Shown here piece by piece: positions 1 to 64,000 of a DNA stretch of 64,000 bases (its first letter is position 1; the number at the start of each line of letters is the position of its first letter). The stretch lies in contig NZ_AP014723.1 of assembly GCF_001548035.1 (NCBI RefSeq), positions 434,001 to 498,000 on the forward strand. Reading direction: 5' to 3'. This stretch comes from Sulfurospirillum sp. UCH001. GTDB lineage: Bacteria > Campylobacterota > Campylobacteria > Campylobacterales > Sulfurospirillaceae. Position numbers and translations under genes: made by a program. Under the pieces are notes generated by a model. The model did no database searches and had not been told where the DNA came from. It worked only from the letters and a program-made list of their open reading frames with translations.

Positions 1-1161
1 CATCTGCACAAACCCTATGGTATGCTCTTTCGTGATCTTGCCCGTATTTATGTCTATTCGGAAGCCTACTTAAAAGAGTTTGGTTGGGGCGGAGCAGATA
101 CGGGAGCAAATATCAAAAGTGCAGGACCTTATGGGCTTGGACCTTACATTTTGACTGAAGGCATTGTGACAGGAAGAAAACAGACGCCAGAAGTCATTTT
201 AAAAGCTAATCCTTATTATTGGGAAGAGGGCATTCCTAGTATTGAGACGATTACATTTTATACGGAATTAGATACGCAAGAAGCCCTAGAATTGGCTCTT
301 TTTAAAGATGGTGGGCTTGATTTTATGCAAATCCCTTTCAATAAAAAGATAGAGACGATGCTCTCTCCTTATGCGAAATTAATCTCAATGCCTTCAACGA
401 ACAATTTTACGATCTATTTTAATTTACTCAAAAAAGACTCAGCAGTTTCCAAAAAAGAGGTCAGACAAGCACTCAATTGTGTTCTCAATCAAAAAAATTT
501 ACTGGATTTTACCTATAAAAAAGAGGGTGCACTAAACTCAAGTGCACTTGAAGAAAATAGGTGCTTACTTGAGCATGAAGCGATTGAAAAGCTTCTGCGC
601 GGTTTGAAATTGAATGTTGTAACACAAGATTCGCTTCTTTTTTTATGGAAAGGGATTGAATATCAGCTTTCTCATTACGATGTCACCTTTGAGTATAGTA
701 TTACCAACAGCGAAAAAGAGATTTACGATTTGGTACAGCAAAATCATACCCGTGTACAAAATTGGGACATGCTGATACAAGGAACACAAGATTATTATGG
801 AAGGCATCCATGGCCTATTTTTATTCGTTATCAAGAGGGTAATCCTTGGAGTTTTGTGCAAGGTGATGCTTTGATGCAATCGTACATCGAACAATTTTTT
901 CTTGTCGAACAAGATGACCCCAAATTTTTAGAGCTGAGTGCGCTTATTAAAGCGCGTGCGAAAGAGGAGGCGTATATGCTTTTTGTCCCAACTCCCAATG
1001 CCGTTTTTGCAATGAACAAAGAGCTAGTGTTCGAACCACTGGGTATTGGGATGCAGCCTTTTTGGAAAGCTAAGATTACTGATCAGCATTGGTCAATTAG
1101 GGGAGAGAAGCCTTATCCTAAAGAGCTTCAAATTCCTATTTTACCAAAACGGTTGCCTTAA
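1..1161 (+). CDS. ABC-type solute-binding protein, peptide/nickel family (5' end outside window)
   Basis: This is the C-terminal 386 residues of a family 5 (peptide/nickel, NikA/DppA-like) periplasmic binding protein. The frame is open from base 1, so the start lies upstream of the window. It ends in an LPKRLP tail shared with the next gene. By eye it is about two-thirds identical to the following protein along its whole length, including the PYGLGPY, NPWSFV and EPLGIGMQPFWK segments, so the two are tandem duplicates. The next start codon overlaps the last region by two bases from the TAA, which implies one transcript. No permease or ATPase is visible. The ligand cannot be read from sequence; nickel, peptide or another small solute are all possible. 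Family assignment is fairly sure, ligand unknown. Confidence 0.8.
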   Translation, partial: HLHKPYGMLFRDLARIYVYSEAYLKEFGWGGADTGANIKSAGPYGLGPYILTEGIVTGRKQTPEVILKANPYYWEEGIPSIETITFYTELDTQEALELALFKDGGLDFMQIPFNKKIETMLSPYAKLISMPSTNNFTIYFNLLKKDSAVSKKEVRQALNCVLNQKNLLDFTYKKEGALNSSALEENRCLLEHEAIEKLLRGLKLNVVTQDSLLFLWKGIEYQLSHYDVTFEYSITNSEKEIYDLVQQNHTRVQNWDMLIQGTQDYYGRHPWPIFIRYQEGNPWSFVQGDALMQSYIEQFFLVEQDDPKFLELSALIKARAKEEAYMLFVPTPNAVFAMNKELVFEPLGIGMQPFWKAKITDQHWSIRGEKPYPKELQIPILPKRLP

Positions 1162-1162
1162 A

Positions 1163-2758
1163 ATGTTCTGGAAAAAACTACTGCTCATGGGATACATTAG
1201 TTGTGTATGTACCGTGATGGCAAGTGTGGATCAATACCGCGAAGATGACAGTGCGCAAAGAGCATTACACAAGAGAGATCCACGCTCTCATATCAACATT
1301 TTTTTACCTGCGATGCCTTACGTGAGTGTCTCACGTCTTATCAATGAGGGGTTGGTGCGACTTGCAGATAATGAACAAGGTTGGGAATATTCACTCGCAA
1401 CACAGTGTGAGAAAAAAAGTGCCACTATGTATGAATGTGATTTACGCCAAGGGGTTAAATTTCAAGATGGAACAGCCTTTAATGCCGATGCGGTCATCAA
1501 TAATTTTCATTATTTTATGGCTCAGCCAATTAATTACACCGATATTAAAAATCGCCTCAAGGGGGTGACAAAACTCTCTGAGTATAAGATACGTATAGAG
1601 CTTTATAAAGCCTATGGAATGCTCTTTCGCGATCTCGCGCGAATCAATTTCTATACCGAAGCGTATTTGAAAAAATTTGCATGGAGAGGGTCTGCCACAG
1701 GCCCTAACATCGAAGAAGCAGGACCTTATGGCTTAGGGCCTTATGTTTTAGTCGAGGGTGTCATCACAGGGCGAAAGCAGACACCGCAAGTGATTTTAAA
1801 AGCAAATCCTCATTATTGGGAAAAGGGGTACCCCAAAATAGAAACCATTACGCTTTATACCCAACTAGAAACAGATGAAGCGCTTAAAATGATGACAGAG
1901 CATGAGGGTGCACTTGATTTTATGCCGATACCGTTTAATAAAAAAATAGAAACGATGCTCTCACCATACTCAAAATTGGTTGTTTTACCTTCAACCAATA
2001 ACTTTACACTCTACTTCAATCTCATCAAAAAAGACTCGCCTGTATTTGATAAAAAAGTCAGGCAAGCTCTTAACTGTGCGCTTAATCAACACAACCTTTT
2101 AACCTTTACCTATAAACAAGAAGGTTCGCTCAATAAAGAGGCGTTGCAAACACAAGAGTGTCATTTGAGTTCGGATGAGGTTTTTGAAGCACTAAATAAT
2201 AAGCATTTTAAAGTTGTTACACAAGATTCGCTTCTCTTTTTGTGGAAAGGCATTGAGTATCAACTCTCCCATTACAACGTGACTTTACACTATACGACCA
2301 CATCGGATGAGAAGATGGTGTATGATCTTTTGTTGTCTAACAATGATACCGTTCAAGACTGGGATATCTTAAGCCAAAACACGGTGGATTGGTATGGAAG
2401 ACATCCGTGGCTTACATTTTTTAATTATCAAGAGGGAAACCCTTGGAGTTTTGTGCGAGATGATGCTTTGATGCAATCGTACATTTCAGAGTTTTTTGGG
2501 TTAGAACAAAATACCCCAGAATTTAATACCTTGTGTGAAAAGATACGTGAGCGTGCCAAGAAGGAGGCGTATATGCTTTTTGTACCCACCCCTCATAATG
2601 TGTTTGCAATGAACAAAGAGCTTGTGTTTGAGCCACTTGGCATTGGAATGCAGCCCTTTTGGAAGGCGATGATTACAGATCAACACTGGTCTGTGAGAGC
2701 TGAGAAAGGTTATCCTAAAGCGTTACAAATCCCTATTTTACCAAAGCGACTCCCATGA
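1163..2758 (+). CDS. ABC-type solute-binding protein, peptide/nickel family (second tandem copy)
   Basis: A 531-residue family 5 substrate-binding protein. I chose the ATG at 1163 because it begins MFWKKLL followed by a hydrophobic stretch (residues 5-20), a typical export signal. The longer open frame upstream merely runs back through the preceding gene. The motif region around VKFQDGTAFNADAVI (about residues 105-120) is the usual SBP_bac_5 signature. It is a tandem duplicate of the preceding gene. Its stop overlaps the ATG of a sensor histidine kinase by four bases (ATGA), so the three genes form one translationally coupled operon. Binding proteins that travel with a kinase and not a permease often act as sensors; that role is inferred here. 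Ligand unknown. Confidence 0.85.
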   Translation: MFWKKLLLMGYISCVCTVMASVDQYREDDSAQRALHKRDPRSHINIFLPAMPYVSVSRLINEGLVRLADNEQGWEYSLATQCEKKSATMYECDLRQGVKFQDGTAFNADAVINNFHYFMAQPINYTDIKNRLKGVTKLSEYKIRIELYKAYGMLFRDLARINFYTEAYLKKFAWRGSATGPNIEEAGPYGLGPYVLVEGVITGRKQTPQVILKANPHYWEKGYPKIETITLYTQLETDEALKMMTEHEGALDFMPIPFNKKIETMLSPYSKLVVLPSTNNFTLYFNLIKKDSPVFDKKVRQALNCALNQHNLLTFTYKQEGSLNKEALQTQECHLSSDEVFEALNNKHFKVVTQDSLLFLWKGIEYQLSHYNVTLHYTTTSDEKMVYDLLLSNNDTVQDWDILSQNTVDWYGRHPWLTFFNYQEGNPWSFVRDDALMQSYISEFFGLEQNTPEFNTLCEKIRERAKKEAYMLFVPTPHNVFAMNKELVFEPLGIGMQPFWKAMITDQHWSVRAEKGYPKALQIPILPKRLP

Positions 2759-4422
2759 AAAAGATACAGATCAAATACAAACTTTTTTTGTTGTTTAGTT
2801 TTTCGTTTATTGGTATGCTCATTCTTGCTGAGCGCTCATTCAAACTGAGTCAAGAAAATATCAGCAATGCAACAACGATTTTTGAGAATTCTCTCAACAC
2901 CCGACACCTACAAGAGAACTACATTGAGCCGACCAATATGCTACGTGAGATGAGCCTCTCTTTGGTAATGTCGCCCAATGACGATTATCGTAAAACGATT
3001 GAGGTGGATATTGCAGGGCAGATGCAAATTTTAGAAGAGCACTTTAGTAAGCTAGACCAAAAGACATACGATGTCTGGACGCAGTATGCCAAAGCGGTAG
3101 AAAAGACACGAAGTTATCTCAATGCACGTTTTGAAGAGGGTGCATTTGTGAATGTCAATACGGTTGAAAGAGAGCGTTATTATGAACTGCTCAATCGCTT
3201 GAAACAGCTTCAGCATGATGCCGTGAATCAAACCAAGCGAAATTTTGAAGAGATTAAAACCAGTGCGCAAGCCTTAAAGTATGAGATTGCCGTTTTAGTA
3301 TTGTTGCTCTCGGCCGTTGTGTTTGTCGCTGGATTTTTACTCTCCAGTCATATCGTTTCTTCTATTTTAAAACTTCAAGAAGGGCTCAAAGAGTTCTTTG
3401 GTTATTTGGAGACAAAAAATACGCAACCAAAGCCCATTGAGCTTTCAAGCAGGGATGAACTTGAAGATATGGCAAAGCTGCTCAATCGCAATATTGCAAA
3501 AGCATCTGCAAACATCGAGCAAGATATTGTTTTTATTGAAGATGCGATTAGTGTGGTGAATGATCTAAAAGTAGGCAAACTCTCTTCTCGTTTGCATGCA
3601 ACAGCGCAAGCGCACGAGCTTAAACTTCTTAAAGATGTGGTTAATGAGATGATCGATAACCTAGAGTCAAAAATCAATGAAGAGATACTCAAACGTACAG
3701 AACAAGAGAAGCTTCTTATTCAACAAAGTAAATTAGCAAGTATGGGCGAAATGATCGGCAATATTGCCCATCAATGGAGGCAACCTTTGGGTGAAATGAG
3801 TGCCGTTTTGATGAACATTCAGGTGCGTTATGAATTTGGAGATTTTGATGGTGCATTTTTGGTTGAGAGCATTCAACAGTGCAATAAAATCAATGCTTAT
3901 ATGTCTGGAACCATCAGTGATTTTCAAAACTTTTTTAAGCCTTCTAAAGAGAAAGAGGTCTTTGAGATTAGTGAGGCGTGTCAGCGTTCTATTACGATTT
4001 TGCAGGCATCACTTAAGTATCATGGCATTGAGTTTTCATTTGATATTTCTGAGAAAATGGAAGTTTATGGTTATCCCAATGAATTTGCGCAAGCACTTCT
4101 AAATATTCTCTCCAATGCTAAAGATGTTCTAAGCGAGCGCGAAATTAGCAATCCTTTCATACGTTTGTATCTTAAAAAAGGGTACAAATATATCCTCATT
4201 GTAATAGAAGACAATGGTGGCGGAATTTCAAATGAGCATATGGACCGCATTTTTGAGCCATACTTTACTACCAAATATGCAAAGCAAGGAACGGGTATTG
4301 GTCTTTACATGACGAAGATGATTATAGAGAACAATATGGGCGGAATTATCAATGTGAAAAATACAAATTCAGGGGCTCTTTTTACGATTAAATTGCCAAG
4401 TGTTCCAGAACAGAGTGTGTAA
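2755..4422 (+). CDS. membrane sensor histidine kinase
   Basis: A 555-residue inner-membrane kinase. There is a TM segment at about residues 9-25, a periplasmic region of about 150 residues predicted to be mostly helical, a second TM at about 175-198, a HAMP-like linker and coiled region, then the kinase core. The H-box carries the phospho-accepting His339 in NIAHQWRQPL, a variant common in Campylobacterota kinases. The N-box (NILSNAKD), G1 (EDNGGGI) and G2 (GTGIGLYM) ATP-binding motifs are intact, so it should be catalytically competent. It overlaps the upstream solute-binding gene by four bases, which suggests it senses the state of that binding protein or its ligand. No response regulator gene follows; the partner may lie upstream of the window. 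Confidence 0.9.
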   Translation: MKKIQIKYKLFLLFSFSFIGMLILAERSFKLSQENISNATTIFENSLNTRHLQENYIEPTNMLREMSLSLVMSPNDDYRKTIEVDIAGQMQILEEHFSKLDQKTYDVWTQYAKAVEKTRSYLNARFEEGAFVNVNTVERERYYELLNRLKQLQHDAVNQTKRNFEEIKTSAQALKYEIAVLVLLLSAVVFVAGFLLSSHIVSSILKLQEGLKEFFGYLETKNTQPKPIELSSRDELEDMAKLLNRNIAKASANIEQDIVFIEDAISVVNDLKVGKLSSRLHATAQAHELKLLKDVVNEMIDNLESKINEEILKRTEQEKLLIQQSKLASMGEMIGNIAHQWRQPLGEMSAVLMNIQVRYEFGDFDGAFLVESIQQCNKINAYMSGTISDFQNFFKPSKEKEVFEISEACQRSITILQASLKYHGIEFSFDISEKMEVYGYPNEFAQALLNILSNAKDVLSEREISNPFIRLYLKKGYKYILIVIEDNGGGISNEHMDRIFEPYFTTKYAKQGTGIGLYMTKMIIENNMGGIINVKNTNSGALFTIKLPSVPEQSV

Positions 4423-4430
4423 GTGAAGAG

Positions 4431-4462
4431 TGACATATGTAAGGGTTCCCTTACATATGTCA
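4431..4462. terminator. bidirectional terminator-like hairpin between kinase and chemoreceptor genes
   Basis: A perfect inverted repeat with 15-base arms (TGACATATGTAAGGG and its complement) separated by two bases, so the folded form would be about a 13-bp stem with a small loop. It sits 8 bp after the kinase stop and 5 bp before the stop of the convergent chemoreceptor gene, so it can serve both. There is no strong T-run on either side. Confidence 0.65.
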
Positions 4463-4467
4463 TAGCA

Positions 4468-5919
4468 TTAAGCTTGTGCGTTTTTCTCCGCAATCATTTT
4501 ATCTAAGGTTACAAAGAGTACTTTACTCTCTTTTTCTACTTCTTTAAAATAGTTTACAATCAATTCTTTTTCATCTAACAGATTTGATGAGGTAGAACGA
4601 ATGAGTTTGGCAACCTCAAGTACATGACTATGGAAGCTTTCATGTGGTTTATAGAGCTCTTTAAAGCCTTGAGTATCGCCAAAGATTTTCTGACCATCTT
4701 TTTGGTACCACTCTCCAAGACTGCATGTTTCATGGGTTTGGAATGCTGCTTCTTTGTCGTTTACATAAACCGCGCTATACGCATTTGATTTAAAGATAGC
4801 ATGATTCATCTTCGCGAGTGTGATAAAGATTGTTTGCTGAATGGTATTGATATTATTTGAAGTTGTATTAGAATGTTCAATCAGGCTATTAAAGGTAGTG
4901 CTGAGTTTATCAAGTGTAGTGGTTGAAGCATCAGCATTTTCTTTCATCGCATCAGCGTTGGTCTCAAGTCCTGAGGTCTCTTGCTGAAGCATTTTAATCG
5001 AAATAGCAATTTCAGCGGTTGCTTTTTGGGTTGTTTCAGCCAGTTTTCGTACTTCATCAGCAACAACGGCAAAACCACGTCCATGCTCACCTGCACGTGC
5101 AGCTTCAATAGCGGCATTAAGGGCTAAAAGATTTGTTTTATCGGCAATGTCATTAATCATATCAACTACATTGCTAATGTCACGTGTACGTTGTGCAAGT
5201 ACACCAATGCTTTGCTCATTTTGATTCACGAACTCAACGAGTGACGTAATCTTATTGATGGTGTCACGTAAATTTTGGTAGCTTCCTTTTGTCTCTTCCG
5301 CATAGATTTCGCCATCATGCGCGATCTCTTTAAGGCGCTCAACAATGGTTGTAAGATTGGCTTGGACTGTTGTAAAGTCATTAGAGCCACTGCTAATTTG
5401 TGCTAGTTCTGCATTGAGGGTATTACGTGCGATAAACTCATGCGTTTGTTTCATAGCGTTGACCGATTTGTTGACCATTTCGGTTTGCTCTTTAAACTCA
5501 CCGTGCATACCTTTTTGAAGAATTTTACGGCTAAAATCTTCTTTGGATGCAGCAAAAATAGTTGATTTAATCTCTTTTGTAACCAGTTCAAAATTGTCTA
5601 AAAGGGAGTTCATATTAGAGCAGAGTAGTTTGAGTTCTCCTCCATCATTGACATTGACAATACGGCCGTGTAAATTACCATGTTCACTCTCTTTAACAAT
5701 GTCAGCAAGTGCATGAATCGTTTTTTGAACTTTTCGGATATTGATAAACATAAACCAAGCGAGTGCAAAGTTTGTTAAGTTGATGATTTGAATCCAGTGA
5801 AAGCCATTATATGAGACTTCAAGAATGAAGGCAAACGTAAATGCAACGAGAGAGATAATATTGGCATCTTGCACTTTTGCAAGAGAAGATCTATTCATGA
5901 GAGAGGATGAAGGCATCAT
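4468..5919 (-). CDS. methyl-accepting chemotaxis protein, CetA-like, with C-terminal zinc-binding (CZB) domain
   Basis: A 483-residue chemoreceptor with two closely spaced TM segments (about residues 21-37 and 42-60) and almost no periplasmic domain, so it cannot bind an external ligand directly. A HAMP-like region is followed by the classical hairpin tip around [20 protein letters not shown]. The C-terminus (about 375-470) has the CZB pattern: a His in MNHAIFK, CSLGEWY, and HESFHSHV, the expected zinc ligands. ATG at 5919 has an AAAGG ribosome site six bases away. It overlaps the upstream PAS gene by 29 bp. The pairing matches the Campylobacter CetA/CetB energy-taxis receptor, where the PAS partner senses redox through FAD. 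The CetA assignment rests on architecture and context. Confidence 0.85.
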
Positions 5920-6397
5920 AACTGACCTTTAATTGAGATAGGGTGTTATCTAAAAGAGCTGTGGATGCTTGTATGCCACCTTGCTCTTCTGCTTGAAGCA
6001 TTTTCTTATATAAAGGGGCAATCACTTCGATACCTTTTGCACTTGGTGAACGACGAACAGAGTGATACCCAATAAGTTGTTGAGTTTTTGTGTCAACAAT
6101 AGGGGTAATATAGGCATGTACCCAGTAATATTTATTGTTTTTCGTTTTATTTTTAACGTAGGCAAAAACCTCTTTACCTGCTTGAACGCGATCCCATAAA
6201 AGTTTAAAAATAGCTCTTGGCATATCAGGGTGGCGTAGGATATTGTGAGGTGTTCCGATGAGCTCTTGCTCTTTAAAACCAGAAATTTGGATGAAAAGAT
6301 CATTCGCGTAGGTAATTCTGCCTTTAAGGTCTGTTTTTGAGACGATAAATTGGTTCTCGTCAAAGTGAAGTTCTTCACCTTTTTGGGTAATGGACAC
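5891..6397 (-). CDS. PAS-domain redox sensor, Aer/CetB-like
   Basis: A 168-residue cytoplasmic protein made of a single PAS domain (about residues 15-125) of the Aer type, including [11 protein letters not shown] and the characteristic [10 protein letters not shown] stretch, and a short helical tail. In Aer and CetB this domain binds FAD and reports the redox state of the respiratory chain. Here FAD binding is inferred from the motif. The start is GTG at 6397, preceded by AGGAG at eight bases. The downstream chemoreceptor lacks a sensory domain and overlaps this gene, so the two very probably form a bipartite energy-taxis receptor. Confidence 0.85.
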
Positions 6398-6422
6398 GGT
6401 GGCTACTCCTCAGAAAAATTAA

Positions 6423-6436
6423 GTTATAAGTATAAC
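6423..6436. promoter_or_regulatory. inverted repeat upstream of the PAS/chemoreceptor operon
   Basis: GTTATA and TATAAC flank a two-base centre, a perfect 6-bp inverted repeat 26 bp upstream of the PAS gene start. On the minus strand it also contains TATACT, a plausible -10 box. It could be only a promoter element; an operator role is speculative. Confidence 0.3.
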
Positions 6437-6528
6437 GCAAAAAATGGTTCATATGTCACACAATAGAATGCAATAAATATTCCTATCCTCAAACATTACT
6501 TTGTGTAACGTAGTCTTATTTTTTTAAG

Positions 6529-7005
6529 TTACTTATCTGTTTTAAACGTAAAAATAGCTCCTTGGCTTTGAGAGGTTTGATTTAGTACAACATTGGCTTG
6601 CCATATCATATTTCCCATAACGCATGTGGGGAGCATTCCTTCACCTTCATAGATACCTTTTGCACTCTGTTTAAGGGTAATGTTATGAAATCCCATGTTC
6701 ATATTGGTGGCAAAAAGTTTAATTTCAATACTCGGTAAATCAATGGCAGATGTTACTTTAAAGTGCAATGGCTTCATGAGTGGAATCTCTTTTGGTTCGA
6801 TATCCAAAGAAAGTGTTGTTCCATCTTTAAGTGTTACTTCACATGCTTCTACATGCAAATCGCACGGTTCGGTCGATTGTACAAAACGGGTGTCTCCTAC
6901 CCACCATCGATAAATATCGGACGAGTCGATCAGGATATAAGCACCAATAAGAAGAACCGCAATAATTTCAACGATAAGCCATTTAAAAAAGCGAGACGAA
7001 GGCAT
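6529..7005 (-). CDS. membrane-anchored periplasmic protein, FixH/YtkA-like fold, function unknown
   Basis: A 158-residue protein with one N-terminal TM helix (about residues 8-26) and a periplasmic domain of beta character. The stretch MNMGFHN ... GEGMLPTCVMGNMIWQ, with clustered Met, one His and one Cys, resembles the FixH/YtkA type of small immunoglobulin-like domain, some of which are linked to copper or cytochrome oxidase assembly. That link is only a family hint. Two further cysteines lie in CDLHVEAC (about residues 48-54) and may form a disulfide. It is divergent from nuoG with 139 bp between start codons and appears monocistronic. I do not recognise a specific function. Confidence 0.6.
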   Translation of the reverse strand: MPSSRFFKWLIVEIIAVLLIGAYILIDSSDIYRWWVGDTRFVQSTEPCDLHVEACEVTLKDGTTLSLDIEPKEIPLMKPLHFKVTSAIDLPSIEIKLFATNMNMGFHNITLKQSAKGIYEGEGMLPTCVMGNMIWQANVVLNQTSQSQGAIFTFKTDK

Positions 7006-7144
7006 GCAATTTCCTTAAAATATTTAAAATGTGCAGAGTTTAACATCTCTTGATTGAATTTTTAGTAAACCAGAAGTGACAGCTACTTTAAAGTTTATGC
7101 TCGCTAGAATTGAGACACTACGTCCAAATGAGGATAGCAATTTA

Positions 7145-8659
7145 ATGGCGCATATTACGGTAGATGGCAGGGTATTAGAGGTTAAAGAAGGTGCATTGCT
7201 GATTGAAGAACTATTGGCACACAATATCAATATACCCCACTTTTGCTACCATCCTGCTCTTGGAAAAGATGGTAATTGCCGTATGTGTATGGTTGAAATT
7301 GAAGGACAAAAGCGTCCTCAAATCGCTTGTGATACACCGATTAAAGAAGGAATGATCATCCGCACCAAAGGTGCAAATATTGACCGCGTGAAACGTTCCA
7401 TTCTAGAGCTTGAACTCATTAATCACCCCATTGACTGTCCTATCTGCGATCAAGCAGGAGAGTGTTCTCTTCAAAACTATTATATGGATGTGGGGCTGTA
7501 TGAGAGCCGTTTAAGCACACCAAAAACCAGAGGTGAAAAGCATGTTGATTTGGGTGCAAATGTCGTGCTCGATCAAGAACGCTGTGTGCTTTGTACCCGT
7601 TGTGTACGATTTACTAAAAACATTACCAAAACCAGTGAACTAGGTGTCCTATCCCGTGCCGATCATTCGGTTATCACCACTTTTCCTGGTTCAAAACTTT
7701 CCAATCCTTATGCGATGAATGTGGTTGATCTTTGCCCTGTGGGAGCACTCACGAGCAAAGATTTTCGTTTCCAAAAACGGGTATGGTTTCTAAACACCAA
7801 AGAAGCCATCTGTAACCATTGTGCCAGAGGGTGTTCTATTTTTGTAGATCATCACAAAGAGAAATATAAACGTGAGATGATTTACCGTTATCGTCCAAGA
7901 CTTAATGATAAAGTGAATGGTTATTTTATTTGCGATGCTGGACGACTCAGTTACCACATAGAAAACGAAAATCAAGAGTTTCACGCGCTTATTCGTGGAA
8001 AAGTGAGTGAATACGAATACGCTGAGGGAAAATTATTGCGTTTACTCAAACGCCATTTAGGAAAAACTCTTTTTCTTTTAGGCTCAAATCTTAGTTTAGA
8101 AGAGATGGTGCGTGTTCAAAAACTTGCAAAACTGTATGAAATTATGCTCAATGCATATGAGCCTGAACGCTTTGATGTCAGTTTTGGCGATGACTTTTTA
8201 AAATGCAATGATCGTTCTGCCAATGGACGCTCTTTCCCACTTTTAGGCATCGATGAGAGCAAAGAGGGATTAGAGCAAGCGTTACAAATGGCCGAATTGG
8301 TTGTGCTCATTGGTCGGAGCGATGCTAAAATGATCAAAGAGATGGGGTATGCAAAAAACATTGCCATTTTATGTTCTCAGTGTGAAGTGAGTTGTAAAGA
8401 GGTAGAGTTGGTTCTTCCTATGGCATCACATACCAGACGAGAAGGCAGTTTCATTAATATTGATGGCTATATCCAATACAGTTCATGTGTGATTAAAAGT
8501 GAAAATGCTCATAAAACATTGCTGGCGATTGTAGCTCAAATTTTAGGTGATACAGTGACGACATGCCAAGCAGTGTGGGAAGCTGAACTTTTCTTTTATG
8601 AAGTGCTCAAAGGTATCTCCTTTGCATCACTTAAAGATACGCCAAAGATAACACTATGA
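7145..8659 (+). CDS. nuoG: NADH-quinone oxidoreductase subunit G
   Basis: The iron-sulfur electron-wire subunit of complex I, in the peripheral arm. From the ATG at 7145 (GAGGA site upstream; the in-frame extension to 7076 is not family-like) it has 504 residues. Ligands seen: C34, C45, C48, C62 for the [2Fe-2S] N1b; H94, C98, C101, C107 for N5; C147, C150, C153, C197 for N4; and a further set C223, C226, C230, C263 matching the optional N7 cluster. The molybdopterin-like C-terminal half is much shorter than in E. coli (about 900 residues total), a reduced form. It leads the nuoGHIJKLMN operon and overlaps nuoH by four bases. Confidence 0.95.
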   Translation: MAHITVDGRVLEVKEGALLIEELLAHNINIPHFCYHPALGKDGNCRMCMVEIEGQKRPQIACDTPIKEGMIIRTKGANIDRVKRSILELELINHPIDCPICDQAGECSLQNYYMDVGLYESRLSTPKTRGEKHVDLGANVVLDQERCVLCTRCVRFTKNITKTSELGVLSRADHSVITTFPGSKLSNPYAMNVVDLCPVGALTSKDFRFQKRVWFLNTKEAICNHCARGCSIFVDHHKEKYKREMIYRYRPRLNDKVNGYFICDAGRLSYHIENENQEFHALIRGKVSEYEYAEGKLLRLLKRHLGKTLFLLGSNLSLEEMVRVQKLAKLYEIMLNAYEPERFDVSFGDDFLKCNDRSANGRSFPLLGIDESKEGLEQALQMAELVVLIGRSDAKMIKEMGYAKNIAILCSQCEVSCKEVELVLPMASHTRREGSFINIDGYIQYSSCVIKSENAHKTLLAIVAQILGDTVTTCQAVWEAELFFYEVLKGISFASLKDTPKITL

Positions 8660-9939
8660 GTACTCTAAGCATTGCTGTCGTTATCATCAATGTTGTTTTA
8701 ACACTGCTTTTTTCTTTGGGTGCCGCGCCGATTTTAGTGTGGATAGAACGCCGTGTTGCTGGACTCATTCAAGATCGTTTAGGACCCAATCGTTGTCATA
8801 TTAATGGTATCCGTTTAGGCGGGCTCATTCAGTCATTTGCCGATATGCTCAAACTGGTTTTTAAAGAGGATTTTAAAGCCAAGGCGATTCAAGAAGGTTT
8901 CTTCTTCTCATTAGCACCCGTCATTGTTTTTGCCTCAGCCTTTTTAAGTTTCATGGTAATGCCTTTTGCAGATGATCTTCTCATCAATGGTGAGCGTTTT
9001 ATTATGCAGGGATTGCCGATGGATCTGGGTATTTTGTGGTTTTTAGCGCTTGCAGGGCTAAGTGTCTATGGCATTATGCTGGGTGGTTGGTCAAGTCATA
9101 ACAAATACTCTCTCCTAGGGGCAATGCGAGCAGGAGCGCAAGTTATCAGTTATGAAGCGGCAATGGGGCTTTCATTGGTTTCTGTACTTATTACCTATGG
9201 CTCCATTCACTTAGGCGACATCGTGACATATCAGGGGCAACTGCTCTTTGGATTTATTCCTGCGTGGGGTATTATCATTCAGCCTATCGCTGCACTCATT
9301 TTTATTATTACGGCATTTGCTGAGGCTAACCGTACACCATTTGATTTGGCTGAAGGCGAGAGTGAAATCGTAGGTGGTTTTCATACTGAATATAGCGCTA
9401 TGCGATTTGGACTCTTTTTCGTGGGCGAATATGTTGCGATGAGCGCATCAAGCGCATTGATCGTGACACTTTTCTTAGGTGGGTATCATCTGCCGTATCT
9501 CAATACCCAAACCTTACAATCGTATATGCCTTTTATTTTAATGTGTATTATGGTTGCTCTTCCTCTTGGAAGCTGGTCTGCAATGCGCTGGATTAAAAAA
9601 CATAATAGGTGGCATAAAGCGGGTGATGTCAGAAACCATGAGAGTGCTTTTTTACAAAAAGGCTTAATTGGCATCAATGTTCTTGTTATAGCAGGGCTTG
9701 GCTTCCTTCTGTTTTCAGGTCTTAGTGAAACATCTACTAACGTTGCGACAGCAATCATTCAAATCACTACATTTGCATTAAAACTACTTTTTATGAACTT
9801 TATTTTTGTGTGGGTACGTTGGACATTGCCTCGTTTTCGTTATGATCAACTGCAAATGCTCGGTTGGAAAGTTTTGATGCCTTTAGCACTGGCAAATATC
9901 TTTATCAGCGCAATTATCGTTGTGGTTAGGGGGATGTAA
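8656..9939 (+). CDS. nuoH: NADH-quinone oxidoreductase subunit H
   Basis: Membrane subunit forming the quinone channel at the junction with the peripheral arm. Family landmarks are present: ERRVAGLIQDRLGPN (about residues 31-45), the acidic loop RTPFDLAEGESEIVGGFHTEYS region (226-246), and LPRFRYDQL (391-399). At 427 residues it is about 80-100 longer than the usual NuoH. The extra length lies between about residues 285 and 365 and includes a basic loop (RWIKKHNRWHK) and a hydrophobic helix. Start overlaps the nuoG stop (ATGA). Confidence 0.95.
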   Translation: MSTLSIAVVIINVVLTLLFSLGAAPILVWIERRVAGLIQDRLGPNRCHINGIRLGGLIQSFADMLKLVFKEDFKAKAIQEGFFFSLAPVIVFASAFLSFMVMPFADDLLINGERFIMQGLPMDLGILWFLALAGLSVYGIMLGGWSSHNKYSLLGAMRAGAQVISYEAAMGLSLVSVLITYGSIHLGDIVTYQGQLLFGFIPAWGIIIQPIAALIFIITAFAEANRTPFDLAEGESEIVGGFHTEYSAMRFGLFFVGEYVAMSASSALIVTLFLGGYHLPYLNTQTLQSYMPFILMCIMVALPLGSWSAMRWIKKHNRWHKAGDVRNHESAFLQKGLIGINVLVIAGLGFLLFSGLSETSTNVATAIIQITTFALKLLFMNFIFVWVRWTLPRFRYDQLQMLGWKVLMPLALANIFISAIIVVVRGM

Positions 9940-10434
9940 ATGGGCATTAAAATCGTTCCACGCCATGGTGGTACCCTCAAAGAAAAACTTTATTTACCTG
10001 CCATTTTTGGCGGTATGAAAACCACACTTTCTCATCTGTTTACCAATCTTGGAGATACACCAGACATTAAAACCATCAATTACCCAGAAGAGATGCCTCA
10101 TGACATTAATGAACGCTACCGTGGGGTGCATCGTCTGACCAAACGGGAAGATGGCAGTGTACGATGCGTGGCCTGTTTTATGTGTGCTACCGCGTGTCCT
10201 GCTGAGTGCATTTTTATTGAAGCGGAAGAGAGAAGTGATGGGGTCGATGAAAAGATGCCAAAACGTTTTGATATCGACCTTTTAGAATGTGTCTTTTGTG
10301 GTGGATGTGTCGAGGCGTGCCCGTGCGATGCCATTCGTATGGATAGCGGAATTTTTAGTTTCATTGGTAAAAAACGAGAAGATTTTGTGTTAAATAAAGA
10401 GCAACTTTTAGCGCATGAGGAGAAAAAAGCATGA
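9940..10434 (+). CDS. nuoI: NADH-quinone oxidoreductase subunit I
   Basis: A 164-residue ferredoxin-like subunit carrying two [4Fe-4S] clusters (N6a, N6b) that pass electrons from NuoG toward NuoB. Cluster ligands are visible as C76, C79, C82, C86 and C117, C120, C123, C127. It starts directly after the nuoH stop and its own stop overlaps the nuoJ ATG by four bases, so it is in the middle of a tightly coupled operon. Confidence 0.95.
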   Translation: MGIKIVPRHGGTLKEKLYLPAIFGGMKTTLSHLFTNLGDTPDIKTINYPEEMPHDINERYRGVHRLTKREDGSVRCVACFMCATACPAECIFIEAEERSDGVDEKMPKRFDIDLLECVFCGGCVEACPCDAIRMDSGIFSFIGKKREDFVLNKEQLLAHEEKKA

Positions 10435-10928
10435 TAGATATACTCTTTTTGTTGCTCAGCTTTTTTGCCATTTTAGGCGCTGTGGGTATGGTCAGTTTTC
10501 ATCAGCCTGTGCACAGTGCGCTTAGTCTTATTTTAACTATTATCGCTCTTGCGGGGCTTTTTGCCCTTTTAAGCGCTTCGTTTTTATTTATGGTGCAGAT
10601 CATCATCTACGCAGGTGCGATTTTGACACTTTTTATTTTTATCATTATGTTCCTCAATGTCAAAGAGGCAAACCTGCCGAAAGAGCCCAATAAAAATATT
10701 ACGCTTTTTCTAGGCTCCATTGCTCTTTTACCTATCAATTTTTTGATTTTGCGTGCCTTTTATAAAATGCCACTCTTAACAGAGCCATTGGAGCACGATT
10801 TTGGTAAGATCAAACCATTAGGTATGGAGCTTTTCACACAATGGCTACTTCCCTTTGAGTTGATTTCAATTTTACTGCTTGTTGCCCTCATCGGTGCAGT
10901 TGTATTTGGACGAAAGGAAGAAGCATGA
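10431..10928 (+). CDS. nuoJ: NADH-quinone oxidoreductase subunit J
   Basis: A 165-residue integral membrane subunit with about five TM helices. The conserved third-helix segment MVQIIIYAGAILTLFIFIIM, containing the pi-bulge region typical of NuoJ/ND6, is clear at about residues 54-73. It contributes to the central proton/hydrophilic axis of complex I. Overlaps nuoI upstream and nuoK downstream by four bases each. Confidence 0.93.
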   Translation: MIDILFLLLSFFAILGAVGMVSFHQPVHSALSLILTIIALAGLFALLSASFLFMVQIIIYAGAILTLFIFIIMFLNVKEANLPKEPNKNITLFLGSIALLPINFLILRAFYKMPLLTEPLEHDFGKIKPLGMELFTQWLLPFELISILLLVALIGAVVFGRKEEA

Positions 10929-11245
10929 TCGCTAACTCTCTTTTTATGTATATCACTGTTGCGATGATTCTTTTTTCTATTGGCCTGTTAGGTGTCATTA
11001 GCCGTAAAAATATCTTTGTGATTTATATGTCAATTGAGCTGATGCTCAATGCGATTAATCTTATTTTTATCGCCCTAAGTAACTACCATCACGATATGGG
11101 TGGGCAAGTACTTGCTATGTTTGTCATTGCGATTGCCGCGGCAGAAGCAGGAGTCTTTTTATCGCTCATTATTGTCTTGTATCGTCGTAAAAAAACGCTT
11201 GATTCGGATATCTTTAGAACCCTTTCTCAAAAGGAGGCAGTATGA
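10925..11245 (+). CDS. nuoK: NADH-quinone oxidoreductase subunit K
   Basis: A 106-residue three-helix membrane subunit. The conserved glutamate in SIELMLNAINL (about residue 38) and the second in AAAEAGVFLSLI (about 74) are present; both are needed for proton translocation in the family. Start and stop overlap the neighbours by four bases. Confidence 0.95.
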   Translation: MIANSLFMYITVAMILFSIGLLGVISRKNIFVIYMSIELMLNAINLIFIALSNYHHDMGGQVLAMFVIAIAAAEAGVFLSLIIVLYRRKKTLDSDIFRTLSQKEAV

Positions 11246-13128
11246 GTGTCATTCTTGCATTCATTGTTCTTGCTCCTTTACTTTCTTCTGTCCTCATTGG
11301 GCTTTTGTATATGTTCTCCATTACAAAAAAACCTTTACGAAAACGATGGTTCACTATTCCCGCACTTTTCGCACCGTTTATTAGTTTTGTGCTAGGGCTC
11401 AGTGGCTTTTTGTACGTTGCAAAATACGATATACCGCTTCATTTTCAGCCCTATTTGTGGCTTGGCGTGGGCGAGTACAAAATCTATATGGGTTTTTTAG
11501 GCGATAAACTCTCTTTGTTTATGGTGCTCTTTATCACCTTTGTGGGCTGGCTCATTCACCTTTATGCGACGTCTTATATGAGCGAAGATAAGGGCTATGG
11601 AAAGTTCTTTTTTTATTTCAATCTGTTCCTAAGCTCGATGCTTTTGCTCGTGCTCGCAGATGGACCTTTGATTATGTTTATTGGTTGGGAAGGAGTAGGA
11701 CTTTGTTCGTACCTGCTCATTAGTTTTTATTTTCAAGACAATGCCAATGTCGTTGCAGGCAATAAAGCGTTTATCGTCAACCGTGTGGGTGATCTTGGCT
11801 TTTTAATCGGACTTGCGATTCTATTTTTTTACTGCTCTGATACAGGCTTTAGTTATGCAACCATTGCTGCTAAGATCAGCACCATGCCACTTTGGCTTAT
11901 GGAGCTTGTAGGCATTGCGCTCTTTATCGGCGCGATGGGAAAATCGGCTCAGATACCTCTGTATGTGTGGCTACCTGATGCAATGGCAGGACCAACCCCT
12001 GTTTCAGCACTGATTCATGCAGCAACGATGGTGACAGCCGGTGTTTACATGGTCGCTCGTTTTGCTTTCTTGTACGAACTTATCCCCACTATTGGGCTTT
12101 TTATCGCGTATATTGGTGCGTTTAGTGCATTGTTCGCTGCTATCATCGCTACAAAGCAAAGTGATATTAAAAAGATTTTAGCCTATTCAACAATGTCTCA
12201 ACTAGGGTATATGTTTATCGCCGTTGGTTTGGGTGCTTACAGTAGTGCGCTTTTTCATGTCTTTACGCACGCCTTTTTTAAAGCTCTTCTTTTTATGGGT
12301 GCAGGTGCAGTAATCGTCGCATTACACCATGAGCAAAATATCTTCAAGATGGGCAAAATGCGTCATGTTACTCCTGTGGTCTATATGAGTATGCTGATCG
12401 CTACGTTAGCGATTAGCGGTATTCCTCCTTTTGCGGGGTTTTTCAGTAAAGATGAGATTTTATTGGTTGCATTTAATAGTGGTGAGTACCTTATTTGGGG
12501 CATTGCTGTGTGCAGTGCGGTCCTCACGGCATACTATATGTTCAGACTCTTTTTTGTGGTCTTTGAGGGCAAAAACGCCAAACATACCCACCATCCTCAT
12601 GATGTCTCGTGGGTGATGAAAGCACCTTTGGTTGTTTTGTCATTTGGTTCGCTTCTTGCAGGTTTTGTAGGCTTACCTTCGCTTTTAGGTGGAAGTCATC
12701 TCATCGGTACTTGGTTAGGAGAATGGGGCATGAGGGCAATGCATGTTAGCCATGAAACTGAGTGGTGGTTACTCGCACTTAATGTTGCTATCTCACTGTT
12801 GGGTATTGGTATTGCCTATAAAAAATTTAGTGCGTATGACTTTTCAAAACATCAAGAAGTGACAAAAGGTGTTGTCTATAACAAATTCTATGTGGACGAA
12901 GTCTATGACTTTTTATTTGTACGTTCTATTAAAAAACTGAGTGAATTTTTTGCAGTAAATTTGGATGTGAATATTGTTGATCGCTTTATTATGGGACTGA
13001 GTTATGGGGTTATTAAACTAGGGCATCTTGTTGCTCTTGTGCAAAATGCGCATGTACGGCTTTATGCACTTATTATGATGTTGGGCATTAGTGCGGCATC
13101 ATGCTATTTGATTTATGTATTAGGGTAG
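11242..13128 (+). CDS. nuoL: NADH-quinone oxidoreductase subunit L
   Basis: The distal Mrp-antiporter-like proton-pumping subunit, 628 residues and about 16 TM helices, of normal length. FIGWEGVGLCSYLLI contains the key TM5 glutamate and KSAQIPLYVWLPDAMAGPTPVSAL the TM7 lysine region. The C-terminal part (about 530-628) fits the lateral helix and anchoring TM helix. Overlaps nuoK by four bases; nuoM follows after three bases. Confidence 0.95.
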   Translation: MSVILAFIVLAPLLSSVLIGLLYMFSITKKPLRKRWFTIPALFAPFISFVLGLSGFLYVAKYDIPLHFQPYLWLGVGEYKIYMGFLGDKLSLFMVLFITFVGWLIHLYATSYMSEDKGYGKFFFYFNLFLSSMLLLVLADGPLIMFIGWEGVGLCSYLLISFYFQDNANVVAGNKAFIVNRVGDLGFLIGLAILFFYCSDTGFSYATIAAKISTMPLWLMELVGIALFIGAMGKSAQIPLYVWLPDAMAGPTPVSALIHAATMVTAGVYMVARFAFLYELIPTIGLFIAYIGAFSALFAAIIATKQSDIKKILAYSTMSQLGYMFIAVGLGAYSSALFHVFTHAFFKALLFMGAGAVIVALHHEQNIFKMGKMRHVTPVVYMSMLIATLAISGIPPFAGFFSKDEILLVAFNSGEYLIWGIAVCSAVLTAYYMFRLFFVVFEGKNAKHTHHPHDVSWVMKAPLVVLSFGSLLAGFVGLPSLLGGSHLIGTWLGEWGMRAMHVSHETEWWLLALNVAISLLGIGIAYKKFSAYDFSKHQEVTKGVVYNKFYVDEVYDFLFVRSIKKLSEFFAVNLDVNIVDRFIMGLSYGVIKLGHLVALVQNAHVRLYALIMMLGISAASCYLIYVLG

Positions 13129-13131
13129 AAC

Positions 13132-14613
13132 ATGAGTATAGGTATTCTTTCCATCATTATCTTTTTACCGATGATTAGCGCTTTTTTGCTGATGATTATT
13201 CCTCTTTCTTCTCGTCCAACTCGTAATATTGCATTTGGTGTTTCTCTTGTTATTTTTGCACTTGCTCTTTATATCTACGCCCATTTTGAACTGACAGGGA
13301 CACTGCAATTTAAAGAATTTTATCCGTGGATTAAGAGTTATGGGATTTCCTACAGTTTGGGTATTGATGGTTTTTCACTCATTATTTTGATGCTTATTGC
13401 AACACTCATTCCTAGTGCGTACCTGCTTCTTTGGAATAATGCACGCTCTAAAAGTTACTGGATCAATATGCTCTTCATTCAATCAGGAATCAGTGGTACA
13501 CTCTTTTCACTTGATCTCTTTTTGTTTTACTTTTTTTGGGAAGCGATGTTGTTGCCTGTTTTTATGATAATCGGTCTTTTTGGCTCGGGCAATCGCGTCT
13601 TTTCTACACTTAAGATTACGATTTATACTATTATGGGTTCACTCTTTATGTTCGTGAGTATCCTTTATTTGGGCGTTGCACACTACTATGAATTTGGCAT
13701 GTGGAGTTTTGCACTTTCAGATTTAATAAACATCACTACAATTGCACGTGAACACAAAATCTTGCTTTTCTTTGGGTTTATGCTTGCATTTGCTATCAAA
13801 ATTCCACTTTTTCCATTTCACTCTTGGTTGCTTCAAACCTACTCTAACTCTCCAACGGGTGGTGTTTTCTTGCTTTCATCCATCATGGCAAAGTTGGGTG
13901 TCTATGCGCTTGTTCGCTTTATGATTCCTCTTTTCCCAGACCTTTTTGTAGAATTTTCCGCTTATTTTGTAGCGTTAGGGATTTTTGGATTGGTCTATTT
14001 TGGTATTGCTGCAATTTGTCAAATGAATATTAAAAAGATGTTTGCTTACTCTTCCGCTTCACATTTAGGACTTATCACTGCGGGTGTTTTTGCTTTGAAT
14101 GTTCAAGGTATGATGGGAAGCTCTTTTTTAATCGTTGCACATGCTATCGCGACTGGCGGACTCTTTTTGCTAGTGGGTGTGATGGAGCGACATCTTGGCA
14201 TTCGCTCGTTAAGTGCACTCGGAGGCATTGCCACTAAAGCACCGTGGTTTACACTCTATTTTGCCATTATGCTCTTTTGTACCGTAGGTATCCCTGGAAC
14301 CAATGGGTTTGTCGCAGAACTTTTAATCGTACTGGGAATTTTCCACTATAACCCTTATCTTGGTGTGTTGTCGGCTCTTACAGTGCTTGTGGCGGCTAGC
14401 TATATGTTCTGGGTTTTTCAAAAAGCTGTTTTAGTTAAAAGTGATAACGATGTTTCACAAATGAAAGATTTAAGTGCACATGAGATCATAGGACTCTTCC
14501 CACTTGCCTTTTTGATTTTAGCGATGGGTGTTTACCCCGATCTGTTTTTATATAAAATCGAGCCTACGTTGCAGTACTATCTGCTCGACATTTTACATGT
14601 AGGAGTTCAGTGA
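13132..14613 (+). CDS. nuoM: NADH-quinone oxidoreductase subunit M
   Basis: A 493-residue antiporter-like proton-pumping subunit with about 14 TM helices. FFWEAMLLPVFMIIG carries the conserved TM5 glutamate, and KIPLFPFHSWLLQTYSNSP the TM7 lysine motif. Lies between nuoL and nuoN, with a four-base overlap to nuoN. Confidence 0.95.
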   Translation: MSIGILSIIIFLPMISAFLLMIIPLSSRPTRNIAFGVSLVIFALALYIYAHFELTGTLQFKEFYPWIKSYGISYSLGIDGFSLIILMLIATLIPSAYLLLWNNARSKSYWINMLFIQSGISGTLFSLDLFLFYFFWEAMLLPVFMIIGLFGSGNRVFSTLKITIYTIMGSLFMFVSILYLGVAHYYEFGMWSFALSDLINITTIAREHKILLFFGFMLAFAIKIPLFPFHSWLLQTYSNSPTGGVFLLSSIMAKLGVYALVRFMIPLFPDLFVEFSAYFVALGIFGLVYFGIAAICQMNIKKMFAYSSASHLGLITAGVFALNVQGMMGSSFLIVAHAIATGGLFLLVGVMERHLGIRSLSALGGIATKAPWFTLYFAIMLFCTVGIPGTNGFVAELLIVLGIFHYNPYLGVLSALTVLVAASYMFWVFQKAVLVKSDNDVSQMKDLSAHEIIGLFPLAFLILAMGVYPDLFLYKIEPTLQYYLLDILHVGVQ

Positions 14614-16118
14614 TGCAATGGGTACAACTAGGCTATCTTTTGCCACTCATCATTGTCGGTGCTGGAGCGATCCTCTTAATGCTTCTTTCTCCATTGGAAA
14701 AGATAACGATGGAGCGTTTTTCGCTCTTTACATCTCTTATCTTACTATTGGCATTGGGAGCTGATTTTTACTATTTTGGAAAGCTTTTTACGGCCTTTCC
14801 AATGCAAGAAATTTTCTCTAAAATGTTGATTGTTGACAGTTATTCGGTCTATTTTGATGCCATCATTTTAAGTGGTGCTTTGGTTACTGCGCTAATTGGA
14901 ACACACTATTTTCAAGATAAACGCCATTTCAAAAAAGAGTTCTTCTCTCTTTTTCTTTTCTCTGTATTTGGCATGATGTTTTTAGTTCATGCCAATGAGC
15001 TTTTAACGGCATTCATCGCTCTAGAAATAGCATCATTAGCACTTTACGTGATGATAGGTTTTCAAAAGATTCATGATAAACGTGTGGAAGCGAGTTACCA
15101 GTACTTAGTGCTTGGCTCGATCTCCGGAGCATTTTTTCTTTTGGGCTCTGCATTTATTTATGCGGGACTTGGTACGACCATCTTGGGCGATATGGGCAAA
15201 ACACTGGATCTTTTGATAGGAAAGGACGTTTCACTCATCATCATTGGTAGTACATTTGTTCTGGTGACCTTCTTGTTTAAAATCTCAGCATTTCCTTTTC
15301 AAAACTGGACGATCGATGTATATGATGGCTCACCACTTCCTGTAACGGCATTTATGGCGGCAACGTTTAAAGTAGCTATTTTTGGGTTTGTGCTTCGTTT
15401 GATGCTCATCGACCTTGACCCAATTCGTGACATTTGGGACACTCTGTTCATTGTTGTTATTCTTGCGACACTTTTATATGGAACTTTTTTAGCGATTATC
15501 CAAGAGAGTTTAAAACGAATGCTCGCTGCTTCAAGTATTGTGCATACGGGTTATTTATTGATCGCATTTGTTTCCATTGGTTATGCAGGAGAGAGTGCTT
15601 CTTCTTCCATCATCTACTACTTAGTAGCCTACTTTCTCTCAGCAATGGGGGCATTTGGACTTATTTCGTATATTGCTGCCGATGAGCATATTCGTGTAAA
15701 GTATGAGGATTTTAGGGGATTTGCACATGTGCATCCTTATATGGCGGCGATGCTGAGCATCTTTATGCTCTCCTTAGCAGGCATACCAAGTACTATCGGC
15801 TTTGTCGGTAAGTTTTACATCTTCACAGGTGCGATTGAAGCGGGTTATACCTTCTTAGCAGTGTGCGGCATCATCGCAACGTTTATCTCTATTTACTACT
15901 ACTTTAAGCTTATTGCACTGATGTACTTTTACCCTGCGTGTGAGTCGGAGTGGGATCACGTACCAAGTCTAAAAGGCATTACTCCAATTACGATTGGATT
16001 TATTGCAATCGCCATTATTTGGGGTGGTATTGGTAATACCTTTATCGCTTACTTCCCAGGCGTTGACTTCTTAATAGAGAGTGCGAGACTTTCGTATATG
16101 TCGTTGTTTATCAAATAG
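14610..16118 (+). CDS. nuoN: NADH-quinone oxidoreductase subunit N
   Basis: The third antiporter-like subunit, 502 residues and about 14 TM helices. FIALEIASLALYVMIG and KISAFPFQNWTIDVYDGSP are the family's TM5 and TM7 signatures. It is the last gene of the plus-strand nuo operon. Its TAG stop lies inside the left arm of the hairpin shared with convergent nuoF, only 15 bp away. Confidence 0.95.
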   Translation: MMQWVQLGYLLPLIIVGAGAILLMLLSPLEKITMERFSLFTSLILLLALGADFYYFGKLFTAFPMQEIFSKMLIVDSYSVYFDAIILSGALVTALIGTHYFQDKRHFKKEFFSLFLFSVFGMMFLVHANELLTAFIALEIASLALYVMIGFQKIHDKRVEASYQYLVLGSISGAFFLLGSAFIYAGLGTTILGDMGKTLDLLIGKDVSLIIIGSTFVLVTFLFKISAFPFQNWTIDVYDGSPLPVTAFMAATFKVAIFGFVLRLMLIDLDPIRDIWDTLFIVVILATLLYGTFLAIIQESLKRMLAASSIVHTGYLLIAFVSIGYAGESASSSIIYYLVAYFLSAMGAFGLISYIAADEHIRVKYEDFRGFAHVHPYMAAMLSIFMLSLAGIPSTIGFVGKFYIFTGAIEAGYTFLAVCGIIATFISIYYYFKLIALMYFYPACESEWDHVPSLKGITPITIGFIAIAIIWGGIGNTFIAYFPGVDFLIESARLSYMSLFIK

Positions 16119-16139
16119 CCTTTATACCAAAGGCTATTT
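16113..16139. terminator. bidirectional terminator between the two convergent nuo operons
   Basis: AAATAGCCTTT, loop ATACC, AAAGGCTATTT: an 11-bp perfect stem with a five-base loop. The stop codons of both nuoN (16116-16118) and nuoF (16134-16136) are inside its arms, so one element ends both half-operons. The A/T ends supply short U-tracts in each direction. Confidence 0.75.
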
Positions 16140-17378
16140 AAGTAACGCTTCAAATTCTTCAGGAAATTTCTTCAAATAACTCTGCGCGATAAAAGCCACA
16201 GAAGGTGCAAAAACGCAGATGGTTTTACCATTGAGCATATCGCAGGCATCAAGGATGGTTTGGTAGTCTTCTTTATTTCCTCTGCCTGCTAAAATCTTAG
16301 CTAAGATATGATCAACCCAGCCTGTACCTTCCCGACATGGGGTACATTGACCGCAAGATTCATGGTGGTAAAACTCAAAGAGGTTTTTCATCACTTCGGG
16401 AATAGAAACAGTTTCATCCATGACGATCATACCACCCGTTCCAAGGGCGGAACCATGTGCTTTGAGGCTTTCGTAGTCCAGTGTGATATCTTCGATCTCA
16501 TCAGCTCTTAGTATTTGCACCGATGAACCACCGGGAATAATGGCTTTGAGTTTTTTGCCATCTTTAATACCGCCGCAAAGGTCGTAAATAACCTCTTTCA
16601 TAGACGTTCCATAAGGCAGTTCATAAACTCCTGGTTGCTCCACATGCCCACTGATACCAAAAAGCATCGTACCAGGAGACTCTTTCGTACCATACATTTG
16701 GTAAGCGCCATACCCTTCATTGATGATGTAAGGAACACTGGCGATGGTCTCAACATTGTTCACCACCGTTGGATTACCAAAAAACCACTCAGGCTCTTTG
16801 CCTTTAGGCTTCAGTCTTGGATGCCCTCGTTTGCCCTCTAAAGATTCTAAAAGAGCGGTTTTCTCACCGCAGATGTACGCACCTGCTCCTTTGTGAACGG
16901 TGATATCTAAAGCATACTCATGTCCTAAAATACTTTTCCCTAAAATGCCTGCTGCATAAGCTTCATCAATAGCATGTTGCAAACGGTTCATCCAAAAGAC
17001 ATACTCACCGCGAATGTAGACATACGCATGGTGCGCGCCAATGGCGTAGGAAGAACAGATGATACCCTCAATGAGTAAATGCGGGTCAAACTCCAAAATC
17101 TGACGGTCTTTAAAGGTTCCTGGTTCTCCCTCATCGGCATTGATAACAAGGTAAACAGGTTTAGTGTTGTTTTTAGGGATAAGTCGCCACTTCTCTCCTG
17201 TGTGTGCCCCACCTCCGCCTTTGCCTCGAAGTCCGCTTTTTTCAACTTCACTGGTGACTTCATCGGGGCTCATAGAAAAGAGTTTTTCTAAAGAAGCATA
17301 TCTACCATTTTCTCTCGCTACTGGCAGAGTATAGGCTTCTGGTATATCAAAGTTTTTACTGACCAGTTTAACGACCAT
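16134..17378 (-). CDS. nuoF: NADH-quinone oxidoreductase subunit F
   Basis: The NADH-oxidising subunit of complex I, 414 residues. NADEGEPGTFKDR (NADH/FMN site) and the [4Fe-4S] N3 motif CGQCTPC with a later Cys in KTIC are intact. The glycine-rich FMN loop reads GLRGKGGGGAHTGEKW, where most homologues have GGAGFPTG or GGAGFSTG. After the last cluster cysteine the usual ALGDAAA is VFAPSVA. Presence of NuoE/NuoF sets this complex apart from the Campylobacter and Helicobacter versions, which lack them. Start overlaps the nuoE end by 11 bp. Last gene of the minus-strand operon. Confidence 0.95.
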   Translation of the reverse strand: MVVKLVSKNFDIPEAYTLPVARENGRYASLEKLFSMSPDEVTSEVEKSGLRGKGGGGAHTGEKWRLIPKNNTKPVYLVINADEGEPGTFKDRQILEFDPHLLIEGIICSSYAIGAHHAYVYIRGEYVFWMNRLQHAIDEAYAAGILGKSILGHEYALDITVHKGAGAYICGEKTALLESLEGKRGHPRLKPKGKEPEWFFGNPTVVNNVETIASVPYIINEGYGAYQMYGTKESPGTMLFGISGHVEQPGVYELPYGTSMKEVIYDLCGGIKDGKKLKAIIPGGSSVQILRADEIEDITLDYESLKAHGSALGTGGMIVMDETVSIPEVMKNLFEFYHHESCGQCTPCREGTGWVDHILAKILAGRGNKEDYQTILDACDMLNGKTICVFAPSVAFIAQSYLKKFPEEFEALLK

Positions 17379-17853
17379 TTTGAAGCTCCTCTAAAAGAGC
17401 ATCGAGCTTTTCAACGGTCAGATTTTCGATGTAGTCATCATTGAGGCGCATACAAGGACTTGTACCACATGATCCTAAACACTCGACCAAAGAGAGAGTG
17501 AATTTACCATCTTGGCTTGTTTCGCCAGCTTTAATGCCAAGGCGATTTTGTAAATGTTCTTGCAACGTTTTAGAACCAGCCAACATACATGAAAGTGTTT
17601 TGCATAATTGCAGATGGTAGGTTCCGATGGGTTGAAGGTTGAACATCGTGTAAAATGAAGCAACGGAGTAAACATCCATTGCTGAACATTCTAGTTTTTT
17701 GGCAATGTAACTCATTGCATCTAAGCTAATCCAGCCTTCTTGGTACTGTACCATCCATAACGAGGGGAGCATTAAGGAGTTTTTGTTAGGGTAGCGCTCT
17801 AATAGCGCATTAAATTTTTCCTCATTGGCGTGATTGAATGAAAAGGTATTCAT
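17368..17853 (-). CDS. nuoE: NADH-quinone oxidoreductase subunit E
   Basis: A 161-residue thioredoxin-like [2Fe-2S] subunit (cluster N1a) that partners NuoF in the NADH dehydrogenase module. Ligands are seen in CKTLSC and CLGSCGTSPC, the latter providing the third and fourth cysteines. The ATG at 17853 overlaps the nuoCD stop by four bases (ATGA), so I prefer it to the longer open frame, whose extra 36 residues read into the nuoD end. Confidence 0.93.
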   Translation of the reverse strand: MNTFSFNHANEEKFNALLERYPNKNSLMLPSLWMVQYQEGWISLDAMSYIAKKLECSAMDVYSVASFYTMFNLQPIGTYHLQLCKTLSCMLAGSKTLQEHLQNRLGIKAGETSQDGKFTLSLVECLGSCGTSPCMRLNDDYIENLTVEKLDALLEELQNGR

Positions 17854-19517
17854 CGATCCAACTCTCCTGCGATGATATTGAGACTTCCTAAGGTTAAAAC
17901 AGCATCGGCAATCATACTTCCTTCGATGATGCGTGGATACGCAGCCATTGCATAAAAGCAAGGAGGTCGTACTTTCACTTTATAAGGAGTGCCACTCCCA
18001 TCACTGATAATAAAAAAGCCAAGTTCTCCATTAGCTCCTTCGATAGCACGGTAATACTCCATTGGTGGAACTTTAACACCTTCATAAATGAGCTTGAATT
18101 GGTTCATCAACCCTTCGATGTTTGAGTAAACCTCTTTTTTAGACGGCAAAGAAATCGCATGATCTTGTACGCAAATAGGGCCTTCTGGAAGCCTTTGCAT
18201 CGCTTGATGGATAATACGTGTACTTTGACGTATTTCTTCAAAGCGCACCATCATTCTATCGTACACATCTCCGACACTACCAAGGGCTATGTCAAAGTCA
18301 AAGGTCTCGTAGTGATAATACGGTGCAGTGACTCTCAGGTCATAAGCAATTCCAGATGCTCTAAGATTGGGACCGCTAAGACCACGGTTGATGGCATCTT
18401 CTTTGGTGATAATACCTACATTTTGTGTTCTATCGTGGAAAATGCGGTTGTGTTCGATGAGCTTGAGTGTTTCACCCACACCTTGCTCGATTTCTTTAAG
18501 GCAAACGCTTAAGTCATGCTCAAAACCATCGTATAAGTCATGACTCATACCGCCAATGCGCATATACGAATTTGTCAGGCGCGCCCCAGTTAATTTAGAG
18601 AGGAGGTCATACACTTTTTCACGTGGATTGTAAAGGTACCAGTAGTTGGTAAGTGCGCCCATATCGACTAAAATAGCAGCTAAACAGACTAAATGATCGA
18701 TGATACGTGAAAGCTCACCGATGATAACGCGAATAAACTTGGCACGTTCAGGTAAATCAACCCCTAAAATACCCTCAACAGCATGAGCAAAACCGATGTT
18801 GTTCAGAATAGCGGAGCAGTAATTAAGCCTGTCGGTATAAGGGATGATTTGATTGTAGGTATGATTTTCGCACGATTTCTCAAAACCTCGATGGAGGTAA
18901 CCGATCTCGCTGACTGCACAGGTAATGTTCTCACCATCGAGTGCCACAAAGGTACGAATAGTTCCATGACTTGCAGGGTGTGCAGGACCTAGATTAAGAA
19001 ACATCAACTCTTCTTGTGAAGAGTACCCTTTGGTTTTAAGTCTTGGAGTCATCTCATCCATCAAATCGTCACTCTTATGACAGAGTTGTCCTTGTGTGAT
19101 GGGATAGTCTTTGCGTAAAGGATGCCCTACAAACTCTTTGTGATTGAGGATGCGCTTTAAATTAGGATGATTTTTAAAGTGGATGCCGTATTGGTCCCAA
19201 ATTTCGCGTTCCGCCCAATTGGCACTTTTGAAAAGTGATGTGATGCTTTGCGTTGCAAGCGAGCTATCAATGTAGGTTTTAAGTGTGATGAGGTTTTGAA
19301 AATGCTGATCTCGTAAAATATAAATAATCGCAAAACGTTCGGGTTGGTTTTTTTGATGCAAATAATCAACTGCCGTCATATCGACCAAAAACGTATAGTC
19401 GTCTTTTTCAAAAAGGAGTTGTAATGCTTGTAAAATCAGCTCTTTTGGAAGAACAAATGCACCGTTGCTATCGACACGGTAGTGTTCTTGGAAGAGTGCT
19501 TTAAACGCTTTAGGCAC
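17850..19517 (-). CDS. nuoCD: fused NADH-quinone oxidoreductase subunits C and D
   Basis: A natural fusion of NuoC (about residues 1-165) and NuoD (about 175-555), which form the quinone-proximal part of the peripheral arm. NuoC's REIWDQYGIHFKNHPNLKR-type segment and NuoD's LGPAHPASHGT, GYLHRGFEK and IGGMSHDL motifs are all present, with the quinone-site His/Tyr region conserved. I place the start at the GTG at 19517, which has a perfect AAAGGAG six bases upstream. Another in-frame GTG at 19547 lacks such a site. The chosen start overlaps nuoB by eight bases. Confidence 0.92.
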   Translation of the reverse strand: MPKAFKALFQEHYRVDSNGAFVLPKELILQALQLLFEKDDYTFLVDMTAVDYLHQKNQPERFAIIYILRDQHFQNLITLKTYIDSSLATQSITSLFKSANWAEREIWDQYGIHFKNHPNLKRILNHKEFVGHPLRKDYPITQGQLCHKSDDLMDEMTPRLKTKGYSSQEELMFLNLGPAHPASHGTIRTFVALDGENITCAVSEIGYLHRGFEKSCENHTYNQIIPYTDRLNYCSAILNNIGFAHAVEGILGVDLPERAKFIRVIIGELSRIIDHLVCLAAILVDMGALTNYWYLYNPREKVYDLLSKLTGARLTNSYMRIGGMSHDLYDGFEHDLSVCLKEIEQGVGETLKLIEHNRIFHDRTQNVGIITKEDAINRGLSGPNLRASGIAYDLRVTAPYYHYETFDFDIALGSVGDVYDRMMVRFEEIRQSTRIIHQAMQRLPEGPICVQDHAISLPSKKEVYSNIEGLMNQFKLIYEGVKVPPMEYYRAIEGANGELGFFIISDGSGTPYKVKVRPPCFYAMAAYPRIIEGSMIADAVLTLGSLNIIAGELDR

Positions 19518-20028
19518 CAAGTACTCCTTTAAAAACGCGTTTCGCACGGTCTTCTAACAAGCTTTGTGAGGCTTGAATTTTTTGAATCTCTAAAAGCGCA
19601 TCTAAAAATGCTTCCGGACGAGGAGGGCATCCTGCCACATAAACATCCACAGGAATGATGCTATCAATACCTTGCATGGTGGTATAGTTATCGTAAAATC
19701 CACCACTGCAGGCACACGCCCCAGCACTGATGACCCATTTTGGTTCACTCATTTGGTCATAAATCTTTTTCAAAATAGGTGCTTGTTTATAGCTGATCGT
19801 GCCAGCGATGATGAGTAAATCAGCTTGTCGTGGAGAAAAGCGTACGACTTCTGCGCCGAAGCGGGAGATGTCATACTTACTGCTTGCCACACTCATAAAT
19901 TCAATGGCACAACACGCTGTTCCAAAAATATAAGGCCACATAGAAGATTCTCTTGCCCATGCAATGGCACTGTCAAGTTTTGTGGTGATGAGGCTTTCCC
20001 CGAAAATCGCTTCTGCTCCTACTGCCAT
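19510..20028 (-). CDS. nuoB: NADH-quinone oxidoreductase subunit B
   Basis: A 172-residue subunit carrying cluster N2, the last iron-sulfur centre before quinone. The tandem cysteines in GTACCAIEFM, with ACACSGGFY and GCPPRPEAF, give the four-ligand pattern. Overlaps nuoA by ten bases and nuoC by eight. Confidence 0.95.
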   Translation of the reverse strand: MAVGAEAIFGESLITTKLDSAIAWARESSMWPYIFGTACCAIEFMSVASSKYDISRFGAEVVRFSPRQADLLIIAGTISYKQAPILKKIYDQMSEPKWVISAGACACSGGFYDNYTTMQGIDSIIPVDVYVAGCPPRPEAFLDALLEIQKIQASQSLLEDRAKRVFKGVLGA

Positions 20029-20381
20029 GTGAGTGCCTTAATACGGTAGATGTAGATAAGTCCAAAAAGAAGTAAACCGATAAAAGTAAACATCTCAAAG
20101 AGTCCTAAAAAAGAGAGTTCTCTTACATTTACAGCCCATGGAAACATAAAGACAATTTCGACATCGAAAAGAACAAATAAAATTGCAACAAGGTAAAACT
20201 TAGCGCTAAAACGGCTTTCACTACTTCCTACAGGAGAGCTAATACCACTTTCGTACACACTGTTTTTTGCTTTATTTCCAACGTTTGAAGGTCCAAACTT
20301 TTTACTGAGTAGAAAAAGTGTGGGAAGAAGAATAACCAGTAGAGCGACGATACATGAAGCCAAAATGAGTTCTAAGGACAT
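20019..20381 (-). CDS. nuoA: NADH-quinone oxidoreductase subunit A
   Basis: A 120-residue three-TM membrane subunit. YESGISSPVGSSESRFSAKF and the acidic LFDVEIVFMFPW helix (about residues 75-86) are the family signature. First gene of the minus-strand operon nuoABCDEF. The 164-bp gap upstream separates it from a divergent cell-wall gene and should hold both promoters. Confidence 0.95.
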   Translation of the reverse strand: MSLELILASCIVALLVILLPTLFLLSKKFGPSNVGNKAKNSVYESGISSPVGSSESRFSAKFYLVAILFVLFDVEIVFMFPWAVNVRELSFLGLFEMFTFIGLLLFGLIYIYRIKALTWQ

Positions 20382-20545
20382 GAGCGCATCTTTTATTGAA
20401 ATTGATCCATATTAGCCAAAGAATTTTAAAATATACGTAAAAAAAGAAAATCAATTTTTGTTTGCTGAACAGAGGAGGTCTTAAGTGATTTTTTTATAAA
20501 ATAGGCTCCAAAAATCGTAATGAATTAATGAATAAGAGGGGATGT

Positions 20546-21646
20546 ATGCGCTATCTGGTCTTTTTATCTCTGTGTGCCTTGGCTTTATATGCTGCAACGG
20601 CTGAAGATATTTATAAAATTTACAAAACAAAAGGTATCAATGCTGTCGAGGATTTTCTCAAAAAAGAGTTTGAATCCAAAGAGGTAAAAGAAGTACCTGT
20701 TAAAGAAGTTAAAAAAGAGAAAGAAGAGCCTAAAGAGCCTGTGGTTAAGTTGGGTCAGAAAAAACAACCTAAACTCAAAATGCCAACCGAAAAAGAGTCA
20801 ATGGCACGTGATTATTGGTTGAAGCAACTTAAAGGCGTCGAAGTTGGTTATGGTTACTATGAAGATGTTGAGTCACTAATTGTATGTGAAAAAGATCGTA
20901 AACGTTGTGAAGTGTACCACAATGAAGACGATGGTCTAAAACTTGTTCGTGCGCACGATGATGTTATTATGGGTAAAAGTGGTGACAAAATTAAACGAGG
21001 TGATCTTAAAACTCCAGTAGGTGTTTATGAAATCACTAAACGTTTTAAACCGATGGATCAATTCTATGGACCATTGGCATTTGTCCTTTCTTATCCGAAC
21101 TTATTTGATGTCTTAAGAGGCAAAAACGGTGATGGTATTTGGATTCATGGTATGCCTATAGATGGTAAAGATCGTGATGATAGAACCAAAGGTTGTGTTG
21201 CGTTTGAAAACAACCAACTTGTTATCCTTGATACTGAGATTAACGCACAAAGTGCAGTTGTTATCATTGGAGAATCTAAAGTTCCTAAAATGTCTCGTGA
21301 AAATGTTGCAACGATTTTGACAGAAGTATATAAATGGCAACATTCTTGGAAAGTTAATGATATTAATGCCTATTTGAATTTTTACTCCAATGACTTTAAA
21401 AAGTCCGATGGATCAGGAAAAGTACAATTCTCAAATATGAAAAAGCAGATTTTCTCTCGTAAAGAGAATAAATCAATTGTATTCGAACATATCAGTGTTG
21501 CACCTTATCCAACAGTGGATGAGCGTAGACTCTTTAAAGTTTCATTTTTCCAAACCTATAAAAGCCCATCATTTGCTTCAAAAGGTGAAAAAGAACTTTA
21601 TATCGAGTTAGTTGGCGACAAAATGCAGATTTTGGCAGAAAAATAA
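20546..21646 (+). CDS. L,D-transpeptidase-fold peptidoglycan peptidase, Csd6/Pgp2-like
   Basis: A 366-residue secreted YkuD-domain protein. The N-terminal signal peptide MRYLVFLSLCALALYA is followed by a Lys/Glu-rich linker (about 45-80), the YkuD domain (about 110-235) with catalytic His201 (IHGMP) and Cys217 (KGCV), and a C-terminal NTF2-like domain (about 255-366). This architecture matches Csd6 of Helicobacter and Pgp2 of Campylobacter, L,D-carboxypeptidases that trim tetrapeptides and set helical cell shape. The ATG at 20546 is chosen for its GAGGGG site; the ATG at 20528 has none. Clusters with alr, another peptidoglycan gene. Confidence 0.88.
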   Translation: MRYLVFLSLCALALYAATAEDIYKIYKTKGINAVEDFLKKEFESKEVKEVPVKEVKKEKEEPKEPVVKLGQKKQPKLKMPTEKESMARDYWLKQLKGVEVGYGYYEDVESLIVCEKDRKRCEVYHNEDDGLKLVRAHDDVIMGKSGDKIKRGDLKTPVGVYEITKRFKPMDQFYGPLAFVLSYPNLFDVLRGKNGDGIWIHGMPIDGKDRDDRTKGCVAFENNQLVILDTEINAQSAVVIIGESKVPKMSRENVATILTEVYKWQHSWKVNDINAYLNFYSNDFKKSDGSGKVQFSNMKKQIFSRKENKSIVFEHISVAPYPTVDERRLFKVSFFQTYKSPSFASKGEKELYIELVGDKMQILAEK

Positions 21647-21655
21647 GGTTCACAT

Positions 21656-21892
21656 ATGAATCCAAATGAAATAGATATTGATAAAGAGCTTGAAAAACTT
21701 ATCGAAGCAAGAGATGCATTTATGGCTTACTTTGATGAAAATGTTCCAAAAGACAAAAATGGCATAGCCTTTGATTTTTCAAATCATCCAACCTTGGATG
21801 CAAAAACAGTGTATGAGCATTTCTATAAACTTGATTACCAAGCCCGAAAAATTCGTGGTTTTGTAATTCGTAACCTTGGGGTGAAAGCGTAG
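21656..21892 (+). CDS. conserved hypothetical small protein
   Basis: A 78-residue soluble, acidic and helical protein. Its N-terminal half looks like a helical hairpin with possible coiled-coil character. No signal peptide or known motif. AAGG lies seven bases before the ATG. It begins ten bases after the peptidase gene and ends five bases before alr, so it is in the same operon. Function unknown. Confidence 0.7.
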   Translation: MNPNEIDIDKELEKLIEARDAFMAYFDENVPKDKNGIAFDFSNHPTLDAKTVYEHFYKLDYQARKIRGFVIRNLGVKA

Positions 21893-21896
21893 AGAT

Positions 21897-22925
21897 ATGG
21901 CATTTATTACGATTAATAAGGCGCACTTTTTTCACAATCTTGATGTGTTGTGCGCAAAAGCTGGGGGCAAAACAAAGCTCATGGCGGTATTGAAAGATAA
22001 TGCTTATGGGCATGATCTTAGACTTATGGCATCTCTTGCTTCAGAGTACGGTTTAAAAAGAGCTGCAGTTAAAAATATCTCAGAAGCAGAGCAGATTGCT
22101 GATCTTTTTGAAGAGGTTTTGGTCTTGGTCGATCATCCCACTTCTGAAAAACTTTCTCCTTCTATTTCTCTTGCAGCGCATTCATATGAGGCGTTGCAAG
22201 CGCTACCTTCTGGAACTTCCATTCATCTGAGTTTTGATTCTGGTATGCATCGCAATGGCATCAAAGAAGATCAAATCGATGAAGCGATGGCTTTAATTTA
22301 TGCTAAAAAACTTCATTTAAAAGGTGTCTTCACACACTTTAGAAGTTCCGATGAACTCAGTAGCGAATTTTTCTGGCAAAGAGCCAATTTTGAACGTGCT
22401 AAGAAACGTATTAAAGCATTGATTGAACAGTATCAATTACCTCACGCCTTGTTTCATTCATGCAATTCATCTGCACTCCTTCGAACACATACTATAGGTG
22501 ATGATGACTATGCGAGAACAGGTATTGCGATGTATGGTTATACAACGTTAGATCCTCTAATTGCTACATTTGATCTTAAACCCGTCCTTGCGTTATGGGC
22601 AGAAAAACTCAGCTCTCGTGTACTCAAAAAAGGTGAACGTGTTGGCTATGGCGGTGTGTATGAAGCACCAGTGGATGAAGTGATCTCAACGTATGATATC
22701 GGTTATGGAGATGGTTTTTTCCGTTTTGATGGCTCTTCTCCTATCGCGATGGCAGATGGAAGCCTTACAAAAGGGCGTATGTCTATGGATAGCTTTTGTC
22801 TTGGTGGTGATGCGCAAAAGGTATGTATGTTCGAAGATGCTAATCCTTTAGCAAAACAGTTTCACACCATTAGCTACGAGATTATCACCAAACTCTATCC
22901 CGCGTTAAAACGCGTTGTGATTTAA
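21897..22925 (+). CDS. alr: alanine racemase
   Basis: A 342-residue PLP enzyme interconverting L- and D-alanine for peptidoglycan. The PLP lysine is K33 in VLKDNAYGH, and the second catalytic base is Tyr251 in RVGYGG. RTGIAMYG and SMDSF are further family motifs. At 342 residues it is slightly shorter than typical bacterial Alr (about 360). Its 3' end overlaps the convergent gene at 22905 by 21 bp. A short stem (AACTCC/GGAGTT, 22924-22942) just after the stop may end transcription. Confidence 0.93.
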   Translation: MAFITINKAHFFHNLDVLCAKAGGKTKLMAVLKDNAYGHDLRLMASLASEYGLKRAAVKNISEAEQIADLFEEVLVLVDHPTSEKLSPSISLAAHSYEALQALPSGTSIHLSFDSGMHRNGIKEDQIDEAMALIYAKKLHLKGVFTHFRSSDELSSEFFWQRANFERAKKRIKALIEQYQLPHALFHSCNSSALLRTHTIGDDDYARTGIAMYGYTTLDPLIATFDLKPVLALWAEKLSSRVLKKGERVGYGGVYEAPVDEVISTYDIGYGDGFFRFDGSSPIAMADGSLTKGRMSMDSFCLGGDAQKVCMFEDANPLAKQFHTISYEIITKLYPALKRVVI

Positions 22926-24167
22926 CTCCGTTGTTTGGAGTTTTACTTCGATGGCATTTCCTTCTTTTGCAGAAGCAGAAACAAGCGCACTCTCAGCTCT
23001 GGCTTTAAAGCTACCAACGGTATCTTTAGGCGAGAGTGACGTGATGCCATAGCTACAACTGATTTTTCCAACTCTAGCAAATTTTGTTTCATCTAAAGCT
23101 ACTTGAAGTTTTTGAGCAACGCGTTGCCCTGCACGAAAATCAACATCAGGTAAAAGTAGGGCAAATTGATCGTTAGTCCATTTTCCAAAAATATCAACTT
23201 CACGTGTATTTTTTTTCACCAATTGTATAAAATCTTTTTTGAGTGCCATTACCACTTCTGCAGGAAATATTTTGGTTAAATTTTTCAGCATAGTAATATC
23301 AATCAGGACAAGTGTTAATGCCGTATGGTAGCGTTTATGACGTTTATACTCATGGTCAATATGTTCTTGCACTTTAGAGAAGTTAATGATGTTAAGTACC
23401 TTATCAAAATGGCTCGTTGTATCACTGGAGTATTGGTTATTAAGCGTTTGTAAAAGCTCTTTTTTCGCAGCCAATGACAGTGCGAAAGTAAGCATTTGAG
23501 TAAGTTTTTCAATTAATGCACGATTTTGTTCTATAAAAGTTGGATCATGGCTAACGAGCATCAAATTGCCAAAAGGTTTTTCACTGCGGTTTTCTTGCAA
23601 TGCAAAGGCAAAGAGAGTGGCCTGCTTTTTATCAATTTTCATGCTCAGTTCAGACGTTGCACGTTTTTCTAAATAACAATTGACGGCGAATTCTTCAACA
23701 TCGCTACGTGTGGAGGTAGCACGAAAAGGTAAGATCTCTTTGGAGCGAAAAAAGGCTTTGATAAACTCATTTTCATTATAGAGTGTCAATGTTTCTTTGT
23801 TGTAAATAAAAAGAAGACTCGCTTCTAAATGTAAAATTTCCTCAAGAATTTCAAGCGATTTAACGACATTGATCTTCGTAGAGAGTGATGAAAACAAAAT
23901 ATCAGCAATGCGCTGCAATTCACCAAACTCATTGAGAGGTGTTTTCGTTTTTGCTTGTACACGCTTGTTAAAGAAAAGAGGTGCAAGTGTGAGTGAAAAA
24001 ATCAACCCAGCTGTTAAAAGTTTAACGAAAATAAGCGTATGAGGCGTTTGTAACAAGAACTCATCAATCAGTGATGATCCGTATAAAGATGCACTCTTAT
24101 AGGCATCTAACGTCCAATAAAGTAGGGTGATAATGAACGCTAGTATAACGTAATGGTTTTTATTCAT
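22905..24167 (-). CDS. membrane GAF-like protein with degenerate GGDEF domain
   Basis: A 420-residue protein with two N-terminal TM helices (about 6-23 and 44-65), a GAF-like middle region (about 85-235) and a C-terminal GGDEF fold (about 255-410). The active-site motif is replaced by TNDQF (331-335), so cyclase activity is unlikely. The inhibitory I-site RxxD is kept as R322-D325 exactly five residues upstream, which suggests a c-di-GMP-binding effector. It ends the rsmG operon and starts 11 bp after the preceding gene. Overlaps alr tail to tail. Confidence 0.8.
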   Translation of the reverse strand: MNKNHYVILAFIITLLYWTLDAYKSASLYGSSLIDEFLLQTPHTLIFVKLLTAGLIFSLTLAPLFFNKRVQAKTKTPLNEFGELQRIADILFSSLSTKINVVKSLEILEEILHLEASLLFIYNKETLTLYNENEFIKAFFRSKEILPFRATSTRSDVEEFAVNCYLEKRATSELSMKIDKKQATLFAFALQENRSEKPFGNLMLVSHDPTFIEQNRALIEKLTQMLTFALSLAAKKELLQTLNNQYSSDTTSHFDKVLNIINFSKVQEHIDHEYKRHKRYHTALTLVLIDITMLKNLTKIFPAEVVMALKKDFIQLVKKNTREVDIFGKWTNDQFALLLPDVDFRAGQRVAQKLQVALDETKFARVGKISCSYGITSLSPKDTVGSFKARAESALVSASAKEGNAIEVKLQTTELNHNAF

Positions 24168-24178
24168 GTGTCCTTAAC

Positions 24179-24556
24179 CTAAAGGGATTTAATTCCATTT
24201 TCAAATAAGATGCCATCGATGGCATGAGATGCTGCAAATTCGATCTCATTGTCATCATTGCTTAAGAGTAAAACTTTACCATCAAACAGATAATCATCAG
24301 CAATTTTTTGCGCATGCAGTGCTAATGCTTTATCAACAACAAAATAAGAAGCGCGTAGCGCATTGGCTAAAACGAGCTCTTTAATGTTTTTAACATGCAT
24401 GGCAAATGAGACTTTTTGAGCATTACAATACATTGATAATGCAGGATCAAAATTGAACAAAACGACCGCTTGTGAAGGTGTTTTGGCGATCTCTTCGCTA
24501 GAGACAACACGGTAGAAAGGCTCGTTAGAGATAAGTTCATGACCAATGAGTAACAT
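24179..24556 (-). CDS. conserved hypothetical protein
   Basis: A 125-residue protein starting MLLIGHEL. The ATG at 24556 shares one base with the upstream stop (TAATG), indicating translational coupling. Longer open sequence upstream overlaps that gene. It has alternating strands and helices (VVLFNF, FVVDKA, VLLLSNDD) reminiscent of a small Rossmann-like domain and may be a Campylobacterota-specific family. No catalytic motif recognised. Confidence 0.65.
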   Translation of the reverse strand: MLLIGHELISNEPFYRVVSSEEIAKTPSQAVVLFNFDPALSMYCNAQKVSFAMHVKNIKELVLANALRASYFVVDKALALHAQKIADDYLFDGKVLLLSNDDNEIEFAASHAIDGILFENGIKSL

Positions 24557-24780
24557 TAGGGTAACCTCGCACACTCTTTTGAGCAAAAGAAGAGTCCATC
24601 TTTAATGATGGCTTCTTTATGACTGATATACGTTGAACATGCATGACATTCAACCATCGTTTCGCCTTCTAAGACTTTTTTAGAACTGTTTTTTTTAATT
24701 TCTTCTTTTCGACTATTTTTGAAAAAAAAGATATAAATGAGAACAATGACAGCAACAAAAAGTGCAATTTTAAGAAGCAT
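24556..24780 (-). CDS. small membrane protein with zinc-ribbon motif, PP0621-like
   Basis: A 74-residue protein with one N-terminal TM helix (about 3-20), a basic linker, and a C-terminal CHAC ... CSKEC four-cysteine motif expected to bind zinc. It resembles the PP0621 family of uncharacterised proteins. The ATG at 24780 is preferred because GAAGG lies six bases upstream; the ATG at 24786 directly abuts it. Overlaps rsmG by 11 bp. Confidence 0.7.
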   Translation of the reverse strand: MLLKIALFVAVIVLIYIFFFKNSRKEEIKKNSSKKVLEGETMVECHACSTYISHKEAIIKDGLFFCSKECARLP

Positions 24781-25339
24781 TAACATCCTTCATAACAAGA
24801 TAATAGCGTTTGTCACGTTGATAGATATGACAATTAGAAAGTCCTTTGATCTCTTCTTCTACTAACTCCCCTTTATAAAAAAGAAGCGTTGTGGTAGGTG
24901 CAATGAACGCTTTACATAATTTGACCAACATTTTTGTATTTGTAACGGCACGTGAACTGATAAGATCAACTGAAAAAGGGGTTACTTTTTCGACCCTGTT
25001 TGTGGCAATATCGACATTTTTAAGTTCAAGTGTTGTCTTGGCAAGATGTAAAAATGCACTTTTTTTCGCAATCGGCTCAAAAAGGGTAAAGTGCACATCT
25101 GGAAGCGCAAGCGCTAGAAGAAGCCCAGGAAAGCCTGCTCCTGTACCGATATCAATAGCGTTTTTGATACTATTTATCTCTAAATACTTGAGAGGATAGA
25201 CGCTATCTTCTACATTTTTAAGAACGGCCTCTTTGGTCTTTGCACCTGATATATTATGTGTTTGATTGTATTGTAGCAAAAGTGTTGTGAAAACATCCAC
25301 TTTATGCCAAAATGTATCAGGAAGCGAATATTCTGCCAT
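24770..25339 (-). CDS. rsmG: 16S rRNA (guanine527-N7)-methyltransferase
   Basis: A 189-residue SAM-dependent methyltransferase (GidB). The SAM-binding motif IDIGTGAGFPGLLLA and KKSAFL are clear, as is SSRAV. It modifies the 530 loop of 16S rRNA. The ATG at 25339 has AAGG nine bases upstream; a TTG six bases earlier is an alternative. First gene of a four-gene minus-strand operon. Confidence 0.93.
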   Translation of the reverse strand: MAEYSLPDTFWHKVDVFTTLLLQYNQTHNISGAKTKEAVLKNVEDSVYPLKYLEINSIKNAIDIGTGAGFPGLLLALALPDVHFTLFEPIAKKSAFLHLAKTTLELKNVDIATNRVEKVTPFSVDLISSRAVTNTKMLVKLCKAFIAPTTTLLFYKGELVEEEIKGLSNCHIYQRDKRYYLVMKDVNAS

Positions 25340-25422
25340 TGACAAAAACCTTTTCTATAATTTAAAGGTATATCGTACCCAAATGGCGATTAATGAGCAA
25401 TTAATATTTTAGATTGATAGGA

Positions 25423-25446
25423 TGTAAGCCCAAGCGAGGGCTTACA
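25423..25446 (-). terminator. terminator-like hairpin after the NIT chemoreceptor
   Basis: TGTAAGCCC, loop AAGCGA, GGGCTTACA: a 9-bp perfect stem located 8 bp past the stop of the chemoreceptor gene on the minus strand. Confidence 0.65.
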
Positions 25447-25453
25447 ACGAGTA

Positions 25454-27439
25454 TTAGTGAATGCGGAATCGTCTTAGTTCAACGTTTGCACTTTCCGCTT
25501 TTGCAGAGAGATGTTTAGAAATATCTTTAACCTTCTCTCCTAAAGCATTGTTGTTTTCAGAAAGTGTGGTGACTTCATCAATGTGCTTCATGAACGTTTC
25601 AACAGTTTGTGCAACGACAGTGTGTTCTGATGTTTGTTGTGCTGAAATGCGAATAGTGTTACTGAGCTTTTCAGAGGTATTTTGAGAATCTGAGATCAGC
25701 GTATTGGTCTCTTTAGAGAGGTGGTAGAACGACTGTGAGATATTTTCTGTTTCAGTCGTAACATCATGAATGGTTTGTACGATGACATTGGTTGTTGTAC
25801 TGATGTCTAAAAGTGATGTTTGGGTACGTTCTGCAAGTTTTCGTACTTCATCAGCAACAACAGCAAATCCACGTCCGTGTTCTCCTGCGCGTGCGGCCTC
25901 AATAGCGGCATTAAGCGCAAGTAAATTGGTTTGATCGGCAATATCTCCAATAATGCTTAAAACCTCTTTGATTTGAGTTGCTTGGCTAGAGAGCGAATCA
26001 ACTTTGCCTCCAAGTTCGTGTTGTTTTTGCGCACTTTGAGCGATGAGTTCAACCACTTTACTCATATTGGTCACAAAAGCTTCTAACACTTCTTTGGTTT
26101 GTTCAAGATCGCCAAACGTTTTAAAAGACATCTCTTTCATCGCGATCTCTTTGTCTTTAAGCGACTGCATTTCTTGCTGAATTGTGTGAATAAATCGGTT
26201 TTGCTCTTCAATGTTAGAGGCGAGATTGGTTGAGACATTGCTTAGTGAGTTACTGGCTTCAACACTTTGATTTGAGGTATCAAGAGCTTTTGAGATAGAG
26301 TCTTTAAAATTAGAAATCAACTTCTGAACTTGTTGCATCGTATCAGAAATCTCATTATCACTTTGCAATTCTAAAGATTGTGTGAGGTCGAGATTGGTAG
26401 CAATAGATTCAAGTTTTCTACCAGAAGTTGTAATGGCACGAATGACATCTTGAAACGTTGCATACAGCAAGATGATGATAAATAATGTTATCACTACAAG
26501 TCCGCCACCTTCGATGAACATTTGCTTTTGGGCATTGCTTTTCAGTATGGAAAGAGATGTTAAAACTTCTTGTGCGAGTGCATCATCAACCTCTTTGAGT
26601 AAATTGATTTTGCTTGTAATAGTGTCAAACCAATGGGTCGCATCAACACCGAAGTTACCTACAGCTGCTTTATCGATAGCGATATTGCGCATTTTTTCAA
26701 CTTCAGCTACGAGTGGATTACGCATCGTTTTTTCATAAAAAGCAATCGAAACGGGAGAAGCTGTTCCTAAAAAGGAGTCAATATACGAGACTTGTTCTGA
26801 GACAAGAGTAATAAGTTTAACAAACATATTGGGTGCAAACGTACCTGCCGCAAAGGTATTAGAAAGAACCGCACGCTCAATACCAGTACGCTCTTTTGCT
26901 TTTAGGAAATTTGCATAAGCACCTAATTGTTTGACTATTTCAGTATCGGAAGAGAGGACGGCAGTTGAGGCAACAATGTCTAAAAGATGTTTATTCAAAA
27001 GTGTATAAAAATCAACTTGTTCAGCGGCACTGATACTCAAGCTATCAACACGGCTACGAATAGAAGGAAGTTTTTTAAGCATCTCATCAATCGTTTTTAC
27101 TTTGTCGCTTAACGATTGAGGGTAACGTGAAAGATCAATTTTTTCAAGTGCTTCGGTATAGCGTTTTTGTTCTTTGTCGGTAAGTTGTCGTTGAGGAGCT
27201 AATTTGTCTGCGAATTTTTTACCAGATGATCCGATAAATCCAGCACTGGTACCTCTCTCTTTTTGACTCTCATGCACGAAAAGGCTAATACTGGTTGAGA
27301 GGGTAACAATGTTTTGTAAATCGTGAATATTGTGTAGTTTACTCTGTCCTTCCATCATTGTTTTGATACCTAGTAGCAGTGCTACAAAAACAACAACAAT
27401 AGAGACTAATGTTAATTGTCGTTTGATGGTTCGTCGCAT
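25454..27439 (-). CDS. methyl-accepting chemotaxis protein with NIT sensor domain
   Basis: A 661-residue chemoreceptor: TM1 at about 8-26, an all-helical periplasmic NIT domain (about 45-290) with the hallmark [16 protein letters not shown]2 at about 312-332, HAMP, and a signalling hairpin with [23 protein letters not shown] domains are associated with nitrate or nitrite sensing; the ligand here is not proven. GAGGAG lies six bases before ATG. Monocistronic, with a hairpin after the stop. Confidence 0.92.
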
Positions 27440-27532
27440 TTCATTCTCCTCAAGGAATCTTTTCTTAAAATTTTATGATAATTTTTGATTATACTCACTA
27501 TGTAAACTAAAATGCATTGATATAAGTCAAAT

Positions 27533-27560
27533 CCTTTCAAGGGTAGGCTCCCTTGAAAGG
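27533..27560 (-). terminator. terminator-like hairpin after superoxide reductase gene
   Basis: CCTTTCAAGGG, loop TAGGCT, CCCTTGAAAGG: an 11-bp perfect stem beginning 10 bp after the stop codon on the minus strand. Confidence 0.7.
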
Positions 27561-27569
27561 AGAGAGAAT

Positions 27570-27998
27570 TTAAGAAAGCTTGAGAGACGAAGTATAATCT
27601 CCATGGAGATTACAGCGAGCAACGGCTGAGAGTGTTTGAATATTTTTTGTATCGACACGTGCTGCAAGATAGCCTCTTGAAGTTTTAGGCTCTAATGAAA
27701 CCAGTGCTACTTTTTGACCATCAGCAAAAAGAGTAATTTCATAGATCCAATGATTTTCAACGCTTGGATGAAGTACACCTTTTTGTCCTACATTGACTTC
27801 GACAAGAGCGAAACCATTTTTATCAGGTGAACCTACGGTAATTTCAGGAGAATGTTTGAGTTCTGCTTCTGTTGGGTTAGCAGGGTCTTTGATACTCATC
27901 GCTTGTTTATTTACGATTAATTTCTCATCATACGCACTAGCAACGGTTGTTGATAAAACTGCAAGTGCAGCAACTTTTAGAGCATCTCTACGTTCCAT
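27570..27998 (-). CDS. superoxide reductase (desulfoferrodoxin/neelaredoxin family) with Tat-like signal
   Basis: A 142-residue non-haem iron protein. The N-terminus MERRDALKVAALAV...ASA has a twin arginine, hydrophobic core and cleavage-type end, so it is probably exported folded by the Tat system. The predicted [Fe(His)4(Cys)] ligands are H49, H77, H83, H132 and C129 (in KHSPE, LHP, NHW, CNLHG). There is no N-terminal rubredoxin-like desulforedoxin domain. It would reduce superoxide to peroxide in the periplasm. AAGGAG lies six bases upstream of ATG. Divergent from sodB. Confidence 0.85.
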   Translation of the reverse strand: MERRDALKVAALAVLSTTVASAYDEKLIVNKQAMSIKDPANPTEAELKHSPEITVGSPDKNGFALVEVNVGQKGVLHPSVENHWIYEITLFADGQKVALVSLEPKTSRGYLAARVDTKNIQTLSAVARCNLHGDYTSSLKLS

Positions 27999-28102
27999 AA
28001 TAGACTCCTTACGTGCAAAATGTAAGAAAATTATACATGAAAAGAGGCGTAAATCACTTAAGATAAAATATTAAAAAAGAGTTATTCCCATTGAATTAAA
28101 AT

Positions 28103-28118
28103 TAAATCATACGATTTA
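28103..28118. promoter_or_regulatory. inverted repeat in the superoxide reductase/sodB intergenic region
   Basis: TAAATC and GATTTA separated by four bases, 65 bp upstream of the sodB start and in the region between two divergent superoxide-defence genes. A metal- or peroxide-responsive operator is possible; the regulator is unknown. A -10-like TATATT lies nearer sodB. Confidence 0.3.
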
Positions 28119-28182
28119 TCATTCATTTATCAAGAAGCAGTAAAATGAACCCATCATTATATTTTAGACAAAGGAGTTTTTT

Positions 28183-28779
28183 ATGGCTATAACATTACCT
28201 GCGCTTCCTTACGAAGCTAACGCACTAGAACCTTATATCACAGCCAACACCCTCTCTTTTCACCATGGCAAGCATCATCAAACGTATGTTACCAACCTAA
28301 ACAATCTTATTCAAGGTGGAGAACTTGCTGATAAAACTCTTGAAGAAATCATTTTAGCAGTTGCTAATAAACCTGAAAAAATAGGTATCTTTAATAACGC
28401 TGCTCAAGTGTGGAATCATACGTTTTACTGGAATTCTATGAAAAAAGGTGGTGGTGGCGCTCCAACTGGCGCGATTGCTTCAAAAATCAATGAAGATTTT
28501 GGAAGTTATGACGCATTTGTCGATGCATTTAAAAATGCAGGCTTGACACAATTTGGTAGTGGTTGGGCATGGCTTGTTCTGGATGGCGGAAAGCTAAAAA
28601 TCACTAAAACCGCAAACGCAGACACTCCAATGGCGCATGATCAAAAAGCGATTTTAACGGTTGATGTATGGGAACATGCTTACTATCTTGACTATCAAAA
28701 CAGACGTGCTGATTATTTGGATCTTTTCTTGAAACATTTAGTCAATTGGGATTTTGCTAACGCTAATTTGAAAGGCTAA
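28183..28779 (+). CDS. sodB: superoxide dismutase [Fe]
   Basis: A 198-residue cytoplasmic iron superoxide dismutase. Metal ligands fall in HHGKHHQTYV, NHTFYWNSM and DVWEHAYYLDYQNRR. FGSGWAWLV and the AQVWNHTFYW context fit the Fe rather than Mn type. AAAGGAG precedes the ATG. Single gene closed by a long hairpin; divergent from the periplasmic superoxide reductase, so the pair covers both compartments. Confidence 0.95.
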   Translation: MAITLPALPYEANALEPYITANTLSFHHGKHHQTYVTNLNNLIQGGELADKTLEEIILAVANKPEKIGIFNNAAQVWNHTFYWNSMKKGGGGAPTGAIASKINEDFGSYDAFVDAFKNAGLTQFGSGWAWLVLDGGKLKITKTANADTPMAHDQKAILTVDVWEHAYYLDYQNRRADYLDLFLKHLVNWDFANANLKG

Positions 28780-28786
28780 TTTTTCT

Positions 28787-28820
28787 TATGACATGTAAGC
28801 CATTTTGCTTACATGTCATA
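28787..28820. terminator. bidirectional terminator-like hairpin between sodB and mscL
   Basis: TATGACATGTAAGC, loop CATTTT, GCTTACATGTCATA: a perfect 14-bp stem with a six-base loop, 7 bp after the sodB stop and 6 bp before the mscL stop. Confidence 0.75.
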
Positions 28821-28826
28821 GCTTTA

Positions 28827-29255
28827 TCACTCCTGTATACTGATACAATGAGGACATTTTTTTGCAGTAACGGGTATTGACATTGAACACTCTGGACATA
28901 TCTTTGTTGCGGGAGCTGCTACTTCTTTAGGGGCAAGTTTGTTGTACCCTTTAATCATCATAAACATGACAAATCCCAAAATAACAAATGAGGTGATATC
29001 ATTAAAAAAGACACCCAGCTTAATGGCAGGTGCTCCAGCTTTTTCCAGATCTGCAAGCGAAGCGTAACTTTTACCATCAAGTGCGATAAACAAGGAAGAA
29101 AAATCAACATTGCCCAGTAAAAGCCCCACCGGTGGCATAATAATATTGGTGACCAATGACTTCACAACGGTAGCAAATGCTGCACCAAAGATAAAACCTA
29201 CCGCCATATCGACAACATTTCCTTTGATAAGGAAGTTTTTAAACTCCTTTAGCAT
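28827..29255 (-). CDS. mscL: large-conductance mechanosensitive channel with C-terminal zinc ribbon
   Basis: A 142-residue MscL that opens under membrane tension to release solutes. FLIKGNVVDMAVGFIFGAAF (TM1) and the second TM at about 83-103 are canonical. Instead of the usual short amphipathic C-terminal helix it ends in CPEC ... CPHC with a 10-11-residue spacing, a zinc-ribbon motif. The ATG at 29255 is best placed for the AAGGAG site. Overlaps the GNAT gene by 17 bp. Confidence 0.9.
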   Translation of the reverse strand: MLKEFKNFLIKGNVVDMAVGFIFGAAFATVVKSLVTNIIMPPVGLLLGNVDFSSLFIALDGKSYASLADLEKAGAPAIKLGVFFNDITSFVILGFVMFMMIKGYNKLAPKEVAAPATKICPECSMSIPVTAKKCPHCISIQE

Positions 29256-29691
29256 CATAACTCCTTTTTAATGTGATCTGTTTAACATAATATTTGGAAG
29301 ACTCTACATACCCATGTTGTTCGTAAAATCTGTGGGCATCTTTTCTGCGCTCATGGCAGTGTACTTCGATGCGATCACATCCTTTTTCTTGGGCAATGTG
29401 TGTTGCAAAAGCTTCAAGCTCTGAACCAATTTTTAAAGAACGAGCATTTTCTTCAACGATAAAGTAACTGATACGTAAAAATGAGCCAAAAAGCGCGATT
29501 TGTGGAATAATATGTAAAGAGAGGAGGGCAACAGGGAGGCCCTCTAATTCATAAAGAAAGAGCATCGCATCAGGATGTTCTAATAATTCATTAATGCGGA
29601 TGGAAATAAACGATGACGTATCTGCGTATCCGAGCTCAGCAAGAAGCTTTTCAATGACATAAGCATCTTCCACTGTCGCAGGGCGTATCAT
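29239..29691 (-). CDS. GNAT-family N-acetyltransferase
   Basis: A 150-residue acetyltransferase. It has the N-terminal IRPATVEDA start, the beta4/acetyl-CoA region with EENARSLKIGSELEAFA (an R-x-x-x-IG variant of the Q/RxxGxG/A loop) and a C-terminal HRFYEQHGYVESS. Acceptor substrate unknown. AGGAG precedes ATG. Lies between ribA and mscL in an apparent operon. Confidence 0.85.
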   Translation of the reverse strand: MIRPATVEDAYVIEKLLAELGYADTSSFISIRINELLEHPDAMLFLYELEGLPVALLSLHIIPQIALFGSFLRISYFIVEENARSLKIGSELEAFATHIAQEKGCDRIEVHCHERRKDAHRFYEQHGYVESSKYYVKQITLKRSYDAKGV

Positions 29692-29699
29692 AGTTTCTC

Positions 29700-30263
29700 C
29701 TAGAAAAGGTGTCCCATTTTCTCTTTTTTGGTTTTTAAATAACCTTCATTAAATTTGTTTGATGGAATAATGACTGGAACGCGCTCTACAATTTCAACAT
29801 TTTTCAAACTTTCAATTTTTTTAGGGTTGTTGGTGAGAAGTTTGATTTTGTTGATTTTATAATAATCCAAAATAAATTCAACCATCTCATATGTTCGTTC
29901 ATCATCTAAAAAACCGAGCTGATGATTGGCTTCAATGGTATTAAACCCTTTATCTTGGAGAGCATACGCATTGACTTTATTTAAAAGTCCTATGTTACGC
30001 CCTTCTTGACGTAAATAAATCACCATACCACCTTGCTTTTCAATGGTCGTTAACGCAAATTCAAGCTGATCACGGCAGTCACATTTAAGACTTCCCATAC
30101 TATCACCTGTCAAACATTCACTGTGCACACGCACTAACGGAATCTCACCTAAAGGCTCTTTAAAAACAACAAGATGCTCTTTAATACCCTCTTTAAAAGA
30201 TTGGATTTTGAACGTTCCAAAACGTGAGGGAAGGTTCGCAACCTCGGAAATTTCTATTTTCAT
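29700..30263 (-). CDS. ribA: GTP cyclohydrolase II
   Basis: A 187-residue enzyme for the first committed step of riboflavin synthesis. The zinc ligands fall in CLTGDSMGSLKCDC and the active-site segment is IYLRQEGRNIGL; TNNPKKI is also present. It is a stand-alone RibA without the RibB domain. First gene of the ribA-GNAT-mscL run; divergent from hemB. Confidence 0.95.
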   Translation of the reverse strand: MKIEISEVANLPSRFGTFKIQSFKEGIKEHLVVFKEPLGEIPLVRVHSECLTGDSMGSLKCDCRDQLEFALTTIEKQGGMVIYLRQEGRNIGLLNKVNAYALQDKGFNTIEANHQLGFLDDERTYEMVEFILDYYKINKIKLLTNNPKKIESLKNVEIVERVPVIIPSNKFNEGYLKTKKEKMGHLF

Positions 30264-30340
30264 TTTCTTTTATATCCAGTTATGCTAAAATCACTACTTT
30301 TTATAACGAGGTCTAATTTTAACCAAGATAAGGCAAAAGA

Positions 30341-31315
30341 ATGTTTAAAAGATTTAGAAGACTTAGAATGAATGCAACTCTTCGTTCTTTAGTGCGTGAA
30401 ACAACCCTTAGTATGGACGATTTTATTTATCCATTATTTGCTAAAAGCGGTGAGGGAATTAAAAAAGAGATTGGCTCAATGCCCGGTGTTTACCAGATGA
30501 GTATCGATGAGATACTTAAAGAGTGTGGTGCACTTCAAGAGCTTGGTATTAACTCTATTATTTTATTTGGTATTCCCGAAGTCAAAGACAGCGTTGGAAG
30601 TGATGCGCTTTGTGAGCATGGCATCATCGCAAGTACAGTTAAAGCAGTTAAAAAAGCGTACCCAAATATGTTTGTCGTCACCGATCTTTGTTTTTGTGAA
30701 TTTACAGACCACGGACATTGTGGCATCTTAGACATCGAACATGAAAGTGTTAACAACGATGCAACGTTAGAAATTTTAGCCAAACAAGCACTTGTCCACG
30801 CTCATGCAGGAGCTGATATGATAGCACCTTCAGGCATGATGGATGGTATGATTGAAGCACTACGTGACGCCTTAGATGCTGAAGGCTTTGTCAATCTTCC
30901 GATTATGAGTTATTCGACAAAATTTGCAAGTGCCTATTATGGGCCATTCCGTGATGTAGCAGAGTCTGCTCCAAGTTTTGGTGATCGTAAAACGTACCAG
31001 ATGGACCCAGCAAATCGTCGTGAAGCCATTGCTGAATCGGTGGAAGATGAGATGCAAGGTGCGGATATCTTGATGGTCAAACCAGCCCTTGCTTACCTCG
31101 ATGTTATTCGTGATGTACGCAATGCAACTTCATCACCTTTGTGTGTTTATAACGTGAGTGGCGAGTACGCGATGCTAAAAGCTGCTGGTAAGGCAGGCGT
31201 GATTGATTATGAGCGTGTGATGATGGAAACAATGATCGCCTTTAAACGTGCAGGGGCTGACATTATCATCAGTTATCACGCAAAAGAAGTAGCTGAGATT
31301 TTAAGGAGAAAGTAA
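30341..31315 (+). CDS. hemB: delta-aminolevulinic acid dehydratase (porphobilinogen synthase)
   Basis: A 324-residue enzyme joining two aminolevulinates to porphobilinogen in haem synthesis. Schiff-base lysines are in [13 protein letters not shown] and [24 protein letters not shown] has the three cysteines of the zinc-type metal site. It starts a plus-strand run hemB-argF-DUF2603-hemN-Fe/S protein. Confidence 0.95.
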
Positions 31316-31316
31316 T

Positions 31317-32243
31317 ATGCGACATTTTTTAACACTAAAAGATTACACTAAAGCAGAAATTTTAGAGATTATCAATCTTGCTATTGCCATTAAAAAAGAG
31401 GCAAAAGCAAAAAATTATGTGCCATACCTCAAAGATCAAACCTTAGGTATGATTTTTGAAAAAAGCAGTACACGAACACGTGTGAGTTTTGAAGTAGGCA
31501 TTCATCAACTTGGTGGTGTGGGTTTGTTCCTCTCATCAAATGACTTGCAACTTGGACGTGGTGAGCCTATGAAGGACACAGCACGTGTCATTAGCCGTAT
31601 GGTCGATATGGTGATGATCAGAACCTTCGCACAAAGCACACTCGAAGAGTTTGCAGCGTATTCAAAAGTGCCTGTTATTAGTGGGCTTAGTGATTCGTAC
31701 CATCCTGTGCAACTTATGGCGGACTATCTCACGATGGTTGAGTATAATAAAGCGACCAACCCTATCGTAGCGTATGTTGGAGATGGTAACAACATGACCC
31801 ATTCATGGTTGATGTTGGCATCTAAGCTTGGTTTTGAGCTTCGCATTGCAACGCCTAAGGGTTATGAAGTAGATGCAAAAATTTTAGAAGATGCGCTCTC
31901 ATTTGCTAAAGAGAGTGGCGCGGTGATTAAAATCGGCAATGACCCTAAAGAGGCGATCAAAGGGGCTACGGTTGTGACAACCGACACATGGGTTTCTATG
32001 GGACAAGAAGCGGAAAAAGCAAAACGTGTCGCAGCGTTTCAAGGATACATGGTCGATGATGCGATGATGAGCTTGGCAGCAAAAGATGCGATGTTTTTAC
32101 ACTGCTTGCCAGCGTACCGTGACTATGAAGTAAGTGAGAGTGTCTTTGAAGCACATGCGGATGAGATTTTTGATGAGGCAGAGAATCGTCTTCATGCCCA
32201 AAAAGCCGTTATGGTATGGCTTGATAGGCACAGAAACAGCTAA
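31317..32243 (+). CDS. argF: ornithine carbamoyltransferase
   Basis: A 308-residue arginine-biosynthesis enzyme making citrulline from ornithine and carbamoyl phosphate. SSTRTRVSF (carbamoyl-phosphate site), [12 protein letters not shown] and FLHCLPAYR (the catalytic HCLP) are all present. Starts one base after the hemB stop. Confidence 0.95.
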
Positions 32244-32272
32244 TGGAATTCAAACGAAAAAAAGAGTTTAAG

Positions 32273-32731
32273 ATGATAGAAAAAATTTCTAAAAATTTAA
32301 GCCCAACGAAACAAAAAGAACAAACCATTTTAGAGATAGTGCCAAGTGAGGATGAAAGCACAAAGCTTTTACGCCTTAAAAATGGCTCATGGGATAATGC
32401 GAAAGAGCCATGGCTTGTGTACGATGAGAAGCAAAAACTTCATGCGCTTCTTTCCATCGATACGTTGACTAAAATGATAGAGCACTTTAAAAAAGCGGAG
32501 CAAGAGACACTTTTCCTCAAATTAGAAAAAAGTATTTTGCAACAATTGCCACTTGACTTTCAAGATGTATGGACAGTGGCTATGGAAGAGATTAAAAAGA
32601 GTAAAAAAAGCGAAATTGATTTCGACAAGTTGATCAAAAAGATCAAAAAAGATCACCCAAATCTCTTTTTAGACCTCAAAGATCTCTATTTGCCTGAAGG
32701 GGCGAGTATTATCAGCGCGATAGAGCGTTAG
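32273..32731 (+). CDS. DUF2603/UPF0763-type protein, function unknown
   Basis: A 152-residue soluble, Lys/Glu-rich protein with a KNGSWDNAKEPWLVYDE segment and a charged helical C-terminal half. It resembles the DUF2603 (UPF0763) family, which I know from Campylobacter and Helicobacter; the match is by eye. The ATG at 32273 follows AAAGAG. An ATG at 32243 that overlaps the argF stop is an alternative start. Its position between argF and hemN gives no clear role. Confidence 0.7.
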   Translation: MIEKISKNLSPTKQKEQTILEIVPSEDESTKLLRLKNGSWDNAKEPWLVYDEKQKLHALLSIDTLTKMIEHFKKAEQETLFLKLEKSILQQLPLDFQDVWTVAMEEIKKSKKSEIDFDKLIKKIKKDHPNLFLDLKDLYLPEGASIISAIER

Positions 32732-32739
32732 GATGAAAC

Positions 32740-34113
32740 ATGATTGATTTTGAAAAGTTTGCAAAGTATTCTAAAGCGGGGCCTAGGTATACGAGTTACC
32801 CAACGGCTCCAGAGTTTCATGAAGGATTTACCGCAAAAAGTTATGAGAGTATCTTGGCACATCAAGATAAAAATCGTAAGCTCTCTTTATATTTTCACCT
32901 CCCTTTTTGTAGAAGTGCCTGTTATTTTTGTGGTTGTAACGTAGTTTATACCAGTAAAGAAGATAAAAAAGAGCGCTACATAGACTATTTGGAGCGTGAA
33001 TTAGAACTTCTTTCCAAACATCTTGACACTTCAAGGGAAGTGATTCAGATGCACTTTGGTGGTGGTACACCAACCTTTTTCAATACAGCTCAATTAGAGC
33101 GTATCATCGGTGCTATCAAATCACACTTTAAAAATTTTGCCAAAGATGCTGAGATCAGCTGTGAAATTGACCCTCGTTTTTTAACCAAAGAGCAACTTGA
33201 TGTTTTAACCAGCAATGGTTTTAACCGAATTAGTTATGGTGTTCAAGATTTTAATGATGAGGTTCAAAAAGCAATCCACCGCATTCAACCGTATGATGTT
33301 ACTCAAAATGCTGTAAAGATGGCAAAAGAAGCAGGTATTAAATCAATCAATATGGACTTGATCTATGGCTTACCATACCAAACGTTTGAGAGCTTTCAAG
33401 AAACACTTCGCCTAGCCGTTTCGCTAGATCCAACGCGTTTAGCCGTCTTTAACTACGCTCATGTGCCGTGGATGAAAAAATCGATGCGTAAGATCGATGA
33501 AACTACGCTTCCTCATCCAAGTATTAAGCTTGCTATCATGCGTTATACCATCGACTACTTAGAGTCAAATGGCTATAAAATGATCGGTATGGATCATTTT
33601 GCAAAACCTGATGATGAGCTTTTCCTTGCCATTGAAAAAGGCGAATTGCATCGTAACTTCCAAGGGTACACAACAAAAGGTGGTGCAGACTTAATTGGTA
33701 TTGGACTGACCAGTATCGGCGAAGGGTTAAACCACTATGTTCAAAACTTCAAAGAGATGGACGAGTATGAAAAAGCCATCGATGAAGGTGTTTTACCAGT
33801 TCATCGTGGACTTGTTTTAAATGATGATGATGTACTAAGAAAAGCAGTCATTATGGAGATGATGAGTAACTTTAAACTCAATATCGCAGGTATTGAGAAA
33901 GCATTTGGCATCGACTTTTTTGAGTACTTCGCTGATGCTATAGCCGCCCTTGCTCCATTTGTCGAAGAAGATTTGGTTGTGATTGATAAAGTAGGTAAAA
34001 AGATTTTAGTCAATACCACAGGTACACTGCTCATTCGCAATATTGTAATGCCTTTTGATGCGTACCTCCAAAAAATACCTGAAGACAAACGACGCTTCAG
34101 TAAAACGGTGTAA
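32740..34113 (+). CDS. hemN: oxygen-independent coproporphyrinogen III oxidase
   Basis: A 457-residue radical SAM enzyme decarboxylating coproporphyrinogen III in anaerobic haem synthesis. The cluster motif CRSACYFCGC (CxxxCxxC) is near residue 57, with GGGTPTF and the HemN C-terminal domain downstream. KAGPRYTSYPTAPEF at the start is characteristic of HemN proper rather than HemW. Fits with hemB in the same run. Confidence 0.95.
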   Translation: MIDFEKFAKYSKAGPRYTSYPTAPEFHEGFTAKSYESILAHQDKNRKLSLYFHLPFCRSACYFCGCNVVYTSKEDKKERYIDYLERELELLSKHLDTSREVIQMHFGGGTPTFFNTAQLERIIGAIKSHFKNFAKDAEISCEIDPRFLTKEQLDVLTSNGFNRISYGVQDFNDEVQKAIHRIQPYDVTQNAVKMAKEAGIKSINMDLIYGLPYQTFESFQETLRLAVSLDPTRLAVFNYAHVPWMKKSMRKIDETTLPHPSIKLAIMRYTIDYLESNGYKMIGMDHFAKPDDELFLAIEKGELHRNFQGYTTKGGADLIGIGLTSIGEGLNHYVQNFKEMDEYEKAIDEGVLPVHRGLVLNDDDVLRKAVIMEMMSNFKLNIAGIEKAFGIDFFEYFADAIAALAPFVEEDLVVIDKVGKKILVNTTGTLLIRNIVMPFDAYLQKIPEDKRRFSKTV

Positions 34114-34116
34114 CAG

Positions 34117-35379
34117 ATGTTTAAATTTAATGTAACCAGCGATGCGTGTGTTAAGTGCGGTAAGTGTATTCCTGTATGTACGATTCACGAAGTCAACCGT
34201 GACGAAGTTACCAGTCCTAGAGGTTTTCTTGATCTTTTGGGTGCGTACCAGAGGGGTGAGTTAGAACTCGATAAAAACGCTAAAAATATTTTTGAGAGCT
34301 GTTTTTTATGTACCAATTGTGTTGATGTCTGTCCAAATGACTTACCTGTGGATATGCTCATTGAGCAAGCACGCAATGACATCCGTAAAAAGTTTGGCTT
34401 GGCATGGTACAAAAAGCTTGCCTTCTTCTTGCTTCGCAATCGTAACATCATGGATGTTCTCGCACGCTTTGGTTACATGTTCCAAACCTGTGGTTTCAAA
34501 ATGGTTCCAAAACAAAGCTCTATGTACCTTAGAAATTTTCCTATCATCAAGATGGATAGACTGTTCCCAAGCCTAAAGAAAAAGACATTTTTAAATTCAC
34601 ATCCTGATGTGATTTATAACGGGGGAAAAGGCAAAGTAGGTATTTTCATCGGTTGTTTGGCAAACTATATGTACACCGACATCGGCAAGGCGCTGCTTGA
34701 GATATTAAAAGAGCTACAAATAGACGCTTACCTTATCAAACAACAAAAATGCTGTGGTGCACCACAATACTTTACGGGTGATTTTGACAGCGTGGATTAT
34801 CTTGCAAAATTCAATATCGAATACATTGAAAGCTTTAAGGATGAACTTGATGCTATCATCATTCCTGAAGCAACCTGTAGCGCGATGATCAAAGCTGACT
34901 ATGTACACTTTTTCCATGATCAACCAGAATGGCAAGCAAGAGCAAAAGCCATCGCTCCACACATCTTTATGGCAACCGAATACTTAGAGAAAAAGACCAA
35001 TCTAGCAGAGATTTTGGCAACCAAAGCTAAACAAAGTGACACTGTCACTTACCATGACCCATGTCATGCACGTAAAATGCAGGGCGTGTGGAAAGAGCCT
35101 CGCAATCTTATCTCTAAAAACTATGTGATTAAAGAGATGAGCGACCCGAACCGCTGTTGTGGATTTGGCGGTGTGACGATGCAAACAGGAAACTACCGCT
35201 TTGCCAAAGCTGCAGGACTTCCAAAAGCTGCTATGATTAAAGAGAGTGGTGCTGAATACGTGAGTGCTGAGTGTAGTGCCTGTCGAATGCAGCTCAGTGA
35301 TGCAATGCACGGTCAAAAAGTAGATGTTATCTTCAAAAACCCGATAGAACTTATCGCTAAAGCCCTAAAAGAGGGCTAA
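34117..35379 (+). CDS. (Fe-S)-binding oxidoreductase subunit, GlpC/LutA-like with CCG domains
   Basis: A 420-residue protein with two N-terminal [4Fe-4S] ferredoxin motifs (CVKCGKCIPVC and CFLCTNCVDVCP) and two C-terminal CCG domains (CCGAPQY and CCGFGG, each with a partner Cys). This arrangement is shared by GlpC, the glycolate oxidase iron-sulfur subunit and HdrD-type proteins, which pass electrons from a flavoprotein toward quinones or thiols. No flavoprotein partner is adjacent, so the substrate is unknown. Three bases after hemN. Confidence 0.85.
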   Translation: MFKFNVTSDACVKCGKCIPVCTIHEVNRDEVTSPRGFLDLLGAYQRGELELDKNAKNIFESCFLCTNCVDVCPNDLPVDMLIEQARNDIRKKFGLAWYKKLAFFLLRNRNIMDVLARFGYMFQTCGFKMVPKQSSMYLRNFPIIKMDRLFPSLKKKTFLNSHPDVIYNGGKGKVGIFIGCLANYMYTDIGKALLEILKELQIDAYLIKQQKCCGAPQYFTGDFDSVDYLAKFNIEYIESFKDELDAIIIPEATCSAMIKADYVHFFHDQPEWQARAKAIAPHIFMATEYLEKKTNLAEILATKAKQSDTVTYHDPCHARKMQGVWKEPRNLISKNYVIKEMSDPNRCCGFGGVTMQTGNYRFAKAAGLPKAAMIKESGAEYVSAECSACRMQLSDAMHGQKVDVIFKNPIELIAKALKEG

Positions 35380-35387
35380 TCTAAAAA

Positions 35388-35420
35388 TTTGCATGTAAGG
35401 CTGAAAGCTTTACATGCAAA
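35388..35420. terminator. bidirectional terminator-like hairpin after the Fe-S protein gene
   Basis: TTTGCATGTAA...TTACATGCAAA with an inner GCT/AGC pair: a 15-bp stem with one G-T wobble and a three-base GAA loop. It lies between the convergent Fe-S protein and MFS genes. Confidence 0.7.
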
Positions 35421-35422
35421 CA

Positions 35423-36601
35423 CTACGCTTTTTTCAAAAGATACTTCTTCCAAATCCAAATCGCTAAAACAAGAGCCGCACTGCCAAAAAGGGCTCCGAA
35501 AATTCCTACATTTTTCATAGAACTGTGCGATATAACCAAACTTCCTACAAAAGCACCTCCACCAATACCAATGTTATAGATGCCAGAATATAAAGACATC
35601 GCAACATCAGTGGCATCAGGTGTGAGTTCTAAAACAGTGACTTGAAGAATGAGACTAATGAGACAAATTGCAATGCCCCAAAATAGGCATAGAATACTAA
35701 GTGGAATTTGGTAAGGTGCAATAGGAAGCATAAAGATGAGCGATACAATCAGTGCAGTAAGCGAGCTTACCACAATCGTAAAAGGGTATGTGTGTTTGAA
35801 GTGGGCAAAGATCGTGCTTCCAAGCATACCTGCGATACCGAAGATAAAAAGTGTAATAGTTGCAAAATCACCACTTAAAAGAGCAATTTGTTGTATAAAA
35901 GGCTCGATGTACGAGTACGCCGTAAAATGGGCGGTAATGGCTAAAGCGGTTAAAACATAAACGCCCATAAGGGCAGGTCTCTTAATCAAAAGAGGTAAGC
36001 TTTTGAGTGAGCCTGCATTGACACTTGGTAGCTGTGGTAGAAGTTTTAGAAGAAAAAATAGCATTACAAAGGCGACTAAAGCGATGCAGGCAAAAGTAGC
36101 GCGCCAGCCTAAACTTTGACCAATCAGTCGCCCTAAAGGCAAGCCCAAAACGATGGCAAGTGATGTGCCTGTCGCTAAGATACCAAGAGCTTTTGTTTTT
36201 TTACCATGAGGTGCAAGACGGTACGTGAGTGAAGCGGTAATCGACCAAAATATGGCATGTGAAAAAGCAATCCCAATGCGTGAAAGCATCAAAATCCAAA
36301 AATTCCATGCTAGTACAGAGAGTATGTGACTCACTATAAAAAAAGAAAAGAGTAACAACAATAATTTTCGGCGTTCCATATCTTTGGTAAGTAGCATTAG
36401 GGGCAACGACATCGTTGCTACGATCCACGCATAAGCGGTCATCATAAAGCCTGCATGCGCTTCACTGATGTGAAAATCCGCCGCAATGTCGGTAAGTAAG
36501 CTAATGGGAGCAAATTCTGTGGTATTGAAAATAAATGCAGAGATCGTGAGACAAACAACAGGAAGCCATGGTTTCCATGACATCAAAAGGGAAGCAAACA
36601 T
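35423..36601 (-). CDS. major facilitator superfamily exporter, AraJ/sugar-efflux type
   Basis: A 392-residue, 12-TM transporter. FNTTEFAPISLLTDIAADF near the N-terminus and the MERRKLL loop fit the drug/sugar efflux DHA1 subgroup that includes AraJ and YdhP. Substrate unknown. Single gene, divergent from ychJ. Confidence 0.85.
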   Translation of the reverse strand: MFASLLMSWKPWLPVVCLTISAFIFNTTEFAPISLLTDIAADFHISEAHAGFMMTAYAWIVATMSLPLMLLTKDMERRKLLLLLFSFFIVSHILSVLAWNFWILMLSRIGIAFSHAIFWSITASLTYRLAPHGKKTKALGILATGTSLAIVLGLPLGRLIGQSLGWRATFACIALVAFVMLFFLLKLLPQLPSVNAGSLKSLPLLIKRPALMGVYVLTALAITAHFTAYSYIEPFIQQIALLSGDFATITLFIFGIAGMLGSTIFAHFKHTYPFTIVVSSLTALIVSLIFMLPIAPYQIPLSILCLFWGIAICLISLILQVTVLELTPDATDVAMSLYSGIYNIGIGGGAFVGSLVISHSSMKNVGIFGALFGSAALVLAIWIWKKYLLKKA

Positions 36602-36741
36602 ACGAAAAAAGCCTTGTAGAAAATGAGGAGAAATTCTAGCGCATCAGAGAAAAGAAACAGTTGAATGTATAGAGTTAGAAGAGGGGATTTAACGAAATAT
36701 TTGTATAATAATCTCTCAAATGCAAGCAAAAAAGAGGATGA

Positions 36742-37143
36742 ATGAAGGAAGAAAATCTTTGCCCTTGTGGCAGTGGTAAAACGTATGCTACCTGTTGCGA
36801 ACCCTACCACAAACAGCATAATGCGCCAACGTGCGAAGCGCTTATGCGTTCACGTTACAGTGCGTTTGTTTTTGGCTTGATAGATTATCTTTTTGAGACG
36901 ACACACCCTAATCATCGTGCAAAAAACCTGAAAGCAGACATAGCCTCTACGTGTAAAGGTTTGGCATGGACTGGCTTAGACGTGCGTGATGTATGGCAAG
37001 GTAGCGAAAAAGATAAAGTAGGTAAAGTCACTTTTCACGCTTCTTTTGTTCAAGAAGGAAAAAATGGTGTGCATGAGGAGCATTCTCGTTTTAAACGTTT
37101 TGGAAAAGCGTGGATGTATGTCGATGGTGAAGTGAAAGGGTAG
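36742..37143 (+). CDS. ychJ: YchJ-family protein with SEC-C zinc motif
   Basis: A 133-residue protein. The N-terminal CPCGSGKTYATCC is the SEC-C zinc-binding motif; the remainder is the NTF2-like YchJ domain (MRSRYSAFV, FVQEG, EEHSRF). Function is poorly known. Three bases separate it from the following regulator gene, so they are cotranscribed. Confidence 0.85.
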   Translation: MKEENLCPCGSGKTYATCCEPYHKQHNAPTCEALMRSRYSAFVFGLIDYLFETTHPNHRAKNLKADIASTCKGLAWTGLDVRDVWQGSEKDKVGKVTFHASFVQEGKNGVHEEHSRFKRFGKAWMYVDGEVKG

Positions 37144-37145
37144 CG

Positions 37146-37802
37146 ATGTACGCACTGGAAGTCATTCAGCAAGAACTCAAAGAGGACATTGAACGTTTTG
37201 GGCGTGTAGTACATGTCAGTAAAGGCGAAATCTTAATGCGTCCAGAAGAGTGCATGGAGCATTTTTTTGTCATTTTAGAAGGACGCGTTAAAATCTCGCA
37301 AATAAACTTTGAAAATGGCAAAGAACAGATACTCTATCTTTTATCCAAAGGCGATATGTACGACATCATCACGCTTTTAGATGCCAAAGTGCATGAAAAT
37401 GTGGCGATGGCACTGGATGATGTTACTTTACTTGTTTTTCCTATCGAACTCTTTCGTGAATGGATCGAAACCAAGCCTTCGTTTAACAAACTCTTTTTAC
37501 CGTATGTTGCCAAACAGCTTCGTGAGGTTGAAACCTTGGCAAGTGATCTTTCTTTGTATGACACCACAACGCGTTTAGTGAAATTGATCGCTAAAAACAT
37601 TGAAAAACAAGGCGATAAACAAACGCTCAAACTCATCAATAACCTTTCCCATGAAGAGCTTGCAAGTCTGATCGGTACCGTGCGTAAAGTGCTCAATCGC
37701 AATCTTCAATCGCTTAAAAGGCAAGGGCTTATTGATGTGAAACGTAAAGAGATTTTCATCAAAGACTCACAACATCTTCTTGAACACCTCCCTGAGGAAT
37801 AG
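37146..37802 (+). CDS. Crp/Fnr-family transcriptional regulator
   Basis: A 218-residue regulator with an N-terminal cyclic-nucleotide-binding-like beta-roll (about 15-125), a long dimer helix and a C-terminal winged HTH (LSHEELASLIGTVRKVLNRNLQSL region). It lacks the N-terminal cysteine cluster of FNR, with only one cysteine near residue 37, so a [4Fe-4S] oxygen switch is unlikely. Effector unknown. The gene for a small heat-shock protein follows after 70 bp. Confidence 0.9.
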   Translation: MYALEVIQQELKEDIERFGRVVHVSKGEILMRPEECMEHFFVILEGRVKISQINFENGKEQILYLLSKGDMYDIITLLDAKVHENVAMALDDVTLLVFPIELFREWIETKPSFNKLFLPYVAKQLREVETLASDLSLYDTTTRLVKLIAKNIEKQGDKQTLKLINNLSHEELASLIGTVRKVLNRNLQSLKRQGLIDVKRKEIFIKDSQHLLEHLPEE

Positions 37803-37872
37803 TGCTACTTAAGTGGCAGACAGGCATACAAGTGTTGCGTTAAACTTCTTTCAAAAAATAAAGGAGTTTAAC

Positions 37873-38301
37873 ATGTTAGTCACACGATTTAACCCATTCA
37901 AAGAACTCAAAGAGTTGGAAAATAGACTGTTCAACTATTACCCTGCTGAAGTAGATGAAAGCGGTATTTCTGCATTTCGCCCAACAGTGAGTACCCGCGA
38001 AGGTGAATTTGCTTACCACATCGAGGTTGACCTCCCTGGTGTTAAAAAAGAGGACATTAGCATCGATATCAAAGAGAATCAAATCGTTATCTCAGGTGAG
38101 CGAAATTATAAAGAAGAGCGCACTGATAAAGACTACTACAAAGTAGAAAGCTCTTACGGTAAGTTTCAAAGAAGCTTCGCATTGCCAGAAAATGTTGATG
38201 TAGAGAACATTGAGGCGAGTAGCACCGATGGTGTACTTGAAGTAACGCTTCCAAAACTCAAAATCGAACAAGCAGAAGTTAAAAAAATTCAAGTCAAATA
38301 A
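37873..38301 (+). CDS. small heat-shock protein, Hsp20/alpha-crystallin family
   Basis: A 142-residue ATP-independent chaperone that holds unfolding proteins. The alpha-crystallin domain (about 38-130) includes VDLPGVKKEDI, the GERNY segment, FQRSFALPENVD and the DGVLEVTLPK end. The ATG at 37873 has AAGGAG six bases away; in-frame sequence upstream is noncoding. Followed by a hairpin (38307-38337). Confidence 0.93.
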   Translation: MLVTRFNPFKELKELENRLFNYYPAEVDESGISAFRPTVSTREGEFAYHIEVDLPGVKKEDISIDIKENQIVISGERNYKEERTDKDYYKVESSYGKFQRSFALPENVDVENIEASSTDGVLEVTLPKLKIEQAEVKKIQVK

Positions 38302-38306
38302 GTTAC

Positions 38307-38337
38307 TAGATGCAAGGGAGTAAATTCCTTGCATCTA
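38307..38337 (+). terminator. terminator-like hairpin after hsp20
   Basis: TAGATGCAAGG and CCTTGCATCTA form an 11-bp stem, extendable by a wobble and one A-T pair around a small loop, just after the Hsp20 stop. AT-rich sequence follows. Confidence 0.65.
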
Positions 38338-38410
38338 ATAATATTTTATATAGATTATTTTTCTCAATTACGCTACAATCTCCTGCAACATCGGTGTGAG
38401 GAGAACTTTC

Positions 38411-40714
38411 TTGAAACGCGTGTGGGAATCTAAATTCTTACCATGGATTTTTTTGCTCTTAGGTGTGTTGTTTTCCATGATGATTGCATGGAAGAGTGAT
38501 CTTTGGGTCAAAGAAACAGAGCAACTTCGTTTTCAAGCAGCGTCTCATCATATTACAAATTTAATCGAAAAAGAACTTGATGCGCACATTCAACTTATAC
38601 ACAGCGTAGCTGCGTTTATGAATGCTTCTGATGAAGTATCACGGGATGAGTGGAAACGATATGCACTTGAAAATCATATCAATGAACATTTTCTAGGATT
38701 TACAGCTTTAGGCTACGCTCCCTTGATTCAACCTTCTGAACGACTCAAGCATGAACAAAGCATTCGTGATGAAGGATTTTCTAATTACACTATCTTTCAA
38801 ATAAATACATCCACCAATTCGGCACTCTTTCCTATAACATATCTTGAACCTATGTCTGAACTGAATAAAAAAGCGTTTGGGTTTGACTTGGCTTCAGAGA
38901 TTGTGCGTAAAGATGCATTGCATCAATCTTTTGTACGAGCAGACGCAACGCTCTCTTCCAAAATCGATTTAGTGCAAAAATATGTCACTGACCATCAGGC
39001 AGGTTTTTTAATTTTCTTTCCTTTGTATCAGAGCAAAGATGTCCCCTCTTTGCCTGAAGAACGTTTACACAATGCTAAAGGGGTTGTGTACATTGCCATT
39101 GATGCAAAAAAGTTGTTTGAACAACTTTTACAAAGCAGTTATATTTTAGTTGACTTTGAAATCTACGATGGCGTAGTTCCATCAAATGAAAATCTTCTCT
39201 ACAACTCTAACGCTAATTTAGTGAATCCAAGACTGAGTCATAACGTTTCTTTAGAATTTTATGGAAAAGTATGGACCATTCATTTTAAAGCGCATGATGT
39301 CTTAGAAATGAGCAGTAGCCGTTATTTACCGTGGTTCCAAATACTTTTTGGCTTACTCCTATTTAGTGTAATTAGCGGTTTAATTTATGTACTGCAACAT
39401 ACGCAAAAAAAAGCGTATGAAATAGCCAATGCAAAAACAAAACTTCTTGCAAAATCAGAATCAGAAATACGCTCTATTTTTCAGACAATGCAAGAAGGCA
39501 TTTTGGTACTAAATGATGCGGGAATGATTCTTGAGTGTAATTTAGCGGCGCAAGAGATGCTACAACTTTCTAAAAGTGAGATTATTGGGAATTTCAGTAG
39601 CGATTCAAAATGGAAAGCGGTGCATGAAGATGGTTCGGTATTTGAATTGGAAGAGAGACCTTTTTATAAAGCATTACATACAGGTGAGCCACAAAACAAT
39701 ATTATCATGGGAATTAAACGAGGTGATGGTACCTATGTATGGGTGAAAGCTAATGCGCAACCTATTTACTCTGATGATTTTGAGAAGATCAATTCTGTAT
39801 TGATTACGTTTAGTGATATTACTGCTTATCGCAAATCAAAATATGAACTTGAAAAATATCTTCAAATCATTGATATGCATGTCATCATTTCTAGCACAGA
39901 TTTATATGGAATCATTACAGAAGTCAGTGAGGCTTTCTGTGAAATTTCAGGCTATACAAAAGAAGAACTTATTGGTAAGAGCCATAATATCGTGAGGCAT
40001 CCAGACATACCATCATCCATCTACAAAGAGATGTGGGATACGTTGAAAAAAGGTATTTCTTGGTCTGGTGAAATCAAAAATAGACGCAAAGATGGGTCTG
40101 ATTATTGGATAGAAACAATCATCGAGCCTAGATACAATGAAGAGTACAAAATGGTAGGTTATACAGCCATTCGCCATGATATCACAGATAAAAAAAGAGT
40201 TGAAGAACTCTCTATCACGGATCGTTTAACAGGTTTATACAACCGTCTTAAATTGGATGAACTTTTTGCATCGTATCTTAGCATTGCCAAACGCCACCAA
40301 ACACCTTTCTCGATCATTATTTTGGATATTGATAAGTTTAAATCAGTCAATGATACCTATGGGCACCAAGTCGGCGATAGTTTACTCCAAGAACTAGCGA
40401 AGCTTCTAAAAACCAATATTCGTTTTGAAGATGCCGTTGGAAGATGGGGTGGAGAAGAATTTTTGATTCTTCTACCAAACAGTGATCTTGAAAGTGCACG
40501 TTTATTGGCAGAAAAACTTCGTAGTCTCATGGAAACCCAAAATTTTGCGTATGTTGGAAGACGTACTAGCAGTTTTGGTGTGGCATCGTACCATTTACAC
40601 GATGATGAAAAAAGTATGATAGCAAGGGCCGATGCCGCATTGTATCTTGCAAAAGAGAATGGACGAAATCGTGTTGAAATAGAAACATATATGTGTACTT
40701 TACCTGCATTCTAA
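38411..40714 (+). CDS. CHASE-PAS-PAS diguanylate cyclase
   Basis: A 767-residue membrane enzyme making cyclic-di-GMP. A TM helix (about 9-27) is followed by a periplasmic CHASE domain (about 60-290, with FTALGYAPLI and GFLIFFPLY), a second TM (about 312-332), two PAS domains (the second with HNIVRHPDIP, like the Aer-type PAS at 5.9 kb) and a C-terminal GGDEF domain. The active site is GGEEF at 680-684 and the inhibitory I-site R671-D674 is intact. The start is taken as TTG at 38411, seven bases after GAGGAG; a GTG at 38396 overlaps that site and is less likely. Single gene; the CHASE ligand is unknown. Confidence 0.9.
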   Translation: MKRVWESKFLPWIFLLLGVLFSMMIAWKSDLWVKETEQLRFQAASHHITNLIEKELDAHIQLIHSVAAFMNASDEVSRDEWKRYALENHINEHFLGFTALGYAPLIQPSERLKHEQSIRDEGFSNYTIFQINTSTNSALFPITYLEPMSELNKKAFGFDLASEIVRKDALHQSFVRADATLSSKIDLVQKYVTDHQAGFLIFFPLYQSKDVPSLPEERLHNAKGVVYIAIDAKKLFEQLLQSSYILVDFEIYDGVVPSNENLLYNSNANLVNPRLSHNVSLEFYGKVWTIHFKAHDVLEMSSSRYLPWFQILFGLLLFSVISGLIYVLQHTQKKAYEIANAKTKLLAKSESEIRSIFQTMQEGILVLNDAGMILECNLAAQEMLQLSKSEIIGNFSSDSKWKAVHEDGSVFELEERPFYKALHTGEPQNNIIMGIKRGDGTYVWVKANAQPIYSDDFEKINSVLITFSDITAYRKSKYELEKYLQIIDMHVIISSTDLYGIITEVSEAFCEISGYTKEELIGKSHNIVRHPDIPSSIYKEMWDTLKKGISWSGEIKNRRKDGSDYWIETIIEPRYNEEYKMVGYTAIRHDITDKKRVEELSITDRLTGLYNRLKLDELFASYLSIAKRHQTPFSIIILDIDKFKSVNDTYGHQVGDSLLQELAKLLKTNIRFEDAVGRWGGEEFLILLPNSDLESARLLAEKLRSLMETQNFAYVGRRTSSFGVASYHLHDDEKSMIARADAALYLAKENGRNRVEIETYMCTLPAF

Positions 40715-40768
40715 ACTCCCTCTTAATCTAAATACAGTAAAATATTTTTTTATCATGTAAGGATTTGA

Positions 40769-41587
40769 ATGCTTTTTTGGAATAACATTTATAGCCAATT
40801 TGACCCTGTCGCTTTTAAATTAGGTCCTGTTTCTGTGCATTGGTATGGGCTTATGTACATGCTTGCCCTTCTTGGGGCACTTTACGCTGCAAAATGGTTT
40901 GTTAAAAGAGACAACCTTGGATTTACCAATCAAATTTTAGAGAGTTATTTTATTTGGATTGAAATTGGCATTGTATTAGGGGCTCGTATTGGGTACATTC
41001 TCTTTTATGATCCGCATGTAGATTATTATCTCGCAAATCCATGGCAGATGTTCAACCCATTTATGGATGGAACCTTTGTAGGTATCCGCGGTATGAGTTA
41101 TCATGGTGCAATTGTTGGATTTTTTCTTGGAACATGGTTTTTTTATCTTAAACACAAAATCAATGTTTGGAGGCTACTGGATGTCGTAGCCATCAGTGTT
41201 CCTGTTGGTTACATTTTTGGTCGCATTGGTAATTTTCTCAATCAAGAACTTTTCGGTCGTCCAACCGACGTGGCATGGGGTATTTACGTGGATGGCGTGC
41301 TTCGTCACCCTTCTCAACTCTATGAAGCATTTTTGGAAGGATTGATGGTTTTTGTGCTACTCTATGTCTATCGAAAATTTAAAAAATACGATGGCGAACT
41401 CATCGCTTTATATGGGCTTTTTTATTCTATTGGCCGCTTTATTGCAGAGTTTTGGCGAGAGCCAGATTTTCAAATTGGCTTTGTTTATGGCGAATGGATG
41501 AGTAAAGGACAAGCTCTTTCTATCCTAATGGCTTTGGCTTCTTTAGCATTATACATACTGATAATTAAACGGGGTAAGAGAGGATAA
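40769..41587 (+). CDS. lgt: prolipoprotein diacylglyceryl transferase
   Basis: A 272-residue inner-membrane enzyme that adds diacylglycerol to lipobox cysteines. About seven TM helices. The Lgt signature GRIGNFLNQELFGRPTD and the N-terminal GPVSVHWYGLMY are clear, as are the YHGAIVG and HPSQLYEA segments. Appears monocistronic. Confidence 0.95.
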   Translation: MLFWNNIYSQFDPVAFKLGPVSVHWYGLMYMLALLGALYAAKWFVKRDNLGFTNQILESYFIWIEIGIVLGARIGYILFYDPHVDYYLANPWQMFNPFMDGTFVGIRGMSYHGAIVGFFLGTWFFYLKHKINVWRLLDVVAISVPVGYIFGRIGNFLNQELFGRPTDVAWGIYVDGVLRHPSQLYEAFLEGLMVFVLLYVYRKFKKYDGELIALYGLFYSIGRFIAEFWREPDFQIGFVYGEWMSKGQALSILMALASLALYILIIKRGKRG

Positions 41588-41714
41588 AAAATCCCTTTTA
41601 AATCCCCTTTCGTGTATTATAATTTCGATCAGTATGTACAAAATAGCATAGTTGTGACGAAATCAAATGAACGAAAGAGCCCTAAAATAGGCACTTTGAT
41701 AACAATTGATATTC

Positions 41715-41746
41715 ATGAGTGTGTTATCTTGCACATTTATGAGTGT
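41715..41746 (+). promoter_or_regulatory. direct repeats and TGTG/CACA dyad upstream of frdCAB
   Basis: ATGAGTGT occurs at 41715-41722 and 41739-41746, exactly 24 bases apart, and a TGTG-N8-CACA dyad (41720-41735) lies between them. A TATAAA-like -10 follows at about 41748. The site is 29-60 bp before the frdC start, a sensible place for an activator. The regulator is unknown. The 187-bp gap otherwise shows no gene. Confidence 0.4.
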
Positions 41747-41774
41747 TTATAAAACTTCACAAAAAGGATGAGAT

Positions 41775-42557
41775 GTGAGTGACCTACTTGAAGGTTTTTT
41801 AGGTACGAGCGTTGAGGGAAAAAAGAGTAGAGTTCCTGCGAAACTTGACTATGTTCAAAGTGCAACAGGACTATTCTTAGGTTTGTTTATGTGGGGACAT
41901 ATGTTCTTTGTTTCAACTATCTTAGTTAGCAAAGATTTTATGTACACAATAACAAAAATGTTTGAAGGCAGTATGTTCTTAAGTGAGCCACAGCCTTGGA
42001 TCGTTTCTGCGATCGTATTGTTTGTATTTGCTGTCTTTATTGTACACGCAATGCTCGGTATGAGAAAATTGCCTATTACATTTAGACAATATCAAGCATA
42101 CAAAACACATATGGGCATGATGAAACATGATGATACGACTATGTGGTTTACACAAGCGTTCACAGGTTTTGCTATGTTCTTCCTTGGTTCTGCACACCTT
42201 CTTATGATGGCGGTTAAAGCAGATGAAATCGGACCATACGGTTCAGCTGATAGAATGTACTCTGATTTTATGTGGCCATTTTATCTTCTTCTTCTTTTAG
42301 CAGTAGAGTTTCACGGTGGTATTGGTCTTTATCGTCTCTGTGTTAAATGGGGATGGTTTGAAGGCGAGCATGCAAAAGAGTCTCGTAAGAACCTTAAAAA
42401 AGCTAAATGGGCAATTACAGCATTTTTCTTGGCACTTGGTCTTCTTACCCTTGCAGCGTATGTCAAAATCGGCTACGAGCACAGAAACAATGCGGGTGAG
42501 GCATATAAACCATCTGCTCAATTAGAAGTAAGATATGATGTGAAGGTTGGGGCGTAA
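41775..42557 (+). CDS. frdC: fumarate reductase cytochrome b subunit
   Basis: A 260-residue five-TM dihaem cytochrome b that anchors the complex and takes electrons from menaquinol. Histidines in WGHMFF, FIVHAML, SAHLLMM and [10 protein letters not shown] are the likely haem ligands, as in the Wolinella enzyme. The start is GTG with AAGG seven bases upstream. First gene of frdCAB. Confidence 0.95.
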
Positions 42558-42559
42558 AA

Positions 42560-44545
42560 ATGAACGTAAAATATTGTGATGCACTGGTAATCGGTGGTGG
42601 TTTAGCAGGTCTTAGAGCAGCGATTGCAACTCAATCTAAAGGTCTAAGCACAACAGTTTTAAGTCTTTGTCCAGTAAAGAGATCTCACTCTGCTGCGGCA
42701 CAAGGTGGTATGCAAGCAAGTCTTGGTAACTCAAAAATGAGCCGTGGTGATAATGAAGATGTTCACTTTGCGGATACTGTAAAAGGTAGCGACTGGGGTT
42801 GTGACCAAGAAGTTGCACGTATGTTCGTTACTGTTGCACCTAAAGCTATCCGTGAGTTAGCTGGTTGGGGCGTGCCTTGGACTAGAATTGCAAAAGGTAG
42901 CAGAGAAGCAATCATCAATGCTGAGAGAACAACTATCGTTGAAGACGATGAAGTACATGGTTATATCCACTCTCGTGACTTTGGTGGTACTAAAAAATGG
43001 AGAACCTGTTATACAGCGGATGCTACAGGTCATACCATGCTTTTTGGTGTTGCTAACGAAGCGTTAAAACACAATGTAAATATTGAAGATAGAAAAGAAG
43101 CGATTGCGCTTATTCATGAAAACAACCGCTGTTATGGTGCGATTGTAAGAGACCTCGTAACAGGAGAGCTTTGGGCTTATGTTGCTAAAGGTACTTTGAT
43201 CGCAACAGGTGGTTACGGTAGACTTTATAAACAAACAACCAACGCGGTTATTTGTGATGGTATTGGTGCTGCTATTGCTCTTGAGACTGGTGTTGCGACA
43301 CTTGGTAACATGGAAGCGGTACAATTCCACCCAACTCCAATCGTTCCTTCAGGTATCCTTTTAACAGAAGGTTGTCGAGGGGACGGTGGTATCTTACGTG
43401 ACGTTGATGGTCATAGATTTATGCCAGACTACGAGCCAGAGAAAAAAGAACTTGCAAGCCGTGACGTTGTAAGTCGTCGTATGATGGAACACATCCGTAA
43501 AGGTAAAGGTGTTAAATCTCCATATGGCGAGCACTTATGGTTAGATATCTCTATCCTTGGTCGTGCACACATTGAAAGAAACTTAAGAGACGTACAAGAA
43601 ATTTGTCAAATCTTTAACGGTATCGATCCTGCGGATGAAGGTCCAAAAGGTTGGGCGCCAGTTCTTCCAATGCAACACTACTCAATGGGTGGTATCAGAA
43701 CAAAACCAACTGGTGAGTCTCCAACTCTAGCAGGTCTTTTCTCAGCAGGTGAAGCTGCATGTTGGGATATGCACGGATTTAACCGCCTTGGTGGTAACTC
43801 TGTAAGTGAGACTGTTGTTGCTGGTATGATCGTTGGTGATTATTTTGCTGATTACTGTTTATCAAATGAGGTAAATGTTAACACCGCAACGATTGAAAAA
43901 GCATTGAAAAAACAAAAAGATTTCATTGACCATTTATTGACTAACAAAGGTAAATATAACATCTTTGAAATCAAAAACAGAATGAGAGACATTATGTGGG
44001 AAAAAGTTGCGATTTTCCGTGATGGCAAAGGTCTTGCTGAAGCGGTTAACGAACTTGAAGAACTTCTCAAAAAATCTCATGACGTTACTGTTAAATCTAA
44101 AACAACATCTGCGAACCCAGAGCTTGAAGAAGCGTATCGTGTTCCTATGATGCTTAAACTTGCACTTTGTGTTGCTGTTGGTGCAAGAGATAGAACAGAG
44201 AGTCGTGGTGCTCACTATAGAGAAGACTTCCTTAAACGTGATGATGCTAACTGGTTGAAACGTACACTCACTTCATGGAAAGATGGTGCTACACTTCCAA
44301 CAGTTACATACGAAGATTTAGATATTATGAAAATGGAAATTCCACCAGCATTCCGTGGATATGGCGCAAAAGGTATGATTATTGAGAATGAACTCAGCCT
44401 TAAACGTCAAGAAGAAGTGGATAAACTTCGTGAAGAGATGGAAGCAGCAGGCAAAGATAGACATGAAATCCAAGATGCGCTTATGCCATTTGAGCTTCAA
44501 CCATATTATAAAGCTAAAAATGAGAGATTTGGAGATCCAAAATGA
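42560..44545 (+). CDS. frdA: fumarate reductase flavoprotein subunit
   Basis: A 661-residue catalytic subunit with covalent [13 protein letters not shown] is the dinucleotide fold, the His of [16 protein letters not shown] attaches FAD, and [11 protein letters not shown] with the MGGIRT region forms the fumarate site. It reduces fumarate to succinate as terminal step of anaerobic respiration. Two bases after frdC; overlaps frdB by four bases. Confidence 0.96.
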
Positions 44546-45264
44546 GTAGAACTATTACCATAAGGGCTATGAAATATAACCCACAATCAAAGCTTTCAAA
44601 AGCACATTTTGCAGAGTACAAACTTGAAGAAACAGATGGTATGACACTGTTTATTGCGCTTACAAAAATTCGTGAAACTTTAGATGCAGATCTATCGTTT
44701 GACTTTGTATGCCGCGCAGGTATCTGTGGAAGTTGTGGTATGATGGTTAATGGAACTCCAAAACTAGCATGCCGTACATTAACAAAAGATTTTAAAGATG
44801 GCGTTATTCAATTAATGCCTATGCCAGCATTCAAACTGATCAAAGATCTTTCTGTTGATACAGGTAACTGGATGAACGGTATGAGTAAGAGAGTTGAGAG
44901 TTGGATTCATACAAATCATACTGTTGATATCTCTAAACTTGAAGCACCAATGGAGCCAAAACTCGCTGATGAGACATTTGAGCTTGATCGTTGTATTGAG
45001 TGTGGTATCTGTGTTGCAGCATGTGGTACAAAACTAATGAGACCAAACTTCATTGGTGCTGTTGGCTTGAACCGTGTTGCTCGTTTTGCAATGGATCCAC
45101 ATGATAATAGAACTGACGAGGACTTCTATGAACTCGTTGGTGATGATGACGGAATTTTTGGATGTATGAGTCTCGTTGCGTGCGAAGACAACTGTCCAAA
45201 ACACTTACCTCTTCAATCAAAAATCGCTTATATGAGAAGAAAACTCGTAGCACTTCGCTCGTAA
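44542..45264 (+). CDS. frdB: fumarate reductase iron-sulfur subunit
   Basis: A 240-residue subunit relaying electrons from haem to FAD. The [2Fe-2S] ligands are in [15 protein letters not shown] and LAC, and the [4Fe-4S]/[3Fe-4S] ligands in [25 protein letters not shown]. Last gene of frdCAB. Confidence 0.96.
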
Positions 45265-45276
45265 TCTTCGCTTTTA

Positions 45277-45304
45277 GAGGAGTAAGGTACTTGCCTTGCT
45301 CCTC
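45277..45304 (+). terminator. terminator-like hairpin after frdB
   Basis: GAGGAGTAAGG, loop TACTTG, CCTTGCTCCTC: an 11-bp stem with one T-G wobble, 12 bp past the frdB stop. Confidence 0.65.
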
Positions 45305-45359
45305 GCCTTAATCTTGACATTTAGTCTCGCAATTTTGTTTCTATTATAAGAAATCTTGA

Positions 45360-45365
45360 TATAAT
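45360..45365 (+). promoter_or_regulatory. -10 promoter box for the dynamin-like gene pair
   Basis: A consensus TATAAT 26 bp upstream of the first dynamin-like gene start. No good -35 at normal spacing, which is usual for Campylobacterota promoters. Confidence 0.45.
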
Positions 45366-45391
45366 CAAAAAAACTTTAAAGATAGTATCAC

Positions 45392-47764
45392 ATGCATGTC
45401 ATCAATGATTTTTTCTTACTCATTTGGAGTGAGAGGTTAAATAAAGACGCTGTTTTCGATGAAAAACATAAAGTAGAACTCGATAAAATTCTTTCACATA
45501 CATTCGATAATTTTTGTGATGGTGCTGCCATCTTACTTATCATTAGTCCTCAAAATTTTGCCAATATGGCTACTCTTGAAGAACCCAAAATTGTTTTAAA
45601 AACACTTTTCCAAGAATCAATATTTAGTAAAGAAACCATACAATATGCTCAAAGCCAACTGCTCGGATATCTGATAACTCTTGGCAATCTACAGATTAAT
45701 CATGCGATTAGTAAACGCTTAGAACTTTTAAAAAAAGAAGGTATCCTCTCTTATGATGCCCTGCGTTCACTTGGCAGTATCCTTTCGCTTATAGAAGAGA
45801 AAAAAATTGAAGTTGCTACCTTAAATGTTAAGAGTGCAACGACACAAGAAAATTACTATAAAACAGCACTACATTTGTTAGTAACAGCCATAGAAAACCT
45901 AAAGCAGGCTGTTGAAATCCCTCGTTTGAATGAACGCTTACATGCTATTCCTGAAAGACTTGAAAATCAACGTTTTTCAATTGGTATTACAGGTGTGATG
46001 AACGCTGGTAAATCTACAATGCTCAATGCTCTTTTAGGGCAAGAAGTTTTAGGAACATCTGTTGTGCCTGAAACTGCGAATCTTACGCTAATTAAATATG
46101 CACAAAACCCATATGCCGTTGTCAATTTTTGGAATGCCAAAGAGTGGAGTAAAATCGAAGAGGGCGCAGCAAGTCTTAAAAGTTTAGAAGCGTTTGTGAA
46201 AGAGAGTAAAGCGCATTTTGGCGAGAAGTTTCATACCTTTGTGACTCCACAAGGTGAGAGCGAAACGATTCCTGTACAAGAGTTAGCACTTTATACATCT
46301 GCGAAACATTCCGATAAAAAATGTAACCTTGTCAAAAGCGTTGAACTCTATACAGATTTGAAGTTTGTTCAAGACGGTGTTCAAATCGTAGATACTCCAG
46401 GTCTGGATGATCCTGTTGTCCAACGTGAAGAGATTACCCTCGAATATCTCAGCGAATGTGATCTTATGATTCATCTTATGAATGCGGCACAAGCGGCAAC
46501 TCAAAAAGATGTTGATTTTATTATTGATGCACTTTTATACCGTAACGTTGCACGTTTGCTGATTGTCATTACACGTATCGATGCAATTAAAGAAAAAGAG
46601 TTACAAGAGGTTATTGATTATACAAAGCGTAGTATTGAAGCGAGGTTAAAAGAGCAAAATAAGGGTGCAAAACTCGATGAGATTATTGCGAAAATTGTCT
46701 TTATTCCTATTGCTGGAAAACTTGCATTGATGCACAAATTAGGGCAAGTAAAAGAGGCCTTAGCACTTGGTTATGATATGGAACGTACGGGACTGCCTTT
46801 GGTTGAGGCGTATCTTGAAGATGTTCTTTTTGGTAGTAACAGTGAAAAAGCCAATCTCATTATCTCCGCTAATCGTAAAGAGATTGAGTCCATTATTGCT
46901 GAATCGATGGCATCATTTGAGCAAGAACTGCATTACTTAAATATCTCACATGAAGAGATAGAACAAGCCTATGTAAAACACCAAGAAGATAAAAAAGCAA
47001 TGGTGCATTTTTTAGAACAGATTAGGAACAGTGTCTCTCAAAGCAAAGAGGAGATGCAAAACTATTTTAACACATTGCAGAAATTTGCGAGCAATCAACT
47101 TGATAAACTCCAAAGTATTGTTAAGCGTCGTATTACGGATGACGTAAGCTATGAATTTAGTAAAAATAAAAAAGCGCCTAAAGAAGAGCGCATTAGTTCG
47201 ATGATAGAGACAGCTATTAAAGATGGTATGGTTGATCTTATTCGTGACTATCGCTATGAATTTCAAAAGAAAATGCAAAGTTCATTAGACTATATGGATG
47301 CAAAATATGGAGAGTTTAAAAACGATACTGCATCGAATCATTTTGACGCAAAAGCATTTTGCGAAGAACATTTAGGCTCACTGTTGATCTTTAAAAATAG
47401 TGCGATTGTGAGTGCTGGAGCCAATGAAGCCATTAAAAAGTATGGCAAAAATGACATGAGTATGCTTTCAACGACACTGGATGCTCTCTTTGGAGCAGAA
47501 TTCTTAACTATTAAAGAGATGTTGCATGATAAGCTCGTCAAAGTCAATCAAGAACTTTTGGCTTCATTTGTAAGTCTCTGCGAGGCACCTGCTCGTAGTA
47601 TTGAGGAGCGGTTTAGTGCAGAAGAGGCATTGATTGAACGTGCGATGCGTCAAATGAAGGATGCAACGCAAAGTCGTGAAGCGCGTATTTTAGAAATTAA
47701 AGAAAAAGAACGCTTTATGGGCATAGTGTTACATGACTTAAGTGCTACAAAGGAGTCAAAATGA
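45392..47764 (+). CDS. bacterial dynamin-like GTPase (first of pair)
   Basis: A 790-residue large GTPase. An N-terminal helical region (about 1-190) precedes the GTPase domain: P-loop G201-S208 (GVMNAGKS), D334 of DTPGLDD and the G4 TRID at 394-397. Long helices predicted after about 490 fit a dynamin stalk and assembly region. The C-terminal part contains hydrophobic stretches that could touch membrane. Campylobacter jejuni has a similar adjacent pair (DLP1/DLP2) that works as a heterotetramer tethering membranes. The function here is inferred from that. Overlaps the next gene by four bases. Confidence 0.88.
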   Translation: MHVINDFFLLIWSERLNKDAVFDEKHKVELDKILSHTFDNFCDGAAILLIISPQNFANMATLEEPKIVLKTLFQESIFSKETIQYAQSQLLGYLITLGNLQINHAISKRLELLKKEGILSYDALRSLGSILSLIEEKKIEVATLNVKSATTQENYYKTALHLLVTAIENLKQAVEIPRLNERLHAIPERLENQRFSIGITGVMNAGKSTMLNALLGQEVLGTSVVPETANLTLIKYAQNPYAVVNFWNAKEWSKIEEGAASLKSLEAFVKESKAHFGEKFHTFVTPQGESETIPVQELALYTSAKHSDKKCNLVKSVELYTDLKFVQDGVQIVDTPGLDDPVVQREEITLEYLSECDLMIHLMNAAQAATQKDVDFIIDALLYRNVARLLIVITRIDAIKEKELQEVIDYTKRSIEARLKEQNKGAKLDEIIAKIVFIPIAGKLALMHKLGQVKEALALGYDMERTGLPLVEAYLEDVLFGSNSEKANLIISANRKEIESIIAESMASFEQELHYLNISHEEIEQAYVKHQEDKKAMVHFLEQIRNSVSQSKEEMQNYFNTLQKFASNQLDKLQSIVKRRITDDVSYEFSKNKKAPKEERISSMIETAIKDGMVDLIRDYRYEFQKKMQSSLDYMDAKYGEFKNDTASNHFDAKAFCEEHLGSLLIFKNSAIVSAGANEAIKKYGKNDMSMLSTTLDALFGAEFLTIKEMLHDKLVKVNQELLASFVSLCEAPARSIEERFSAEEALIERAMRQMKDATQSREARILEIKEKERFMGIVLHDLSATKESK

Positions 47765-49785
47765 GTCTTATGGAAAGTTTTATAACCTCATATAAAGAAA
47801 ACTTCTTAAGAGTAGTACCTGAGTTTGATGCCACACTTCTGGGTGCGCTTAAAAAAGTTCAGTATGTGCTTCTCTCCGAAGAACAGCTCCCATCCATTCA
47901 ACTTAAAAAAGCGCTTGATCGTCTTCAAATGCGTTCTGAAGAGCCTATGAAAGTAGCCATTACAGGGCAATTTTCTAGTGGAAAATCCACCTTTTTGAAT
48001 GCCCTTTTAGCAAAAAGTATTTTGCCTACAGGTATCACACCCGTTACATCCAAGGTTAATTATATACGTTATGGAGAAGAGTTTAAAATTCGTGTGCGTT
48101 ACAAAGATGGTAGAGATGAGTATCATGACATTAGCAACATTGCCCATTTTACAGACCAAAGAGAGCATGTTGAAGATATCGCTTATCTTGTATTGTATGC
48201 ACCACTAAATATTCTTAAAGATGTTGTTTTTGTCGATACCCCAGGGCTTAACTCACAAGCAGCGAGTGACACTCAGACGACAGAGCGTGTTTTGAGAGAA
48301 GTTGATGGCATTATTTGGCTAACACTGATTGATAATGCTGGCAAGATGAGTGAACTTCAAGTATTAGAAGAGTATTTGGGAAAATATCAAAATAAATCTC
48401 TTTGTGTTTTAAACCAAAAAGACAAATTTACACCACAACAAATCGAAGAGACGACCAACTATGTCAAAACGGCATTTAAAGAGTTTTTTAGCGATGTTAT
48501 TCCTATCTCGGCGCGCCAAGCTTTAGAATCACGCAGTCATGATAAAAAAGTGATGATGGAAGAGAAGCTTGAAGAGTTTATGCACGATTTGCATACAAAG
48601 CTACAAAGCAGTGGAGAAAGACTTGATTTTGTTGAAGTTGAACATGATTTTAAAGCATACCAGAGAACGTTAGACTCTATCTTGCAAAGTGATTTAGGTG
48701 CAAATCTAAAGCTGTTAGAAGAGTCCAATATCGATAAAGTATTGGATTTTATTCGTAATGAAATTCAACCTAAATCAACGCAGTCAAAAGAATTTGCTAT
48801 TACCAAAGAGATCAAAGATATTGCATCGAAATTGCTTGCACAACATCAACTCTTTTTAGCAATTTACGATGAACTTTTAGATGAAATTGTACGTTTTGAA
48901 GCAGAAGCCAAGGGGCTTTTTTCAGAATTTAAAGGCAAGTTTTCACATGATCTTAAAAGCGCTTTTATGCGCATAGAACAGATTATTGAAACGGTTGCTG
49001 ATGCGATTTATAATCAAATCACTACTGAAAAACTGGTTCGTTATGAAGCCCAAAAAGCGGGACTTTTCAGTAAACAACCAACGTATGTTCCTTTTGAATA
49101 CCAAGCACCTAAAATCAACTCAGATCTTATCTACAAAAGCCTTTTTTATGAAGAGAATCTTATTGGTAAAATGTTTAAGCAATATGTGCGAAATCTTGGA
49201 TCTATTCAAAATGAAGTCAATGATAAAAACCGTTTGGTTTACCGCTCTTTGGAACAAGGCATTCTGAAATGGCAAGCACCGTATGAAGTCATTCGTAAAA
49301 GTGAAGAGTTGCATTCAGATATTGAATTTGCCAATATGCGTCGTTTTGCTTCAAAAGCTTATGAGAGTATCTTGAAACCTTTTAATGATGAGATTGCAGA
49401 TTCATATGCAAAAATTAGCTCAGAATTCAATCACCTCTCCAGTGCGGTGAGTTTCAACTATCAAAACGCCACTGAAGTGTGTGTAGCATTTTTGGAAAAT
49501 AAAATTGAAAAATCGGTAAAACTCTACGAAGCAAATCCAACAAAATTTTCCCTGTATCAGCCGAAACTTGATGAGATAAAAGAACGTCTTAGAACATCAT
49601 TCCATCTCTATGAATTAGAGAATATGATGAACACAAAAAATACATTCTTGAGTAAAGATTACGATCGTCTAATCAGCCAATTTACAGCGATTAAAGAAGA
49701 AAAAGTGGCATTTTTAGAAGAACGTAAAGCGAGACATAACAAGATCATATCACAAATCGAAACATTGGTGAAAGAGGTTATATAA
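47761..49785 (+). CDS. bacterial dynamin-like GTPase (second of pair)
   Basis: A 674-residue partner GTPase. P-loop at G69-S76 (GQFSSGKS), D159 of DTPGLNS, and G4 NQKD from residue 218. Helical stalk-like regions follow from about 330 to the end. It starts within the stop of the first dynamin gene (ATGA), so the two are made together, as expected for a heteromeric complex. The GTPase lies nearer the N-terminus than in the partner. Confidence 0.88.
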   Translation: MSLMESFITSYKENFLRVVPEFDATLLGALKKVQYVLLSEEQLPSIQLKKALDRLQMRSEEPMKVAITGQFSSGKSTFLNALLAKSILPTGITPVTSKVNYIRYGEEFKIRVRYKDGRDEYHDISNIAHFTDQREHVEDIAYLVLYAPLNILKDVVFVDTPGLNSQAASDTQTTERVLREVDGIIWLTLIDNAGKMSELQVLEEYLGKYQNKSLCVLNQKDKFTPQQIEETTNYVKTAFKEFFSDVIPISARQALESRSHDKKVMMEEKLEEFMHDLHTKLQSSGERLDFVEVEHDFKAYQRTLDSILQSDLGANLKLLEESNIDKVLDFIRNEIQPKSTQSKEFAITKEIKDIASKLLAQHQLFLAIYDELLDEIVRFEAEAKGLFSEFKGKFSHDLKSAFMRIEQIIETVADAIYNQITTEKLVRYEAQKAGLFSKQPTYVPFEYQAPKINSDLIYKSLFYEENLIGKMFKQYVRNLGSIQNEVNDKNRLVYRSLEQGILKWQAPYEVIRKSEELHSDIEFANMRRFASKAYESILKPFNDEIADSYAKISSEFNHLSSAVSFNYQNATEVCVAFLENKIEKSVKLYEANPTKFSLYQPKLDEIKERLRTSFHLYELENMMNTKNTFLSKDYDRLISQFTAIKEEKVAFLEERKARHNKIISQIETLVKEVI

Positions 49786-49877
49786 CATACCTCTTTTGCC
49801 TTTTCCTCTCTAGACTGAGCAAAGAAAGATACGCTAAAATACTCTTCCAAACGCAACTTATATCTCTAAGGATTTCT

Positions 49878-50540
49878 ATGGAAGAACATGTATCTACTCA
49901 ATCTCTCCTTAGTACCGCAAAGTATAACATGGTTATTGGGCTTGTTCTGTGTTGGGGATTTTTAGTCAATTGGTTGATGGTTATTTTTATGAACCCAATG
50001 GCAGTGTTAGAAGTTGTCAATGGGTGGATAGTACTTGTTCTGTACAGTGTATCATCCTCAGTTGGTTACTATCTTTTTGTAACGTATAACACTCCTCGTA
50101 TGAGCTTTATAGGGTATAATTTAGTTGTTTTACCTTTAGGCTTTGTTTTGAGTTTAGCACTGTATGATGTTGCTCCAACGTTATTGTTTTTTGCTTTAGG
50201 TATCGCATTTTTTTTAACACTTCTCATGACGCTTTTTGGTTATCTATTTCCCTCATTTTTTCAGAAAATCTATAGTGTTTTAGCGGTTGCACTTTTAGGT
50301 GTTGTCATGATCGAACTCTTTCAGACCTTTGTACTTGGTGTTCCACAAGAATGGATAGAGTGGGTTGTTATAGGGGTGTTTTGTGGCTACATTGGCTACG
50401 ACTGGGGCGTTGCCAATCAAGTAGAAAAAACACTTGATAATGCTATCGATAGTGCTGCAATGCTGTATATGGATATTATTATCCTTTTTATACGAATTGT
50501 GAAAATTATTGCTCAAATTGCTGGGAAAAAAAGTTCTTGA
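49878..50540 (+). CDS. Bax inhibitor-1 (BI-1/YccA) family membrane protein
   Basis: A 220-residue protein with about seven TM helices. The C-terminal half (IGYDWG, with an Asp in a TM helix, and AAMLYMDIIILFIRI) is typical of BI-1/YccA proteins, which are thought to leak calcium or modulate membrane proteases. Exact role unknown. A strong rho-independent terminator follows. Confidence 0.82.
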   Translation: MEEHVSTQSLLSTAKYNMVIGLVLCWGFLVNWLMVIFMNPMAVLEVVNGWIVLVLYSVSSSVGYYLFVTYNTPRMSFIGYNLVVLPLGFVLSLALYDVAPTLLFFALGIAFFLTLLMTLFGYLFPSFFQKIYSVLAVALLGVVMIELFQTFVLGVPQEWIEWVVIGVFCGYIGYDWGVANQVEKTLDNAIDSAAMLYMDIIILFIRIVKIIAQIAGKKSS

Positions 50541-50549
50541 TAGTGTAGG

Positions 50550-50580
50550 AGATAAGGCTAAAATCTAGCCTTATCTTTTT
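50550..50580 (+). terminator. rho-independent terminator after the BI-1 gene
   Basis: AGATAAGGCTA, loop AAATC, TAGCCTTATCT followed by five or six Ts: an 11-bp stem with a true T-tract. It also lies at the 3' end of the convergent gene, whose stop is at 50580-50582. Confidence 0.85.
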
Positions 50581-51620
50581 TAGACATAGTGTTTTTCTTT
50601 AAGTAATTTATAGAGTTTGAGAAGCGATAAAAAGAGTGTCGTAATCGCTGGTCCTAAGATCATACCCCAGAAGCCAAATGTCGTAAGTCCCGCAAAAATA
50701 GCAAAGAAAATCAGCAATTCATTAACCGTAGTAGGTGTTTTGACCATTTTATCGTTGATGTATTTGATAATCAGTGGTTTGATGAACGTATCTGCTATTA
50801 CTGAAATAACGATAATAGAATAAGAGGCAATAATAATAGCCGTTGTTGTATTGCCATGAGCTACTTCTAATGCGCAGATTGGTACCCACATGAGTGCGCC
50901 ACCAATAATAGGAATCAGTGATGCAAAGCCATAGAAAATACCCAGTAAAAGGCCATCATACCCAAAGTACATCCCAATAACAGAAAAGAGCGCTCCTTGC
51001 AAAATAGCACTGAGTAAAATAGAGTAAAAAACAACGCTCATCACATTCGTGACTTCAGAAAAAACGATATTGACCTCTTTGGCATCAATAGGCATAACGC
51101 TTTTAATGTAATCAATCATATCTTTACCATTGAGTAGGGCAAAGAAGAAAAAGACAACAATAAGCAACATATCTTTTAAAAATCCTGCACTGTTTTTACC
51201 AATCGAGCCGAGGTACGAAAGTGTAGTACTCGAAATTTGAGCAATATTGAGATTGTTAATAAAATCGTCTAGAGCAGGTTGCGCCGAAGCAAGGGGCGCT
51301 GGCAGTTGATAATCTAAACTGCGTAAATACGTTTGCACTTTTTCAATCATTGAAAAATCAAAATTATTAACAATGCCCCCAATAGAGGTCAATGTATAGA
51401 CAATAGGCCCAAAAAGAAGAACAGATAAAAATAGTGTTGATAAAGCCGCTGCAAGGTGTCTATTTTTCGTTAAACCGTATAGTTTGAGATTGAGGCTATA
51501 GGTTGCCATAGCGAGCAAAGATGCAATGGCGATAATCATCAAAAAAGGCTGATACAACTTGAGGATTGAAAACAATACAGCAAGAAAGATAGCAGTTAAA
51601 AAGAAACGATGTTCATTCAT
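50580..51620 (-). CDS. AI-2E/PerM-family membrane transporter
   Basis: A 346-residue protein with about eight TM helices and the family's conserved late segments ([16 protein letters not shown] and [12 protein letters not shown]). The family includes exporters and Na+/H+ antiporters; autoinducer transport is only one proposed role, so the substrate is open. Overlaps ruvB by four bases. Confidence 0.85.
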
Positions 51621-52648
51621 AGAGTATCCTCAAAAAGTCCATTTTGTAATGTAGGCGGCGTTAGCCTAAAAAGCTCGTACGTTTTGGGTGTTGCGATACG
51701 CCCACGGGCCGTTCGTTCAATATAACTGTTTGCCAATAAATAAGGTTCTATCACATCTTCAATGGTACCTTCATCTTCACTGAGAGCTGCTGCAATGGTA
51801 CTAAGCCCTAAAGGACGCCCTTTACTTTGCAATAAAAGCTCAAGGTATTTAATATCGAGTTCATCAAAACCAAGATCATTTACACCGAGTTCATTAAGTC
51901 CATACTGTGCACGTTCTTTATGAATGTGATCTTCATCTTCTACGTCAGCATAATCACGAATACGCTTTAAAAGACGAAGTGCAATTCTAGGGGTTCCTCG
52001 TGAGCGGCGTGCCATTTCCACAGCGGCGTCTTGCAGACATATTTTCTCAAGTTTATGGGATGCTTTGGTGATGATGAGCGCAAGTTCTTCTTTGGTGTAA
52101 AATTGCAAACGGAAATGCATACCAAAACGATCTCTTAAGGGAGAGCTTATCATACCAGCACGTGTGGTTGCACCAATGAGTGTAAATCGAGGCAAGTCGA
52201 TTTTGATGGTTTGAGCCGCAGGACCCGAACCTATAATGATATCAAGACGAAAATCTTCCATAGCAGGATAGAGAATCTCTTCAATGGCGGGAGAGAGTCT
52301 ATGAATCTCATCGATAAAGAGAATGTCTCCTTCTTGAAGGTTGGTTAAAATTGCCGCCAAATCACCACTTTTCTCAATCATAGGAGCTGCGGTAATTTTC
52401 ATATTGGCACGCATTTCATTTGAAATGATATGTGCTAACGTCGTTTTACCAAGACCAGGAGGTCCAAAAAAGAGGATGTGATCTAAACATTCAGAGCGTT
52501 TTTGTGCTGCCTGAATAAACACTTGCAAATTTTTTTTGATCTTCTCTTGCCCTATGTAGTCATCAAATGAAGAGGGGCGCAAACTTTTTTCATAGTCATT
52601 CTCAAAAGAAATCTTCTCTATTTCAACGATGCGTTCCATCTCACTCAC
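51617..52648 (-). CDS. ruvB: Holliday junction branch-migration ATPase RuvB
   Basis: A 343-residue AAA+ motor that drives branch migration with RuvA. Walker [11 protein letters not shown], Walker [18 protein letters not shown] (sensor 1) and [13 protein letters not shown] (sensor 2) are intact. The start is taken as GTG at 52648, overlapping the panB stop; an ATG three codons later is an alternative. Confidence 0.96.
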
Positions 52649-53433
52649 TTTGTATACGTGTAGGGAGCTTCTGGAAAGCTACGTTCTTGAACTTCTTTAA
52701 CATAAGCATCTACGGCATCTTGTACCAGTGTGGCACCTTCTAAGTAGCGCTTAACGAATTTAGGTTGAAAGGCTTGGAAAAAGCCTAACATATCGCTCCA
52801 AACCAATACTTGACCGTCGGTATATTTACCTGCTCCTATGCCAATAGTAGGGATAGTGATAGCTTCAGAAATACGTCTAGCTGCTTCTTCAACAACACCT
52901 TCAATCACCAAACTAAAAGCACCTGCTTCTTCAACGGCTTTGGCATCCTCGATTAATGCAAGAATATCTTCTTCACTGCGTCCACGTACTTTATAACCAC
53001 CTTCGCTTCTGACATATTGAGGCATCAGTCCAATATGTCCCATAACTGCAATAGAGTTTTGTGTCAATGCCTTGATGATATGTGCACGACTCACACCACC
53101 TTCTATTTTCACAGCATGCGCATTGGTTTGGCTGTATACCATTGAAGCATTATGGAGTGCCATCTTCTCATCGGTGTATGTTCCAAAAGGCATATCACAA
53201 ACAATGAAAGTCTCTTTTGCACCTGCACATACAGCTTTGGTGTGATAAAGCATGACTTCCATGCTCGCTGAGAGTGTGTCAGGTTTAGCATTAAAACTCA
53301 TATTTAGGCTATCGCCAACAAGGATGATATCAACTCTTTGATCGAAAAGAGATGCAAAGAGCGCATCATAAGCAGTGATAACGGTGAGGGGAGTTTTCCC
53401 CTTCTGTTGTTTAATAGATGTAATTGTTTTCAT
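52645..53433 (-). CDS. panB: 3-methyl-2-oxobutanoate hydroxymethyltransferase
   Basis: A 262-residue enzyme of pantothenate synthesis. VGDSLNMSF (metal and substrate site), [18 protein letters not shown] and the GIGAG segment are family hallmarks. The ATG at 53433 ([11 protein letters not shown]) fits the family start; the longer frame upstream has no homologous character. Heads the panB-ruvB-PerM operon. Confidence 0.94.
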
Positions 53434-53512
53434 GGCCTCATTATACCCTATTTTAGGACAAGAAAATTTTATAAAAAACATGGTACAATGAGCAACTTCG
53501 GAGGTAAGCAAC

Positions 53513-53923
53513 ATGGGTGTTTTGGCACAATTGGAAGTTGATTTTGACATCGAAATTGTAGGAGATTTTATCTCTCACTATGCCATTATGTGTGAAAATA
53601 TGGAGCCTCTGATTATTGGGCTCAGTAAAAAAGAGCGCTATTCTGAAAACATTGGAGATCTTTTTCGTATTTTCCATAATATGAAATCAGCCGCAGGATT
53701 TTTAAAACTAGATCCTATTATAAAATTGGCAGTATTGTGTGAAGATATTGTAGAAGAGGCGCGAACGTTGCAAGGCCCCGCGAGTGAAGAGTTTATCGAT
53801 TGGTTACTTTTAGTCAGCGATCAGTTTGAAAAGTACCGACAAGATGTTGAAAATGATGCATCGTTTTTTACTGTATTAAATCCGTTAATTATAAAAGTAC
53901 CTCATACGTTGGAGAAAGAGTGA
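53513..53923 (+). CDS. Hpt-like histidine phosphotransfer protein
   Basis: A 136-residue helical protein. LFRIFHNMKSAAGFLKL (about residues 50-66) matches the Hpt consensus, with His55 the likely phosphorylation site. No kinase or receiver domain is attached, so it would act as a separate relay. Its stop overlaps the trpA GTG start. Divergent from panB with 79 bp between starts. The partner kinase is unknown. Confidence 0.72.
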   Translation: MGVLAQLEVDFDIEIVGDFISHYAIMCENMEPLIIGLSKKERYSENIGDLFRIFHNMKSAAGFLKLDPIIKLAVLCEDIVEEARTLQGPASEEFIDWLLLVSDQFEKYRQDVENDASFFTVLNPLIIKVPHTLEKE

Positions 53924-54660
53924 AGCAATTAGTTGCCTATATTACGGCGGGTTTCCCCGATAAGAATTTTTCATTGGACTTGGTTTCTGCACTAAAAGAA
54001 GCAGGTGTTGACAAGCTAGAGTTAGGAATTCCTTTTTCTGATCCTGTTGCAGATGGTCCTATTATTGAAGTTGCCAATTTGCATGCATTGCAAAATGGAT
54101 TTAAAATGCAAACATTGTTTGATATTTCTTCAGTTGTTGCGCCTACTATTGAGACGTACTGGATGGGTTATTTTAATCCTTTTTATCATAAAGGTGTTGA
54201 AACATTTGCGCAAAAAGCGACAGAATTTGGGGTTAAAGGATTTATCATTCCAGATCTTCCACACGAAGAAGCGCTCCCTTACCTGCCTCTAATGGAACAA
54301 TATGCCCTTTCTATGGTCAGTTTTGTAGCTCCAACAGATAGTAAAGAGCGTATTGCCAAAGTCGTTAAAGATGCAAAAGGGTTTATTTATCTTGTGGCAT
54401 ACGCTGGAATTACAGGGGCTCACGCGAGTGAAGATCTTACAAAAACGATTCAAGCGATCAAAGAGCAGAGCGGGACACCTTTATTTGTAGGTTTTGGTGT
54501 GAATGAAAAGACAGCAAAAGAGAGAGCTCGCGGTGTGAATGGTGTTATTGTGGGAAGTGCATTTGTAGAAGTATTACTTAATGAAAACCTCAGTGCAGCT
54601 CAAAAGATCGACACAATTGCACAAAGAGCTAAAATTATAAAAGAGAAAATTAACGCTTAA
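53920..54660 (+). CDS. trpA: tryptophan synthase alpha chain
   Basis: A 246-residue enzyme splitting indole-3-glycerol phosphate. YITAGFPD, LELGIPFSDPVADGPII (catalytic Glu and Asp) and GFIIPDLPHEEA are present, along with the phosphate loop GVIVGSAFV. Start is GTG with GGAG five bases upstream. trpB is not adjacent. Cotranscribed with the Hpt gene. Confidence 0.94.
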   Translation: MKQLVAYITAGFPDKNFSLDLVSALKEAGVDKLELGIPFSDPVADGPIIEVANLHALQNGFKMQTLFDISSVVAPTIETYWMGYFNPFYHKGVETFAQKATEFGVKGFIIPDLPHEEALPYLPLMEQYALSMVSFVAPTDSKERIAKVVKDAKGFIYLVAYAGITGAHASEDLTKTIQAIKEQSGTPLFVGFGVNEKTAKERARGVNGVIVGSAFVEVLLNENLSAAQKIDTIAQRAKIIKEKINA

Positions 54661-54670
54661 AAAAAGAAGG

Positions 54671-54705
54671 CAATAGTGACACACTTTGGTGTTACTATTG
54701 TTTTT
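54671..54705. terminator. rho-independent terminator between trpA and mlaC
   Basis: CAATAGTGACAC, loop ACTTTG, GTGTTACTATTG then TTTTT: a 12-bp stem with one wobble and a T-run on the plus strand. The convergent mlaC stop (54695-54697) lies inside its right arm. Confidence 0.8.
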
Positions 54706-55294
54706 GTGCTGGCTCGTCAGGTTGCTTGAGCTTTTCAAGCAATTTTTCAAATGGTTCTTTCGCCAAAATTTCAGCAAACTGTGTACGATACGTTTGAATG
54801 ATACTGACACCTAAGATATCAACATCGTAAATCATCCAACTTCCATTTTTATCTTTGTAGAATTTATAGATAATTTCATAGACTTCACTATTTTTCATCA
54901 AATGCGTTGTAAGATGAATACGCGCGTCTTTGATTTTTTCCAAATTTTTAATAACAATTTTTTCATCGGTATAGAGATCTAGTTTTTCCATATACGATTT
55001 TTTGAGTTTTTGCTCAAAAAGCTTTGTAAACTCACTCTGTTTTGCAGGTGGCAGTGCTGCCCATTGTTTTCCACCAAGTGCTAATTGTGCCATGAGTGTG
55101 TAGTCAAAAATCGAATCAAAAATAGCATAAAGTTTTTCAGATTTTTCATTTTTTTGTATTTTTTTATCACGTAAAATCGTTGTTGCATTATCAATGTTGT
55201 TTTGCATAAATGTTGATATATCATGTTCTTCTATTGCAAAAATAGATTGCACACATAGAAGCGTTAGTACTACAACAGCAAGAATTTTTTTCAT
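54695..55294 (-). CDS. mlaC: phospholipid-binding protein MlaC-like
   Basis: A 199-residue periplasmic protein with a signal peptide (MKKILAVVVLTLLCVQSIFA) and the Ttg2D/MlaC fold, including FDYTLMAQLALGGKQWAALPPAKQSEFTKLF. MlaC shuttles phospholipids between the outer-membrane MlaA complex and the inner-membrane MlaFEDB transporter. Follows mlaA by three bases. No mlaFEDB in the window. Confidence 0.88.
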   Translation of the reverse strand: MKKILAVVVLTLLCVQSIFAIEEHDISTFMQNNIDNATTILRDKKIQKNEKSEKLYAIFDSIFDYTLMAQLALGGKQWAALPPAKQSEFTKLFEQKLKKSYMEKLDLYTDEKIVIKNLEKIKDARIHLTTHLMKNSEVYEIIYKFYKDKNGSWMIYDVDILGVSIIQTYRTQFAEILAKEPFEKLLEKLKQPDEPAQKQ

Positions 55295-55297
55295 TGT

Positions 55298-56047
55298 TTA
55301 TTCACTTATAAGTTTATTTCTTCTTGATTCGTAAAAATTACGCAAGAACGGATAGAGCTCAATAGCATCTTTTTTGAAGTTGTCATACTCTTTTACATGT
55401 AGAGATGTTTTATTGATTGTATAGAATGCTGTTGTCGCGATAGACTCTTCTGTACTATCAAGTAAATTAGCATCACGCGCTTCAAGGTAATTAATTGGGT
55501 TAAGCCACATATCGCCAGCAAGACCAACAATATCACGTACATTCGAAGGTCCTAAAAGTGGTAAAACAACATGGAAACCACTACCTACGCCATAATATCC
55601 CAATGTTTGACCAAAATCTTCATCATGTGCTTTAATACCTAATTCTTCACCTGCTATATCGTGAAAGCCTAAAATACCCATGGTTGAGTTTAATACAAAA
55701 CGCTCTGTCTCTTCCCAACTGTTATAAAATTTTAATTGTAAAAGATTGTTCACAAGGCGAATAGGATAAAAAAGGTTATCAAAGAAATTTGCTATACCAT
55801 TACGTGCCATCTTGGGAACGATGTAAGCATATCCTTGTGCTGTTGGCCTAAGAAGATATTCGTAAAATGTATCATTAAAACTTGTCATGATTTCGTTATA
55901 ACCACTCAATGGATCAAACAATTTTGCATCGTTTTTGGCGTTAAATTCAGCCTCAAAATCATCACTGCCATATGAATTAGCTCCCATGTATTCTGCTGAC
56001 GACAGCAAAGAAAGGCTTAATAAACAGGCCAAAATTATACGCAACAT
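55298..56047 (-). CDS. mlaA: outer-membrane phospholipid protein MlaA (VacJ family)
   Basis: A 249-residue VacJ/MlaA protein. DPLSGYNEIMTSFNDTFYEYLLRP, GIANFFDNLFYPIRLVNNLLQ and DFGQTLGYYGVGSGFHVVLPLLGPSNVRD are canonical. The signal peptide MLRIILACLLSLSLLSSAEY lacks a clear lipobox at the cleavage point, unlike E. coli MlaA, which is a lipoprotein. Extracts mislocalised phospholipids from the outer leaflet. First gene of mlaA-mlaC. Confidence 0.92.
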   Translation of the reverse strand: MLRIILACLLSLSLLSSAEYMGANSYGSDDFEAEFNAKNDAKLFDPLSGYNEIMTSFNDTFYEYLLRPTAQGYAYIVPKMARNGIANFFDNLFYPIRLVNNLLQLKFYNSWEETERFVLNSTMGILGFHDIAGEELGIKAHDEDFGQTLGYYGVGSGFHVVLPLLGPSNVRDIVGLAGDMWLNPINYLEARDANLLDSTEESIATTAFYTINKTSLHVKEYDNFKKDAIELYPFLRNFYESRRNKLISE

Positions 56048-56169
56048 AGTACCTCTATGGTTTTAAGATTTGCGCAATTATAGAACTTTTTTGATTTAAA
56101 GTAAATTAAAGCATTACAAATAGAACTTATTTTTAGATTAAAACAAGCAAAATTTAATATTTTTTTGAA

Positions 56170-56175
56170 TATAAT
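56170..56175 (+). promoter_or_regulatory. -10 promoter box of rpsB
   Basis: A perfect TATAAT followed after a few bases by CACGG. It would give a 5' leader of about 90 nt before the rpsB start. An AT-rich stretch with T-runs lies upstream, as in Campylobacterota promoters. Confidence 0.6.
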
Positions 56176-56181
56176 CACGGT

Positions 56182-56271
56182 CCAAATCTCACACACACCA
56201 ATCCTTTACGGTTGCAGTTGTTACTGTTGATGGGTGTGGAGGCTAAACCAAAAAAACATAAGGAGCGCTTC
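56182..56271 (+). ncRNA. structured 5' leader of rpsB-tsf
   Basis: Between the -10 box and the ribosome site there is a foldable region. CACACC (56194-56199) and ATC (56201-56203) pair with GAT (56229-56231) and GGTGTG (56233-56238) around one mismatch, with an inner CAGT-TGTT-ACTG hairpin (56215-56226). This resembles the idea of an S2 autoregulatory leader known from other proteobacteria. Binding by S2 is inferred, not seen. Confidence 0.4.
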
Positions 56272-57063
56272 ATGGTAACCATGAAAGACCTACTAGAGTG
56301 TGGTGTACACTTCGGACACCAAACAAGACGTTGGAATCCAAAGATGAAAAAATTCATCTTCGGTGAAAGAAAAAATATCTATATCGTAGATTTACAAAAA
56401 ACACTACGTTACTTCAGATATACATACAATGTTGTAAAAGATGCAGCAGCAGAAGGCAAAACAATGCTTTTTGTCGGTACAAAAAAACAAGCTAGCCAAG
56501 CGATTAAAGAATACGCTGAGAAATGTGGTATGCCATATGTTAACCACAGATGGTTAGGTGGTATGTTAACAAACTATCAAACAATCAGACAATCAATCCG
56601 TAAACTTGACATCATCGAGAAAATGGAAGAAGATGGACAAATTGACCTTCTTACTAAAAAAGAAGCGTTAATGCTTAGAAGAAAAAAAGAGAAACTTCTT
56701 GATTATCTTGGTGGTATCAGAAATATGAAAAACTTACCAGATATGATTTTTGTTATTGACACTGTAAAAGAGAAAATTGCAGTTCAAGAAGCAAGAAGAC
56801 TTGGAATTACTGTTGTAGCTCCACTTGATACCAACTGTGATCCAGATGTTGTTGATCTTCCAATTCCAGGAAATGATGATGCGATTCGTTCAATTCAACT
56901 TTTCTGTAAAGAGATGTGTGAAGCAATGACTGAGGGTTATGAAATCCGTTCAAAAGATGCTCCAGCAACTGAAGAAGCAGCTGAAGTAAGCGAAGAAGAG
57001 AAAAAAGAGATTATTGACGAAGCATTAAGCGAAGAAGAATTTGCAGTAGAGGAAGGCGAATAA
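56272..57063 (+). CDS. rpsB: 30S ribosomal protein S2
   Basis: A 263-residue protein of the small subunit. [24 protein letters not shown] at the start, [10 protein letters not shown] and the [12 protein letters not shown] region are S2 signatures. The acidic C-terminal tail is rich in Glu. ATG at 56272 with AAGGAG upstream; in-frame sequence before it is leader. tsf starts within its stop (TAATG). Confidence 0.97.
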
Positions 57064-58130
57064 TGGCTGAGATTACCGCTGCTTTAGTAAAAGAACTACG
57101 TGAGTCCACTGGGGCTGGTATGATGGACTGCAAAAAAGCACTAGTCGATACCGATGGTGATTTTGAGGCAGCAAAAGACCTTTTAAGAGAAAAAGGTCTT
57201 GGTAAAGCAGCTAAAAAAGCTGATAGACTTGCAAGTGAAGGTTTGGTGAATGTTTTCGTTGACCCAAGCTTAAAAATGGCAACTGTTAGTGAAATTAATG
57301 CTGAAACTGACTTCGTTGCAAAAAATGAAGGTTTCATTAATTTAACAAAAGAGACAACAGCACATATCCAAGCGACAAATGTTGAATCAACTGAAGAGTT
57401 GATGAAAACAACTATCAATGGTACTGTGTTTGAAGAATACTTTGCTACTAAAGTTGCTACAATTGGTGAGAACTTAGTTGTTAGACGCTTTGCAACATTA
57501 AAAGCTGGAGCAAATGGCATTGTAAATGGTTATGTTCATTCAAATGGCCGTGTAGGTGTTCTCATTGCTGCAAGTTGTGATAGCGAAAAAACGGCTGCAG
57601 CTGCAGGTGAATTTATTAGAAATCTTTGTATGCATGCAGCAGCTATGAAACCAAGTTTCTTAAGCTATACAGAACTCGATCCTGAGTTTGTTGAGAAAGA
57701 GACTATTGGTATCAAAGCTGATATTGAAAAAGAGAATGAAGAGTTAGCACGTCTTAAGAAACCTCTTAAACGTATGCCGCTTTTTGTTTCTCGTGTTCAA
57801 TTAACAGATGCTGTTTTAGAGAACGCTAAGAAAGAAATGCAAGCTGAGCTTAAAGCACAAGGCAAACCTGAGCAAATCTGGGACAAAATCATTCCTGGTC
57901 AAATTGAGCGTTTTATCGCTGATAACACACAACTTGATCAACAATATACACTTTTAAGCCAATTCTATGTTATGGATGATAAAAAAACCATTGCACAAGT
58001 TGTTGAAGAAAAAGCTAAAGAACTTGGTGGTAAAATCGAGCTTGTTGGCTATGTTCGTTTCGAACTTGGTGAAGGCTTAGAGAAAAAAGCATGTGACTTC
58101 GCTAGCGAAGTTGCTGAGCAGCTTAAATAA
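57063..58130 (+). CDS. tsf: translation elongation factor Ts
   Basis: A 355-residue nucleotide-exchange factor for EF-Tu. VKELRESTGAGMMDCKKAL and INAETDFVAKNEGF are hallmark segments, and the two core domains and C-terminal helices follow. Longer than E. coli EF-Ts (283), as is usual in this phylum. Shares one base with the rpsB stop. Confidence 0.96.
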   Translation: MAEITAALVKELRESTGAGMMDCKKALVDTDGDFEAAKDLLREKGLGKAAKKADRLASEGLVNVFVDPSLKMATVSEINAETDFVAKNEGFINLTKETTAHIQATNVESTEELMKTTINGTVFEEYFATKVATIGENLVVRRFATLKAGANGIVNGYVHSNGRVGVLIAASCDSEKTAAAAGEFIRNLCMHAAAMKPSFLSYTELDPEFVEKETIGIKADIEKENEELARLKKPLKRMPLFVSRVQLTDAVLENAKKEMQAELKAQGKPEQIWDKIIPGQIERFIADNTQLDQQYTLLSQFYVMDDKKTIAQVVEEKAKELGGKIELVGYVRFELGEGLEKKACDFASEVAEQLK

Positions 58131-58146
58131 GTATTAAATTCTTTGT

Positions 58147-58168
58147 GGTGAAGAGGAGACTCTTCACC
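58147..58168 (+). terminator. hairpin between tsf and the ABC ATPase gene
   Basis: GGTGAAGAG, loop GAGA, CTCTTCACC: a 9-bp perfect stem in the 58-bp gap after tsf. No clear T-run follows, so it may attenuate rather than stop transcription. Confidence 0.5.
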
Positions 58169-58188
58169 CCTCTCTTTGAAGGACATTG

Positions 58189-58833
58189 ATGTCTTTACTT
58201 CACGTACAAAATATTTCACACGCTTTTGATTATCTTCTTTTCGAGAATGTTCATTTTGATCTTGCTCCTAAAGAATCAATGGCCATTTTAGGTGTCAGCG
58301 GTAGTGGAAAATCAACGCTTTTGCATATTTGTTCAACCTTGCTGAAACCAAATAACGGTGAAGTAATTTTGTGTGATCATAATATTTATCACGATAATGA
58401 TGATGCAAGATTAAAGCTTAGACGTTATGACGTAGGCATTATTTTTCAATCGCACTATCTGTTTAAAGGTTTTTTTGCTAATGAAAATATTGAACTAGCT
58501 TCATTTATTAGTGATAAAACAATCGATAAAGGAATATTAGAGCGTTTGGGTATCGCTGATTTTATGCATTATAGAGTAGGCGATCTTTCTGGCGGGCAAC
58601 AACAGCGTGTTTCTATTGCTCGTGTTCTTGCCAAAAAACCTAAAATTATTTTTGCAGATGAACCAACAGGAAACTTGGATGACAAAACAGCCCAAGAGGT
58701 TATGAATGTTTTATTTGAATACATTGAAAAAGAGAATGCTGCACTGCTTTTAGTGACACATAATCATCAGTTAGCCAAACAGTGTACATATGTACGCCAT
58801 CTCCATGTGGATGGATTAAAAGAGGAAGCATAA
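58189..58833 (+). CDS. ABC transporter ATP-binding protein, LolD-like
   Basis: A 214-residue ATPase. Walker [10 protein letters not shown], signature LSGGQQQRV and Walker B IIFADEP are intact. Size and motif spacing fit the LolD/MacB group that serves lipoprotein or export permeases. No permease is adjacent, so the partner is elsewhere. ATG at 58189 with AAGGA five bases upstream; a TTG one codon earlier is unlikely. Confidence 0.85.
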
Positions 58834-58834
58834 C

Positions 58835-59608
58835 GTGGAGTCACTGGTTAAACTTTTTGGTGAACATCAAGTGATTCTATTCTTTCTTCTATTTGCTAGA
58901 ATTAGTGGGCTTTTCGCTTTTTTTCCTTTTTTCTCTCACGCAAATATTCCATTAACTATTAAAACATCTATGACGTTTTTTATGGTTATTTTTCTATTTC
59001 CACTTTTGCCTGCCTTACAGGTGACTCCAACATTACTGAATCTTACACTTGCAATAGTTGGTGAATTACTGATTGGTTTCGTTGCGGGGCTATTTTTAAC
59101 TATTACGATTTCTATTTTACAAATGGCAGGTATGCAAATTTCGTTTATTATGGGTTTTACAATGGCGAGTGTTATTGACCCACAAACAAGTACCTCTATC
59201 CCTATATTGTCACAAATACTTTCCTTAATTGGTCTTATGGTTGTTCTTGCATTTAACGGGCATCACCAAATGCTACTTTTTATTGCGGATTCATTGACTC
59301 TTTTGCCGTTAGGAAACTTTTATCCTCAGACGAATATGTTAACGTATCTGCTCAAAGCTATGACAGGGATGTTTGTCTATGGATTTATTCTTTCATTTCC
59401 CGTTGTTGCTTTTTCTTTACTTTTAGATGTGGTTTTTGGAATGCTTATGAAAACAATGCCACAATTTAACCTTTTGGTTATTGGTTTCCCCATTAAAATT
59501 ACGGTTTCATTTATTGTAATTGTTGCCACTTTAAGCTCTATCATGCTTCTCTTTAAAAAAGAGTTTATCGAAGCATTGAACCATTTGACACTTCTTTTTG
59601 TCCGTTAA
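58835..59608 (+). CDS. fliR: flagellar export protein FliR
   Basis: A 257-residue inner-membrane component of the flagellar type III export gate, with about six TM helices. ARISGLFAFFPFFS, the GELLIGF motif and MGFTMASVIDPQ are family hallmarks. Starts GTG one base after the ABC ATPase gene. Confidence 0.93.
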   Translation: MESLVKLFGEHQVILFFLLFARISGLFAFFPFFSHANIPLTIKTSMTFFMVIFLFPLLPALQVTPTLLNLTLAIVGELLIGFVAGLFLTITISILQMAGMQISFIMGFTMASVIDPQTSTSIPILSQILSLIGLMVVLAFNGHHQMLLFIADSLTLLPLGNFYPQTNMLTYLLKAMTGMFVYGFILSFPVVAFSLLLDVVFGMLMKTMPQFNLLVIGFPIKITVSFIVIVATLSSIMLLFKKEFIEALNHLTLLFVR

Positions 59609-59668
59609 AGCAATCATAAATTTTTTTATACTACAATGAGAGTTATTAATTCTCATTCAGGAGTGAGC

Positions 59669-61110
59669 ATGCGCCTGTTACTACTCAATAATAATCCCGC
59701 TGTTTCAAGATTAATCAAACTTAGTGCCGAAAAAGCTGGGTATGAGTTAGACGAGTTCGAAGATTATGTGGCTTAGTACCACTCACAACATATGATGTCA
59801 TTTTAGTTGACAATGAACTTTACGAAGAGAGTGCAGTAGCAGGACTACGTGAACATACAGGGTGTGACTATGTTGTTTATATTTGTCAAAGAGGTGCTAA
59901 AAAACCTGAGGCAATGAATGTTTCTTTGGAAAAGCCTTTCTTACCAACGGATTTTTTAGTTTTGATGGATAAGATTAAAAATGTTATTGCAAGCCATAAG
60001 TTAGAAGAGCCAAATGAGGAAGAGCCTATTTCTCAAGCCGATAAAGAAGATGCTGATGCATTTGATATTGATAAAATTGATGCTGAAGATGATGATATGC
60101 TACCAATCAATTTATTGGAAGAGCATCCAGATGATTTTAAAGAAGAGGAAGAAAATAGTGAAAAACTCACTTTTGATGATTTGGAATTAGATGATTTAAA
60201 TTTAGAAGATGAATTATTTGATTCAAAGACATCGGATGAAAAAGAGTTGTCACACAGCGATGATAATTTCTCTTTTGATGATGTTGAACCTTTAGGAAAA
60301 GAAGACGTAACTTCGTTTGAAGATTTTGATTTTGAAGAAAATGAGCACCATGATACTGTCAATACTCTTGAAGCAGAAGAAAATGATTTCGAAGAAGAAC
60401 ATAATCCTTCTATTCTAGATAAAGATGATATTAATGAAGTAAAACAACTCTTAGATGAAAGTGACGAGAATGATGATGATGAAAAAGAAATTGCTGCATT
60501 GTCACTTGACGCATTAGGAGAAGAAGATGATACTGCTGGAACATTTTTCTTTGATGAAAAAGAGAGAGAAGAAGATCCTTTGATGAATAATGAGCTATTA
60601 GGTATTGAAGAAGAGGAAGAGACTGCTGAAGAGTTGAATCTTGAAGAAATGGCATTACCTGTTGAAGAAGATACAATGACAGAGTCATTTGAATCAGAGA
60701 GCAATACTTCTGTAGAGGAAAATCAAGAAGAGATTATCGATGACTTTGCAGAAGTGATTGATGAAAAAATTGAAGAAGAAAAAGAGCAAGTACTAGAAGA
60801 GGAAGCATTACTCCCAAAAATCGATGTAGCACTAGGCAATTTGGATCAAATAGGTGATATTGATTCCTTAGATGATCTCAATGAGAACATGTTGAAACAG
60901 GCATTTGGAGAAGAGATTGAAGAGAATGAGGTTTCAGCTCCAACACTAGTTGTTCCTGAATCAAAAAGCCATGAAATTGAAGTCATTCGTGATGAAATAG
61001 AAAGTAGTATTGCGAAAAGTATTTCAAGTTTAGCACAAAGTGACATTTTGCGTGAAGCTCTTAAAGGTATGCGTCTTAATATTTCTATTACATTTGATGA
61101 AAAAGAGTAG
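59669..61110 (+). CDS. highly acidic receiver-like protein gene, interrupted by a one-base frameshift
   Basis: From ATG 59669 (AGGAG five bases upstream) the frame reads MRLLLLNNNPAVSRL for 35 codons, then hits TAG at 59774. The coding sense continues in another frame from 59776 (VPLTTYDVILVDNELYEE) through the uninterrupted 399-codon frame at 59914-61110. Restoring one T in GTGGCTTAGTACC joins them. The product would have an N-terminal CheY-like receiver fold (about 120 residues, with D in VILVDNE and K in EKPF) and then a very acidic Glu/Asp-rich low-complexity region with a helical C-terminus. Campylobacter has a similarly placed acidic protein between fliR and gmk. Whether the frameshift is real or a sequencing error is open. 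Confidence 0.75.
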
Positions 61111-61112
61111 AA

Positions 61113-61727
61113 GTGAAAGGTAACCTTTTAGTCATCTCAGGACCGAGTGGTTCAGGTAAAAGCTCTTTAATGAAAGAGGTCCTGAAAGAAATTACAGATT
61201 CTTATTTTTCGATTTCAAGTACAACACGATCTATTCGTGAAGGTGAAGTGGATGGGATTAATTACCATTTCATCTCCAAAGAAGAGTTTGAAAAAGACAT
61301 GGATGCAGGATTTTTTTTAGAATGGGCAAAAGTCCATGATAATTATTATGGAACATCACTCAAACCAATTTTAAAAGAGTTACATGCAGGAAAACTGGTC
61401 ATCTGCGATATTGATGTACAAGGACACAAAATTGCTCGTGAGAAGTTTGGAAGCTTAATTACATCTGTTTTCATTACGACACCTGATCAGAAAAGTTTGA
61501 AAGAAAGACTGATTAGTAGAGGGACAGATAGTTCAGAGGTCATCGAAAAACGTCTTGCTAACGCTGTTTCTGAGATGACACGTATAAGGGAATATGATTA
61601 TGTGTTAATTAACGATGATTTTAAAACAGCTTTACATGATTTGCTAGCAATTGCATATACTTCGCGGAAAAAAATGGAGTTGATGGACTTAGGTGAGTTT
61701 ATCAGTGCTTGGGCAAATATCGAATAA
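61113..61727 (+). CDS. gmk: guanylate kinase
   Basis: A 204-residue enzyme converting GMP to GDP. P-loop SGPSGSGKSSL, STTRSIREGEVDG (GMP site) and EWAKVHDNYYGT are clear. GTG start two bases after the acidic gene. Confidence 0.96.
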   Translation: MKGNLLVISGPSGSGKSSLMKEVLKEITDSYFSISSTTRSIREGEVDGINYHFISKEEFEKDMDAGFFLEWAKVHDNYYGTSLKPILKELHAGKLVICDIDVQGHKIAREKFGSLITSVFITTPDQKSLKERLISRGTDSSEVIEKRLANAVSEMTRIREYDYVLINDDFKTALHDLLAIAYTSRKKMELMDLGEFISAWANIE

Positions 61728-61808
61728 AAAAGTGGTTCATTTTTAGTTTATAAAAAAATGCTACAATATCAAGATAAAGTATATCGTCATTAAGACAAAG
61801 GAGATAGT

Positions 61809-62042
61809 ATGGGTTCATTTAGTATAGGTCATTGGTTAGTTATTTTAGCAGTTGTTGTTTTACTATTTGGTGCTAAAAAAATACCAGAACTTGCAAAAGG
61901 CATTGGTCAAGGTATGAAAGATTTTAAAAAAGCTATCAAAGAAGATGAAGAAGTTAAAACGACTGTGGATCAAGTAGAATCAAAACCTGAATCTACTGCT
62001 ACAACAACAGCAGCACACACAGATGAAAAAAAATCTGTATAA
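61809..62042 (+). CDS. tatA: Sec-independent protein translocase TatA
   Basis: A 77-residue pore-forming Tat component. One N-terminal TM helix, [21 protein letters not shown] amphipathic helix, and an acidic tail are standard. AAGGAG lies upstream. tatB/tatC are not adjacent. Would help export the Tat-type superoxide reductase at 27.6 kb. Confidence 0.94.
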
Positions 62043-62051
62043 GGTTATGTA

Positions 62052-63638
62052 TTGAAAAAATCGGTTATTCGTGTTATTAAAGAGAAATTACAAAGAGAGT
62101 TTGTTTTAGAAAAACCTACCAATCTCTCTTTTGGTCATTACGCTACGCCTATCGCTTTTTCTCTAGCTAAAGAGTTAAAAAAATCACCTATTGCTATTGC
62201 AGAAGAGATTTGTACTCAGTTTGATACTGGAGAAATATTCCAAGAAGTGACACCTATTAAAGGGTATATCAATTTCAAGTTGAGTGAACAATTCTTGGAT
62301 CAGTATGCTACATGGGCAATTCAGAATGAAACTCTATTTGGTAAAGATGAACAAAGCGAAACAATCTTACTCGAATACGTGAGTGCAAACCCAACAGGAC
62401 CTTTGCATATTGGACACGCACGTGGTGCAGTAATTGGTGATGCTTTATCTCGTATTGGTTCTCATTTAGGATATAAAATCACGACAGAGTATTATGTTAA
62501 TGATGCTGGTAACCAAGTAGATCTTTTAGGTCTTTCTATTTATCTTGCAGGACGTGAGCATATTCTTCGTGTATATGTTGAATGGCCAGAAGAGTTTTAT
62601 CGTGGAGAGTATATTGTTGATTTAGCACATGTTGCTAAAGCTGAACTCGGTAATGCTATTTTTGAAGATGAAGCAAATATCAAAACGCTTTCTGTGTGGG
62701 GCAAAGATAAGATGCTTGAACTCATTAAATCTAATCTTGCCGACGTTGGTATTGAATTTGAACAATTTGTCAGTGAAAAATCTCTTTATGATAAATGGGA
62801 TGAAAGCTTTGCAAAACTCCAAAAAAACGATAAAACCTATGAAGACGGTGGTAAAATTTGGATTCGTTCTACAGAGCTTGGCGATGAAAAAGATCGTGTT
62901 GTTGTAAGAGAAGATGGTAGACCAACGTATCTTGCAGGCGATATCATCTATCACGATAATAAATTTCAAAGAAACTACGATAAATACATCAATATCTGGG
63001 GTGCTGATCATCATGGGTATATCACACGTGTAAAAGCAGCGATAAACTTTTTAGGTTATGATGAACAAAAACTTGAAGTTCTTTTAGCTCAAATGGTTTC
63101 TCTTCTTAAGGGTGGTGAGCCATATAAGATGAGTAAACGCGCAGGAAATTTCATTTTGATGAGTGATGTTGTAAGTGAAGTGGGCAGTGATGCGCTTCGT
63201 TTTGTTTTTTTAAGCAAAAAATCTGACACACATCTTGAATTTGATGTAGATGTCTTTAAACAAGAAGACAGCAATAATCCAATTTTCTATATTAATTACG
63301 CACATGCTCGTATTAATCAAATTTTTGCAAAAGCAGAAAAAAGCCTTAGTGATGTACAAAATGTAAAGCTTGAAAACCTTAGTGAAGATGCACAAAATCT
63401 TCTTTTTAGTGCTCTTTTATTACCAGAAGTTTTAGAAGACGCATTTCACTCGAGACAAGTACAAAAAGTGACCGAATATCTGAAGAACCTTGCTGCAAGT
63501 TTGCACAAATTCTATAATGAAAACCGCGTTGTTGGAAGTGTTGATGAATCAAAACTTCTGAAGCTTTTTGCTGTTGTTGGATTGTCTCTTCGTGTAGGAC
63601 TTAAACTTATAGGTATTGACGCAAAAGACAAAATGTAG
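62052..63638 (+). CDS. argS: arginyl-tRNA synthetase
   Basis: A 528-residue class I synthetase. HIGHARGAVIGDAL carries the HIGH motif and KMSKRAGNF the KMSKS motif; the N-terminal Add-1 domain and C-terminal DALR anticodon domain are present. Start is TTG at 62052 with AAGG seven bases upstream, since the nearby ATG at 62047 is closed after two codons. Nine bases after tatA. Confidence 0.96.
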   Translation: MKKSVIRVIKEKLQREFVLEKPTNLSFGHYATPIAFSLAKELKKSPIAIAEEICTQFDTGEIFQEVTPIKGYINFKLSEQFLDQYATWAIQNETLFGKDEQSETILLEYVSANPTGPLHIGHARGAVIGDALSRIGSHLGYKITTEYYVNDAGNQVDLLGLSIYLAGREHILRVYVEWPEEFYRGEYIVDLAHVAKAELGNAIFEDEANIKTLSVWGKDKMLELIKSNLADVGIEFEQFVSEKSLYDKWDESFAKLQKNDKTYEDGGKIWIRSTELGDEKDRVVVREDGRPTYLAGDIIYHDNKFQRNYDKYINIWGADHHGYITRVKAAINFLGYDEQKLEVLLAQMVSLLKGGEPYKMSKRAGNFILMSDVVSEVGSDALRFVFLSKKSDTHLEFDVDVFKQEDSNNPIFYINYAHARINQIFAKAEKSLSDVQNVKLENLSEDAQNLLFSALLLPEVLEDAFHSRQVQKVTEYLKNLAASLHKFYNENRVVGSVDESKLLKLFAVVGLSLRVGLKLIGIDAKDKM

Positions 63639-63647
63639 AGTGTGGTT

Positions 63648-64000
63648 GTGAGAAGACTAAACCTCATTTCGTCAATTCTAACATTCGTAATTAGAAATCC
63701 AAAAGCCTTAATCATAGCCTTCCTTTTAGGAGGGCTATCGTACTCGTATGAAGTTTTCATTGCACGTGATACAATGGCTTTTGCTGGTATCCCTAAAGCC
63801 ATGGACAACTCCATTCAGACCTATACACGAATTTTCAGAAATAGTGCTTATATGGTTGGTTATTCCGATATCAAAGGCAACCCTTTATGGGTTGTTTATA
63901 AACTAACTCCCCCAAGTGAAAATGCGCCTCGTTTAAAACGCCCTGAAAACTTTAATGCTGATTGGCGCAATTTCGGATTCATTGACTCAAATGACTATAC
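63648..64000 (+). CDS. DNA/RNA non-specific endonuclease, N-terminal part (3' end outside window)
   Basis: An open frame from GTG 63648 to the window edge. It encodes a basic N-terminus, a hydrophobic segment (about residues 15-30) that could be a signal anchor, then NPLWVVYKLTP and RLKRPENF, which match the N-terminal part of NUC1-type DNA/RNA non-specific endonucleases. The catalytic DRGH motif would lie beyond the window. Campylobacter has a comparable secreted nuclease. A GTG at 63642 is an alternative start. Ten bases after argS. Confidence 0.72.
   Translation, partial: MRRLNLISSILTFVIRNPKALIIAFLLGGLSYSYEVFIARDTMAFAGIPKAMDNSIQTYTRIFRNSAYMVGYSDIKGNPLWVVYKLTPPSENAPRLKRPENFNADWRNFGFIDSNDY

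Follow-up and report, generated by a model that had tools for sequence, protein, structure and literature searches.

Family 5 binding proteins as probable co-receptors of a sensor kinase beside a TorA-like reductase in Sulfurospirillum sp. UCH001

Introduction

The TorT/TorS/TorR system of Escherichia coli combines a periplasmic binding protein, a kinase with an all-helical periplasmic domain and an OmpR-type regulator beside torC and torA, and direct repeats, the tor boxes, precede the tor operon. TorT belongs to the Peripla_BP_1 family, and TorS is a hybrid kinase with a PF21689 sensor, a REC domain and an Hpt domain. In arsenic metabolism, AioX/AioS/AioR and ArrX/ArrS/ArrR also place a binding protein, a kinase and a regulator next to a molybdo-enzyme, and their binding proteins are PhnD-type, a family other than SBP_5. 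The TorS sensor domain belongs to an all-helical fold class (PMC8534201). In Vibrio, the family 5 solute-binding protein (SBP) CBP controls the sensor kinase ChiS (PMC10667598, PMC7564644); CBP also serves uptake, ChiS binds DNA itself, and the target of ChiS is chitin use rather than respiration.

The locus of Sulfurospirillum sp. UCH001 described here shares with the tor system the binding protein, the kinase with an all-helical periplasmic domain, the OmpR-type regulator beside torC- and torA-like genes, and a direct-repeat box, and as CBP acts on ChiS, a family 5 (cluster C) binding protein would act here on a membrane sensor kinase. However, its binding proteins, SBP1 and SBP2, belong to SBP_bac_5 instead of the TorT family and gave no BLAST match to TorT, and its kinase is plain, has a shorter helical domain and does not match PF21689. 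Thus, an OmpR-type regulator and linked torC/torA are present but neither the TorT family nor the TorS sensor and relay is, and because these are the two defining families we do not class the UCH001 system as a TorTSR member. NikA and DppA have the same fold as SBP2 at about 25% sequence identity, but the UCH001 locus has no permease or ATPase genes.

A family 5 SBP acting on a sensor kinase has a known precedent, and what is apparently new is the pairing with a respiratory reductase in Campylobacteria. Our search of open-licence papers found no description of a set of response regulator (RR), SBP and histidine kinase (HK) with a respiratory reductase in this class, and a term search of a 2019 review on how respiration is regulated in Campylobacterota turned up no regulator of TorA-type reductases apart from effects of CsrA in C. 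jejuni (PMC6682613). We consider it likely that the SBP_5 proteins are periplasmic co-receptors in a TorT/TorS/TorR-like electron-acceptor sensor, assembled from non-homologous parts, that controls the neighbouring reductase.

Results

Gene content of the locus

The window, by which we mean the whole 64,000-nucleotide stretch analysed, is C1:434001-498000 of the complete 2.6 Mb genome, and close relatives of the strain include Sulfurospirillum species. It opens with the 3′ part of SBP1 (positions 1-1161, + strand); the whole SBP1 gene, C1:433575-435161, has a TTG start, encodes 528 aa and extends 426 bases ahead of the window. SBP2 follows at 1163-2758 (+), a protein of 531 aa with a signal-peptide-like N-terminal helix and a predicted SBP_5 (cluster C) fold, and then a sensor histidine kinase of 555 aa at 2755-4422 (+), consisting of TM1, a periplasmic four-helix domain (about residues 30-178), TM2, a HAMP-like linker, a DHp domain with H339 and HATPase_c. 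SBP1 and SBP2 are 66% identical and match the Pfam family SBP_bac_5 with 57.7 and 116.6 bits, respectively (gathering cut-off 32.4 bits), while the kinase matches HATPase_c with 62.8 bits and HAMP and 4HB_MCP_1 weakly. The kinase motifs are H339 in GNIAHQWRQPL, the N box NILSNAKD, EDNGGGI, FEPYFTTK and GTGIGLY, and across 20 homologues the catalytic motifs are nearly all invariant. With these domains, motifs and this identity, two similar family 5 binding proteins and an intact kinase are found as the preliminary description had them. Its single overlapping operon holds for SBP2 and HK, which overlap in ATGA, but not for SBP1 and SBP2, which the sequence separates by a 1-base gap.

The 4 kb 5′ of the window encode, on the same strand, a TorA-like molybdo-reductase, a TorC-like cytochrome and an OmpR-type response regulator, which gives the gene order torA-torC / RR-SBP-SBP-HK. 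With TIGR00509 (bisC_fam, cut-off 1017.55 bits), the neighbouring S/N-oxide reductases score 1028.6 bits, for the torA-like gene upstream, and 1036.3 bits, both above the cut-off; with the TorA equivalog model TIGR02164 the reductase scores below the model's cut-off. The cytochrome resembles the C-terminal part of TorC and has one CXXCH haem motif. The regulator has REC and Trans_reg_C domains, and in relatives its reading frame is intact.

On the other side of the kinase gene, window positions 4468-6397 (- strand) encode a CZB zinc domain-containing MCP signalling protein, whose gene overlaps that of a separate PAS protein. We take this pair to resemble the CetA/CetB energy taxis proteins of Campylobacter, and the MCP gene adjoins the kinase gene in most relatives in the genus.

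Transport genes and class-wide context

That no transporter genes are visible, as noted earlier, extends beyond the first genes: permease and ATPase genes are absent both from the first 9 kb of the window and from the 14 kb that precede it. A search upstream for a nikBCDE or dppBCDF set found none, and the RR, the TorC-like cytochrome and the TorA-like reductase lie there instead. The locus therefore has the SBP_bac_5 domain of an Opp/Dpp/Nik importer and lacks the permease and ATPase in the same locus. The oligo_HPY ATPase domain, a mark of Opp/Dpp/Nik transporters, was not found in the whole genome. A lone OppB/NikB-like permease lies at C1:505303-505914, about 67 kb past the kinase gene, and a fifth SBP_5, the most typical one in the genome (268.5 bits), lies at C1:2128498, away from the RR-SBP-HK modules.

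Two more RR-SBP-HK modules are present at C1:834.7-844.3k, and both adjoin molybdo-reductases: one follows a DmsAB-like operon with a TorD-like chaperone, and the other precedes torC-torA. Across the class Campylobacteria, the SBP occurs in 28 of 347 genomes and 13 of 63 genera. When the kinase sensor domain was searched alone, it was found in 32 of 347 genomes, namely all 28 with the SBP and four without it. Close to the 61 SBP ORFs or fragments of the family, which come from 51 loci with a few loci counted twice, we find an RR at 56, an HK at 58, a reductase at 54 and a permease at none. Those cases without an RR, HK or reductase neighbour that we inspected are mostly explained by contig ends, by fragments and by the interruption of one gene pair. 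By contrast, distant SBP_5 relatives (22-31% identity) have a permease at 49 of 59 loci and an HK, RR or reductase at 0 of 59. The RR-SBP-HK set is constant across the family's loci and the partner reductase varies, being torA-like, DmsAB-like or DmsABC with the DmsC anchor. In L019/L144 (G010), the SBP1 gene is split by about 7.5 kb of other DNA, with one part on each side; the interruption is possibly an insertion element.

These counts bear on whether the SBPs simply serve ordinary uptake, feeding a distant permease such as that at C1:505303 while the kinase and RR merely regulate them or share their operon. SBP_5 proteins are mostly transport subunits, as the distant relatives illustrate, and the genome does contain one OppB/NikB-like permease. 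However, with no permease near any of the 61 family SBPs and no oligo_HPY ATPase in the genome, and with the more typical SBP_5 at C1:2128498 able to serve the lone permease, we regard this explanation as most improbable. A dual role, in which the SBPs supply a distant permease with ligand as well as signalling via the kinase, as CBP does with chitin oligosaccharides and ChiS, has that precedent and an unassigned permease in its favor, but it too appears very unlikely, since no transporter gene is conserved nearby in any genome examined and the neighbouring reductase is Tat-exported and presumably periplasmic, so that its substrate need not be taken up. With an RR and torC/torA upstream and the triad conserved across the class free of permeases, the earlier suggestion of a sensor, not a transporter, as the partner of the binding proteins is strengthened.

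In a tree, SBP1-type and SBP2-type proteins form separate clades with several species each, the SBP2 clade being strongly supported, and by this measure the duplication predates the species compared. Some genomes keep both copies, S. cavolei has only the SBP1-type and S. diekertiae only the SBP2-type. Since the species with one copy keep the same kind of kinase, either copy seems to suffice for it. The duplication possibly broadens the ligand range.

Direct-repeat box and response regulator

Alignment of torA upstream regions revealed a conserved 11-bp direct repeat, CTCATTAATTA-CTCATTTTTTT-TCGTTA. Allowing up to 2 mismatches, the box CTCATTNNNNNCTCATTTTNNNTCGNTA has exactly two sites in the 2.6 Mb genome, one lying 126 bp ahead of torA and the other 94 bp ahead of RR, and its reversed control has 0 matches in the genome at the same threshold. 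With up to 1 mismatch, the box is found in 16 of 24 genomes of the genus and the reversed control in 0, and most of these matches lie about 4 kb 5′ of the SBP gene, which is the position expected of torA promoters. Direct repeats of such spacing suit OmpR/PhoB-type regulators, and we infer that the box is the binding site of the RR. In the c-type module, GCCATTTTT-type repeats, seen by eye only, stand before RR_c and torC_c (L015:12200-12336 and 16288-16402). They differ from the CTCATT box, which suggests that each regulator has its own box. For the b-type module, no clear box is common to the dms-like and RR promoters.

In UCH001 itself, the RR gene (C1:432891-433585, L014:12891-13585) carries a one-base deletion beside an A run in A/T-rich sequence at about L014:13337, near C1:433337. 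The site reads GATTTTAA-AAC and is one base shorter than in all eight aligned relatives. As a result, the receiver ORF stops and the DNA-binding domain is split off, with Trans_reg_C (53.6 bits) recognizable in another frame after the stop. The frameshift may be a real mutation or a sequencing error. Programmed frameshifting is not favored because no canonical slippery heptamer is seen by eye. The regulator copy of this strain may therefore be broken.

It is accordingly possible, though we doubt it, that the UCH001 copy alone is a decaying remnant in which torA has escaped control by the SBPs and kinase. The deletion set against eight relatives and the lack of a slippery site by eye speak for decay; but SBP1, SBP2, HK, torA, torC and both boxes are intact, and sequencing errors commonly take this form too, with one base missing next to a run of A. 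Decay of this one copy would be compatible with a co-receptor role of the SBPs.

Predicted structures and binding pocket

The SBP2 model (pLDDT 77, from 28 sequences) matches cluster-C binding proteins in a fold search, namely AapF (Z 26.4, rmsd 3.4, 431 aligned), NikA (Z about 25.0, rmsd 3.7, 439 aligned) and DppA (Z 23.8, rmsd 4.2, 426 aligned), and in a sequence comparison of SBP2 with the PDB, Vibrio CBP ranks third. When the pocket is compared with those of NikA and DppA, as had been proposed, binding of nickel or dipeptide finds no support, as NikA R137 and H416 and DppA R355 are not kept in the sequence alignment; the mapping of the pocket is weak in the C-terminal half, since the hhalign alignment covers only about residues 69-349 of SBP2. 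The NCBIfam nikA model TIGR02294 gives 65.7 bits, below its cut-off of 393. Nickel or dipeptide uptake by homology was rejected, as neither the pocket residues nor the gene context (permease 0/61) fits it. Asp409 is invariant in the four paralogues, and MAFFT places D409 one column off DppA D408, the residue that binds the peptide amino end.

The kinase model has a pTM of 0.41, and its periplasmic part is all-helical and mostly at pLDDT 77-93. From helix order only, we tentatively place the turn at 73-75 as well as the breaks at 124-126 and 136 at the membrane-distal end. In a fold search with the full kinase model, the matches listed were all to the catalytic domain.

Kinases without a binding protein

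Five kinases lie in loci without an SBP (L184-L188); the one in L188 belongs to genome G026, where another locus carries an SBP-linked kinase. Four of the five (L184, L185, L186 and L188) belong to torA-torC-RR-HK gene sets, and L187 does so in part, so the kinase fold can work without an SBP co-receptor. Phe126 is present in 47 of 47 SBP-linked kinases versus 0 of 5 SBP-less ones, and E128 in 47 of 47 versus 1 of 5, where the 47 include near-identical rows and the motif losses amount to few events, 3-4 independent ones. F126 was picked post hoc from 18 periplasmic positions at least 90% conserved in the 47. R64, N75, W108, Y111 and Q153 are present in all five SBP-less kinases. A tree built from only the cytoplasmic half of the kinases forces four changes between SBP-linked and SBP-less, from which it follows that the SBP was lost at least three times independently. 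In the sensor domain of the L186 and L188 kinases, 13 residues are inserted immediately ahead of the F126/E128 region.

The simplest reading of the motif loss points to contact between the SBP and the kinase patch F126-E-E-G-A-F131 (codons at 3130-3147, +), a motif that SBP-linked kinases retain and SBP-less ones have lost. Alternatively, the kinase could sense the acceptor directly, with the SBP an accessory scavenger or negative regulator that is dispensable for sensing. The SBP-less torA-torC-RR-HK sets fit this, as does the description of CBP as a negative control of chitin signalling; yet the loss of F126 in 5 of 5 and of E128 in 4 of 5 SBP-less kinases suggests that SBP contact matters where the SBP is present, and the sensor domain is found in every genome that has the SBP. 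We therefore think direct sensing unlikely and retain the SBPs as co-receptors.

Discussion

Around our direct results (gene content, conservation, box, fold class and motif correlation), a scheme can be drawn whose ligand, docking site, direction of signalling and RR-DNA binding are put conditionally. In the periplasm, SBP1 and SBP2 would have an S- or N-oxide or some similar respiratory substrate as their ligand, and the ligand-bound SBP would dock on the membrane-distal tip of the kinase four-helix domain, at about residues 126-131. The kinase would then phosphorylate the OmpR-type RR encoded just upstream, which would bind the 11-bp direct-repeat box found upstream of both torA and the RR operon itself; the TorA/TorC-like reductase and the sensor genes would thereby be induced together.

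For TMAO or DMSO the pocket of SBP_5 proteins is large, and SBP1 and SBP2 may therefore bind another ligand. One quite unlikely proposal is that the SBP_5 co-receptors sense bulkier S-oxides (methionine sulfoxide or peptides carrying it) and not TMAO or DMSO, because a peptide-binding fold suits such ligands and Asp409 lies near DppA Asp408. If it were true, Campylobacteria would sense and respire oxidised methionine by means of a peptide-type receptor.

Whatever the ligand, SBP_5 proteins acting as co-receptors would provide a candidate regulator for TorA-type reductases in 13 of the 63 genera examined, and would suggest that TMAO-type sensing has evolved twice from unrelated families of binding proteins. 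The short motif lost in SBP-less kinases gives a prediction of the binding protein-kinase contact site that can be mutated. SBPs that are likely annotated as subunits of nickel or peptide transport would, the data suggest, be sensors.

Follow-up and report, generated by a model that had tools for sequence, protein, structure and literature searches.

Results

Layout of the locus

The window is the whole 64,000-nucleotide stretch of the Sulfurospirillum sp. UCH001 genome analysed here, and toward its 3' end an acidic gene lies between fliR and gmk (Table 1). An ABC transporter ATPase gene was identified upstream of this locus in a Pfam search, and further neighbors were read from the sequence as what we take to be tsf and argS. 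The acidic gene occupies two reading frames. Translation of the window from the ATG at 59669 opens 35 codons (MRLLLLNNNPAVSRLIKLSAEKAGYELDEFEDYVA) that end at a TAG (59774–59776), and a second frame, overlapping the first by 31 bases, carries the protein on with GLVPLTTYDVILVDNELY... and, after a long acidic stretch, ...ILREALKGMRLNISITFDEKE, its stop ending at 61110. With the intact orthologue of the relative G017 as the tblastn query, two collinear pieces in different frames were recovered (E 4.8e-165, far beyond chance), one at 59636–59767 with 97.7% identity over 44 amino acids and the other at 59770–61107 with 72% identity. The stretch is single-copy, with one DNA match and one protein match in its own genome (one contig, 2,606,563 bases), which rules out a second copy of the gene. 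An earlier note on this DNA had described an ATG behind a strong ribosome site leading through 35 codons into TAG, with the same protein carried on in another frame, and both parts of that description were confirmed. In the 20 relatives that were aligned, the ATG is preceded by AGGAGTGAGC or by a string close to it. Further 5', many relatives share with the window an almost identical interval (59620–59668), which contains TATACT (59627–59632) and an additional in-frame ATG (59636) and may be a promoter and leader.

Table 1. Coordinates, in window positions, of the frame-broken gene, its parts, and its immediate neighbors.
Feature	Position	Strand	Basis or remark
fliR, upstream neighbor	58835..59608	+	Pfam Bac_export_1, E 1.8e-56
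AGGAG, ribosome site of probable chePep	59659..59663	+	Read in the window sequence, 5' of ATG 59669
Opening frame of probable chePep, 35 codons + TAG	59669..59776	+	Translation
Continuing frame of probable chePep, open, 454 aa	59746..61110	+	Acidic middle, conserved C-terminus
TGTG, site of two surplus bases	59767..59770	+	DNA alignment of 20 relatives, plus L004 codons
Longest ATG/GTG/TTG-started part of continuing frame, 398 aa	59914..61110	+	First such start in that frame
gmk, downstream neighbor	61113..61727	+	Pfam Guanylate_kin, E 1.6e-47

Identity of the gene

The frame-broken gene is very probably chePep, an assignment that draws on architecture and synteny. The features by which ChePep is described, a Glu/Asp-rich composition with a conserved N-terminal domain and a short conserved C-terminus, recur here by description, including the long Glu/Asp-rich middle held between conserved ends. 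The ChePep genes HP0322 and CJJ81176_1193 presumably adjoin gmk as well. In Campylobacter concisus the gene order is the same, and the position between fliR and gmk is held by an acidic 519-residue protein that has the N-terminal NPAVSRL and KPFLP in common with the window gene and a similar C-terminus. The same protein beginning adjoins fliR in a Campylobacteraceae MAG. The poly E-rich HP0322 of Helicobacter pylori is reported to have since been renamed ChePep (PMC3561388), CJJ81176_1193 is given as the chePep of Campylobacter jejuni (PMC5438104), and ChePep is described as confined to the Campylobacterota (PMC11237671). Occurrence within that phylum is seen here in C. concisus, in the Campylobacteraceae MAG, and across the order, where a profile built on the first 110 residues (threshold E ≤ 0.001) matched 162 of 199 genomes. 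Among the matches listed, which for G009 and G132 include the first of two matches each, the domain is cut (positions 1–34 and 34–110) only in the genome studied here, and the window copy differs from the known ChePep in this division into two frames. Across the order, the open frames with this N-terminal domain are 133 to 700 residues long, and the acidic part would accordingly be very variable in length, or absent in some.

The Pfam CheZ model had no match in the Sulfurospirillum sp. UCH001 genome, a result to be read with the caution that the model may miss the strain's own CheZ, since the CheZ of H. pylori is called a remote orthologue (in the title of a reference in PMC7750401).

The N-terminal domain

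The gene had been called acidic and receiver-like; the first term holds, and the second is borne out weakly. Pfam receiver searches with 17 orthologous N-terminal domains returned no match at E ≤ 1. The NCBIfam model of the CtrA response regulator matched two of three proteins (E 0.0022 and 0.028), far under its cut-off, and a profile search of the PDB gave seven sub-threshold matches (best E 0.14), five of them to entries named response regulators or phoP. Alignment by hhalign to four receivers of the same genome reached a probability of 3.5, and a structure model of the domain, built with three short rows, was unusable (pLDDT 40.8). An acidic pair is usual in receivers. The window gene has NNNP in its place, with a D and KPF where a receiver would have them (59689–59698, 59806–59814). 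The conserved D47 and KPF in combination with NNNP would suit a degenerate receiver.

Size of the change

The break was compared with 23 other genomes of the genus, one genome per species. The continuing part of the protein was matched in 22 of the 23 (23 of 24 with the strain's own genome); G019 had no match and that of G015 is to the C-terminal end only, so that neither is informative at the break site. All 21 orthologues that cover the site are gap-free there, reading [ED]-Y-G-[LI]-V-P-L without an extra residue, in open frames 375–512 residues long. Against these relatives the window has two more bases at the site, TATGTGGC, with TGTG where they have TATGG, TACGG, or similar. The DNA alignment comprised 20 relatives; L004 was omitted because its contig starts 3' of the ATG, but its printed codons show an intact site. 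Among 120 loci searched, the 22-base version of the site found in the window was confined to the window's own two.

The frame break is a true feature of the sequence and is of an ordinary kind. The earlier note had read it as the loss of one base, which does not agree with the comparison: relative to each of the 21 comparable relatives, the window has two bases too many, not one too few. The single added T proposed as the repair does restore the frame, but it leaves a residue that is absent from all 21 relatives.

Age of the change

The downstream part is intact, as had been claimed: it is open to 61110, and every residue invariant in 17 orthologues (53/53) is retained across both parts of the gene. 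As the frame remains open and the invariant residues are retained, a recent mutation or an assembly error is indicated, as had also been proposed; the lack of decay fits the two alike and does not separate them. A first, looser count of substitutions suggested an old pseudogene or relaxed selection, with an N:S of 44:23 in the strain's own gene versus 12:19 in G017 (Fisher p 0.016). Stricter counts of singletons did not, neither with six relatives (20:10 versus 11:10 in G017, p 0.39) nor for the downstream part with four relatives (27:22 versus 17:14 in the intact G017, p 1.0), and because they failed to repeat the looser result, relaxation is not claimed. In each of the five taxa, N:S was higher for chePep than for the 13 control genes (p <0.01 in four taxa, p 0.06 in G007).

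Frequency of split genes

Comparison of the window with 72-kb stretches of G017, G007, and G001 identified chePep, in two collinear pieces, as the sole frame-split gene in each, against 64, 64, and 59 ORFs, respectively, that matched the window in a single frame and stop-free over more than 80%. Many short ORFs of these three genomes match window stretches that contain stops, most of which were taken as wrong-frame shadow ORFs. When 298 kb of the strain's genome was compared with G004, 228 of the G004 ORFs matched at full length and two were split, chePep and a response regulator. A stop fell within the best match of 22 of 266 G004 ORFs and 17 of 261 of the strain's own ORFs with matches, mostly near an end.

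The split response regulator (G000:C1:432897-433582) lies roughly 1,100 to 420 bases 5' of the window's first base, about 60 kb upstream of chePep, and is divided between two frames by being one base short relative to G004. Fifteen other genomes of the genus have this gene undivided, and in G011 a TAG at residue 216 cuts it short. In the reverse direction one split gene was identified in 340 kb of G004 (G004:C1:439134-441016, L150-L151), divided between two frames at a G run. Its counterpart is the 628-residue protein at window 11242–13128, which we assume from its appearance to be NADH dehydrogenase subunit L.

Across the whole of the strain's genome, the 37 chemoreceptor and 64 receiver domain matches are free of internal stops, a control that would miss any break lying beyond the domain, and in which the broken response regulator itself scored as stop-free.

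Discussion

The break in chePep is most likely ordinary gene damage or a mistake in sequencing, rather than a novel mode of gene decoding. On balance we lean toward a recent duplication of TG to TGTG that would be physically present in the sequenced strain and would put chePep out of frame. A real two-base duplication is preferred to an assembly error on the ground that the site lies outside any homopolymer run: the interval 59741–59800 was scanned for runs of at least three equal bases and none were found. Long-read errors usually fall in homopolymer runs, and two extra bases outside any three-base run are not the usual error of this kind. Split genes are also rare: the 298-kb comparison with G004 gave two, beside 228 full-length matches, and the window gave one, a rarity that speaks against an assembly error.

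An error of assembly or base calling, with the strain's chePep intact and the two extra bases only in the record, is the less probable of these two explanations, though one to be taken seriously. The protein shows no decay, and the second split nearby, one base short, is what a few residual assembly errors would give. Further, the chemotaxis of relatives is reported to need ChePep (PMC11237671), and the genome of this strain contains 37 chemoreceptor domain matches.

It is improbable that the strain truly lives without the ChePep N-terminal domain and keeps the acidic and C-terminal part, as 398 residues from the internal start, under selection. Reversible on/off switching by phase variation at TGTG is more doubtful still. 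The surplus pair is a tandem dinucleotide, but TGTG holds two units only, and the second unit is absent in all 21 relatives. Switching repeats are usually much longer than two units. A switching example described for H. pylori has 9–10 CT units, and slipped-strand switching of motility genes is documented in Campylobacter (PMC7677240).

Least credible is a programmed −1 frameshift (or +2 hop) that would yield full-length ChePep with the short peptide as a possible by-product, a reading that the earlier note had left standing beside recent change and assembly error: the two frames share 31 bases and each part is conserved, but no XXXYYYZ heptamer occurs in the overlap or in the six bases preceding it, the RNA fold of 59760–59860 is unremarkable (−19.4 kcal/mol versus −17.0 for shuffled sequences, sd 2.75, z −0.87, a stability reached by 46 of 200 shuffles in pseudoknot-free folding), and all 21 site-covering relatives use one frame. 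Slippery heptamer, RNA fold, and conservation were thus all checked and none gave support. The systems of the dnaX or IS type are programmed −1 frameshifts in which two overlapping frames jointly encode one protein, a likeness shared by the window gene, which differs from them in having no slippery site, stimulating fold, or conservation of the arrangement.

Returning to a real duplication, the recent two-base tandem change at codons 33–34 would shift the chePep frame, and ribosomes starting at 59669 would produce a 35-residue peptide and then meet the stop. At most, some of the 398-residue protein would be made from the internal start, lacking the N-terminal domain. Loss of ChePep would then be expected to cause a swimming defect like that of the H. 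pylori mutant. In H. pylori, the polar localization and function of CheZ are reported to require ChePep, and the chePep mutant is described as reversing frequently, with a clockwise bias and severely reduced spreading in soft agar (PMC11237671, PMC7750401, PMC5447363). Because the loss of ChePep has these effects in H. pylori, mislocalized CheZ, frequent reversals, and poor soft-agar spreading are predicted for Sulfurospirillum sp. UCH001. In C. jejuni, insertions in chePep are reported to lower mouse colonization (PMC5438104).

Small indels with loss of motility in culture have a reported parallel in laboratory-grown C. jejuni, in which fliR acquired a frameshift (PMC7677240). In both cases a cultured strain would have a short insertion or deletion in a gene for motility or chemotaxis; the C. 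jejuni change lies in a tract of eight A, whereas that in the window is a dinucleotide outside any homopolymer.

As it stands, the finding is of little importance, adding another frame-broken gene of the kind that annotation misses or marks as a pseudogene. Should the two bases be an error, the sequence record needs correcting. If instead the 398-residue reading were true, a bacterium with dozens of chemoreceptors would be able to do without the N-terminal domain. And if the two surplus bases are genuine, the strain would offer an existing chePep mutant of a free-living Campylobacter relative, an asset given that the studies of ChePep cited here deal mainly with host-associated species.
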